Source: Branchiostoma lanceolatum (lineage: Eukaryota > Chordata > Leptocardii > Amphioxiformes > Branchiostomatidae). From it: a stretch of 64,000 bases of DNA. This document shows, piece by piece, positions 1 through 64,000 of the stretch; position 1 is the stretch's first letter; every line of letters starts with the position of its first letter. The stretch is taken from contig NC_089724.1 of NCBI RefSeq assembly GCF_035083965.1, forward strand, positions 20,478,974 through 20,542,973. Reading direction: 5' to 3'. Below the pieces are notes generated by a model. The model ran no database searches, was not told where the DNA came from, and was given only the letters and a program-made list of their open reading frames with translations. The translations under genes and the position numbers were made by a program.

Positions 1-3000
1 GGGATATTTCCACTTAAGCTTTGAGCACAGCCCGCATGTCGTGATCTCTCCTGGCGGTTGACATTTCCCCTGTCGTCTGGATGAAACTCTAGATCTGTTG
101 TAGGCACCAGCCCTACCGCATGCGCATGTGCATTATTAGTTTATATCTGATGAAGAGTTCCCAATGATTAAAACATGGAAGAATACAAAGTCTCTCATTT
201 GATTCAGATCTTTACCTCGATAATATGTAGATGCAGCTATCATTTCATCATGTATGAAATTGTCTTTACATAACATGTATAGAACCATAATTACCATTTT
301 CATACTCCTTTTGCTTTAGTTCAAATCAGTGCGACACTATAGGTGGCCGATCTAGATGTCTCCATGCGATTACTGAATACTAGGTTTAACGGAGCTTACA
401 TTGATTTTTCCTCCTTGAATATTCAAGGCTGATACGTTTATCATCGCTTCACAGTTACTGACTCTGAGGTCAATGACTGGTAGTATGAATAACCTAGGCT
501 TATTGTCCAGTTGTGCCTCATCCCATCTTTTGGCAATGCATCATTGAAATGGTTGAATAAATGTGGCTGTTTTCGGTAGCCATAGCACAAGTTTCTGTCA
601 TAATTTCAGAAGAATAAAAGAAAAATAGATGACTCACTATTTGACCTCTAACACCCAGACGCTGACTGGCTGATGTTTAAGATCCATGTATTACTGTAAT
701 CTCAAGCCAGAATGAACGGTAAGTTAAGCATCAAACCAACCAAAATCGTCGGTATCGCGACGATAATCAAAGGCAAACTCAGTGGATAGACAGGGAAAAC
801 CGTACATTGTGTGTCCATATCCAGTGTATTTTGTGATCTCAAGAGGATAATTGGCCCAAATCTACGACTGACCTTACTGTCAGCGGCTGGACACATATAT
901 CTTCTATTCCGCTCGTAGAATGTATAACTACAAGGGGTAAGAACCCTAAGCGTCTAAATTTGGGTTGACTCATATCAGTAACAAACAGAAAATACGCCGC
1001 GTGATCATGCTGATGAATTATCCAATAGCTCCGGATTTTTGTTAAATTGCAGCGCAACATCAATGTTTGGTAAACTGTATTTTCTCTCTATATGTTTGAC
1101 AGGAGCAAATACATGTATCAACGTGGTACATGGTAGCATAAACCCAAATAATGCTGTCGAACGCTTTCTTTGCAGAGTTGTAAGCTATCATGAATTACTC
1201 ATGTTTCTGTTGACGATCTGTGACAGAGGTCAAATGAACCCTCATTATTGCAGCACTACCTGTAACTGTGCGATAAGGTTCAGTGATGCCTCCCAGAAAA
1301 TAGCTGGAGGCAGGGCTCTCCCACACACAGAGCTGGCAGGAGCTTAAGCACGGCTAAAGTTACATGTGTAACCATATCAAACAAAGATGGCCGCGGTTCA
1401 CTGATGGAGGGATCCGAAAGTCGACGGTCCGTGATGATTCCTACAGCACAGCGCTAATGTGCAATTCTCCAGCACTTTTTGGGCAATAACTTGATTACAA
1501 CAAATTTACTGGTGTATATGATTCTGTTTCTTTGCATTATGACACAGCACCATTGGCTTTTACATAATATTCTAATGACGCTGTAGGCCTCATGAATTAT
1601 TTTAAGGATAGGCAATGATTTCCCGTTTACTGCCACCCAGACATCAATCGATTGTTGGACTTACCTCTACCCTTTGAGTTTCTTGACAAGTGGACCTTCT
1701 TTCACAGCACCACAGCTTTTCCCTTCCTGCACAATGTTGGCAATTATCGCCGACTGGCAGGTATTCCCTGCAAGTAGAGAAAACAGCTTTGCTACAGTGA
1801 GCCCGCCTACGTAGTTTGAAAACCATGTATATGTACGTGTTCTGGCAGTTGCTATGCGTTACTCTGTTTGCACCAGGAAATTGACGACGACTCAATATTT
1901 CTCATGCATGTCATCAGGCCTGTAGAGCCACAAGCTCATTAATATCAATATAGCACCTTTGTGTAAACAGTGTGCCGGCCTAATGCCGTAAGTTGACACC
2001 TGTGTAAACTCACTTATGACAGAGTAACAGCGATCTAACTGCGCGGTTGCTTGTTGATAAGTTGTACAAGTGTATTCAAAATCGCCGGCGCTTAGGTTCA
2101 AATGTTTCTTGAGAATCCTTTACGTCTTTATATGTGCGTTGCGGCAAAATGTTATAAGTTAGGCCACACCATCTTAATTTCATGGATGACGTCCGCGCGC
2201 GCATTGATTTTCGTCTGTTCTCAACAAAAAATCATCTCCTCCAAGGCTCGACGGACCTCCGGAAATTGCCGACTTATTGCCGCAAAAGACCAGCATTGTG
2301 CCAACTTGTCTACACATAAAAGTTGTTAATATGTACTACCAAAAAATACGTCAGGGGGATGTTACGTTTGCACTGTTCAATGAGGTTTAACCTCCTTGCA
2401 CTGTTGTACGAGAAACTCGAGGCGGCCAGCGAGTATCGCCCAGACAATTTCAAAGACGTCCTATCCAGTGTGGCTCTCACACATCTTTTTTGCAACGATG
2501 AGAGACATGGGAGAGGTGTTGAGGCATTGGTCTATAGGTCTCACAGTCACAGCGAGATTTGTAAGTGTGAACCATGGGATGCTTGATATGCTTGAGGTCA
2601 TGTATGTTGAAACTGCCTTTATGAGTATTCTTATCACAGTCATACATCATCCACAGTCCTTGGAGCCAAATACCATCTAATAGTGTACAATAGTGAACAA
2701 TAGTTAATAATCTTTGATTGTTCTTGTTAATATATCAAACATCGATCACTTGAGCTGAGTCTGCTAAGATGAACAAGGCAATCTACATGTACCTCCTACG
2801 AATAACGTCTCGTTGTTTGCTTGATAAACTGTGTTCTGTGGTTCAATTCACAATACCACCTTTGTAGTCCTGTGGTTTGGCAGAATCATTTTTATTTTTC
2901 GCTGGATTTTTCTTTTTTCGCCCGCGCGCATTAGTTTTGGGGTCTCCAGAGGACGCCATCCATAAAGTTAAGATGGTGCACCGGTGTGGCCTTAGTCTGT

Positions 3001-3600
3001 AGGAAAGGGCAAATATTCCAAAGCCATTAAGAACAGAACTGACATGCACAGACAAACACAAGGTGTACAAAATCACATCCTGTACAGCAAGTTCAACATT
3101 TGCTTTAGTACCATTGTCCATGTACGGCCATGTACATCTGCATTAACATGATCGCAAAGGCTTTGATGTTCATTTGCGAAAATCCTAAAAGTTAGGAAGA
3201 GAAAACGGCCGAACGACTGATACGTAACTGCATTGGAGTTTTTAGAATTTGAATGTCCCAAACCTGGGTATTTGATAAAATCATTTGAAAATTTCCCTTG
3301 GAATTTGCCTGGACACACACGAACAGCTCCCAATTGACTCCATTAATACCTGCCGTCACAGTTCTAAACTGTTAGATAGAAGGCAGATTGGCTCTATGGG
3401 GTACAATTAAAACGAATTGCCGCTCGGGTTAGTTGGAAAAAATAACGCGGTTCTCGTGGTGCAACACGCGTGGCAATTATGACAATAGCAGAAGTGCTGT
3501 CATTGAGTTGTTTGTGTCAAAACGCCAGGTTTGTACGTGATTTGGGTACGCTACCCATACATGTACATATAACGTTACGACTGCAAGATGCATGTTCATA
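1..3600. other. No supported gene
   Basis: Ordinary mid-to-low GC DNA with only short open frames (up to 102 codons) lacking family motifs or paired splice sites. No tandem or inverted repeat stood out. Confidence 0.5.
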
Positions 3601-3614
3601 GCTTTTGTCTACAC

Positions 3615-3627
3615 GTTATTATCGTGT

Positions 3628-3686
<59 letters not shown>

Positions 3687-4450
3687 TGTCTGTTTGTGTT
3701 TCCGGACTATTGTAGTCCTCAAGAACCTCTTAATGCATAACTCAAGAACCTCTTGATGGATTACGTTGATATTTGGTATATGGGCGGGTGTTATGAAGCC
3801 AAAATTCAAGGTCGATTTTGGGCCCCTTGGTATATGACCTTGGGACTGCAGCAGAACTTCCGTTTTTGTATCTTTTGACCTGGACGTGCTGTGGTCTTGA
3901 TTTTTGAGTGGCAGGTAGCTTGTGATGTAATAAAGAAGTGGTGTAGGTTTGAGCCCCCTAGCAGCTTGCTCGGGAACTGCAGTGGCGTCATGGTGAGAAT
4001 CTTCTAAGGAGAATAACTGAACAAAAGGGACGATGGATTTCCATGGTATTTAGCATGCAGGTAGCGTAGACAGAGATGTACACAATGATGTGCAAATTAT
4101 GCTGATCGACACTTAATTTGCATAACTAATGAGGAAAATCTATATTTGCAGTGTTTTCCATTATAAGACTCAAATACATTGTAACATATGTAGTTTATGG
4201 TAAGTGGAGCATCAGCAGATACCAATTATGCAAATAAATTCCTAATTTGCATAATAAAGGCAAAAGTTCCGGAATTCATCCAAGTGGAAAATGATAGGAC
4301 TGACAATATTGCAGCATATCTAAGTTGGATGAAGGTGTTAACGACCAAGCATATATTATGTAAATGTGTAAGTCATTTGCATAAACAGAATAGTTCATGG
4401 AGATATGAGGTCGCGGAACTCTTGTTTGGTATGGGATGCAAATCTTAGAT
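3615..4450 (+). repeat. GT-headed dispersed repeat, copy 1
   Basis: Starts with a (GT)n run (3624-3690). Then come 'aactcaagaacctcttgatg', 'gatatttggtat', 'gggccccttgg', 'ctgcagcagaa' and a 3' part with repeated 'tttgcataactaatgagg'-like words. Open frames within it are by-products of the repeat. Confidence 0.85.
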
Positions 4451-7400
4451 AATCCTAAGCATGTATGTCAGAAGCCGTTATCTTAAGCTTTGGATGACAA
4501 TGGGACACCGAATGTTTGGATGTCTGGCAGTCTAGGTATAACATCTAGGAAGAAAGACGACTTGCTCTGAACTGTGACCATTTACGTTTGTAATGAATAT
4601 AGCAAAATGGTATTCTGGGTGCACATGTTCGTGGCTACCCTTCAGAAAGCATACAGTCGTAGCATCAATCTATATCCGATTCAGTGGTCCAATGAGAACA
4701 TATTTCAGCTGTTTAGAATTCCTTCTCAGTCAAAGATGTTAGCAGTGTGGGCACCCATGGCAACTGTGCGTAGTCCAGTATTGACGAAATGGATGAGTCC
4801 TTTGTAGTTGCTACAAAAATGCGACTCCTTTGAATCATTATATGGTATTGTGATGTATCGCATATCGATATTCAACCATGTCAGTGTAATTAGGTGTATC
4901 TCCTTGGTTACAAGTCTGAGAAACATGTTTGGATGACTGTGCAATACGCGTCTGGCTGACCCGTAGCCTTGAGACCAACTCCTTTACTACAGTCCTTAGT
5001 GTCCAATCTTGAAGAATGTGGTACCATTAATTTGAAAGACGTCTCGTTGTGAAACTTAGAAGGCCGTGTTCCCACTCGACTAGCTATCAATTCATACCAA
5101 TCATAGAACGCAGTGGCTCACTGCCATCTGTTGAAAAAAATCCCCTGTCCTGGTGTCGAACATATAGTATGTATAGTACATTGCACTGTTTTCCTCATTA
5201 ACTATATAAATTATGTCCTGATTTGCATAGAATATATTTCATTATGTTCTAGATAAGACATGAGTAGCTTGGAATAAAGATCACTTGAATAGGTCACAAC
5301 AACTTTTCGGTGTCCGCTTTAACTGTCTACCGGAGCATCCTCTATCCCTATTCTACAGTTCCTCCAATGATGTCATTGGGCACCTGACTCCGGAGCCAGC
5401 TGCCATGCAGCTGAACCACTGATTTATGCGATCGCCCAAAAACTAATGGATGTGTTATATGTGATTAACATGTCATTTACAGATAAAGCAACGATTACCG
5501 GTCCGAGCGTGTGACTCTTACCAGAGGTAAATATAATGTATACATGCATTAACTACATGTAGCTACAGCTGCCGCCACAGTTATTTGTGTGCGCTATTTT
5601 GTACATTTACTCGTCTGCAATACGGTCAAACTGAGAGAGGTCTCTGGTCAACAGTGTAGCTTGCCGAAACAATTGCACCGTTAAGTGCGTTTACAAGCAA
5701 ACGCCGTCAGTTGTAACGAGTAAGTAATGCAGACATGCCAATCCAGGGAAAGGTGAAATAAAATGGCGGAGCGTGGAACCTCTAAGAGTGTGCCGGCGTC
5801 TGATCCACAGAAATAGTTCACACGACGACATAACGAGCTGTACTCACCACAGGCATCACCAGACTACGAGCCAGATCGCGGCGCTCTCTAAATATGTTTT
5901 AGTAAGAGCACGCTGCAGCTAAGGTGGGGTGAAATGTGGGGTCAGCGCGCTTTAGAAATGAAAACCTGCCCCAGACTGAGCTCCAAGAAGCCTTTTAGGC
6001 AGTTAAGTCAGTGGGCGGAATAACCGCCTCGGTCATTAATTCCACATCATTCATAAAGAAACAACATTACTAGACGATCAAAAGCGGCTGTGCCGCGTTC
6101 ACAGGGACGCAATTGTCACAATACCTTTTCAACATACCGTGGGATCCAATATACACTTACATATGCAATAAAGCATGCACCGGATTGCCTTATAGGGGGT
6201 ACTTGTCGCATTTAGAACGCGTACGTGGACTTGTAAGATAACGGCATTCAATTTAGAACGATGTGTTGAAACACGTCTTTTTGTGTCTCTAAAACCGTGC
6301 TAATCTTTACTATCGGCAAAGCTTGATTATTCTAGCGGTGAACAATGAAAATGGAAAGTATTGAAGATCCAGGGAAATAACTATTCTGGAGTGGCCAACC
6401 ATTCCAAACATTTCAGACATTTTTCTCTTCATTTTGTTTACTAAAGGGAAGGAGCGCGCACGCGCACAGCTGAGAAGAGAATGTGTAAGAAGTCTGGAAA
6501 GGGAATCATCTGAAGATAGAGAACTAGACAGCACACTCGATAAGATTACCAGATTTGATAAGGAAGAGCCAGGAGACTGTATCGAATGTTAATTTGGACA
6601 TGATGAGATGTCTCCCCTTGTCACGCTGGTCGCTGATCACCCCTAGCCGCACGGATGATCAGTTTAATGGTGATGACGGCGGAACTATAAAGCTGATAAC
6701 CTGATTAATTAATGTGTGGTCGCGTGAACGTTTTATGGATCTACCCTCCGCCGGCATAGCCGATAATGGATGAGGATCTATTCTGGACCGTTCCCGTTTT
6801 AGCAAGGACGAGCGTTTTGTCCTTGAAACTCCCCCCCCCCCATGTATAATAGTCTAAGATTCATTTTTGTCGATTCACTGATGTTTTAGATAATTTCAGT
6901 TCTTTCCGCCAGTATGTGCCAAGAATCAAGTACTGTGAAAGGAGCGGGATATGTTCGTGGGGATATGATTTCGCGGTATTGAGAAAACGTTTTTGCGGTG
7001 GTTTCAAATTCGCGGTTGAAACAAGTGGGTAGGCGGCACGTGGTTGTAAGTTCGCGGTGAAGAGGTCAACAAAATTAGCGAAAATTCTCCAAAACTTGAG
7101 AAATAAAAGATTCTCCCTAGTAACCGGCCCGGTGATATACATCGTAAAAACGCATATTACAATGTGTTATGACCTGTCTTTCTCTTCGACTGGTCGCCAT
7201 GGTTACGTTCATTGGTAACTTCAGCTTCTGGATGCTTGGGAGTAGGCTCTACTACGGGTGCACTGTTTTCTGGTTGCTAGATGTCTAGTTTCATCAACAT
7301 CGCGATCGGCAATATTAGGGAGATATAGAACCATCAGTACATCAAGTCAAAAGACATTATTTTTTCACGTCATCAGTAGAAAAACAGGGCTGTATAGTGC

Positions 7401-8773
7401 AGCCTCCTATGTGGGCAAAAGAAAGCGTACGACGATAGAGAAATTTGGAACATATTCAAAATCCATTTCAGCTCTATTTTTCGACGCACGATGCTCGGCG
7501 ACGGCTAATTTTAGGTACGCTTTGCGTGCGCTTTACCTGCGATAGACCCAGGTACGCTCACGTACGGCGTTTGTGACCACGATTTTGATATCGAAGAATT
7601 TTCAGACAGGCTATGACAAAATCAACCGTTCGCAAAGAGAAAGGCAGTTGAGTTTTCCACGAAACATGCATGATCGTACGACGTATAGGTGACCGGGCTC
7701 TGCCTGTTGTACAAACAGACTTCAGCCACGCTGTGTATGACCCTGTGCATGTCGTAAACTATATATTCTAGAGATCCCGACAAATATACGTTACATGGAG
7801 TCTGTCAGTGATATCACATAATCCGGCAGGAGTACTTCGGTAAATAATTACCACTCGTGTTAGGTGATCTAACCAGATAACGATACAGTACAAAATGTTG
7901 GAACCTAATTCTTTATCTCCCGTGTGGATGTCGAAAGGTTAAACCTTTTCTGTCAATCAATGCTGCTTCTTGAGGCTAGCTTCGAAGGTGAAACACCACT
8001 TCACTGCAGCGGGGTCGATACAGATTCTAGTCTTGCCGCGGAATCACACCATGGTAATCTAGATCGTGAGGGAAAAGATCCCTTTGAAGAGCTAGATGTT
8101 TGCTTATCAACTTACAATCCACTCCAAACCTCTAATACAAACCAATGACCATAATCACCAACGTAATGAAAGATAAAGGGTTCTTTGCCAATCCAACAAT
8201 CAAAATTATATATAGACAAGAGCCAGGCCAGGAACATGTACTTTCTTAACGCCGTTTCTCCTACCATTCGATTTAAAACACCAGCTAATTGTAACGTCGC
8301 ATCCAGAATCTCAACAGGTGTAACCCTCAAAACTATGATGACTGGCTATGAATATCAATGTACGCAGTGAAACTGGTAATACTTCATTTTACTTTCAGCA
8401 CTGCAGGCCATGAAATTCGATTCAGCGACATGGTCGGATATGGTCACCAGATACAGCCAGGATGTTACGGCTCCATGGCAGTGGGGAAGGCTGTGTTGTA
8501 CAGATAACGTATCAGTTCCGCACTAAAACGTTTCTTGTAGGAATGTTGCCATCATAGACGGGGCAATCCAGTGCTGATAGTTATGATCGTACATCTAGAG
8601 TGAAAGTTAGATACGTAATAATCGATTTCGGTAGCTTGAAATTTGATTTTGTTGTGTTGTGTTGTTGCACTGATGAAAGTGGTAAAACTGCAGTGCAATG
8701 CAGGCTGTGATGCCCCAAATTTAACATGATATTGAGAGAAAATATTAAGATTTGCACTTGCGATCATTTTCCT
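4451..8773. other. No supported gene
   Basis: Contains a C homopolymer (6830-6840) and the TTCGCGGT-rich repeat at 6930-7075. Open frames are under 96 codons and unrecognised. Confidence 0.5.
6930..7075. repeat. TTCGCGGT-rich dispersed repeat
   Basis: Contains ATTTCGCGGTATTG, AAATTCGCGGTTGAAAC and AGTTCGCGGTGAAG in quick succession, resembling the interior of the 22.58-kb element. Ends are not defined. Confidence 0.4.
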
Positions 8774-8895
8774 TACTCTCCAAGCAGAGGAGTGGGTCCG
8801 GCAGATTTTTGAAGTGTTTTTAGGCGTTTTTGTCGGGCTTTCTACTTTGTCATGGTATCTTTCTTTCTATAACCCACTCCTCTGCTTGGAGAGTA
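8774..8895. mobile_element. Fold-back element with perfect 24-bp inverted repeats
   Basis: TACTCTCCAAGCAGAGGAGT plus GGGT at 8774-8797 is exactly matched in inverse at 8872-8895, with a 74-bp loop. No coding content. Confidence 0.8.
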
Positions 8896-11800
8896 CATTT
8901 TCCTAACTGTCCTATCCAACAAACATCCCCAAGATGTTGGCGACATCTACCCACACGTTTGTAAGTCTAATCAATGTAAGCGCCAGTTATTTTGGGTGAG
9001 TCTAATTCAGCGCGCTACGAAGTCTTCGATTCCAATCGATTCTGCAGAAGAAGAATCGTCAGGGAATCATTTTGTATCTAAAGCTTCACAGAAAGAGCGC
9101 CAATCCTTAATGATAGCGAAAAGATCTCCAAGGGTGACTTACATCTGTTCAATGCACCTGCTGTGGAGCTCTTGATTGAAAGGGATTTCCACTAAACGTA
9201 ACTGATAATGGAGACCAGTTGAACATAGTTGTACAGTAAGTTAGGAATGTTGCAGGGTCACGCTATATGTGATACCGGTAATGGACGAACAGATCTTTGT
9301 CTGGGAGAGAAACACCACGAAGTCACGAACAGTCATCAACGCGTAACGCATGTACAACAAAATAAGATATCTTGCAAACTTGGGAACATTTGTAACGACC
9401 CCCTTCATTTACAGTTGCCAGTATATTGCAGCATCTTGCTATAAACTCTAAAGCAAGAATTTGATTTTACCCTCTTCACTTTTTATAACACAGACCGCAT
9501 CATTGATAAAGTTTATCATTGATGGCATAAGGAGTATCCTAGGTGTTAGGTATGAATAGGTCTTGTAACCTAACTGCTTATGAGCAGTCAGACCTTAAGA
9601 CCCTCCAAGATCTTACGTTTTGGAAATTTACTCCCTGTTCCTTAATATGGGGTTGCACAGTCTGTTGCTACACGTATAACATTTCCCTTGTTCCCTCATG
9701 TTTTAAACGTCGTTCATGACTAATATGATCCATGATGAGCTTGGTATGATGGATGATTTTCTGGCCAATGTGATATTCACATGAAGAGACTGGCAGAGAC
9801 GCCATTGCATGGTTGTCATTTGTATTCGATGGCATGAAAGTAATAGAAGATGCGGTAAATATGAATGAAATAACCTTTTTGAGTTATAAAACGCGGCGGC
9901 CAGGAGACGAGATGGAAATTGCGCTGTCTGAAAGAGCTATAATCAAACTCCGCCGCCATTATACAACCATTCTATCGTCCCAATGGTCGTGTGTCCGGAA
10001 ATATTGACGATACTGCTGCGAAATTTAAATTCAATACTAACCAGAATTACCTATTGACGCAAGAATTTAGTCTGATGGCGAAGTATGTTACAGGCAAGGA
10101 GACTTTGTAACACAGTTACCTCTGGACGATGGACAGAAACTAATAGGTACTAAAAAGTTGTCAGAGAAGAGCATCTGGAATGAACAACAAAATAGACTTG
10201 TAAAGAAAGGAAATACCTGACATCAAAATGCAAGGCCACGTTTTTAATAAGAGCTCAGCGACTGAAGAGACAGGCGCCATTACTTTTCGAGGATGTCGAG
10301 AATTACTGATAGGCTTATTTGAAGCAAGACTCGGCGGATCTTTATGGTCAGACGAATCACATCATATTTGAGCCATGCCTCAAAAATCAATCAATAGATG
10401 AAATATTGGGACATAAGAGATATGACTCTGTATGCATTACTCATATACTAAATCACTGACGTGGAATCAGCTTTTGAAGTGTTAAATCCAGGACTTTGCA
10501 GGTCAATATGGCCTTTAGTGTTGGCAATCATGGATGTATTTTTTCTTATTGAAAAGTACGTAACGAAATTCCTTTCTGGTAGGGTAGAAAATCCAGGACT
10601 GATAGAAGCTTAAGGCCATTACTATAGTATGGGCTCTATTTGTATCAAGTGTAGTGTCAAAGTCCTTCAACACCAGATATTTACAGATATTTACTGAACT
10701 TTACAGTGTTTAGAATCGAGGCGCAAGAGGAGCCATTGGCATTGTATTGTTATAGGTACCGGTGCGGTTTAGAATTAAAACCACATCCGTGGGAAATGAC
10801 CCTAGATGGCTATTGATGAACCGCGACGTCGTAAGTATCGATCCCAGTTTTACAATAAGTGTTGAAGGCGAGCGCATGTTACTTCAGTCGTGACGAAAGA
10901 CGTCCAACTGGAGAGTTGGAAGAGTCTGGCTTTTTCATCAATGTTATGTGTTTTCCGTAAAGTGGTGTATGGAAATATGAACATTGACGTTAAAATGATT
11001 GCGGAATAAAGGCTTTGCTACACTTCAATAACACCATCACTCAGCCCTGTGGACGCAGTCAAGATGCACCCCTGATCTTTGAGAGATCATAACTTAAGGG
11101 TACAATCACAACGCCACGGTGTCGGTGTCCATTAGATTCAATCCGCACCTTGTAAACCAAGGAAAGGTCTGCAGATCGATTAATCAGTGCATGTAACACA
11201 ACTATAAAATGAGTGAGTGGCCCGGAAATACGAGTGGCGTATGCAGTCCGTGTTTTATCTAGTTTGCTTGCTCTAGACAAGGAGATTTTATATAGACGAT
11301 CTGCCATGATTTTTCAATGTAGTAAATGTACCTGATTTGAGAAGGACAAATTGTTTTTAGGACAAGAGGTAACCCGAGTTTCTTATTCTCCAACTGCGAA
11401 TAGTCTCAGAAGAATCCGTTTCATTCAAGTGTCCAAATAAAGATGGGTAAATTCGGGCATAATGGTGGAAATAAATGGAACATAACATGCTACAAAGGAA
11501 AATTGAATCTAGATTCACTGAATGAGAATTTCATTCCACGTATTCAGAGATATATCTTGCTGACTCAATCGGACAGCAAATTCTCCAAACATCCTGCATA
11601 ATGAAATATATATTCCGATGTAAAGAGTAATAAACGTCTTGATCTCGCTACGTGTGTATGAATATAGTATACTGTTGTATAAGCCCCTGCCGCTGTACAT
11701 AAACTGTTAGTGATGACTTTTTAGAATTCACAGCAACAGTTGACAGGGCCCTCTCCACCCTGTAGATCTAGAAGAAATACCATTCCTAAGTAATTGTCTT

Positions 11801-14800
11801 ATGAAATGTTTCTCGTATGAAGAGGTAACGTAATATGACCAGTTAACGTCCGATTTATTCAAAACGTTATTTATCCTAAAGCCGCGCGGATAGAGCCAAA
11901 TGTTTAACCCATGGGTAGAAATATCAGCTCTTCTAACAAGAAAATGCATGTTCTGTAAGTTTTTCTCTTCCTGTTTAACGCCGTGCGAGCATGTATTTAT
12001 ACTGAAGTATATGGTGTAGAATTGTGCTAGGCTTACCCTTTATCGTCCACTTCGGTCTTTTCCTTTCTAGCGCTATGCTTGAAGAACATAGACCGGAAAA
12101 AAAATGCACAGTAGCTGTCGAAAGTAGTCTACAGACAAATGACAGTAAAGTCGCTATGTTTGTCCCTCCCCTTGCCTGACGCGATGGAAGAAAACAATTT
12201 TTGTGTTGTGAATTTCCACGACATCAGCAGCACGTGGCGTTCACGTGATAAAGCCATGGCCATGATGTTATGCCGTACAAAAATGTATCATCTGAGCGGG
12301 GGTCGCTAGGTTGTATCAAACCTTCCTAAATCTGGCAAGAGTTTCAAACCTCGAATCACCATGGATAGTCTGCATATCAAAGAAAGGTTTAAAGTCAGCT
12401 ACTTTTAAAAGATACTAGCTATCGTGTAAGTTAGAAAAACATTATGAAATATGCGGTGTCGAATCACATCGTCATGCATGACGCTTCCGTGCAACTTGTT
12501 GTTACTGGTTCAGGAGTTTATTCTATTATGTCGCTGGACGTAAACCTTTTTAAATGTTTTGTATAAAAGAGAGAGATGGCTAAGGATCATACTTATGACG
12601 TTCTTTGTTTCTCATGTGAACGGGCTTTGGCATAATACACCAAGAAATGTGGACATGACCCAAACTGGACGTAAACTACTCCTGCACGTAAATAGGTGAT
12701 GTTACGTTACATAACATTTACAACTGGTACGTTCAACATGCTGCTATTTCTAACGCGTATTGTTCTAAATTTTAAGACTAGTAAACGCAATTCAATGAGT
12801 CAATGCACTGTCAGATGTTGCCGTCACTTGATGAAGACAGACTATGGCAAATACAGATGACCTACCATTAGTGAATATCACGAGCCAAGAGAGGCTTCGA
12901 CCCCATTTTGTCGCAGAGTACGTTTCTATTCCCACGGTATTACCCTCACTTATCGTCCAAACTTTCAAGTACCAGTAGGTATAACAACCATTTAATATAT
13001 GCAAGTTATAAAAAGTTTCATCGACCTAACATTCTTACGTGAATTGACGCACGAAGTGTTCCCAGCCACCAGGTAATTACATTAATCAGTGACTTGCCCA
13101 CTCACGACGTAGTCTAAATGTCAACATGGACTCTCAGCTCGAGCTCCCGAATAGCGGCATAATCTGTAACACGTCGTGTTCTCAGTTCAATGAAATGAAA
13201 CTTCGCCCCTGTCTGTGATTGTTCATTGTTTACTTAATTTTACAAGGCGAAGTAGAAGGTGTGACCACAGATGGACTTGCTAAAGGCAACCACATATTTA
13301 GCTATCACCTTTGCCAAGAAGGCTATATTGTCGGTGCCGTTTGTGCATGGTTGTTTAGTTGTGTGTTTGGTTGTTTGGTATTTTATTTGTTTAGTTAGCT
13401 GGTTGATTGTGTATGTGGAAAGTATAACTCTAGAAGTTATGGATGGATCCGTATGACATTTGGTATGTATATAGGTGTCGGTAAAACGAAGTCATAATAT
13501 GGACCTCATAGATTCTTTCTATGGTGCTATTGCTGAATATGTTTTATGAAATACGAATAGCTTCTAGGCCCATTGATAAGCTTGTGCATAGTGCCCACAC
13601 ACTGTACCGCTTTAACTGAACAACCCGTCTGTTGACACCCACGGAATGAAATATCTGTGAGCATGCTTCAATGTGTATCGTGGAAAACCGTAATGATCAA
13701 GCTTGTTTTGCACAATTGACTTAGCAATAATGAGATTTCAGCCTATCAGACAAAAATAGCTAAAGAGACGGTAATATGTCATACAGCTGCACGAAGATAC
13801 ACGAACCACGGCATGCTTCCCTGCATTTGTGCATGTATGACCATAAATATTCCTCAGATTAACCTTTTCTGTGAAGACTTCAGTTCATCAAGAGCATAGG
13901 GCAAAACAAGGTTGCAAAGGTGATCTATGGTGTGACAAAAAGAACGCGTCTTTCGTATGGTAACGAAGGTTTCCTGATTGGCGGCACAGAGATTCCCATC
14001 AAAAACACGAAGCAGCATTTTCTTGTGCGTGGCTCGTGACGATCACTTCATTATTGTCAGTTGAAAGCCATTCGTCACGTAGCTGCCCTATCCACAAAGT
14101 CAGTAACATTCATTGTATATTTTTGGATTACTCTTGTATCCAGAATTTTCCTGGCTTAGTTTCATCTGCGCTTTCCAGCTTCAGGACAAAGTACTGGCAG
14201 TGCTTTTAAGTACTTTAGCATAGCGTCAAGATACACTTGCAAAAATATTCTTTATCTTAGCTACTAAATTTTTGCATGTAATACAATGATTAAGTGACAC
14301 GCCTGCAGGCGAAGGCTTTTAACACAACAAACTCATCGCGTAATGTAGGCCGGAAAGCAGAAAATCTATTTTCTACTTCTATCAACTCCAATTAGGCATC
14401 TCCTGATATCAAACGACGTGAGGGAAATCTACTTTGTGGTGGCGATGGACATTGAGTGAGCATCCATACACCGATTTTATTAGATGTTTACGCACCAAAG
14501 ACAAACTGAAGTACTGTCATAACAGGTATCAGGGGAAGCAATTATGATATGATTTCCGTTCCTGTATTTGGAATCTATCTTTCTGAACGGCAATCCAAGT
14601 CAGCCTTCATTACCTGCTGCTTTTCTGATTGCCAATACTGCATTGATAACGAACGAAAGCTCAGAATTGATGTCTTCCAGCGAAGATGATTGAATGATCT
14701 ATACAATTAAAATAACAGCGACATGCGTTCTCCAGTCCTAAACAAGTTATTAATAGAAATCGGCGACTTAATCGTATCACGACGCCACGTAGATTTTGAA

Positions 14801-17800
14801 CAAGCTACTTTTGACTCGTAATAGGTGCAATTTTTACTCATAGCAGGGGGAATGGGCTCGGGGAGTTTTTAGAAAACACATAAGAGCGTCGACAAGGCGA
14901 GGACATAAGATATCGACAGTTAGTCCTGCAGGGTTAATTTTTAAGCGATTAGATGCACGTTGGTCATTATGGTGTGTTGTCATGTACAGAATACGGCAGG
15001 ACCTCATTGCTTTTACAGTATTCAACATGATTGATAAAACAGTCCTTATACTGTATGTTCATTCAGCATCCTTTACCAGTTACACGTATTTCAGAACCTG
15101 TGACAGCGACTTCCATGCATCAATTTATATGTGTTGTTATGTTTGGCGTAGATTACACATTTACGCGGTTGACTAGTTGTCAGATATATTTCCCACGTCT
15201 CAAGAATGCAATAATGTCTATTCGCGTCGGAACAGTGTAATGAAGGTGGCAACACGTCTACTCAAATAACTGTAGCACTAATTTCCGCAGCCGTCTCGTC
15301 CTGTGTGTGCAACAAGTGACTCGGTCTCTATCCACCCGTGGCCTTGAAGACAGTTAAAAATGACTGAAGAAACCCAGAAGAGCAACCTATGCTCCTGGAC
15401 GTGACATTAATGTACGACTCGTTACGAAACATATATCAACATGAGGGGCAGCACGGCAAATGTTTCCTATATATACAGTTACAAACGATACCTGGGTGTG
15501 TGATTTTGCGTTTCAACCAGAACTCAATGGTGCGTCTTTGATTGCTTCACATGATAAGATGCTCGTAGAGCTTCTTATCATTTCCCCGTTTTAGTGTCAC
15601 AAAATGTGGCTTTGAAGACGTGTGAAACCGAATGTGAAGATTGGACTCCTGTCTTCATCTTTCAATATGAAATTGGATGGCCATCCAGTGTTTATGAGCG
15701 TGAGATGAGAGCAGGAAAGACACTCGCCTAGAATATAGATGTGTCGGCCTCAACGTCGGCTGGAATCTTTTCTGACGTTTCCGTTTTCTTGTTTCCTTCT
15801 TAACCTTACTGTGGGGGGCAGCTGTTGAATTTCAGACCGTAGTAACGGAACTACTTGTATATATATATATTCGTTTTCTCGGAAAGATAAGTTGCTTCTT
15901 ATGTGACTGTATCTCGACGACAATAATTCTATTCCTCGTGACGCAATGGTATTATCGTATACGCAACACGCTCATGGAAGCTGATTATCTATACGTCTAC
16001 GTGCAAGTACTTTTCTCCGCTTATCTCTGTTTTCTACCCGAGACATATCGATTTTCATATTTAATGGGAGACAATCACGCAGGTCCACATTAGATCATGT
16101 TCGACGGGCTATCACATACATACAAGAGCGTCAAAAAATACCTTTTGAACCTTGTGCAAGAGAGTAAACATCATGTAACGGATAGTCTTTGCATGCGAAC
16201 GAAATGTTTGGTTATTTTCTCTAGTCTACGCACTTCAAAATTCAAAGGGGTTTTCATTGTAGACGGCCCTTCTCTATCATGTGGGCTCTTCCATGGTGAA
16301 GTCATTATTAGACATAATACTTAACGTAGTAGTAGACAAAATATACCATGTACCATCGAACACCACAAGACCTTTACAAGATCTAGAATTGGATGACCTT
16401 TGAATATGGCGGTATTCTGTCATCTTGCAAACCCTCAGGTCTTACTATATCTTGAAAGATCACACGTATCTCGTGTATTGATTATATTATGCCTTTGGCT
16501 AAAAACAACAAAGATCGCTCAAAATGCTGGTCCACACCCGCGGAAGAAATTGTAGTACGTCAATGAAGGTTAGACATTCAGGCGATATCTTGCTATACTC
16601 GAACATGAAATTTGTTCAAGGCGCTTTTAATGGATGGCACCGAGCCGATTTTGTTCAAACAAGCTTTCTTCTCGAAACAAATCTTGCCATGTTTCTTTGC
16701 ATCTCTTTGAATAGGCTTCTAAAGGCTGATGTTTATTCAAACTCACTAAGTCAATCGTTGTCTTCATTATCGAACCGCAATTTTCTACTCATTTGGGTGT
16801 AATGACGACCATGTCGCCCTGAATGAGAGCAAATTGCGCAATCAATGAGAGGGGTCAGCAGTACAATTAGTCAAACCACTAAAGCTAAAAGCCATGTTGT
16901 AACCCTTCGCCATACCGGGACGACATCCGCACTGATATTTTAAGACTTTGTTCGCAACGCTGGCCGCCCTTTGACCAGGAAAACACATCAAATAACGCTG
17001 ATTTGCCAATAAAATGCCATAAAGCACATAGAATGGTCTGGCAGTTATGCTTGTTAAGAAATTTTAGAAATGTATTTTGTGGGTATTCAAAGTGGAAACA
17101 ACAGATTACAACAGAACTTTCCTATGAAATTTTGCAAATGCGACGGCAATTTGATGCAATCTGAGACAAAACTTTCTTATACGATAATACATTGACATTT
17201 ATCATGATTATCAAATCATGCATTTTTAAAATCCTAAGTACTAATTTTCAAAATAGGGGGTTCGATAGGTGCAATAGATGCAATCGACGAGCATTTTGTC
17301 GCTGTTTATAGCTTTTCTTGTTGTTTGCAATATTTGCAATATGTGCAATAAGGAAATATAGAGACCCTCGTGTGGAAGACTATAAAGTGTAATAAAGCAT
17401 GTTACACAAGAGGTCGCCATTCTTTATCAATGCCATTCCAGCTGTATACAGCCGACACAAGATTGGTCGGTGTTGCAGAATGAAGGACGGCGACGTTTGA
17501 CATTTCCAAACCCCGGGGCAAAGGAATATTCTCCCCTCATAGCATCGCCGAGCTAAAGATCACGCGCAGACTTGTAGACAATCAACATGCCAACCCTCGC
17601 TTTAGAAAACATTTTAAGTCGTCGGCGTTATATCAAGAGGATTAATATCTCTGCCAGTGGGGGGCATATGTGTGCTGGCGTGATTGTGAGACAGTGGAAA
17701 TTAGAGATATCAGCCACAATGCCGTTCCACGGTCTGATCCATTCAGTAAAACACGACTGGTGAATGTTTTATATATGCTCATCGTCTCCCCTCTATCCCT

Positions 17801-20388
17801 GCTTGAGCGAGCGGATTTAAAAGCCACCGGGCCTAGAACAGCAGGCCAGTCGCCCGCCGGGGTTAGCGCTATTCCGGCTTTTATATGCAAGCGTCCTTGG
17901 ATCTACCCAAGTACACAGCTCGCCAATTATCCACCATACTACATGCCGCCTGTCAGAACCAGGTGTTTTATGTCAAACATATATATTAAACTCACACTCT
18001 GAGACAGCATAGTTGTGCGCTCGGCTGTTATACCTTACGCTAGATATTTATGATTTTGGTGCCCCTGCAACGGTGATGCATACAAGAACCATGGCATTGC
18101 ACAAAATATCAGGACGCCTTGGGCATTTCGAGCCTTTGCATTACAGGTAGGAATTTAGGGAAACTGAAAAAAAATTCCCAAGAATTGCAGCAGACTGAAA
18201 CTGAGAAAAAATAGCATAAAAAAGTTTCTTAGGAATAATAATACCAAATATCTGCTTAAATTGAAATGATAATTAAAAACAATCTAACAAAACCATCTAA
18301 ATAGCCAATCTAAATAAACCTTCGTAACTGTAGTTTGCAAAGAAAAGAAAACATAAAAAGATTGTGGATATTCACACATATTTTTGTATTCTGTGTTGTT
18401 GCATCGACAGGCATTACCAGAATTGCAATTTCTTTATACGAAATTTAACAAGAAAACGTTGTTGTATATATCTCCGCGCAGCAGTAAAGATCTACCTAGC
18501 TAGTGTAAACGTCATACTACAGTTCAACAAATCAGTTTAATTTGGCAAAATATACAATCAACCACAATTCATACCGCAAGATTTGATATTAGAATGTGAA
18601 TCAATGCAATATTGCTATATCTGAGCAGACATATTGTGCGTACGGAAATCTCACCTGTCTATGTCTGGATTTCCCTACCACAGTCTCGGCGCCATTAGTC
18701 AGCACTGCCGCCGCCTCAGCGCGCTGTCGTCAGACGCTGTACCGGGATCAGGGAAAAACACCTGTTTCTAACGGACTCTCCAGAAGCTACGTGAGCAAAA
18801 TACCAAGATATCCCCAATGGGAGGGGCCTTCTCGCAGTTTCTCATGAAACGAAATAGCAGTTAGAGTGTCTGCTAACTTTTCCTGAATTAAAGTGCGGGC
18901 GTACCATTAAACAGTATTGGGAATCTGTTACAAGATAAGCATGATGAACCGCCTTTAAAGATCACCAATTACTGTCAGAGCGGTCTATGTGGATGCGATT
19001 AGACCATAAATGTTTTCGAAATGACGGCTACGGAGAGTGTTTATCTACATAACGAAACTGATGCTGCGAAAACTATACCTTCTCAAGCTACGATTTAACC
19101 CCGCCCACTGGCATCTACCATTTCCTACAGAGGGGCGTGCAGGTTGTACAAACACACCACATATTACTAACCATACATTTGTAAAGGCTTGTAACATTTT
19201 CAATATTAAATCGGCACAAACGGAGATGACTGCATTTCCTTCAAAACACAAAGTTCAGTTTGGGGATGAGACTTTAGACGAGCAGTACAGGGGAATGAGA
19301 CCAAACCTCCGTGTTGTCTGCAACAGATGAGGTTAAAATTTGTGTGAAACTGGACCATGGAAAAGGCGAACAGAGAGGCCTGACACAAGATATCAAGTGC
19401 GGACACTCGACCTCGCAGTTCACAAAAACTGTTACAGCAATACTGTGCCACATGTAGTCTAAGTGACACACGCTATATGCAACACTAACCCCTGAAAATC
19501 ACAGTTTTAACATCAGATAGCTTTTTAGCTAGGGGTAATAATTACATGTATTATATATATTTCTACAGATTAAGATGACGCGAAGATATCTTAAGCATTA
19601 TGCTACTTACCGTAGGCCTGCCCCCTTCCTATAACTTCACTAGGAAAGAAAGTCTCATCATTACAATTCTTTAGTCACTTACCGAGATGGCTTACATATG
19701 AAATCTGTAGTTCGATGAAATGACGGCGGATGTACGCGTATATGTACGAGATATGGAACGTCGGTGGCGCATGCGCAGTGTGCCAATGCTGGCAAATAAA
19801 CGGACGTGGACAGCTTTCCTTCAGATGGTTATCAAAGGAGTTAAAAGGGGAAAATAAAGAATTGGTACCATAAGTAGAAATTTTCATTATAATCATTGAT
19901 ATTGATTAATCACTGGTGATGTGTAGCTGAGTCATTATTTGCTGCATGCGCCATGACACGTGCCTGCCCAGTTCTCATCATGATTCCATGTTCACCAGCG
20001 AGCTCAGCGACAACGCAGCTGCTACCTCATTCCGTTTTTAGAGAAATGCCGAGGGAGTTGTCTCAATCCCACTGGAGCAATTATCACGAGTGAGACAAGA
20101 AAGTCTTATCCTGAGTTCAAAGCACCTTTGATCCATCTCTGTCACAAAGGGTTAATTCTTGTAGACGCCGGCCTGTTAAGCAGCTCTTACCGCCTGCAGC
20201 TTCTTAAGTTTCTACGCGCTTAGAAGATGCATAAAAATATCCTGGTACGGACCATGGGAATATCATTGCCGTGTACTATTAGGGGGGTGAGGGGTATCAA
20301 TTCCAACTTTGTAAAATGCGTATTTCAAAATATGGATATGGTCTATCTAACCACAGTAATCACAAAATTTGGGCAATCATTGGAGTCC
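8896..20388. other. Gene-poor stretch
   Basis: Apart from the solo MITE end at 13066, I see no repeat or exon I can defend. The longest frame (110 codons at 17670-18002) has no recognisable domain. Small exons of a long-intron gene could be missed by eye. Confidence 0.4.
13066..13113 (+). repeat. Solo end of the 22-kb MITE family
   Basis: CCACCAGGTAATTACATTAA and the following TCAGTGACTT match the left arm of the element at 22061 onward. Similarity fades after that, and no opposite arm was found within several hundred bp. Confidence 0.75.
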
Positions 20389-20632
20389 CTGTACATACCC
20401 CTTGAAGTTTGTACATGTTCTGATGGGACTAGCTCATTTTTGCAATGGGGGTGATTTGGGAACAGTCTATATCTGCGTGGAGAATAGATTTGGGGTTCAG
20501 ATATTCACTTTCACGTCTCCTTACCTCAAAGTATTTATACTTTAAGGCATTAATTATGTTTGCTAGCATAACTTTAATTTATACTAGTTTAGTACATAGT
20601 CATGGTACAAACTTCAGGGGGTATGTACAGGG
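20389..20632. repeat. Inverted repeat (possible fold-back element)
   Basis: CCTGTACATACCCCTTGAAG at 20389 onward pairs with CTTCAGGGGGTATGTACAGG ending at 20632; arms of about 30 bp with few mismatches and an AT-rich spacer. Confidence 0.6.
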
Positions 20633-21362
20633 GGGTAATATTGAAAAAATTTCAATTTTTTTATATTTTCATATTCAGATAGACTGTCCCCATATTTCTA
20701 GCTGCGTATTTCATAAAAAACTGCACTTTTGCGAAATAGTACCGTCACTACTATGTGGGATTAATAGTGTCTGTGAAAATATTCGTGATAGAACCATTAA
20801 AACACTGGTTCGCATGTTCGCAATAACATTCCGGACTGAATAACGCAAATCTGCCGACGTTATGATCTTGCGGTTGCGAATTCTTAACTGACAAACTGAG
20901 ATTTCGAATGGCGGTATACAAGACAAGGGTTGAATACCATTCAGTAACACTGAGATTGTTGTATAGAGCAATTGTTCAAAAGACTACATATGAACAATAC
21001 AAAACGGTTATCTTTCTGGTTGGGATGAGATAGAGAATTTCTATTGACATGGATAGCTTGGATCTGGATGCAACAACTTTAGCGTAGTACAGTTCTCAAA
21101 GGGGGTTCATGCTGTTATAGTACCCAGTGATGATATATAGCTTTTCTGTGCTCAAACTTGGTGCCCGATTCTGTAGTAATACATGTTGTATATTCATTTG
21201 TTACGACTCCGCACCATAGATGTGTAATAGTGCTGCAGAAATAAGTAGTGCATTGTGTATATTTCTTATGGATCACGTGTTTGCAATCCTATCTAATCAG
21301 ACATAGAGTGACAATGAAAAGACACACGCCATTATGACATTTGCTGCGAATTGTTCCGTATC

Positions 21363-21368
21363 TTTATT
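21363..21368 (-). terminator. Candidate polyadenylation signal of the minus-strand prokineticin-like gene
   Basis: AATAAA on the minus strand about 255 nt beyond the TAA stop of exon 3, followed by a GT-rich segment (GCGTGTGTCTTTT). This would give a short 3' UTR. Confidence 0.45.
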
Positions 21369-21621
21369 GAATTCGAAAGCCCGTAATTCTGATATCTGCG
21401 AAAACACCTGTTTGCAGATTTTCGGAGCTTTATATACTTCACTACTACTTGCTGCCCACAGTCAAGCCGTTATCAACCATTTCACGAACCGTCTTGATTA
21501 AAAATTCAGTTTCGTGACATGTAGGGCTTTTCTCATATCGACTGGAATGGAGCTTGTCTGTTGTAGCTCAAATTGTAACCGCCGGGTGGCGTACATGTAC
21601 CGCTATTTTTGATTTACCGAC

Positions 21622-24600
21622 TTATTCCCGATTCGGGATCGCTGTTAGACCAGTTATTTCCAATTGCTCGACAAAAATGAGTTGACGTAGCTGCTCGTAC
21701 AAGGATTCGGCGGATGTGACGTTCCCGCGCTTGGACACAGCGGCGTCAGACCCACCGCATCGCCCGATACTGGTCTCTGACGTAATCGGCACACACTCCA
21801 GACTCTCCTCGCACGGGCAGCGCCAGAACTGCCTGTTTGGAAACAATTTCAAAATCTTACTAGATACACATCAAGCATGATATTTGGGTGACATTATATA
21901 TATTTCATGACACCAAAATACAACATTTTCTTATTATCTGTAATAGGAATAGTATCATTCAATAAATATAAACGATTAAAACAAATACACACCCTTCTGA
22001 TGTTATTTAACATTGAACCATAAGAAACCATACTTCCAGCTTTGATTTCTCTCTGATCTTTCCACCAGGTAATTACATTAATCAGTGACTTTACTCTCCC
22101 GATGACGTCACAATGAACACGGCAGCCGGTTCGGAACCTTGCACCATGGCTTGTGAAAAATATTATTTGATGATCAAACAGTGCTCAATTATCGTGATTA
22201 CATTCAATTAAAAGACGTTATGATATTTAGTTTGTTTGCTTCTCAAAAGAATTTTTTTTCCGAGCTGCAGTACAAAGTTCCAAATCGGCTGCCATGTTCA
22301 TTGTGACGTCATCGGGAGAGTAAAGTCACTGATTAATGTAATTACCAGGTGGGAAGAATCAAAAGCTGGAGGTATATTGTTTTGGTGTTTCGATGTTCAG
22401 TAAAATCCAAAGGGTGTCTATTTTGATACAGCCCTCCTGATGTGAGGTGAGGAGCGTAGGACTTAACATCATTTCTTCGAAAGGACAAGACCTAACCACA
22501 TACCGAATTTCATGACAATGATAATCTATCCATAGCTTTTCGAGCGATCAACCAGCAACAAAAAGGCTACCGAACACATACTGTAAATGCAGATATGTTC
22601 GCGGTGGTCTTATGTTTGTTTCTGATACTGTAGCAGTATGTGACTCTAGCGCTGCCGCAAACTTGAAACCGCGAACACTCCATTTTCGCCCTAGTGCGAA
22701 ATAAAAATCACGCGAACTCAAATGCATTTACAATAAGTTAAACTTTCTTGATACAGGTAAACAATGGAAGCGTTCAGGCTATGCATACAGACAGCATTTT
22801 ATCCTTGTGTAGGATACAAACAGGGAGCGCTTTAAGACATAACCTACATCAGAGCAAAAGTTATACGAAGCTAATAAGCCATGCATTTAGCTACGGAAGA
22901 GGGTGGATCCTTTGAACACTTTGATACGCCGGTTCGGACATGATGCTTGAAGTAACCGCGGCCTGGCACAGATTAAGGGTCACGAAGAAGGGTGTAATGT
23001 GATTGATTCCATAGATCCTTTTTTGCATTCGAAGGTTATGTTTTCGGGTGCATGCGTGTGTCTGTGTTTGTGTTTGTTTGTGTGTGTGTGTGTTTGTTTG
23101 TATCTTTGTTTTAGTGTGTGTGTGTCAGTGTGTGTGCATTTTCTTTGTGTGTGCGAACAGCATAAATCGAGAAGGCCTAAATGGATTATCTTGATATTTG
23201 GTATGTGGGAAGGTCCTGATGATATGATCGGATTTTGGACCCCCTAGGAACTTTTTACGGTACTGCAGCAGAATTTCCGGTTTTGATATCCTGCGCTATG
23301 GACAAGCTATGGTCATGATTTTGGGGTCGTAAATAGCTCTTCGGAGGGAGATTAAGTCGTGGAGGTCTAGATCCTCTACAAGCATTTTTTGGAACTGCAG
23401 GGACCAACTTCGTTTTAGAGTTTGAAAGGGAATAACCCAAGAAGGGGTTGAGGGATCGTCATGATTTTTGGTATGTGGATAGCCTAAGTACTGATGTACA
23501 TTAAAAAGAAATCCGTACTCTCTGGAAGATTCGTAACGCGTTCTGATCAATGTTGAGTACAACGCGGACAGTAGACGTCGCACTAAACTTTAATACAGCG
23601 ACGTTTTTGAGTGGCTTCTAATTCCAATGATATTTTGACAGGCCACCCTTATCTGACTAGCGCGTGTGAAAACAATCAAACATTTAAACATCGACGGAAC
23701 TTCAGCCCCTTTCGCAACTTTAAGGTTAACGTTGTAAATTCGCAACTTAGGATTTAAAATGTGAAAGTGTTGTGTACAGACGTATGTGTTACCCCTACCG
23801 TATGCCGTCGAAGGGATAAGGAACAGATTCCACCGTCGTGTGGCACATGTCCCTGACCACCCCCAGCTTCTTGCACACAGACAGGGTGGAGCCGGGGTTC
23901 CACTTGGCGCAGCACCAGCCTTCTCCGCGGGCACCCATGCAGTCCGTGTCAGTCTCACACGCCTGTACGGAACCAGGAACAATCTTAACGGGCATCCATA
24001 CAGTCCGTGTCTGTCTCACACGCCTGTACGGAACTAGGAACAATCTTAACGGGCACCCATACAGTCCGTGTCTGTCTCACACTCCTGTACGGAACTAGGA
24101 ACAATCTTAACGGGCATCCATACAGTCCGTGTCTGTCTCACACGCCTGTACGGAACTAGGAACAATCTTAACGGGCACCCATACAGTCCGTGTCTGTCTC
24201 ACACGCCTGTATGGAACCAGGAACAATTTTAACGGGCACCCATACAGTCCGTGTCTGTCTCACACGCCTGTACGGAACTAGGAACAATCTTAACGGGCAC
24301 CCATACAGTCCGTGTCTGTCTCACACGCCTGTACGGAACTAGGAACAATCTTAACGGGCACCCATACAGTCCGTGTCTGTCTCACACGCCTGTACGGAAC
24401 TAGGAACAATCTTAACGGGCACCCATACAGTCCGTGTCTGTCTCACACGCCTGTATGGAACCAGGAACAATCTTAACGGGCACCCATACAGTCCGTGTCT
24501 GTCTCACACGCCTGTATGGAACCAGGAACAATTTTAACGGGCACCCATACAGTCCGTGTCTGTCTCACACGCCTGTACGGAACTAGGAACAATCTTAACG

Positions 24601-25965
24601 GGCACCCATACAGTCCGTGTCTGTCTCACACGCCTGTACGGAACTAGGAACAATCTTAACGGGCACCCATACAGTCCGTGTCTGTCTCACACGCCTGTAC
24701 GGAACTAGGAACAATCTTAACGGGCACCCATACAGTCCGTGTCTGTCTCACACGCCTGTATGGAACCAGGAACAATCTTAACGGGCACCCATACAGTCCG
24801 TGTCCGTCTCACACGCCTGGAGGGAACCAGGTGAGACCCATACGTATACAGTACGTGTCCGTCTCACACGCTTGTACGGAACCAGGAACAGTCTTAACGG
24901 GGCTGAGCTTTTTTTTTTAACGCGAAGATCTGTTTGGATTCCTGAAAGGCATTTTTGGATAGCTTTGTCGAATAATGAGGACACATTTCCTTTATCATTC
25001 TATCCGGATTCCGATCCTCAATCCTAACTTTTAAGCCATACTATAGGTAAGAGAGTAATAAAAGGGAAGTTCTTCACGAAATGATTTCCAAACTTGTGAT
25101 GTGTTGGACACATGAGAATGCACTGTTGATCTCGCAATATCTATTCAGTATTTTGTAAAAGTTGAAAAGCAACTGGTGATTTTTTTGTCGCTGTTCTCAG
25201 CTAGACTCCTTTCAGGACAATGCTAATGGTCAAAACCGTTCAACATCAAGTCATACATGATGTCAACCGGTAATAGAATGTCCAGTACGTCCCTTCTTGA
25301 GCTGGAATATCTATACGGCAAATGATTCACGCAATTATGACCAATGTTGAATTGAATATTCGTTCATTTAGCCCTGATGGAGACAGGTATTCTAAACGAC
25401 CAGACTGAGTCTGGTAGAAGTCTTCTGAATATAGTCTGTTCCATTATCATGATTACCTATGCGACATTTCTGTAGTTTATGCTTTATTTTAACACGGCTT
25501 GATTTGAAACGTGGAACTGGAACCTGATCCTGAAAAAAGTTTCCCAAACTCTAGAAAAAAACGGTTTACCTCTGGACCATGTTTAATCTTCGCGATCGGA
25601 CTTTGCATTTCTGATACGGGTTGTTTTCCTAGTGCACAATATGGCACAAATGCTATAGACTTGTCGTTGCCAATGAGCTTTATTTCGTTTTGTATGCAAC
25701 TTCTTTAGTTCATTATGCTATAGGCGATCATTGCGGCCCCTACTGATATCGCCTTTTCGTTGTCCGATCTTCCAGCGAAAAAAAGTGATTTCACTGGTAT
25801 ATAACGCCCGGAAAGTTTACTCAACATTCACAAATCTAATTAACATCTAGGCTCACTGTGTATAAGGTTATTCTAAAGATCACTGCATTGACTCACCCCG
25901 GTCAGCACCAGCCCCGCTGTCATACTCCTGGCTAGAAACAAGACGTGAAGGAGAGCGATGATCAT
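21622..25965 (-). CDS. Prokineticin-like secreted cysteine-rich peptide (minus-strand paralogue)
   Basis: Three coding exons: 25897-25965, 23799-23962 and 21622-21832 (69+164+211 nt; 147 aa plus stop). Exon 1 encodes a hydrophobic signal peptide ending MTAGLVLTG, followed by a consensus GTGAGT donor. An in-frame TAA lies upstream of the ATG. Exon 2 starts ACETDTDC after a CAG acceptor and contains the GWCCAKWN and CHTT motifs; its donor is GTAGGG. Exon 3 continues RQFWRCPCEESLEC and GRC. All junctions keep frame. The ten cysteines (six in exon 2, four in exon 3) and the AVITG-like sequence just before the first Cys match prokineticins, which have a colipase fold and are secreted ligands of G-protein-coupled receptors. 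After the last Cys there is a tail of about 44 residues that the plus-strand paralogue lacks. Intron 1 carries the 61-bp array and intron 2 a dispersed repeat. Function is inferred from family; expression is unknown. Confidence 0.8.
22034..22372. mobile_element. MITE with long terminal inverted repeats beyond exon 3 of the minus-strand prokineticin-like gene
   Basis: Arms 22034-22145 and 22265-22372 pair over roughly 100 bp, including CCAGGTAATTACATTAATC and CTCTCCCGATGACGTCAC. The element lies in intron 2 of the minus-strand prokineticin-like gene. One arm of the same family occurs alone at 13066-13113. Confidence 0.8.
22581..22733. mobile_element. Short palindromic repeat with TGTAAATGCA ends
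   Basis: About 150 bp bounded by TGTAAATGC and GCATTTACA. The interior contains inverted TTCGCGGT/ACCGCGAA words. A related TTCGCGGT-rich segment occurs at 6940-7070. Located in intron 2 of the minus-strand prokineticin-like gene. Confidence 0.55.
23040..23500 (+). repeat. GT-headed dispersed repeat, copy 2
   Basis: Same order of words (GT-rich head, 'gatatttggtatgtggg', 'gaccccctagg', 'ctgcagcagaatttccgg', 'aagaaggggttgagggatcg'), lacking most of the AT-rich 3' part. In intron 2 of the minus-strand prokineticin-like gene. Confidence 0.85.
23929..24903 (-). repeat. 61-bp tandem array copying an intron/exon junction
   Basis: Unit starts at 23929, 23990, 24051, 24112 and so on, exactly every 61 bp to 24783, plus a diverged last unit ending near 24900: about 16 units. 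On the minus strand each unit is 27 nt of intron (GTTAAGATTGTTCC... TACAG) followed by 34 nt of exon-2 start, encoding ACETDTDCMGA. The unit nearest the gene (23929-23989) contains the real acceptor and continues into exon 2. The other units lie in intron 1. Reading on from any decoy acceptor gives a TAA stop just after ACETDTDCMGAR. Confidence 0.95.
24173..24782 (-). repeat. Two 305-bp higher-order repeats inside the 61-bp array
   Basis: Units differ at three diagnostic places: TACGGAACTAGG (type A) or TATGGAACCAGG (type B), and CAATCTT or CAATTTT. Units 5-9 read B(TTTT)-A-A-A-B(CTT) and units 10-14 repeat the same order without a visible difference, so 24173-24477 and 24478-24782 are duplicate 5-unit blocks. 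Confidence 0.85.
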
Positions 25966-27064
25966 CCTGTGGTCGCAGAGAGGACGTGTCGTACGGAAAC
26001 CGGAAAGTTAGTGAGGCATCAGCCAAGCAAGGACTGCTATTTGTACTCCGCCTGAGTGCACTGATGCCAAAGTGACTTTCATCTGCCATAGGGACCTCTT
26101 TCTGAGAAACAGGTACACCTGCTATAGGGCAAATTTAAAGCATCATTTGTATTACGCCACGAAGACGATTGAAGCAACCTAATGTGACATGATCAAAATA
26201 GAAACTTTGGTAAGAAATCTGCCTCGTGGATGTGCTGATTGTCCACCACACGTAGTCAGTTCGTCTCTCTAGTTCGTCTCACTTTGACAGGAAATAGCTA
26301 TAGATAATATCACATTTACCAGTGCTTGAGAGATTAACAGAGGTATCCGTGAAACAATACGCACGGTTATTCTGGTAAATCGTTACTGCTAAAATACTGA
26401 ACAAAAAGGTCTCGACCCTCAATCCCTTGACAAAGGTATTACTCCTTTTCTAAAACTAATAGTCTACTTTAGGTATTCACAAATAATCTTTAATGTCAAG
26501 AATCTTGACGACAACCCCATATTCCAAGCAATGCCCATGTGTTCATCTCTTTTGAGAATCAGACATAATTGAGTTAATCATACGGGTTAGGTGGTCCATC
26601 CTACACGTAATACCTGATATAAAGCGTGCATTTCTGTTCGTCCCGGGATTATCAGATCACAGGGCGTTTCCGTGGTCCCACGAAGAGCCCCGGAACATCA
26701 AAGGTCATGAAATGAATGAGGTTGGAACACCATCAGTCCATGACCTTTAGAACTATTAGAGATCTTTAGCTTTTTCGATATGGGGTTAAGGATAATTGTT
26801 TGGGGCCTTGTAAGGATATGACGTTCAAAAAGTTACGAATTCCATCAAAGTCTTGCTGTGCGATGCTGCATGTAAATATTTCCGTTGCTTTACCAAGTGG
26901 GGGCGAAACAAGAACCTCCAGCGGGATTTAAAGAGATTATGGGGTAACGAATTACATGCGAACGGATCATTTCAATGAATGATTTTTACGGAAAGACGTC
27001 TTCAGCGACAGGAAGCGGCTGGTTAAGTGACGTACATACTATGTTTGTAGGTGCCTTAAGTCTT

Positions 27065-27300
27065 AAGCCCCTATCTCACCCAACCCGCGGCACGTTGATC
27101 AGGCGACCTCGCTGCGACTGGGCGATTTGACAAATTTCTCAACGAATTTCATCGATACAAAATAACAATTTTACGCTTTGTATCTTTCATTGTCTTTTTA
27201 GTCATACTTGTGCGTTTTGCATGATAAGGTCAAGGGTATAACAAAAATTTAGGTCTCAGCGAGGTCACCAACGTGCCGCGCGGGTCCAGTGAGACTGGCT
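27065..27300. mobile_element. MITE-like inverted-repeat element
   Basis: Ends CCGCGGCACGTTG and CAACGTGCCGCGCGG, with GCGACCTCGCTG/CAGCGAGGTC also inverted near the ends, enclose about 235 bp. It lies beside the RTE insertion in the region between the two prokineticin-like genes. Confidence 0.65.
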
Positions 27301-27348
27301 TTAGCAACCAGCTAAAATCAACTAAGAAACAAACATCCAAACGCTGTG

Positions 27349-27718
27349 GATGGTAGATGGTACATACACAAGAATGCTAAGAATGGTGTACAATGTATCT
27401 TGGAGAAGTCATCTAACAAATAAGCAACTGTATGGTTCTCTGCCACCCATTTCGTCAGTTGTGCGACGCCGCCGGCTCGCACTGGCGGGACATGTTGTTC
27501 GCAGTGAAGAGCCTGCTGGGCGACTAATGCAGTGGCTACCTGAGGGAAAACGAAGGGTTGGAAGACCTCACACAACTTTAATGACATTGATCGAAAGAGA
27601 CACTGGAGTCTCAGGTTCTGAGTTATTTTCCGCCATGAAGGACAAATTGTACTGGAGGAACTTTATTGACTGTATCCCACCGGAGTAATCCGGATGAACG
27701 ATGATGATGATGATGATG
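27349..27718 (+). mobile_element. RTE-type LINE 3' fragment with 10-bp target-site duplication
   Basis: A 370-bp 5'-truncated copy encoding the C-terminal end of an RTE polyprotein (GTYTRMLRMVYNVSWRSH ... DCIPPE-stop), closed by a (GATG/ATG)n tail. It is flanked by AAACGCTGTG at 27339-27348 and 27719-27728. It lies between the two divergent prokineticin-like genes, about 1.4 kb beyond exon 1 of the minus-strand gene. Confidence 0.9.
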
Positions 27719-29561
27719 AAACGCTGTGATTAATGCACAGTGATTTTGTTCCAAACGCAAAATGCAACAGTACGTAACGTAGCGCTACTATATCTGATGC
27801 ACTACCCAGTGTCGTCCACTTTGTGTATTATTTATCAACGTTTATTGCAAATACATGCATGAGGGCTAATTGCAAGTACAAACAACACATATAATAATGA
27901 TAAACACAATGATATTAATGGCTACATCCATCATTATGCTACATACACTTCATTTTGATCAAGGATAAATGTTATTTTGATGATGCTGTTTCCTTGATCA
28001 ATGTTATTCTAAAGGTAACTTGTTACCTTCGTAATTCTGGTTTGATTTAAAAGTTTTCTTTAGATAGTTTTGTGCTGATTATGGTGTATACGTTATTCAG
28101 TGACTGTTTGTTTCACCTATGTGCCATACAGTTTGTTTTTCTGTTGTTTTCTCTTTGTTATATGAAAAATAAAAGATTTTTTTTTAGATATTTCGCTACA
28201 TTCTGAAATCTACATGTTGCTAGTTTTGTTGGGCTTGACTTCTTCGTTTGAGGCATTGGAAGACGAATTTACCACTTCTTTTACAATTTGAGGGTACCGG
28301 TTCTTTGATTTTGATAGCAAAGTAGTTTTCTCATGGTCAGGAATAGTTGGAAAGTAAGTGTACATTTTGGACACGCTGGTAAACATTATTTTTTGTTATT
28401 ATTAACAAAAAATCCGTTCTGACAAGGAAGGAAGAATCACTTAAGTATGATCCCTAGCATGTCCGTCTTGAAGGTAAGTTTGTGCCCAGAGACAGAAGAA
28501 TAAAACTTGAAAGAAATTGCACGGATGCTACTATATTATCGAATCTATGTCCCTTTTTTTACCGTGTTTGACTACTTTGGCCACTTATGTGGAAAATTTG
28601 CCGAATCTATGTCTTGAAATCGGAGCGCACTAGAAGCAGAAAGACCAAGGAAAGACTGACAAGTGAACGACAATAGGTCCACATAGCACAATTCTTCATT
28701 GTTAACCTCTCACGGCGTTAAACAGGCGGAGCAAAAGTTGCAGATCATGCATTGTTCTTTTTAGAAGTAATCGCAACATAACCGGTGCAATGGCACTCAG
28801 CATTTGGCTGAGAAAGACGCATCACAACCAGTGGACCAGTCTGCCGTTGAAGTGGTTGCACATAGTTGTGCGGCCAGTCATGGCTACAGAAACGGAGATG
28901 GACCCCGCTCGATGTACACAGAATGATGTGATATATATCTGCTGTCTTTGCATGGAGAGTAGATCGTACTCATGTTAGTTACATGTAGGTTCAGGAAAGA
29001 GAATGCATACTTACGACAATATGGTTTGAGACAAAGCATGATTTGATCACTGAACGTTTTCTCAGAAGTTAGGATGAATAGACATGGTAGTATTGTGTTG
29101 CGAGTTTTTTCTCTAACCGTTACGCCAACACGCCGCCGCTAATCGTCATTGATAACCATCACGATTTTCAGCAGTAAGAAACATGTGAACCACTTCTTTG
29201 AGACATCATACAAAACGTAACCGTGAAGTAAGAATAACCGCTATTTTTCTGTAGAAAACGTACAGATCACCGCTCTGACGGCGGTACCTGAAGGACAGAC
29301 GAATACTGAGAACTGCGTTGCCCAGCTCGTATAACACGTCTGTGGGTGTACAGCACTTCTATGGGCATGGAAAAGTATAACCTGTTGTTTGATCACTTCT
29401 TGAACTCATGGTCCTGTGATCAGACAGGTTTACCCGTCTGCATTAACGTGAGAAAGGCGATAATGTCAGTGACGACAAGCGGACTTAAAGGTGTGAAAAG
29501 TATGAGTGAATGGTAGTATGATACGGACATGTGATACTACAGTGGGCGCACGGCAAGACAA

Positions 29562-29568
29562 TATAAAG
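29562..29568 (+). promoter_or_regulatory. Candidate TATA box of the plus-strand prokineticin-like gene
   Basis: TATAAAG lies 94 nt before the exon-1 ATG. A start site about 25-30 nt downstream would leave a 5' UTR of roughly 60 nt. Inferred from sequence and position only. Confidence 0.45.
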
Positions 29569-29655
29569 CAGAAAACTCCTTCGTTTTTGGAAGGAGACTT
29601 TAAGAACGTCCACGGGAACAAGAGTGTCGACAACCACCATCACTACTACACGAAC

Positions 29656-32600
29656 ATGGCAACACATCTCGCGGCTTGGTCGTCTGTTCTGACTTCATGT
29701 TTGCTTGTCTCCGTCGTAGTTCCATCAACTGTTGGATCCATTGTCATCACGGGGGTAACGAATGTTTTCTTTACTGTCTTTTCCTCAACTTTTTTATTGT
29801 CTGCATTTGTTATTGTACCCAGATAGATTTAAACACACATGGCGTTTTCATTTTGTGTACGTCAGCAAAGAAAAGGGGTCGGTCTTATTCCTTCTTTTAC
29901 TTCCCTTCTTTATAATGTAGTTTCGTTGTACTTCAGTGACTTGTAATTTCGACTCCGTGTACCTGTGTGTGTAAATAATTGATTTATGGCTATCTAAGAG
30001 TGAGAGTTGATTATCTATGACATTACTTTGTCCTTATAGATTGTGCGATATCATGATTCTTAGAAATTATCCTTCCCAGCACGATGTCGCTGCATCCCTG
30101 CACTTAGCGATGTGCGATGGTGCTTTATTTGCGATTTAAGAATTACTTAAAAGCAAAACTTCTCTAGTGACAATTTTGAAAAATTCCAACCTGTATGTTT
30201 TCCGGCACACATTGAGAAACAAAGTATTGTTTCCATTCTAGAGCCTGAAGTTCTTGTTGTTGATAAGATGCGTTTGTAGCTTCCCTCCTTTGGATATGGA
30301 GCGCAGCTCAAAATATGTGAAATACATGAAATCAACAGAACAAAAGGGGTTTCTGTTGAAAAAGAGACAGATTGCGTACCAGCTAGGAGAAAATTTCTCG
30401 TTAGGTTTTCGCTTGACAGTATCCGACACGCTCTTGTGGTGGTGTAGTGGTGTGCAGTTCCGTCTCCGGGCCACGGGGCCGTAGGTTCGCCCTGTCGTCA
30501 ATGTTCCAAAGCCCAATGTTCATGATAGTCAGTGATACAGACTGGGGATGCAGTCTGACGGAGGTATAGAAGAATCCATTATTCACATAAGAGTAGGAGT
30601 GACGCTACGTCTACTAGATACGCGGTGGTTTGAATCATTCAGTCCATAGCGCATCTTTTAACTGCACAGATCTGGCATGAGGCGATTCAATAGTGATGGA
30701 ACAAGCAAAGAAACAACGAAATATACTGAGTGCAAAGTTTAGATAAGCATATCATATAGATAAAGCAGGAGGATTGAACAAAACCATTTACTTCTTTCTT
30801 GGCTGGTAAATGCATACTTTTTTGTTGAAATGTTTGATTGCAACAAATTAGAAATCAGTCATGCTTGTCGGAATACCTCAAAAGGCTGACCAAAAACCAT
30901 TATAAAGCTGTAGGCTTTTAGGGATAGGTTTAAAGTAGACCCTCGCTGAGACCAAATGCGGAAAGATCCTACTTTGTTGTACATCAGCCTGTAGGTATAT
31001 ATCTACCGTACCGTAAGTGCTAGATTAAGAATGTAAGGATTGAATCAGCGTGGTAAGTAAATTTAAGTGTAACGTAAACCTCTTTTCACGTACTTCCTGA
31101 AATATGTACTCAAGGAAAGTTATCCCCTTTTAGTTTGAGCCTAACATATGCACGGTCAGAGCGGGTCTCGAACGCTCGACTAGAGAACAAGAAAGTTACA
31201 AGAATTTGCCGATGAACTAATTCTACCAAATTCCCTATGAATCAAACAAGATATCCGCTAGCCGTGTGTTGCAATATGAAGATATTGTTTCATTATGTTT
31301 CACCATAAGGTGCCCAAAGCCGTATTTCATTTTAGTTTTCCCAGTATGCTGCAGAAAATCAACCAGTGTTACCTATGCAAAACGTCGACTGAAAAAGAAA
31401 GAGACTGTAACTTTATACGATTTATGTTACACGACTCCGGGCTACCCTTTTCACCTATCCGACAGCCCTAAGCAAACAATCCTCCGTGCAATTTAAAGTT
31501 TGAGCCCCTCCGTTTGGGTATTAACCTTCAGTCGAACATGAGCACCTCAGGTGCACAGCCTTTTATGTATACACGTATATGGAAACGTCTGTGTGTAATG
31601 GATACGTACCCTATCGTCATTGTGAAACTTAACATAGATCCTACAGCGTGTAATGGAAAAGTAAAGCCATGGATGCACCCACTGCTATGATTAGTATAGA
31701 TTAATATGTACCCCTGCGGGGCTATCCGATGGCGCCATGGGACTCACTGAAAAGCTTAGTGTACCTTGTCAATGTGACAACTTATTTCATACGGACGTTG
31801 GTGTGGTACTGGTGACGGACGCGCTCAACGTTGTCCCGCTTGTTGTATTCCACAACGTAGTACGATGTCTGGAGAACCCATGCAGACATAGGCACGAATT
31901 GCTGCATAGAAATAGGGATAACATGTTGGAATAAAAAACAAACAACAATCAAGCACTCACAAAGGAGGTGCGCGAGAAAGCTGATACAGTTAAGCAAAGA
32001 GGGCGAGGAGGTCCATTTTTATATACCGCTGTTCAGATATCGCGTCCAGGTATTAAGTACATGCTGGGTCCGGATCTCTAATTATTATCTCCATGAAAAA
32101 TGGAGATATAGTTTTGGGTGTGTCTGTGTGTCTGTGTGTCTGTGTGTCTGTTTGTTTGTTTGTTTGTGTTTCCGCACCACTCTAGTTAGCATAACTCAAG
32201 AACCTCTTGATGGATTACAATGATATTTAGTATGTGGGTAGGTGTTGTGAAGCCGAAATTCAAGGTCAATTTTGGGCCCCCTGGTATGTGACCTTGGTAC
32301 TGCAGCAGAAATTCCATTTTTGTATCTCTTGACCTGGACGTGCTATGGTCTTGATCTTTTGGTGGCAGATAGCTTGTGGTGTAATGAAGACGTGGTGTGG
32401 GTTTGGGCCCCCTAGCAGCTTGCTCTGGAACTGCAGGGGCGTTCTCGTGAAAATCTTCTAAGGAGAATAACTGAACAATGGAACGATGGATTTCCATGAT
32501 ATTTAGTATACAAGTAGCGTAGACAGAGATGTACACAATGAAGTGTTAATTATGTTAATTAGGACTTAATTTGCATAACTAATGAGGTAAATCTATATTT

Positions 32601-33650
32601 GCAGTGTTTTCCATTATCAGACTCAAATACATGTAACGTATGTAGTTTATGGAAAGTGGATCATCAACAGATACCAATTATGCAAATAAATTCCTAATTT
32701 GCATAATTACTAGTAATGCAAAACACCATATCTCATGTAATTGGAAAATTATAGGACTGTCAATATGATACTTAGTATGCAGGTAGCTTAGACAGAGATA
32801 TACATAAAGAAGTGCAAATTATGCTAATTGTGACTTAATTTGCATAGCTAATGAGGAAAATATCTATATTTGCAGTGTTTCCATTATCAGACTTAAATAC
32901 ATGTAACATATGTAGTTAATGGAAAGTGGAGCATCAACAGATACTTGTTCACAGCTGCATTCAGGTCAACCATCTTCAACGAGATGAGGAAAAACTCTGG
33001 ATATCCGAAACCTGCTAGCGATATCGTCAACTCCTTACATATAAGACTTAAAGACTGTAACATACGAAAAAGTCAAGATTGTTTTATTTCTGTTGTATTA
33101 TCTAGATATGTGAGTCTGACGAGCAGTGTATCGAGGCTCGGGGGGAGGGCTGGTGCTGCGCCCTGTGGAACATGGGGGACGCCCCGACCGTCTGCAAACG
33201 GATGGGCGAGGAGGGCGAGGCCTGCCACATCTCCAGTAACGTCCTGCCCTATCCCTTCGAGGGTGCCAGGTGAGACTCACACACGCATGGCTATTCCCCG
33301 AGTAATCTGAGCTGTTCAAAAATAATTGTGTTTTTGCTACCTTTGTTTATTCATGAGAAGCTCAAATCGACATGCAGGCCGCTTTTCATTGAGGTCATAA
33401 GGGAAAAGGTAAGGGTCGATGAAATATAACAGAGATATAGATTACATCATTTATAAAAGTCCTAACCTCTTTCAACACATAACATTACCTATATATTGTA
33501 CAACACGTTTTCTGTTATCATATCCATTTTGTACTGATGTTGGTTTTTGTTTGTTCTTACAGACGTTTCTGGCGATGCCCATGTGACCCGAGCCTCACGT
33601 GCAAGGTCCCGGCCGACGGTGACAGGATCGGTACCTGTACCTCCGGCTGA
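29656..33650 (+). CDS. Prokineticin-like secreted cysteine-rich peptide (plus-strand paralogue)
   Basis: Three coding exons: 29656-29754, 33106-33269 and 33563-33650 (99+164+88 nt; 116 aa plus stop). Exon 1 starts MATHLAAW, has a hydrophobic core (LTSCLLVSVVV) and ends GSIVITG at a GTAACG donor. Exon 2, after a TCTAG acceptor, gives ICESDEQC then GWCCALWN, VCKRMG, EACH and VLPYPFEGAR, with a GTGAGA donor. Exon 3, after a TTACAG acceptor, gives RFWRCPCDPSLTC and ends GTCTSG-stop. The SIVITGICE junction closely matches the AVITGAC-type N-terminus by which prokineticins activate their receptors. Ten cysteines allow five disulfides. The protein ends almost immediately after the last Cys. Exon 2 has exactly the length and phase of exon 2 in the minus-strand gene, so the two are paralogues. 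The promoter side faces the other gene. Known family function: secreted signalling peptide. Confidence 0.87.
30435..30500 (+). mobile_element. Possible tRNA-derived SINE head
   Basis: GTGGTGTAGTGGTG resembles an A box, and GTAGGTTCGCCCTG, 30 nt further on, resembles a B box. The spacing fits, but the B box is imperfect and no complete stem set forms. Lies in intron 1 of the plus-strand prokineticin-like gene. Confidence 0.4.
32090..32940 (+). repeat. GT-headed dispersed repeat, copy 3
   Basis: Closest relative of the 3.6-kb copy ('aagaacctcttgatggatta', 'gggccccctggtatgtgacc', then 'gcaaataaattcctaatttg'). Sits in intron 1 of the plus-strand prokineticin-like gene and ends about 165 bp before exon 2. 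Confidence 0.85.
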
Positions 33651-34366
33651 GCTGACCGGACGGACTGACCGGACCAAACCATTACAGGAACTGACCACAA
33701 ACCTGGCTTCCACGTGCACAACGCCAACGGACAGTCAAAACACCCCAGAGTCTATGGACATCTAGTTTTCGTTATGACAACATTGAGATTATGACTACGG
33801 GTGGAGCAAACCTATCCACCACCAATTCTGCATATCACGGGATCAAAGAATACTTTCATTTCTCTAACAGCAGTGTGTGATATCAATAACGCAGATAATC
33901 ACATTATTATCATGAGCAAAATCACAGGGGGGATTGATTTCACTTAAGGGATAAAGTCGTGACGTCTGTCCCTGTCCTTCTAAAAGGTGCGCTTAACGCT
34001 TGTAAAAGGTAGTTGCAAGACAAAACTTCCAGTGTTATCTTCGAACTTAGCAAATCCCGTGTTATCTGAACTACATTTTGTATAACAAATACCTAGAGAT
34101 TACAAACAGAAACAAGTGACAGGCACAAGCGTCAACTAGTCAAGACAAACTAATGTTGAAGTGACGTCATTCAGATATAAAAATCATTCGGACATGTGGA
34201 AATCATAATGAAGATATGTCATTGCAGAATTACAAAACGGCCAATCAGAGGATGTCTACTTGTACCAGAGAACATGTTTCTGACGACCACGTAGGTACTT
34301 CAGTTCTCATCTCTACGGACATAGACTAATACGTCTGTGTCAGGGCATGGTATAGAGGCATCGAGA

Positions 34367-34372
34367 AATAAA
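34367..34372 (+). terminator. Candidate polyadenylation signal of the plus-strand prokineticin-like gene
   Basis: AATAAA about 720 nt after the TGA stop at 33648-33650. A GT-rich stretch (ATTGTGTTGTAATC) follows within 25 nt, as expected for a cleavage region. The intervening 3' UTR has no other recognised feature. Confidence 0.5.
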
Positions 34373-36027
34373 ACCCATGGCTGATGATCCCATTGTGTTG
34401 TAATCTTCCTGTGATTATGTTTCACTTTAAGGCATTATTGCGTGCCACACAAGGTAACATCTTTGTGGTTCGGAGAATATGCAAGCACTAGTTCCAGTTC
34501 TACCACCCTTGACCTGTACTTCCTGCCACTCTAAGTCTGACCTTTGCACTCATATTCCCAATCACTTCCTGTCGCTCTACTGGCAGTGCAATCAAATAAG
34601 TAAGGGCACACACCAACCAAACACATACACACCGAAAACACTGGCACACAGAATCAAAACACTTAGCTTACATGTCGTGCATCTCTATAGCCAGGGGAGG
34701 GAGACAATGGGAAATTTGATACACCTTTTGGTGATGAATTAGGATAAAACACAATCAATTCCATATAAACATTGTCATTCCATTCACCACACTATCAAAA
34801 ACAATTACAATAATATCCAATATTCAAATGTAGTTTTAGAACATACAACAATGTTTTCTGTCTGCTTCTGACAAATACACCTTACTAATAAATAACAGTC
34901 TACCACGCTGTGTACTACATTAAAAAGTTCCAGGTCTAGTTCCTACGTAGATATCATTTCCTAACAGCAAGGAACAGAAACTGCACCAAACTGCTTATGA
35001 ATATGACATACTTTATATAATGCAGCTAGGACTTACATCATGTACTTTGAAGTCTTACCCCCTGACATCACTGAAAGTGTCAACAAGACTGTGAACCCAT
35101 TATTCATGTATCAACAGTGAAAACATCATTCAATTACACGGGTAATATTGTGCTGAAGATTGCATGGTATTTCATCAGCCGCAAGATTTTCAACTTTTTA
35201 AGTCTGCACTGTTGAGCTTTTTACCAAGCCTGGCACAATGGCACTCCTACAAGGTCCAGATAAACTCCCTGTGCTGGAACACAAGTATTTCATATAACAG
35301 CCCTTTTTCGTCTGGTATCGTGAAACAAAACCCAACATTGCACCACATCAAGAATTCTTTAATGTAGCTGTCATTGGAAGAAAACTACAACTCAAGAAAC
35401 TTTCCTTCAACTAAAGTCAAATTTGCTTCAACTAAAGACAACCTTGGAGAAAAAAGAACCTTCAGTATGTACTTACTCATTGCTGTCAATACTTCAGAGT
35501 ATATCTGGCTGCAAAGCTATATCATCATACAACATCTAACGATATATCATTTCCTTTCACCACAACATAGTCCCTACATCCATAGCTCACCCTAACAGTC
35601 ATATCTTTCTACACTTACCATTTATCTACAAGTGATAACAAAGAAGGCATCATTCAAAATGCATATCTTCAGCACTGTTTTTACTTCCTGTCACCCAGCA
35701 TGGACAACAAGCACAAACTATAAACACCAATATTCTTCATAATATTTTCTTTTCTCCACTAAAAACATACTACTATACAGTGGATTCCAAATGACCAATT
35801 GAAAAAAAAACACAGTCAGGAAAAGAATTAGTTCTAACCAATAAGGAAGCATAGTTAGTCCACCCAACATGGACCATGACACAGTATTGTCTAAAATAAT
35901 GACAGTGCAATCTAGAAAGAAGTAGTGCAAATTTATAAGACAGGTGCAGCTGGTTACACGTGAACAAAATGACCTTTTTTTGCATGTTTTAAGCAGACTA
36001 AAGCAGCTAGTTTGGGGCAAATTTGTG
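34373..36027 (-). other. Presumed 3' UTR and downstream region of the TMED gene
   Basis: AT-rich DNA with no supported coding exon. The best minus-strand polyadenylation candidate is ATTAAA at 35358-35363, about 670 nt after the stop; a weak guess. The plus-strand prokineticin-like gene ends tail-to-tail with TMED here. Confidence 0.3.
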
Positions 36028-38688
36028 TTATACAAGTTTCTTGGCCTCAAAGAAGCTCTTGAGATGCCTCATCTGCCAGAAGCCAGTGACCAGAAGGATG
36101 ATGGTCTGAGCGATGGACCACCACAGCACTCGCTGATTTGTACTCTCGCTGGTCAGGCGGAAACGCTCCTCACGATACTGGAATGAAACAAAATGTGATC
36201 AATCAACATTAGTCTGTGTAACACAAACTATAAAGTATAAGCGAGATATCATATAATCAGGCTAAAACAACATCATTCATAAAAGTTTATACTACATTAT
36301 CAAATATGCTGAAATAAGATTAAGTTCAATTATGCTGACTAGACAAAGGTGTTAGCCTTTACTGAAGGGGAAGGACAGAATCTTAACATAATTTTGTCCC
36401 TTTACACACACAACACCTAGAATAGTGTTGGAGCGGGTAGACTTCTGGTAGCTAAAATCTTACTTCAATTTGACCTACAACATCCTTCCAAAGTGCTGTG
36501 CATTAAAATTTTACAGTACAGTATTATGCACATCTGTATTTAGAGCTCTGAAAAATATGACAGAATTTACACCCTGTCCTTATGATTTTACTGCATTTCC
36601 ATACTATGTCTAAGAGACAAACATAAGATGTAAGATTCTAAATAAGTTACCCTTTGATAGTTCTGTTCCTTCTGGATCTGTTCCACCTGGTCCAGCAGCT
36701 GTCGTACTCGCAGCTGCAGCTCCGTCAGCTTGTCCTTGGCAGCGATCTGGGAGTAGTCAATGGCATGTTCGCCCACCTGGATGTCCAGATGCACCCTCTG
36801 GGAAACACAACAGTTCAGCAGGTCAAACAACATGTTCTGTTCTGGGAAGTGATTTCTTGATGGTTCAGAACTAAGAATGAGTGCAGTTGGATACTATTAT
36901 CTGTAGTGAAGACATTACCATTAGGTGATTGTAAAAATGAGGAAACCGACTTATTAAGAACAAACAAATTCACTTCTGAAGAGTATAAAGAGATCAGCAG
37001 GAATGCACCTGTTTCCTTACAACAAAACAGAATTGCATTTCACTACATTAAGGCCTTGTCAGAATATGGAATCCTCCCATGAAATAACAGCCATGTACTA
37101 ATATCATATTTCAATAATCTTCTTTGTATGTCATACTCGATACTCCTTTAAAACTTTACCCGGTAGTTGGTCTGTTACGCAGAAGGGTGGCTATACTACA
37201 ATGTAGCTATACAGATTAAGAAAACAAGACAGTTAACTAAACCAGGCAGTTACCAGTTTCCCTCCAGCAAACAGCCCCCACTTGGTGGAGTTGCTGTACA
37301 GACAGATGACATGTTCCCCTGGGGTGTGTGAGGTGAAGGTGAATCGCCCCTCCGAACTGTACGCCTTGGACAGGAGGACCTTGTCGTCTGGGTCACGGAC
37401 TTCCACGTGCATCCCCACGCCCGGACTGGACGGAAGGTAGTCGTTGATCGTCTTGTCAAAAAGCTGTGTTTTGTACTTTCCTGGTGTGATGAAGTAAAAT
37501 TTGTGTCACTTACTGACTTACTGCAGTTGGAAATGTTTAATGAAGATACAAGTGCCATACATGATGGCAATGAATGAGTTTCAGTTAAGGATTAATGCAT
37601 TTGCATGTAAAAACATACATGGGCATCTATATTTGCACCACCCTGAACATTCTCAGACTGCTGACACCTTTGTTTCTATCCTACATACTGCTTACAATTC
37701 AAATATTTGTTAACTCTGACTTTGAGTGAATAAAGTCACCTTGTCACACTAAAATACTTGGCCATCCACTTGCCTCAATTTGGACAGCAACACCATTTTA
37801 CGATGAGAACAATTATAACTCAGTATAACTGTTTACATCTATGATATCTGTACAAATTCATAGTTTAGCTAACAATCTGACATCCGTTGACAATACAACA
37901 CAGCTTGCCTAACTTAACAACCCATTGCATCTGTGCCACAGTACTGCCACTACCAGCTGGTGCCATGTCATAATACTTATTTATAAAGAACAGCCTGTCA
38001 AGTGGTTGGTCTGCTTATCTTTAATTTGCCTTGAATCCTGTGAGTTATAAGCTAGAATTTTAGCATGTTTGTGCAAATTTTGTTAGAGTATGTTGTAAAT
38101 ATCCTGTCACCTCTAAAAAGAGGATGAACTTTACTGATCCTTTAATCTGGAAAAGCACCAACTCCTGAGACTAGTTAACCATTCTACATGATAAAAATGA
38201 ACAGTGTACAAAAAGGCATTGGCATATATATATCTGTATATCCATGTTGGCCCCATGAAATTATGTAACGTTAGACATTCATAATTACAGGATAAATAGT
38301 CTTTACACGTCAACATATGGATGACATGTTACGTTTGTTTGCACACATTTCACACATATCAAAGGATGTGTTAACTACTGTGTGTTCAAATGAATTCATG
38401 TTTACAGATAACGATTTTTTTCGTACCCTCCGACCTCTCTTCCACTAAAACTACCGAGATATAGGACCTAAAAAAATCGAAGTTGTCTGCATGTTTCTGT
38501 CGAGGAAAAACATGCTTCTCCGCCCCCCTCCCACCCCGACAAAACCTGTTTCCGCCCTCTCACTCACCTACTACCATGGTCTCGTCCGGAATTTCTTCTA
38601 TAAAACATTTCTTCTCTGTCTCCCCGATGTGGAAATACAGCGCAGAAGTGCAAGAGAGGTAGAGGACTGAGAACAGGAGAGTTTTCAT
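36028..38688 (-). CDS. TMED4/9: p24-family cargo receptor, TMED4/TMED9 type
   Basis: Four coding exons: 38568-38688, 37254-37480, 36651-36797 and 36028-36177 (645 nt; 214 aa). An alternative in-frame ATG at 38703 would add MWPSV. The signal peptide [16 protein letters not shown] is followed by [18 protein letters not shown]. Next come the GOLD-domain segments [14 protein letters not shown] and [13 protein letters not shown], then a coiled coil ([14 protein letters not shown] ... [10 protein letters not shown]), one membrane segment ([18 protein letters not shown]) and the cytosolic tail FFEAKKLV. The tail has the FF and KKxx signals for COPII/COPI. Known role: ER-Golgi cargo selection and vesicle formation as p24 heteromers. 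All splice phases are consistent and the length matches the family. The 5' end lies in a GC-rich, TATA-less stretch. I cannot separate TMED4 from TMED9; an invertebrate chordate is expected to have one pro-orthologue. Confidence 0.95.
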
Positions 38689-38900
38689 GACGGACGGCCA
38701 CATCTCGGCAAGTTTCACGGGAAAACGGACACCACTGGTCCGCGCAGGCGCAGTGCAAGTGCCACGTCGATTTCGCAAAGCGTGCTGGGAGTGTGGGAAA
38801 GCGCACCTGTTGACCCGGTATTGTGGTAACATTCCCCCGGCTAGAAACGGCACATAGGTAGGCAATGATTAGGACCCGTGTGCTGTCAAATACTCTTACC
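38450..38900 (-). promoter_or_regulatory. GC-rich promoter/5' region of TMED4/9
   Basis: The base composition rises sharply around exon 1 and upstream compared with its AT-rich surroundings, and several CpG-containing words are present. No TATA box is visible, which fits a broadly expressed secretory-pathway gene. Confidence 0.4.
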
Positions 38901-39629
38901 CAGAGAGTACCAGAACCACAGAATGTATGTATGCGTGATGCCCGAATGTGGGTAGTTAGATCTGTTCTAGAATTAAGTCTATGTCACCAAGCTTTGTCAA
39001 GTTTGGGCTGTCCACAGTAGTTGTTTAATAGCTGTCTACATTCTCAAACTACATCTATGATCGCAAATAAAGAACTGAAGTTTCATATTCGTGTTTTTAT
39101 AATCTAGACGTTTGTTAAATAAAATAAAAAAGCCCCCCCCCCCAAAAAGACTGAAATGTTGTGCATGTTGAAGACTCTTGAATCATTATGATACTACTAA
39201 GATAAGTACATTGTTATATAGTCTACGACGGCTCGCGCTTACCAATACGTGTGTAGGCATCGATCCAATCATTGACGTCGACTAACATACGCCGTGCGTG
39301 CCAGCTACGGTGACATACAATGTTTATATTCTAGGCTGATAAAAAATTCCAGTCGTTTTATCATCTTACTTAAATACTGATATAACAAATAACGCACTTT
39401 TATTGGACATATTCGGACGAACATTGAAATAAATCAATTTTACGACCATGTCAGGCCCCACACGGTAATCAGTTACGTACGCGATTAGAATGTCCCCGTT
39501 CCTCTTAAGCGTTGTCGAAGAAAATACATGTAACGTTAACTATATTCTAAATGAAAACTGGTAAAGGGTGGGCACAGGCAATGGCAAGAGGCGTTCGAAG
39601 TGTTACGGCACGGTGACTTATCATTTATA

Positions 39630-41395
39630 ATAAGTGAATAAAGCCAGGGCAAAGTTTAAGTACGCCCTAAGACAGTGCAAACAGGAGGAAAACAGGGCAA
39701 GAGCCGACTCGACTGCGAAAAGTTTCAATGCCGGCCATACTAGAGAATTCTGGAAAAAGCTCCGTAGTACTAAATCCTCTCATTCTGTATTACCTAACAC
39801 TATAGATGGTTGCTCTGGGGCTGAGCAGATCGCAGACATGTGGAGGAGTCATTTTGATAAACTGCTGAACTCTGTTAATAGTGAAGTACATAGACCTGCT
39901 GTTATGTCTAATTTGTCGACAGGTTGTCCTTTTGAATTTGATTCGGGGATGCAAATCTCTGCTGTGGAAGTATATGATATAATTAGAAACTTACCCAATG
40001 GAAAAGCGGTAGGGTCTGACGAAATCAGTAATGAACACCTTAAATATGCGGGGCCTAAGCTTAGCATATGCTTATCACTATTGTTTTCAGCCGCGCTTGT
40101 CCATAACTTCATTCCGAAAAGTATGTTAGATACTACCATCATTCCGGTTGTTAAAAACAAAACTGGTAATATTTCTGATAGTGATAACTATAGACCAATA
40201 GCAATTGCATCAGCATTATCCAAAGTTCTGGAGGCTGTTTTATTGAACAGGCTAGAGCCATATCTTCAAACCACTGCTCATCAGTTCGGTTTCAAACGTG
40301 GTCATGGTCTTGACATGTGTGTATTTACTTTAAAACAGACAATTGAGTACTACCGGGGTCTCGGCTCTCCAGTTTTTGCTTGTTTTTTAGACGCCTCCAA
40401 GGCTTTTGATAGGGTAAACCATTGGACCCTATTTAAAAAACTCCTTGACAGAAAGGTCCCGGTGTATTTGGTGAGGTTTCTGGTTTATTGGTACCAGAAC
40501 CAAACAATGTGTATTAGATGGAACAATGTTTTGTCTCCCTGCTTTTATGTATCAAATGGGGTAAGGCAAGGGAGTCTGCTATCCCCGCTACTATTCAATG
40601 CATATATAGATGATTTAAGCTCGAGACTCAGTTGTACTAAAGTAGGTTGCTATATAGGAGGCTGTCTTGTGAACCATCTTTTTTACGCTGACGACATGTG
40701 TTTGTTATGTCCTAGCCTTAAGTCTCTGCAAAAACTTGTAAGTACTTGTGAGGACTTTGGTTTAGAAAATGATGTATTATTCAATGTAAACAAGACATGC
40801 TGCATGTACTTCCCGAGTGCTAGTTTGCCACTTTTACATCCGCTCCCGTCGATCAAACTGTATGGAGAGTGTCTGAGATTTGTGACATCATTTGTATATC
40901 TTGGAATTGCTATTAATGACAGACTGAGTGATGATGACTGTATCCTTGCCCAACTAAGGGGCCTGTATTGTCGAGCAAATACTATAATTCGAAAATTTTG
41001 CCTTTGTTCACCTACTATTAAGAAAACACTATTCGCGTCTCACTGCTCCCAACTCTTTGGGGCGCAGATATGGAATTCTTTTCGCTCGAGTGTTCTGTCG
41101 AAATGTCGAATTGCCTACAACAATTGTTTCCGTATAATTATGAGTTTCCCAAGATCTTGCAGCGCAAGTGAAATGTTCGTGTGTAATCATACCGATACCT
41201 TCGACGCCAGATGGCGTAAACAGTGCCACTCAAGAACTCATTTTTCACCAACCTATGGAGCCGCCTCTACACATAGCCATAATATTGTTAGTTTGTCTCA
41301 AAATGTTGTATATAATCTTTGTTTTTCATGTTTGTCCCTATGTCATATGGGCCAGTGAGAGCCTGAAATAAAGAAATAATAATTTAGTGAACTTA
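39630..41395 (+). mobile_element. 5'-truncated LINE (CR1/L2/jockey-like) with open reverse transcriptase
   Basis: The element lacks the endonuclease half. It begins near 39630, where protein similarity starts, and ends after an AATAAA at 41367-41372 and a short A/T-rich tail (AAATAATAATTT). It sits between the TMED promoter and the 3' end of the PLP-enzyme gene, in the opposite transcriptional orientation to both. I could not find a convincing target-site duplication. Confidence 0.85.
39634..41358 (+). pseudogene. LINE reverse transcriptase, N-terminally truncated but open
   Basis: 574 codons without a stop, opening at GTG rather than ATG. Reverse-transcriptase motifs are in order: GKAVGSDEISNEHLK (about residues 123-137), SDNYRPIAIASALSK (about 183-197), FLDASKAFDRVNH with the first catalytic Asp near 253, GVRQGSLLSPLLF (309-321) and YADD at 351-354. 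A cysteine-rich C-terminal part follows (about 430-560). It is incomplete because the apurinic endonuclease domain and the 5' UTR are missing, so it cannot move on its own. The intact frame implies recent insertion. The clade assignment within the CR1/L2/jockey group is by general resemblance only. Confidence 0.85.
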
Positions 41396-41436
41396 TCGAG
41401 AAGTGATTGTTCTATGCCATGTGTATGTATAAAAAA

Positions 41437-41538
41437 CTACTCTACTCTACTCTACTCTACTCTACTCTACTCTACTCTACTCTACTCTACTCTACTCTAC
41501 TCTACTCTACTCTACTCTACTCTACTCTACTCTACTCT
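41437..41538. repeat. (TCTAC)n pentanucleotide microsatellite, about 20 copies
   Basis: Essentially perfect 5-bp repeats. It starts about 40 bp after the LINE tail and ends 10 bp before the stop codon of the minus-strand PLP-enzyme gene. A transcript of that gene would carry it, as (GTAGA)n, at the very start of its 3' UTR. Confidence 0.97.
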
Positions 41539-41547
41539 AAAATGTGA

Positions 41548-44397
41548 CTAGTATGCATCAGTAACGAATGGGACGCTGTTTCCGTCCTCCCACGCCACAA
41601 CCTGCGCAGTTCCCAGCTTCTTCTGAAGATAGTCCTGCATCCTTTTCTCATACACGGAGAAAATGCCACCTGGTATAAGGAAAAATATAAAGATCATTCA
41701 GAGAATTTCACTACGAAATATGCACTATTGCAAATTGAGTAATCCACGACGATACCAAGAGTTGAACTAAAGCTGCCTAAGTAGGCTAATTACTGCTCTC
41801 CGTCTCTGTTGCTTGAATGTTAACGTTAACATTGTTGTTATTTACTTTTTTAAGATTTCTAGACTCAAGTAACGTTTAGATATGTTGACCGACTCACAGC
41901 TTATTACCTGTGTGGATGTATAAGAGCCTGTTGCCCTTGAACCTGTGACGGTTAGTGTTCAACTGGTTCAGGAGCCCCCGGACCGCCCTGGCACCGTAGT
42001 GCGGGTCCAAGATGACACCTGTTGCCATAGCGACGTCTACGACAACATCTACATAACATAACATTGAAGAAAAACACCATCAGCATTCAGGAAGATTGTG
42101 AAATTTAAAAATATGTCCATTCCATGTCGTTTCTATGTAGTTTGAGTCATACTTACTTTATGCTTGCCGTTAAAAGTGAGTTAACACTTGGAATATCACA
42201 ATATGATGCAGTAACAAGGCGGTAACGTACGCACCGTAATCCTTCTCTACATCATCAGCGTCAACGTCGACATGCTGATATCCGGAAATGACGTCGATGA
42301 TGTCGTGAGATCGTATTTCCGACAGACCAACGTCTGTGAGAACATGTTGTAGTCTGTGATGCTCAATTTCCTCAGGGTAGGTGACTTGAATACCGTGACA
42401 CCTGTGATGACAATGTGACAATCAAACTGTCAGAAGGACCCGGCATTAACTCAACAAACACTTGAAAATGAACAACAGGTTACAGGTCAAGATGACAGCC
42501 ATGACGTACTTAATTTTGGCGCCTGTCAGATGATTTGCGATCGCCAGCCCAGCAAACATGGCTCCCGCAGCAGAGGGGCCGACTAGATCATCGTACTTGT
42601 CAAAAAGGCCCTTAAAAAGAAGAAGAGAAGGTTGATGTGAACTAATGGAAAACAATGGACGGAATTTATGTATGTATGTGCACTTATCCTTTGAGCCAAG
42701 ATATGAACAAGGATTTATGAAGGTGTAATGATATCACGACAGGCATGTTAATAGATGGTTGACGTTCTTGTTTATATTTCTAACAAAATTGATGTGTTAG
42801 TTGAAAGCATCCAAACCGACCTGTGAAATCAGATCTTGAAAAACAGAGAAGTACCCATAGAGACCGGGTAAGTCATAGCCACTCGGAGGGATTATGTAAG
42901 CTTTCTTTCCTGTCCTTTTCCTGAAAATGCAATATGAATCGTGAGCAAGCATGTGGTTGGTACATGTACATGATTCATGATACAACATAAGTGCCGATCT
43001 TTACAATGACGTATGTTTCTCTTTCACAATGAACAAAAGAACTCATTCAGATGTTCATTCATTTATTCATTTATTCATTCGTTCATATAGTTGCTAGCTG
43101 ATATGCTACATGATACCTGATGTCGTCTGCCAGTCTGTCCATGCGTGCTATGACGGCTTTCTCCGTCCAGTCGCTGATATGAACAATGTACAGATGTGCC
43201 CCCACCAGCCTTTGTAGCAATATGTTGCTTTGCCAGCCCAGAGACTCGGGACCCTGGTCGGAGACTCACGAATGTTACCCATATTACATTTAAGCAGGAA
43301 AAAGCCAATAATTAAAAATCATACAGTGAGTTACAATATAGCTATGGGGGGGGGGGGGGGGGGCAAACTGCATTTTTCTGGCCGTCGAAACTATCATTTT
43401 TAATTAAAAACGTATAACACCTCCACGTAAGGATTTACCTCTACCTATCATCTACTGACGGAATAAGCTTCACAATACAAAGATTGACTCGCCATGTCTC
43501 CCGACTTGATGAGAAAGTGTGATTCCAGACCCAGCCGCCTGGCGGCCACAGCAGTACTTCGGCACTGGTTGGAGTCCCGGCTTCCACAGCCTATGATAAC
43601 CGAGCAGCCAGTGCGGATGGCTTCTGCCAGTTGGAACTCTAGTTTGCACACCTGTAAACGAAATTGGAGGTCATCCCGTCTGAAATAGTGATTGATTTCT
43701 TAACCAATTTATCGATCTGTCGATCGATCGATCAATCCGGTTGATTGATTGATTGATTGACTGGTTGGTTGGTTGGTTTTATCACCCCGACCAATCGAAT
43801 CACGTGAATTGCATTAAAACTCAGATTCGTATCAGCCATTTCCCGATACAAAAAAATAGTTTCTACTACTTTTCTTTAAACGTTAAATCACGGTCACTTT
43901 CTATTACTTCCAAAGTGCCAAAATTGCCAGCCTGAAAACATCTCTGGAAAGCTGACACCTTCCAGCATCTCACTGGCGAGTTCATTTTGTCAGATTTAGT
44001 CGTTACCGCAACTTAGAAAGGAATTTGTCGGGAAATGGCTGATTCGAATCTGAGTTTCAATGCGATCGATTGGTCGGGGTGTTTTATAGCATTTCCTCCA
44101 ACTCAAACAGGTGGAAATACAAAATTTCAAACGTATAACATGCGGCCATTTTATATTTTCAGAGTACGGTGATCTCATATCTAAGGAAAGAGCCAGACTG
44201 CTTACCTTGTTACCTGACAAAGCACAACCTGTCATATCTTCTCTTTTTATGAAGAGTTCCACATCGTCTGGTAAACCAGGCACCTCCCAGCGGTGAATTG
44301 GGGTACTGCACATACCGAGCTGCATCAATCGGAAGGCATCTTTTACTTTTAGGTCGACATCATTAAAAGACAAAGGTATGTAAATTGCAAATATCAT
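41548..44397 (-). CDS. D-cysteine desulfhydrase / ACC deaminase-like PLP enzyme
   Basis: Eight exons: 44206-44397, 43460-43651 (donor uncertain), 43117-43253, 42821-42920, 42510-42610, 42235-42401, 41908-42048 and 41548-41669. They total 1152 nt (383 aa), in frame throughout. Motifs: CSTPIHRWEVPGLPDDVE, FIKREDMTG, then SGNK with the expected PLP-binding Lys as the last codon of exon 1. Later come LGWQSNILLQRLVGAH, AYIIPPSGYDLPGLYGY, the PSAAGAMFAGLAIA segment (glycine-rich phosphate-binding region), GVILDPHYGARAVRGL and a C-terminal YIHTGGIFSVYE. Known family role: fold-type II PLP enzymes that cleave D-cysteine to pyruvate, sulfide and ammonia, or deaminate ACC. The substrate cannot be told here. 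VRKLEF is usual after the Lys; here it reads VCKLEF. A polypyrimidine tract and acceptor just before 44402 suggest an upstream exon, so the start is provisional. Confidence 0.88.
43783..44081. mobile_element. Inverted-repeat (MITE-like) element in intron 1 of the PLP-enzyme gene
   Basis: The left arm 43783-43848 (CACCCCGACCAATCG ... ATCAGCCATTTCCCGA) is matched in inverse orientation by 44026-44081, with about 55-65 bp arms and a few mismatches. The spacer is about 175 bp. Directly left are GATT and GGTT tetranucleotide runs (43741-43780). Confidence 0.75.
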
Positions 44398-44606
44398 TGA
44401 AACTGTGTGATAAGCAAGGAAGAAATATTTAAGCTTTCATTGTCTGCTGCATTTTTCGTTCGGTTAGCCGTTGAATACAGTAACCCAAAGCAACAACGCC
44501 ATCTAGTGACATGGGTAGGAGCTGCACAACCCCAACCATATGCAATGGAAATGTTGCATATATAGTCAGACTACGGCACATTCGGTCTGTTTTTAATTCC
44601 AGATAC

Positions 44607-45350
<744 letters not shown>

Positions 45351-47806
45351 GGGTCGTTGAGCTCTAGTTAATTTATCAAGCTGAGGGAATTGCGTTAACA
45401 GTGCGAGTTTCACACTTTCGCTGCAAATTCGATGGGCGAGTGGACATTCAAGAAAAGATCAAGCAACCCCCCCCCCCCATGGCTATATCTTTTGCATGCA
45501 ACGGCGTTTACGTCCTCCAAATATGGAACACATTTTTGTGTAATAAACTACGAAATATTGTAACGTAACGGTAGTCTACAGTAAGTAAGTGCAGTGTATA
45601 TCCGGCTACAATCATGACACACCAAGCACTGTTAAACTTTTGACCTTTGGACTGAAAAGATTTCAACTACAGTTTCAGACCTTAATGGTATGACAACAGA
45701 TACTACTGATAAGTAGTTGATACACAGATACTATCGTTAGTAGTAGTGCATTGATTCACCTTCACTTTCCACTGTGGAATCCCGCTAAGACTGGCCGCCC
45801 AAGACGGAGGGACATATGTTGATAATACCGAAGAGCGGTGACTTTTGCCGGTCTCCATCCTGAGTCGACCTGCCTACGAAGTATAAAAAAAAATGGTTGT
45901 CTTCCCCAGGGCAGATCACCAGCCGACAGGGTTATCAAGTTAGAACCAAGGCTTACCAAGGGACGACTGCAGTCGTTAACAGTATGTACAGACCGGGGCT
46001 TACGTGGAACAGAGCCTGGTAATCATAACTGTCACCTGCTGATTGTTTGTCCTGACCTTCAACTCTGTGCTATGTTAGTACAGTATGTGATAACTAAAAC
46101 AACCCTGACATTGTCGGGCGCACGTGTCTATGACGTCTGTGGTGACAGCCAGGCTACGCAGTAACAGCACCTACCCCAGTAGGAGTCACGAAGTATAAAT
46201 TCGTGCCTGGCAATGATATTGCCAGACGAGAAAGCGCGATTTGATATCTAACTGGTACGAGTAGACGCACTTGTCACGCCGTTTACTCAAAACAACAGCA
46301 CAACAACGGCAGGGAAGATTTATTCACTATCCTCAGTGTCTATTCACAATTACTACACGATAGTGCCCAACCAGCAACAGGAAGATAAGGTACGGCGGCA
46401 TTATCCAACACTCATCAGGGATGGTTTCTGACAAATCATTGCTCTCATTTCTAGCCAGACAGGCAGCTGGACGGATAATGACTCCATGCTAATCTCATTG
46501 GGACTGAAGTTTTCGGCGACACAGGAGACGGGAAATGAAAACGCGAGCACCTGCAGCAGATAATGTCTACTGTGGAGCCTTGCTGACTATCAGGAGTTAA
46601 AAGGGGCATTTGGGCTCTCCTGAATACTAATGACTAATCCGTACGCTGGCGTCAAGAAAATTTCTTCTTTTTCAAGTTAATATTCATCATGAATATTAGT
46701 AGCAGTAAAGTACTGATTTCTTGGGCTGTAAACAACTGCAATTATTGATGACAATCATACAGGGTATTTCAAAAAGGAACACAGAACGTGATATATGCGA
46801 TGATAACTAGAATGGTGTGTTGGAAAGTGCTCTAAGATTTTTTTATACATGTAGCGTTAAACAAACGGACAAAAGAACGAGCATATCAGTTAATAAACCT
46901 TGCCCTAAAACCTACCCTACTTTCTCAACAGGTCCAAAATATCATGAGCTATATTTACAACGCTGAAGGGACCACAAACTACATATTTTCCTTATATGGT
47001 CACATGGTAGCAAGCTAAAATTAGAATTTCAAGAGAAGTATTGGTAAGGCAATCTGCATTTAATGATCCTTATATAAAAATTACATCTGAAACAGCAGGT
47101 GGTGAACCGCAAATAGGCGAAATGGTTCTTAAGTGATACTTATGTAGGTATACAAAAAATAACTGAAATGCAGGAATGACTTATTTCCATCTATGAATAT
47201 GATCAAGGTACATGTAATGTTACGTCGATGAAAATTAAGAATTACAGGAAGAACATCACGGAATACAGAATAAATCATGCATATGAATGAGTTCTCTTTA
47301 GAGTCGATTTCTTTCGAGAATTTACCCAATTGCTTGATGAATTTAAGATCGAGGTTTGAGGTATACCACAGAGCATCTTGCATTATGTTCTTGTGTGGAG
47401 GAATATATTTCTGAGTGCAAAATGCTGCCACATAAATGAATTGTTGCTAGAAGAAAGTGACATAACAGGAAGGTGAATGGACATTTGCTGACCAGAAGTG
47501 CGAAGCGAAAGTGCCATTCTGCCGGACGTAAGTCCATTCCGCCTCTCATCAAAGCCGTCGGAGAATCCCAGGTGGTAGCTATATCTAGGCTGGACTACGT
47601 AATGACTTATGTACACAGACAAAGGTACACACATCAGTACGTGTCTGTTATACCCCCATCCACTAGGGCGGCGACCTCGCCACGCTCTCTCTGGGACCTA
47701 AAATTGATCAGAGCGCTCAACGCTTTTGCGCTTTGTGTGATTTGTTGTGTTCTCAGTTACACATATTTTTGCATTTTGCATGATATTCAATTATGAAATC
47801 GAGGGT
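45351..47806. other. No supported gene
   Basis: A C homopolymer near 45470 and short unrecognised frames. The region from about 47660, with GCGACCTCGC, may belong to the composite MITE that follows. Confidence 0.4.
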
Positions 47807-48206
47807 AAAGCCCCTGTCACACTTGTGCGTATAGCCGTTGCGTGTGAGTTGCGCATCGACATTTTTTCATACGCCGCCGTGCGCACAATACGCATCTCAC
47901 ATGCATCTCGATCGATTTGCGTAAGTTTAATGTACGCCGGCATACGCGCAATACGGCCCAGTAGGCATGATAGTTTGGGGTATGAACGAAATTACGCATA
48001 TACGCAAGTTAACTTATGAATATTTTTTCGATTATTTTGATGTATGTGTGAGGTGCATCTAACATATGAATAATAAAACGTGAGTCACACATTCTCCAAA
48101 ATAGTCGAAAAATTCCACAACTGTTGCGCGTACGGCTGCATATTGAATTCTGTTCATACGCAACTCACACGTACCGGGTATACGCACAAGTGTGACAGGG
48201 CCCTTA
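47807..48206. mobile_element. MITE with AAGCCCCTGTCACACTTGTG termini, copy 1
   Basis: The left end CCCCTGTCACACTTGTGCGT and right end ACGCACAAGTGTGACAGGG are inverted. Subterminal GTGTGAGTTGCG and CGCAACTCACAC words pair too. Confidence 0.75.
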
Positions 48207-48249
48207 CAACACAAATCCAGCATAGATCGCAGCGAGGTCGCAGTGTGAG

Positions 48250-48477
48250 TCCTGTCACACTTGTGCGTATATTCAAGTGCGAGTGAGTTGCGCATTAACA
48301 TTTTTTTGGTTTAACTAAAGTTTGCGGGGACAAAGGTGTTTTCTACTTTGCTGTGCAGCCAAGTGATCGAACCTAAGAAATTCCTTCTTCGGCTGCTAAC
48401 TCTATCTAAACCAGCAGAAACATGTTAATACACACTTATGCGGACTTGTATATACGCACAAGTGTGACAGGGGCTTT
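48250..48477. mobile_element. MITE of the same family, copy 2
   Basis: CCTGTCACACTTGTGCGTAT at 48251 and ATACGCACAAGTGTGACAGG ending near 48471, about 225 bp. It lies only about 45 bp from copy 1. The spacer carries GCAGCGAGGTCGC, which also appears inverted near 47672, suggesting a larger composite. Confidence 0.7.
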
Positions 48478-50814
48478 CGTGCGTCACGACTCAGAGTAGG
48501 TTCCTCCATGCCCTGTCCTGAATCTGTCTTGAGATTTATGTCCACGGGCAACCGTAACGTTCTTTTAATGTAATGACCTTTCGCACGTTCAGTTAGTCCT
48601 GGTTCGAATCTAATGGCTGTTGACTCATGGTACCAATTACAGCTAGTCGTGCATGTCGGGCTCTGACGCACGCGACGCGTCAAACACGTGTGTGTCAATC
48701 TAGGCTGACAAGCGAAACACAAAGCGATCATCTCAAAAACACGTTGATTTGCAAAGAAGGTTGTGTGCACAAAATCTAAGCTCAATTCCTTACTATCTTT
48801 TAAACATCAAACATTCATTCATTCATTTAGCAGCAAAAACCATTTAAGGTGGCGCAAAGATGATGGTAGAATTATTTGGTCACGGTGTTTTGTTTTGTTT
48901 GGACGATGAAATATATTTCATGTAACATATGGAGCAAAAGCTCGGTTCAGTAAAGTTGCGACAGTATAAAACCGTTCTTAGCTACTTTGAGTATAAATCC
49001 CACGTCTCTGTGGCATTACTCACTGATTGATCTCAGAAGCACAAATGCATTATATCACCCAGTAGACTTCGACATGGCGCCACCCTATCAGTGTTACGGA
49101 ATACACCGGGGTCAGCCTTTTTGAATTTTGTCTTTCAGTTGAATGGTTTGTACAATGTAAGTCAGTCGTTATAAAGCTACAGATGACAATAAAATTCACT
49201 TTCATTTCCATTGATAAGAGGAGAAAGGCTACAATTAAATTGTTGGTGCCGAAGCCGTCCAATATGTCCTCGAGAAGTTTAGAAAACGAATTCCAGCATG
49301 AGTTGTACTCCATTTGATCCTAGAACTTAGAACTTAGACGCAGGAAAAATGACATTTACATTCACTCTTTTTTACATCTTATTTTTAAACAAAATTCAAT
49401 GGTGAGAACGTATCTTGCCAAGATCCGTTTCAGTCGGAGTAAAACGTCCATAGAAAAAGGCAATATCAAATCAACATATTATGTGAAAACACGTGATATA
49501 TTATGTGGAAGTAATCTATGATGATGACCTCGTTGTCATGGGAAATTATTGTGGACTTAATATTACTTTGTGTCCCTTGTCATTGCAGAAGAACACGCCT
49601 GTGTTCATTAAGTCAAACTCACCTAATGTTGTTCAATTTACCTGAACACGGTTCGCTCGATGAAACTAATTTGTGAACATGCAGTAATTCCCCAGGTAAA
49701 TACGGATGCCGTTCCCAAGAGCTCTTTAATCCGTATGTCCATTATAACTGTAGATTCTGAAGACACTTCTTAATCCAAGATGGTCATATTCCGCTAGGGA
49801 AAAAACGCTGTGTGGATTACTGAAAATGAATGAAACTCTCCAATATGATAATCACGACAACCATATTCTATATTCAAGTGGAACGTGCTTTCTGAATGCA
49901 TGACTAAATATCATCAGATAGGTTAATATGTGCCTACAAATTACTACAATTACCGCATAGCATATGGAAGTCAGGGACTCAATTTAGTTTCGTTGGTATT
50001 AGATGCTTGATAAATTAAACATATATTCACTTTTTCATGTATTTTTCGCGCAATTTTCTGATCGCGGTTTTAGCCTATATCCCAAATTTAAATCTTGGTG
50101 AGATGGGAAAATGTAAGAACAATAATATCAATTTTGATGCCAGTATATTCATGTCACGAACTATATGAATCATCCTCTGTGCTTGTCCTCAGATTTAAGG
50201 TTATACAGCAGTGCTGCTCGTCTTCAGTCATCTTAACTGATGACAGGCTCCTAGCTGTGTCTAAACGGCCCATCAATGAAGGATCTTCTGACCTTTCTAC
50301 AAGATGATGTTTTTCACCTTCTCCTCTCCGTAAGTGTTCTGCGCGTACTTTGAATCCTTGTTATCTCCAGTTTGGGAACTCACGGCGCTGTGGCACATTA
50401 CAGGTACCCGAGGGTTACACGTACTGAGCGCCTCCTCCTCAATCAACCCATCGATTGCGGATACAGATGATGGTGTAATGAAAGTTAAATCATGTATACC
50501 AACGATGGCAATGGGTGAATAGACCCACTGGGATTCTTATTGATCTACTATTAAATCATCAGTTTAATTTTAGATGGAGTGGCAATGTTTAGGCGGTTTC
50601 CGACAGAACGTTTGATAAATGTCATTGTTTGATGATTTTCATTGTTATCAAAGTCAGATAAAGGAAGACGTTACAACCGAAATTTGAATAAAGATTAACT
50701 CGGTACGAACAATTGTCTGCCTGAGGCATCTGCATGGGATTTGTATCAACAACATGGCCAACAAGCCTCCTGGCAGCCGTAATGTACAAGGCTGAATTAT
50801 GACGCTTATCTGCA
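48478..50814. other. No supported gene
   Basis: Short frames only. The 127-codon minus-strand frame at 48402-48785 runs into the MITE terminus and shows no domain. Confidence 0.4.
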
Positions 50815-51015
50815 ACAGCGTATTAGATATCAATTATGCAAACAATGGACTTATTTGCATGATTAAATGACATGTGTTATAATTAATGGTGAATGATAGT
50901 AATTTCATACTTGTGTAAGTTAGTTCAATTAAAGATGTACATAACGATGCATAGTTGATGTAAATATGTAAGTTATGTAGATGTACATGCTTGAAATATC
51001 TCTTGGAGATATATT
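50815..51015 (+). repeat. Partial copy of the AT-rich part of the dispersed repeat
   Basis: Contains 'atcaattatgcaaacaatgg' and 'cttatttgcatgattaaatg', as in the 3' portions of the other copies; no GT head. Confidence 0.5.
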
Positions 51016-51876
51016 GAACTTTCCGAAGTCTTGTCTAAGTTCAGCACTAGTAATTTACCCATTACCCGAAACAGTTGCTCTTGAGCGCTCCACTAGCTAC
51101 CGAAAATTCAACTGTTATGCGCGACCAAATATTTGACAGATCACTAAACGAATTCCACTTTTGTTTACGTTTTGAGATCACTCAACGAATTCCATATTAG
51201 ATAAAGAACACGTTTTGTGTGTTTTGATGTTTTGTAAAGTCATTTCAGGTCGCAACGCGGTCGTCTCCGTGGTGGAATGAAGGTATAAGAAACGTTGTCA
51301 CGATTCTTGATATGTGGTTTTCAAATAACCTGACCCATGTCCGATGGTTGGGTAGAGCGGCGGGTCCCCTGCCTGATATCACACCTGACATGTTGAGCAC
51401 GTTCCAGTTCTTATCAGCAGAATCAAGTCACAGTTGTCGTCGTTAATGATGCAGATTGTTATTCCGCTTGACGTTCCAGCTGCGATTTAAGAGAGCAGAG
51501 TAATTGCGAACAACGCAAACCTCCTGTACTTCAAGCCTACATCAAATCACAGCCATTGACGGCAAGACCTTGTTAACTCGAGAGACAGCCACATCTTCAT
51601 TTGACTTCTCAAAATACGAGTTCAACGAAAACTTTTCACCAATCCCTTACGTTTTCTTACGTACGTGACATTTGTGTTAAGTCGTACAAGCTTAGTTTAG
51701 GGGTATGTGTACGATACATGTACTTACCCTTACGAAATCAAAGACATTTAAAGGGAAACTTATGAAGGGTGTGTTAAAATACTTGATTTGATTTTATATT
51801 CCTGATTACGTTGTTTGTACTTTATCATCTACATATGACAATTGCCTTGCGTAGAGGGGCTATGTTTCATGTCTAT

Positions 51877-52237
51877 GAGACAAATTAACAAGCCAAGCTA
51901 TTGAGATGAATTTTGCGTATTGACGATTTCTAACTCTGTGTTGATGGCTATTGACATGTTTCTGAGACAAAATAACAAACCAAGCTATTGAGACGAATTT
52001 TGAGACGCTGGAGTGACGATGTGTTTTGACGGCTACTGACTCCGTGTTGACGGCTAACATATCACTGAAACAAAATAACAAACTATGAAGATGAGTTTTG
52101 AGACATCGGAGTCACGATGTGTTTTGAGGACTACTAACTCGGGTCGACGGCTAACATTTCCCCGAGACAAAATCACAAACTATGAGGATGGATTTTGAGA
52201 CATCTGAGTCGCGATGTGTGCTGAAGGTTATTAAGTC
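51877..52237 (+). repeat. Degenerate tandem repeat, about four units of 87-102 bp
   Basis: Units begin 'gagacaaa(t/a)taacaa' at 51877, 51964, 52066 and 52164. They share 'ttgagacatcggagtcacga' and 'gacggctaacat' words. Heavily diverged. Confidence 0.7.
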
Positions 52238-52619
52238 TGTTTGCTGAAATAAGTGCGCTTTCGTTCACTCTATATACATTCGGAGGTTCATATCCTCTGT
52301 GGGGTTTTCCCTCAAATTACTTGTTTCGACAATCCAGTACCTTGTATGTGATATCCGTATAGCTCGTCTTCTTGTCTTTGTAAGGATTTATTTCATCTAT
52401 CTAACTTCATCAACACATATACAACTAGAGTTCGGCGATCCCATACCTTTGCCGAATGGTGTTAAAAAGGGAAAGGGATCTCGAACCAGTTTAGCTCAAA
52501 TGAACTCAATGAACAGATGAGCTACTCTTCCACTGGTCGTGACAGAGAAGACAGACGCTATGTACAGTATTGGGGTTCACTGTACCGGAGAATTTCCCCT
52601 AGCTCTTTTCGACAAGCAC

Positions 52620-52775
52620 AATGAACAGTGGACCACGGCTTAACGTCCCGTCCCAAGGACTGCGATCTTTAACGGTAGCGTGCATGTCGGGTGAGCGACA
52701 CAGCCGGGATCGAACCCGGGGCTTCTAGTTCCAGAGGCAAGATCGCTAACCACTGGCCTACGCACGCTACCACAA
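52620..52775 (-). mobile_element. tRNA-derived SINE
   Basis: On the minus strand the head GTAGGCCAGTGGTTAGCG (A box) and CCCGGGTTCGATCCCGG (B box) form a tRNA-like unit within 52700-52770. A non-tRNA body with 'taacgtcccgtcccaaggac' follows. GTAGCGTGC and GCACGCTAC near 52675 and 52762 are inverted. No polymerase III terminator or full cloverleaf supports a real tRNA gene. Confidence 0.7.
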
Positions 52776-53079
52776 CTAACTACACTGTTAACTTGTATGC
52801 TTGTCATTTAACTTCCGAATGCAAGTATCAAATTACGGTACAGTTACAAATTTGGAATCATAGCATTTTCTCAACAATTAAGCAAATTATGTCATTATTT
52901 ACATAATCGATATATCAATCGGTTTTCCTCTCTATGTCACAGTTCTCAGTTCATATGTCTTGAAGCGCCATTGTGAAAATCACTGCCCACATGTTGCCTG
53001 TCACTCTGTCCATATGGTGTATAGGTGTCCTCGTATATAGGTCGTCGTCCAAAAAATAGCACAATGAAAGGGGATTTCA

Positions 53080-53700
53080 ACTTTGTCTCATTAATCATGT
53101 AAAGAAGTACCTGATTTGCATGTCATTATGTTAATCATCACTAATCGTTTCTACCTGCCCCAAACAATTAAGATCCACCAAACCCTGCTTGAGTTATGCT
53201 CCTTCAAAATTTAGATAAGAATACCCCCTGTAGTACCGTAGGAACCCCCCCTAGAAGACCCATCTTCGAATTTGACCTTCGTTTCCCCGACCCCCAACAA
53301 CCTACTAAATTTCATCACGATCCATTTAATTTTTCTCGAGTTATGCCACCAACAAACAAACCGACAAACACAGAAGGTCCACTGCAGCATCGAAGGAACC
53401 CCCCCAGAAGACCCATCTTCGAACTTGACCTTCGTCTCTCCAACAGAAACAATCATCCGTCCATAGTATCATCAAGAGTGTTATCGCCAACACCATCACT
53501 CCACAAATCCCTACGGCGAAAGCATGATCGGTGGGGGAGACAAAACAGGTGATCGAAATCCACTCTACCAGTTGTCTCCCCGCACAATTTATGAAATACA
53601 TATATGGATAACAACAGATTTGCATAATTTAGGTATAAATTTGCATAATTTAGGTATAAACTTGGCACATAAAACAAAACAACCAGCGGCAACAACAAAT
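53080..53700 (-). repeat. Inverted relative of the dispersed repeat with an internal duplication
   Basis: 'gtacctgatttgcatgtcat' resembles the inverted copies. A block of about 45 bp ('agacccatcttcgaa', 'gaccttcgt') occurs at 53241 and again at 53394, and 'tttgcataatttaggtataa' is doubled near 53620-53655. Confidence 0.5.
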
Positions 53701-55799
53701 AACTAGGGCAAATAAAACACATCATATATAAAAACAAATTTCATGGAGATTTTGGGTCTTCGGACTCTTGTTGTCGTCTGATTCCTCCATAATATACATA
53801 ATCTTATGAACCCCAAAGAGATGTTGGGAGTACGAAAAGCAGCACCTGAGATGACGTAAAATCATCAAGACTCAAGAGGATCCATAACACCCCTGTGTTC
53901 CATCTGCAATGGTACGTCCGTGCACGGTATCGACTGGAATCGCGGAGGCCCGTGGACTATTGCAGCCGTGACTGAGGAAGTGGAAACACGGCATTGACAG
54001 GACTCTCGTCGCCTTGTCCGGACCCCGTCAGCTGAGGCACAAGGGGAACACAAAAACAATCTGATAGTTATGGGCGGTTAGTCTTCTTTTTCTTTTAACT
54101 ATTACTTGAGTATTAAACATGTAGATGTGGGCGTTAAGATCTTTATTGTCCAGTAGAACGACGTCTTGTTTGCGAGTGGCGGCCATGAGCTATGGTTTGT
54201 GGTCATCGCACATCTATCAACAAGACAAAAAAGGAAGAAAAACACGTGGCTAAACTTGCATGGTATTGAAGAATTGAACCTTATGAAGGTTTTGCATTTG
54301 TATGTATCTGACTAGAGCTGAAATGTGGCATTAAATAGGACTAATTGTTTTATATTTCTGCACTGCCCGACTAATGTAGCTTACATTATTACGAAAGGTA
54401 TCCATGTCATCACGAATTAACATACATATAAGGGAGCATTATTGAGTTGTTAACTATTGATGAGGTCATTAAGGGTTAAATAGTCGGCTAGATTACAGAG
54501 CTCTTTTCCACGGATATTCGCTGGCAAAACAAAAGACGTAAATAGTTCAGTGCGGCGAGATGTATACATATTCATGTTTGTGAGATATGATTATACGGAC
54601 ACTACCACTGGCTGTGTTGTTGCTATAGATGGTCTTGCTTGGTGGTCGACTTTAGCTCGACAGCTCCTAATGGAAACTGTTGTTTGTCAAAGATTCGTGT
54701 TCGTGAGATTGTCAGAAGCACATGAGTTATCTTTGAAATCTCATCTTTATTAGTCTCTGAACCGCCGAGAAATTCGCACTGCTGGCATCGTTGTATCACG
54801 TCCTGTTTTCAAATATGGCATGTAGAGTGCACTAGTCACCAAAATTACCCTTTGACCAGTCACCACCCACAAGAACGACGTCGACAGGCAAAAAGGGGCG
54901 ATACTGGAATCCTACGATAAAATTTCTCACACATTACTAGTACTACGGCTAAGATAATCAATTGAAGCTTTCTTGAAGCTACAGGTGACGACTCAGAGCG
55001 CGCGCAGAAACCGGACATTTTTGTTCGGTGCTTGGTGACAGCCATGGTGCTGAAATGACTTCTGAAATCGCTTCAATTTAGAAAATCGCTTCCCCGCACG
55101 TCCAAACTATACTTCCCGTAGCGGCTGTTTTGACACCAACTCAATTACAGTCTGTTGACCTATTTTGGGCTGCCATTCTATAGAAGATCCTAATAGAATT
55201 TTGCGGAGCTTCGATTGAGACTATTGATAATTAATTATTTAACCTAAACTAAGTAAAACATGGTTTAGATAAGAGGGTCAAGTGTGGGTTAACTTTGATT
55301 CATGGATTACATTAAAAATTGAGTCATCTCACCCGGCTGTCTTCAAAGATGGAGGTCGTCTTTTTTCCCATTAATGTGAGTAGGCTTAATCTGTACTACA
55401 CAACCTCTTGCTGTCCGGGGCATATGGGTCCCCTCCCCGACTCGAGGGGCCTGCTTAAAGCCTGTCGCGGGGCCAGAGTATGCGAACGCCCACACACCCG
55501 GACATGTAGTGTCTGTTTCATGGTTTGTCCGCCCTAGTGGGGTGGCAGTAGTGAATGACGTCGACGATGGTTGTTGCCAAGTAACAATGTCTCACTAGAA
55601 CAATCCTACTAATGATCAGTAATGCCTATTCTCTACCAGACTGACTACGCCGGCGATGGACAGAATATTTGCCAGGGGAGTTTGGCCACCATAGGGTGTC
55701 ATTTGCAGGCTCCGAGGGGGAGATATTAACCTTACCGCGGACTGACTCTCCTAACCAATTATTACCTGCCAACATGGTTATGTTTTCGGTAGCGTTTGT
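53701..55799. other. No supported gene
   Basis: Nothing beyond short frames; two somewhat GC-richer patches (about 53900-54030 and 55420-55550) have no motif that I recognise. Confidence 0.4.
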
Positions 55800-56572
55800 A
55801 TGTGTAGATATATGTGGAATACCAGCATAACTCGAGAAGGCCTGGATGGTCTTGGTATGCGGGTAGGTCTTGATGAGATTAAACTTTGGCCCCCCTAGCG
55901 GCTTGTTACGGTTCTGCAATCGAAATTCCTGTTGTGATATCTCGTGTTCTGGAGATGTCATGGTCATGATTTTTGAGTGGTAGATAGCTCATGGACCAGA
56001 AAGTAATTGGTGTAGGTTTGAAACTGCAGGAGCAGGTTTTGCTTGAGACTTTGAAGGAGAATAGCTCAAGGTGGGGTTGATGGATCGTCATTGTTTTTGG
56101 TATGTAAATAGCTTGAGTGAGGATTTACATAATTAGATGCTAAGAATTCAAATCATCCAATGTGCATAATTAGTGAGGAAAGTCTATGTCCGCTGCATTT
56201 CATTGTAGGACTCTCAAACATGTGACATATGTACCTGAGAAGGAGAGAAATATTGATACATATCAGCTATGCAAATGAGGACATCATTTGCATAATTGAT
56301 ACGAAAATACTATAACTCAAGATGCGGCTGACGAATCATCCAGATATTTTGTATGCAGATAGCTTAAGGAATGGTTGGTATGATTAATTGGTAATTATGT
56401 AAATCTGATTCTAACTTGCATTATCAATGAGGAAATTTCATAAACCTGCTCCATTCCATGGTAGGACTATTCAAACATGTGACATTTGTAAATGAGAATT
56501 GGTGAAAGGAATATTGATAGATAAAAGAATATGCAAATGAAGACCTAATTTGCATGATTAATGAGAAACTAT

Positions 56573-57921
56573 CATCATCATCATCGTTCATCCGGATTAC
56601 TCCGGTGGGATACAGTCAATAAAGTTATTCCAGTACAATTTGTCCTTCATGGCGGAAAGTAACTCAGAACCTGAGAGTCCAGTGTCTCTTTCGATCAATG
56701 TCATAAAAGTTGTGTGAGGTCTTCCAACCCTTCGTTTTCCCTCAGGTAGCCACTGCATTAGTCGCCCAGCAGGCTCTTCACTGCGAACAACATGTCCCGC
56801 CAGTGCGAGCTGGCGGCGTCGCACAACTGACGAAATGGGTGGCAGAGAACCATACAGTTGCTTATTTGTTAGATGACTTCTCCAAGATACATTGTACACC
56901 ATTCTTAGCATTCTTGTGTATGTACCATCTAGTTTCTTACTCTGTGCTGTACTCATGGCCCATGACTCAGAGCTGTAAAGTAGGATGGTCTCGGTACAAG
57001 CTTTAAACACTTCAGTTTTTGTCTGTTTTCCAATAGGAGCTTTCCATATCTTTTGTAGAGAATGGAGAGAACTCCAAGCTTGAGCAATCCTGCGCTCCAT
57101 ATCTCTCCCTGTATCAGTATAGCCCCCTCAATACTTGAAGTCAGCTACACACTCGATTTCAGAGCCGTCAGATGTAGTTAGGCGCTCGGAAGATGTAGGG
57201 TTCAAATGCATATATTTCGTTTTGGATGGGTTTAGATATAAGCCGATGGCCTGACATGCCACTTCTACTTTGTTAAGCATGGTTTGTGCGAAAAGTAGTG
57301 AGTTTTCGAGAAGGCCGATGTCATCAGCAAAATTAATGTCGGCAAGCACTTCGGCAGGGTAGCGACTACTGCGACGACGGCGGAGGGTAAAACCATCAGT
57401 GTCTGAAATCGAGTGCCTTAAAGCATAATCTAGACATATGATGAATAGAAACGGGGCCAGAGATAAACATGCTAAACATATCAGTCTCTCCATCTGGTGT
57501 AATAACTACTGCAGAGGTGTCTCTATACATGACTGCTATAGCATTAACAATGTCTAATGGAACTCCATATGGCTCTAGAATCTTCAACATTTTGCTGCGA
57601 TTGATACAATCAAAAGCCTTACGAAAGTCGATGAATACTACAACAGCTTCTTTGTCAAAATGTCTTAGTTCTTCAACAATGCGACGCAGCACAAGAATGT
57701 GTGATGTAGTAGATCGGCCTTGGCGGAAGCCATTTTGATTTGGGCGAAGAATTCCATCAACAATAGGGCGAATCCTGTTCAGCAGGCAACGGTTATACAC
57801 TTTACATGCAGTTTGTGATAATGAGACACCTCTATAATTGTCCACAGATCGAAGATCCCCCTTCTTAGGAATTGGAACAATCCCGGATACTCCCCATTCC
57901 TTTGGGCGCTTCCCATTGTAA
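56573..57921 (-). mobile_element. RTE-type LINE, 5'-truncated, with 10-bp target-site duplication
   Basis: 1349-bp insertion in minus orientation. Its 3' end is the CATCATCATCATC tail at 56573-56585. GAGAAACTAT flanks it at 56563-56572 and 57922-57931. It has split a copy of the dispersed GT-headed repeat, so it is younger than that copy. Its 3' 330 bp are nearly the same as the 27.35-kb copy. Confidence 0.9.
56597..57921 (-). pseudogene. Broken RTE reverse transcriptase
   Basis: Fragments in order: KRPKEWGVSGIVPIPKKGDL, DNYRGVSLSQTACKVY, FIDFRKAFDCINRSK (first catalytic Asp), then a frameshift/deletion after the DGETD segment that removes the usual LQGD-type motif. The frame resumes at SPFLFIICLDYALR and INFADDIGLLENS (catalytic DD). 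DFKY is followed by an in-frame TGA where the family has a sense codon, and the rest runs GGYTDTGRDMERR to DCIPPE. At least two lesions plus the 5' truncation make it non-functional. Confidence 0.85.
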
Positions 57922-58200
57922 GAGAAACTATAATGAGAAAATAATGATTCCATTATGGTAAATATGGACAATTTCATACTTGTGGCATTTGGAAGTTATG
58001 TGAATGTGAGCATTACTGAATATGGATTATGCTAATGACAACCTACTTTGCACAGTTGATAATAAATGCTAGAATAGCTCTCTTTGTTATGGTAAGACTC
58101 ATACTTTAGACAACTTCTGTTATTTGGATGGAGAAGATAATCAACTGATACGATTTATGCAGATGATGACTTATTGAGCATAATCAATTAAAAACACTCA

Positions 58201-60239
58201 TAATACGTCAGTCATAAAGGTAAAAATCATTTGGCGAAGGTATGACGTCGTGAAACTTTAGTTCCTTTTTGCCAAATTCTACGATCCATACCCCTTAGCC
58301 TGGTGGAGGCTAAGTAATGCCCGAGAGATATGGATACCATCATAAATGCTGTTCCGAACAATCCGAAGTGAAATTTGTCAAAAGATGTTCAAGTTGGGTG
58401 ACAGAAATGATTATGATCATGTCTAAATAACGAAGGCTGTGACCATTAGTAATATGTACAGCAATACTATCATTAGTATCAACTACAGGACTTAAATGGC
58501 TTCTAGCCAGAGGGGAACAATTATGTAAACAAACATCGCAAACCTATAATCAAAAGTAAGCCATGCTACGGCATGAGCGCGTAGCACACAGCCCGGCGTT
58601 CAATAATTCAATATTTCAATATTAAGGGGTTTGTGAGGAAACATTTGTGCAACATGCAATGAACGTAGACTGTACTGATGTTAAGATACGGACGGTACCT
58701 ACATGGCCTATAAAAGCTTTTAAGCTTTAAAACACTGTAAAACCTTTTGTTTTTCCTTTCCAGCTCTTGTAATTAACCATAGGCACAACATCATGGATCA
58801 ATTGCCGTAGAAAGAAATGACAGATAACTGAACAGCACTGTTATAGACAGCACGTTTGAAATTAAAACTGAAACTAAACTGGAATGATATACGGCTTGCT
58901 CAGGATACCCCGCTATACACAACATATATGTCATCCAGTGTATGACATGTATATGTATATGATGATAGATGGGCAAGGTCAAAACCTACAGCTGAGCTTT
59001 GTGACCGAAGAACGTTCTCAGTGCGTTATTTATCGGAACCTGGATTGTTTCGGATCTTGATTATGGCTTCATCTCCAAGCCTAATGGGATTTAGGGCATC
59101 GGACTTAGGGAGCTAGCGCGCCCTCCCTGCCCCGGGACATCTGTCTCACACCACGGCTCTACAGATGCTTCATCTCTTACATTGCGTGTCGGCTGGTAAG
59201 GTCCATAAATCAGGAAGAAGTAATCACTCCGGGGAAGACTTGTATCGGTTCTCTGTGCTGTGTGTAGCTGTGTTTTGCACTAATTGACGTTGCCCCCCCC
59301 CCCATCGACATATAATACACTTCACTGCACAACAAGTATACAAGTTACAATGTATAGCATCTTCCGCTACATAACAGAATTTCTACCGTTTAAGCATTTC
59401 TTTATCATATATTGCCTGATTTGGAAAATGCACGGGTTGTCACATGTCAATATGCACTTGAATGCGCAATTCATTGAGAGAAATCCCGGCATATAAGATG
59501 ATAGAGATGTGTATTGCGAATTACGCATATCAACATATTTGAGACATATATCATATTAGTATCCTGGAATGACATGTCCCAGCAGTTTTCATCAGTCCCT
59601 TTGAAACCTGCTCAAGTCACAGTTAAGGTGTATTGTTCAAGACCAGTGCCCCTCCCTCTACTTAGTAACCCGCATCAAAAGCTAATTGATTCCAAAATCC
59701 ACACTCAGTCTGGTAGAAAACACCACAGGTCAAACAGCCTACAGAAGACTTTTGATCCGACGAAAAGTCAAAACGCCTACGCCTGCGATTAGTTCTACAC
59801 ATGGAGCTCCAACTTAAAAGTGGATTTACATCAGTCGCACAGAATCACCTCATCCCATCTGGCGTGCAATACGGGATGAGTTGGTGACTGATGTTGCCGT
59901 GGACGACGGTTTGTCGTTCATCAGTAGGAAAATCCCCGGAGGTGTGAAACAATTTATCGATTCGACACAATTACTTGTAAGAGAGACTTCGGTAGCTCCG
60001 GGAGCTGTCCATGACCCACACACTATATATGGATTGCCTGGGAAGTAGATCGATACGTCATGTAACGGACCGGGCCACTTCCCTACACGCAGCGGGAAAA
60101 GTTGTTTGCGACGACATGTCGACTCAGCAGATAATGGTGCTGAGGCTTCGGGATCAAGAATATCTCTCTGATATCTGATCTGTCATCTCTACGGTATTGA
60201 GGATGCAACAATATTGTAAAAAGCAAATACCTTTCTTCG
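58201..60239. other. No supported gene
   Basis: A C homopolymer near 59295. Otherwise no repeat or exon could be defended. Confidence 0.4.
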
Positions 60240-61043
60240 TCAGCTCGTCAAAGAGATAAGATATGACTTGATGACAGAATGACAAATGATACTGGCTGAC
60301 ACAAAATCAAAACTAGTGTTATTGGGGTCATCAGGCGCATGTTCGGATGCCAGACATGAAGGGATATTGGAATCATGGATCAAGAGAGAAATATATCCGT
60401 CAGGAAAAATTACTGTGCGTGGGGATGCCCCATAGGGGGCCGACTGAATATCTACCAAGTAAGGAACAATAAGTCCAAGGCAAAGGAGTAACACGCTTGA
60501 ATGTGAGAGATTGAGATGAAGAATCGAGTAAACCATGAACCTGACACAAACTGTGGTCCGTGTCGCTGTGTAGATCAAGACAAGCGCGTTCATAGAAATA
60601 TGGAAATATAGACAATGTTTGCGTTTGAGTCCACGAAAGCTGTGCGCATATGAGTTGCTCAAAGAGGTATTTGAAAATAGCTTAAGAGGAAATAGAGGAA
60701 TCAAAAATAAGATACGTGAACATTCAACCTCACTGAAAGAAACACGTAGGAGGTCCAAAAATATATGAGAGACCCATAACTCAAGCTTACATCCCCAACG
60801 GGGTTCTGGATAAAATGCTTCGAACGTTTTACTGCGGTTGGGCCAGCTCAAGACGACTAATTGTAGCAATTTCAGGCTCAAATGCAAATCATGCACAAGG
60901 TGCTCAGCGTGTACAAAATGTTGCCGCAATTGAATTTTGATAAAACAATGATAGAAACTTAACCAAAGTAACGGACTCATACACCCCCTTAGCGTAAGCA
61001 TGCATGCATATAAGTGATTTTCACATACATGATCATATTGCAT
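60240..61043 (-). CDS. Unexplained 267-codon open frame
   Basis: The longest open frame outside the LINE. It begins with ATG, has no stop for 267 codons and no introns. I do not recognise the product. It is rich in Leu, Ser and aromatic residues, with several hydrophobic stretches (near residues 25-40, 85-95, 120-135 and 150-200) that could be membrane segments, and has scattered cysteines. Both other minus-strand frames and all plus-strand frames of the stretch are interrupted. No splice or promoter evidence was identified. It could be a single-exon gene, an exon of a larger gene, a decayed mobile-element frame or chance. Confidence 0.2.
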   Translation of the reverse strand: MQYDHVCENHLYACMLTLRGCMSPLLWLSFYHCFIKIQLRQHFVHAEHLVHDLHLSLKLLQLVVLSWPNRSKTFEAFYPEPRWGCKLELWVSHIFLDLLRVSFSEVECSRILFLIPLFPLKLFSNTSLSNSYAHSFRGLKRKHCLYFHISMNALVLIYTATRTTVCVRFMVYSILHLNLSHSSVLLLCLGLIVPYLVDIQSAPYGASPRTVIFPDGYISLLIHDSNIPSCLASEHAPDDPNNTSFDFVSASIICHSVIKSYLISLTS

Positions 61044-61965
61044 GCAAATCTGTGCAACATTACAGCTTGTTTTTTTAAAAGATCATCACACAGGGGCCTA
61101 GAATATACCCAAAAAGTGATTTTGCCAATTTATGTCTATGTTGGAACTACCAAACCCTCATGGCGCAATAAAAAAGTCTTGCTCCAAAAACCTACAAAAT
61201 TCACATTATTGGAGGGACATTAAATGAATGGTGTTAACGAGTTAACGATGTCAGAGAGAAATTACACAGAAACGACACGATTTCAAATAGTCACACATTT
61301 CCCGTTCATATCGACATTTAGCAAACATTGGTTTTATAAACACTAACGTTAGGCCTGTAACATGTGATATCGTGCTTCTACAGGTGATGTTGACAACGTA
61401 ACGTTAGTCCTGCGGCCGGGGGGACTTCTTTTCGCTCACGTCAATTGATAGCGCAGTCCTACAGATCCTAATTGATACCCCTGGCACATGAGGGTGATAC
61501 ATGTTCTATTCTTCTCTTTGATGTCTTGTCTCTACATGATGTCCCCACAACTGGAAGATACTGTTGCTCGGCAACGATTCTCCTCTAGCAAAAGCAATTC
61601 ATCTTCGATGTTTTCATCTTCTCTGATCTGGTCGCTACACACGAATTGCCCGTGTGCATAACACCAGCACCATAGGGCTGCCCGGCAGCAAAGGTGCGAT
61701 GACGTAATCATTTTGATCACTCAGCCACTCATCTTTTCCGACTTGTTTTTTGTCCCCCTATGCGTGTCATGACGTTTGTGGTCACTGTTCCTAGGTACCA
61801 TGTGAAGATTTCAAAGCCCTACCGAATCTCCTTACTACAGGACAAGATGCAGAAATAACATACAGTATGACATGTACAAGAGAAGAGTATCGATTCATGT
61901 ATATCACCACTTGAAGTCTTCAAGAAAAATACAACAGTCGCCTACATTCCTGGCAGCTCTCATGT

Positions 61966-62504
61966 ATTTTAAGGAGTCCTAAACCCCAGAGGGGGGAGTT
62001 ATTTTCCTATGAATTGTAATTTTAGGAAGTAGACATGAATATTTTTTACAGTATACGATAAACTACCCACTTGTCTCGTGCGCATCCAAAAGCATTCAGT
62101 ATTCTACCAAATTTCCCAGATGACCCTCAGCCTATGTGTTTTTTAGAATGCGTTAGATTAAAAATTTAGATTACAAAAAGAATGTCAGGGTGGTTATTAT
62201 ATGTAATAAGAAAAACTCGTCTTGCTATGTGTTCTTTTATATTTTATCAACAATTGCCTTCTTATGTGCTCAACCACCCTCATTAACGCCGAAAATATCC
62301 ACGTTTAAAAATGTATGTTTACGCATAGGGAATACACTGGTAGGGTCTGCAGGGGTTTAGTGAGTATCATATTGTTTTGAAAAACACACCTTGTGTAATT
62401 CACAACAAGCGGAATTCTGTACAAAGTCGGCTGATTATGTATTGATTGATACATAATCTAGTGGAAAATAACACCGCCCTCTGGAGTTTAGGACTCCTTT
62501 AAAC
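61966..62504. mobile_element. MITE with GGAGTCCTAAAC termini and TTTAA flanks
   Basis: Inverted arms 61971-62006 (AAGGAGTCCTAAACCCCAGA then GGG and TTATTTTCC) and 62463-62499 pair over about 36 bp. TTTAA flanks both sides, consistent with a TTAA-type target duplication. The 460-bp interior has no recognisable transposase. Confidence 0.75.
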
Positions 62505-62929
62505 AAAACAAAAACGTAATTTCTTTGATAAGAACCACCAACTTCCGCCATGGTGTAGAAAGGAAGCAGCTGAACGCAGGTACTCATGTAGTCGTCGTTG
62601 TATAGCATTTGAAAGATGGCTGCGACTTATCATCTATCACTGGAACTTTGTGCAATCCTGCCTGTAAACCCTTTCATAGCCAAACAGGATCATACGATAA
62701 GTGTATGATAAAGTGGATACCGAAGATGTGATAACATTAGAGGGGCAATCTTTTTGGAAACCAGTGTAGATAACAGAACACGCTTAAAGATTCTTGAAAT
62801 TCAAAGACTCGAGTTTAAATGTAGTAGAGATGCAGTGAACCCACAAACACAACAAGAGTTCCACGACCTCATACCTTCGCTGACTGATCTTTGCCTTTTC
62901 GAGTGGCATATCATAAATGTTTTCCATTT

Positions 62930-63715
62930 ATTTTGCATATAAGGATCTCATTTGCATGAATTATGTCAGTTGATCATCTTCTCTACCCAAATAACACAAG
63001 TTGTTCAAAGTATGAAAGTATTATCTTAGCAAAGAAGGCTATTGTAGCATTTCCTCATAAGCTATGTAAATGAGGCCCTCATTTGTATGATTTATGTCTG
63101 ATAATGTCCACATCTACTGAAATTCCAAATGCTGCAAGAATGAAATCTCCATCATTTACTATTAGGGAGTTATGCATTCATTTGCAAAATTGATATCTAT
63201 CGGTTTTCCTCTCTTTCTCAGTTACCTATGTCACGTTTGAGAGTCCTATAATGGGGTGCAGCGGATGTATATCATTAATTATGCAAATTTGCTACTGATT
63301 TGCGTGATACGCATACGATGTTGTCAATCATCACTTAAGCTTTCTACATACCAAATACCCTTCTTGAGTTATTCGCTTTCAAAATTTGAAACGAAATCGG
63401 CTCCGGCAGTTCCAAAAAGCCACCAGGGGACCCAAACCTACACAACATACTCTCCCTCCCAAGAGCTTCTACCACTCCTACCATAGCATGTCTAGAGCAC
63501 GAGATATCAAACCCTGAAGTTCCGCTGCAGTACCATAGCAAGCCACTAGGGGGCCCAAAATCTAATGCTTTGAGGTCTCAAGAAGACCTACTCACATACC
63601 AAGTATGAAGACAATCCATCCAGGCATTCTTGAGTTATACTGTTCACACACACGCACACGCACACACACACACACACACACACGCACACACACACACATA
63701 CACACACACACGAAC
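62930..63715 (-). repeat. GT-headed dispersed repeat, copy 6 (inverted), with (CA)n end
   Basis: Reverse complement of the same family: AT-rich part first, then 'gttccaaaaagccaccaggg', 'gccactagggggcccaaaat', 'caagtatgaagacaatccat', ending in a (CA)n run (63643-63711) that corresponds to the GT head. Confidence 0.85.
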
Positions 63716-64000
63716 GCCATGCAAAACATAACCTTCTCGGCGAAGGTAATTTATGGTAGTATTTTGTTTGGAAATACAACCGTGTTCTTCATCAAGGCAG
63801 ATAAAAGCTGATGCTCATGGATAACGGTTCATGTTTATGTCGATAGACAGAGTGATACCGGACATGATACCGGACATAAGGAAGATTGATTAGCAAGTAC
63901 TAGTAGTATATACTCAACACGCAAACCGGAGTGCTCTGTCAGTGTTACATGATCAGAACTTCACGAGAACTCCACCAAGAGTGATGTGCCCGAATCTGGC

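Follow-up and report, generated by a model that had tools for sequence, protein, structure and literature searches.

The window analysed here, a stretch of 64,000 nucleotides of the Branchiostoma lanceolatum genome (GC content 41.2%; no Rfam match at gathering scores), carries on its minus strand a small gene whose three coding exons, at 25965-25897, 23962-23799 and 21832-21622, are open and have compatible phases. The coding part of exon 1 (25897-25965) encodes MIIALLHVLFLARSMTAGLVLTG, which is signal-peptide-like by eye only and ends in LVLTG; the donor GTGAGTC follows. Exon 2 (23799-23962; 164 nt) encodes a prokineticin-like domain and ends at the donor CG/GTAGGG. The coding part of exon 3 (21622-21832), entered from position 21832 after the acceptor AAACAG/G, opens with Q-FWRCPC, encodes QFWRCPCEESLEC.. 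and terminates after 69 residues with a stop codon at 21624-21622. Intron 2 contains one copy of a putative dispersed repeat with a (GT)n end. When exons were searched separately, exon 2 alone scored 18.6 bits (E 0.0024) against the Pfam Prokineticin model (PF06607), under the cut-off of 21.6. Against PDB sequences it returned three chains up to E = 10, all of them weak matches, which include Intestinal toxin 1 (1imt, the best, E 0.057) and Bv8 (2kra, E 0.067).

A second prokineticin-like gene lies on the opposite strand, with exons 2 and 3 at 33106-33269 and 33563-33650 (plus strand). Its exon 2 has the same length of 164 nt, exceeds the PF06607 cut-off with 26.6 bits in the same exon-by-exon search, and is 52% identical to exon 2 of the minus-strand gene over 54 residues. 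A crude pattern search of 25.9-33.1 kb gave no candidate for exon 1 of this paralogue. It is mainly the paralogue and the three-exon layout that make it reasonable to call the minus-strand gene prokineticin-like. An AVIT signature has been ascribed to chordate prokineticins (PMC11521371), and the end of exon 1 of the minus-strand gene, LVLTG before ACE, bears a loose likeness to it.

The boundary between intron 1 and exon 2 of the minus-strand gene is the innermost unit of a 61-bp tandem array at 23928-24901 (period 61, 16.1 copies, 94% matches in Tandem Repeats Finder). Read on the minus strand, a unit consists of the intron end with its CAG acceptor, followed by 35 nt from the start of the exon. 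The preliminary description of this DNA had recognised both the array and its anatomy, as repeated copies of the 3' splice site and exon-2 start of the prokineticin-like gene, and our analysis bears this out: there are sixteen boundary copies on the minus strand, with first exon bases at 23962 (the real one), 24023, 24084, 24145, 24206, 24267, 24328, 24389, 24450, 24511, 24572, 24633, 24694, 24755, 24816 and 24871. The same description divided the unit into 27 nt of intron and 34 nt of exon. That division is valid but not unique: depending on the cut point, the unit comprises 26-30 nt of intron 1 and 31-35 nt of exon 2, and all splits from 26+35 to 30+31 are equally good because the tetranucleotide CCCG closes the copied block and is present again where the array ends on the far side. 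Chance cannot account for the array: its most frequent 20-mer is present 13 times, whereas in 200 single-base shuffles of the window no 20-mer occurred more than once. A protein-coding role was considered and is rejected, since 61 is not a multiple of three and phase-0 readings of the core units stop after 12 residues. At three other boundaries of the two genes no such structure was seen: no repeated 14-mer was found at the exon-2 acceptor of the paralogue (32950-33300), at the exon-1 donor (25700-26000) or at the exon-3 acceptor (21600-22100).

The preliminary description counted about 15 decoy copies upstream of the real acceptor. Fifteen are indeed present, but only 13 of them are near-identical, and the other two are decayed. 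The 13 core units (23989-24781, minus strand; first exon bases 24023 to 24755 in steps of 61) all have the acceptor AG, differ from one another at 0-4 of 61 positions and show 3-4 differences from the real unit over the same length. The two decayed units occupy the outer edge (24782-24901, minus strand). The first, 24816, has a CTCCAG acceptor and shows 11-13 differences in 61 when set against the real unit and each core unit (14 comparisons); the second and outermost, 24871, reads ACAA/G and has lost the aligned AG, which is thus present in 15 of 16 units, or 14 of 15 decoys. Within the core, five of 61 columns vary (3/26 intronic and 2/35 exonic), none of them on the acceptor AG, and the unit variants can be sorted into A, B, B with AAAA, G-to-A and C-to-A forms. 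Nine core units (type A) have a G-to-A change at -12, which creates an additional AG and leaves 8 AG-free nt before the acceptor. The remaining four (type B) have A at -6, and two of these have also lost the AG at -22. The AG-free distance is accordingly 8 nt in nine core units, 19 in two and 46 in two, and 19 at the real site. The extra AG, at -12/-11 in nine of the 13 core decoys (24023-24694) and absent from the real acceptor, may make decoy use weaker or shift it. It looks like a variant that expanded, the G form being common to the real and the outermost unit. Compared with the array consensus, the real unit shows one intronic and two exonic differences. The exonic ones (ACT/ACA, Thr; TGC/TGT, Cys) are both synonymous, which would be expected if constraint acted on the real copy alone; two codon variants in the core units do alter a residue.

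Arrays of this kind are known from amphioxus, and the statement in the preliminary description that no case of this design had been described does not hold. The mirage of the globin gene BflGb6 is reported to consist of tandem copies of the 3' intron end and the 5' part of exon 2, with 150-160 bp units, six and three of them in two haplotypes, and with turnover inside the cluster and boundaries excluded from homogenisation (PMC3087553). As described there, it is like the present array in its 3'-intron/5'-exon-2 unit, in the many AGs kept, in its homogenised core and in the exclusion of the edge unit; it differs in unit length (150-160 against 61 bp), in unit number (three or six against 16) and in the gene concerned. 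The amphioxus Adh3 mirages (Canestro et al. 2002, via PMC3087553 and PMC3902484), minisatellites that cross exon-intron boundaries as here but in a different gene, are reported to have units of 10-72 bp and to be unstable in length, also somatically, with splicing said to be undisturbed. Among the published cases, unit sizes are given as 10-160 bp (PMC3087553). Lancelet PGBD5 is reported to carry 60- and 108-bp repeats at splice sites, with two versions that differ in unit number (2 against 7, and 3 against 6 units), and the same source cites duplicated splice sites in Adh and troponin C (TnC) that occur without aberrant mRNA (PMC3902484). The PGBD5 and troponin C repeats thus duplicate splice sites like the present array, although the copies in PGBD5, as reported, are imperfect and fewer in number (2 or 7, 3 or 6 units). 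According to the two papers, what has been published on Adh, troponin C and globin genes suggests that regular splicing goes undisturbed (PMC3087553, PMC3902484).

In the array described here, the unit spans an exon-intron boundary and is of minisatellite size (61 bp), the splice signal is present in many but not all units (15/16), and a homogenised core is flanked by edges that lie outside the turnover. Its architecture matches that of mirages in four of the seven features considered. It is probable, judging from these sequence features, that the array is a mirage-type minisatellite, a tandem repeat in which the repeated unit chances to lie across an intron/exon boundary, and that it would have arisen by duplication and expanded while the real site stayed favoured. 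The array is therefore not new in kind; what it has is a high unit number within a known type.

The arrangement of the units suggests how such a minisatellite could have grown. Two adjacent five-unit blocks of 305 bp each (24172-24476 and 24477-24781, together 24172-24781; minus strand) are identical, with 0 differences in 305, and a five-unit block duplication arises in only 103 of 100,000 order shuffles of the 13 unit types. The tetranucleotide CCCG occurs at both ends of the array, as the last bases of the copied exon piece and, in the intron, before the outermost unit. Such a 4-bp microhomology is consistent with an initial duplication between the two CCCG sites, although a match of four bases could be due to chance. 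The first step would have been a tandem duplication that joined the CCCG of the intron to that of exon 2 and copied 61 bp, including the 3' splice site and 35 nt from the start of exon 2. Single units and, once, a five-unit block would then have been multiplied through unequal exchange or slippage; the core would have been homogenised while both edges drifted. With microhomology at its ends, an exact 305-bp five-unit block and edge units outside a homogenised core, the array looks like an ordinary minisatellite.

Since the 305-bp blocks are identical, the array appears to have gained units in blocks, in the fashion of minisatellites, but assembly could also yield a duplicated block. An unlikely alternative is that the copy number was inflated or collapsed by assembly and that the true array is shorter, longer or polymorphic. 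Identical adjacent blocks are what an assembly error or a haplotype join would give, and we have analysed one haploid sequence. There is also precedent: the BflGb6 mirage, with its six- and three-unit haplotypes, is reported to have been aberrantly assembled in the draft genome (PMC3087553), and the PGBD5 versions differ in unit number (PMC3902484). Against this, the unit variants and the decayed edges mark a genuine multi-unit array, whatever its exact number of units.

As a final acceptor, a decoy would mostly lead into an early stop. Reading in phase 0 from the acceptor gives 12 residues followed by TAA in 14 of the 15 decoys, and 20 residues in the outermost one. The preliminary description had proposed a single peptide followed by TAA; the early stop is confirmed for these 14, whereas the peptide is exactly ACETDTDCMGAR in 11 of 15 (two others read ..CMDAR and one ECETD..). 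Measured to the exon-2 donor, exons that begin at a decoy would span 225 to 1073 nt, whereas the real one has 164 nt. We gauged acceptor strength from AG-free distance and pyrimidine counts only. The polypyrimidine fraction (0.71 at the real site and in 14 of the 15 decoys; 24816 has 0.82) gives the real acceptor no clear edge in strength. Nor does distance guarantee that the two nearest decoys are bypassed, for exons of 225 and 286 nt are tolerated by exon definition. What would set the real acceptor apart is its position. As the exon-side edge unit it is the sole copy with the remainder of exon 2 after it, and it is the nearest to the exon-2 donor, on which grounds exon definition would favour it. 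General principles of splicing lead one to expect that the real site wins by exon definition and that most errors are cleared by nonsense-mediated decay. Transcripts spliced to a decoy would run into a premature TAA and would probably be eliminated in this way. Our best reading is that the mirage is largely neutral, its decoys being bypassed or rarely used with loss of the mRNA. A 1995 paper on the human 6-16 gene (IFI6) reportedly describes, to go by its title, a minisatellite with multiple splice donor sites, and so one that supplies many copies of one splice site, as here; by the same title those copies are donors and are used in the transcript, whereas the copies in the present array are acceptors.

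The same features can be read as regulation: U2AF/U2 might be drawn to the extra acceptors, so that splicing of intron 1 is slowed or diverted, the unit number tuning the output of a hormone gene. The aligned AG in 14 of 15 decoys, the stop 12 codons in for the same proportion, and the absence of variable core columns on the AG (0/5) would all suit such an array. Decoy exons are reported to promote intron retention in human cells, for example in OGT (PMC12017769); decoy exons of the OGT type are characterised by both 3' and 5' splice sites and by constitutive splicing of the intron once they are removed. Like these, the array is intronic sequence with splice sites and stop codons that could engage the spliceosome; unlike it, the OGT decoy exons, as described, form no tandem array, have donors and were tested experimentally. 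The best donor-like word in the 61-bp unit is, by eye, CGT/GTGAGA. Other observations weigh against regulation. The core units were copied too recently for their AG retention to say anything about selection, and the distribution of variable columns over the intronic (3/26) and exonic (2/35) parts points to no extra constraint on either. Many decoys are not clean copies of the real site, since the extra AG leaves nine of the 13 core units with 8 AG-free nt against 19. Published mirages, moreover, are said not to disturb splicing (PMC3087553, PMC3902484). The switch or titration role put forward in the preliminary description has the anatomy alone in its favour, and on balance we regard a regulatory decoy array as improbable. 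More improbable still would be a length-variable rheostat, in which the number of acceptor copies, varying between alleles and perhaps cells by analogy with the Adh mirage, would set the share of productive mRNA for a secreted prokineticin-like hormone.

For globin mirages a role in intron gain has been proposed, and the array might by extension be an intermediate in which some units are, or will become, exons. A model of this kind was put forward for the BflGb13 mirage (PMC3087553), and new introns are reported to arise from human tandem repeats that lie at exon-intron boundaries (PMC2812944). The 61-bp unit, however, has no strong donor by eye, every core unit gives an in-frame stop, and exon 2 stays open without the array. 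We hold this possibility to be slight in the extreme.

If the mirage-type reading is correct, the locus offers a clean, high-copy natural case of a spliceosome choosing one acceptor among many near-identical ones, with sixteen boundary copies, 13 near-identical decoys and a true site that alone is followed by the rest of the exon. It bears on the question of exon definition versus first-AG scanning, and as a high-copy mirage in a hormone-like gene it makes a useful natural experiment on how acceptors are chosen. Should such arrays prove numerous in lancelet genomes, they would also be relevant to the question of how introns are created or moved by tandem duplication.

Several other repeats and one further gene were recorded in the window. 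Two open reading frames, at 39634-41358 (plus strand) and 57396-57995 (minus strand), match the Pfam reverse transcriptase model RVT_1 with 111 and 58.7 bits, and by appearance both are remains of non-LTR-type elements. A perfect array of the pentamer CTACT (41437-41539, 20.6 copies) begins 79 bases past the end of the former reading frame, which is 574 amino acids long, and may be the 3' tail of that reverse-transcriptase element. GT-rich microsatellites near 3624-3699, 23056-23136, 32118-32169 and 44609-44707 each lie beside similar-looking sequence, and the translations of reading frames at 3609-4049, 23296-23589, 32186-32545 and 44429-44803 have phrases in common. Together, the microsatellites and their flanks suggest a family of dispersed repeats that end in (GT)n. 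Two further reading frames, at 27326-27688 (plus strand) and 56597-57127 (minus strand), have nearly the same sequence (..YTRMLRMVYNVSWRSHLTNKQLYGSLPPISSVVRRR..) and are two copies of one mobile element. Finally, exons of a p24/EMP24-GP25L family gene are found on the minus strand at 36588-36893 and 37233-37505, with Pfam PF01105 scores of 41.4 and 37.4 bits.
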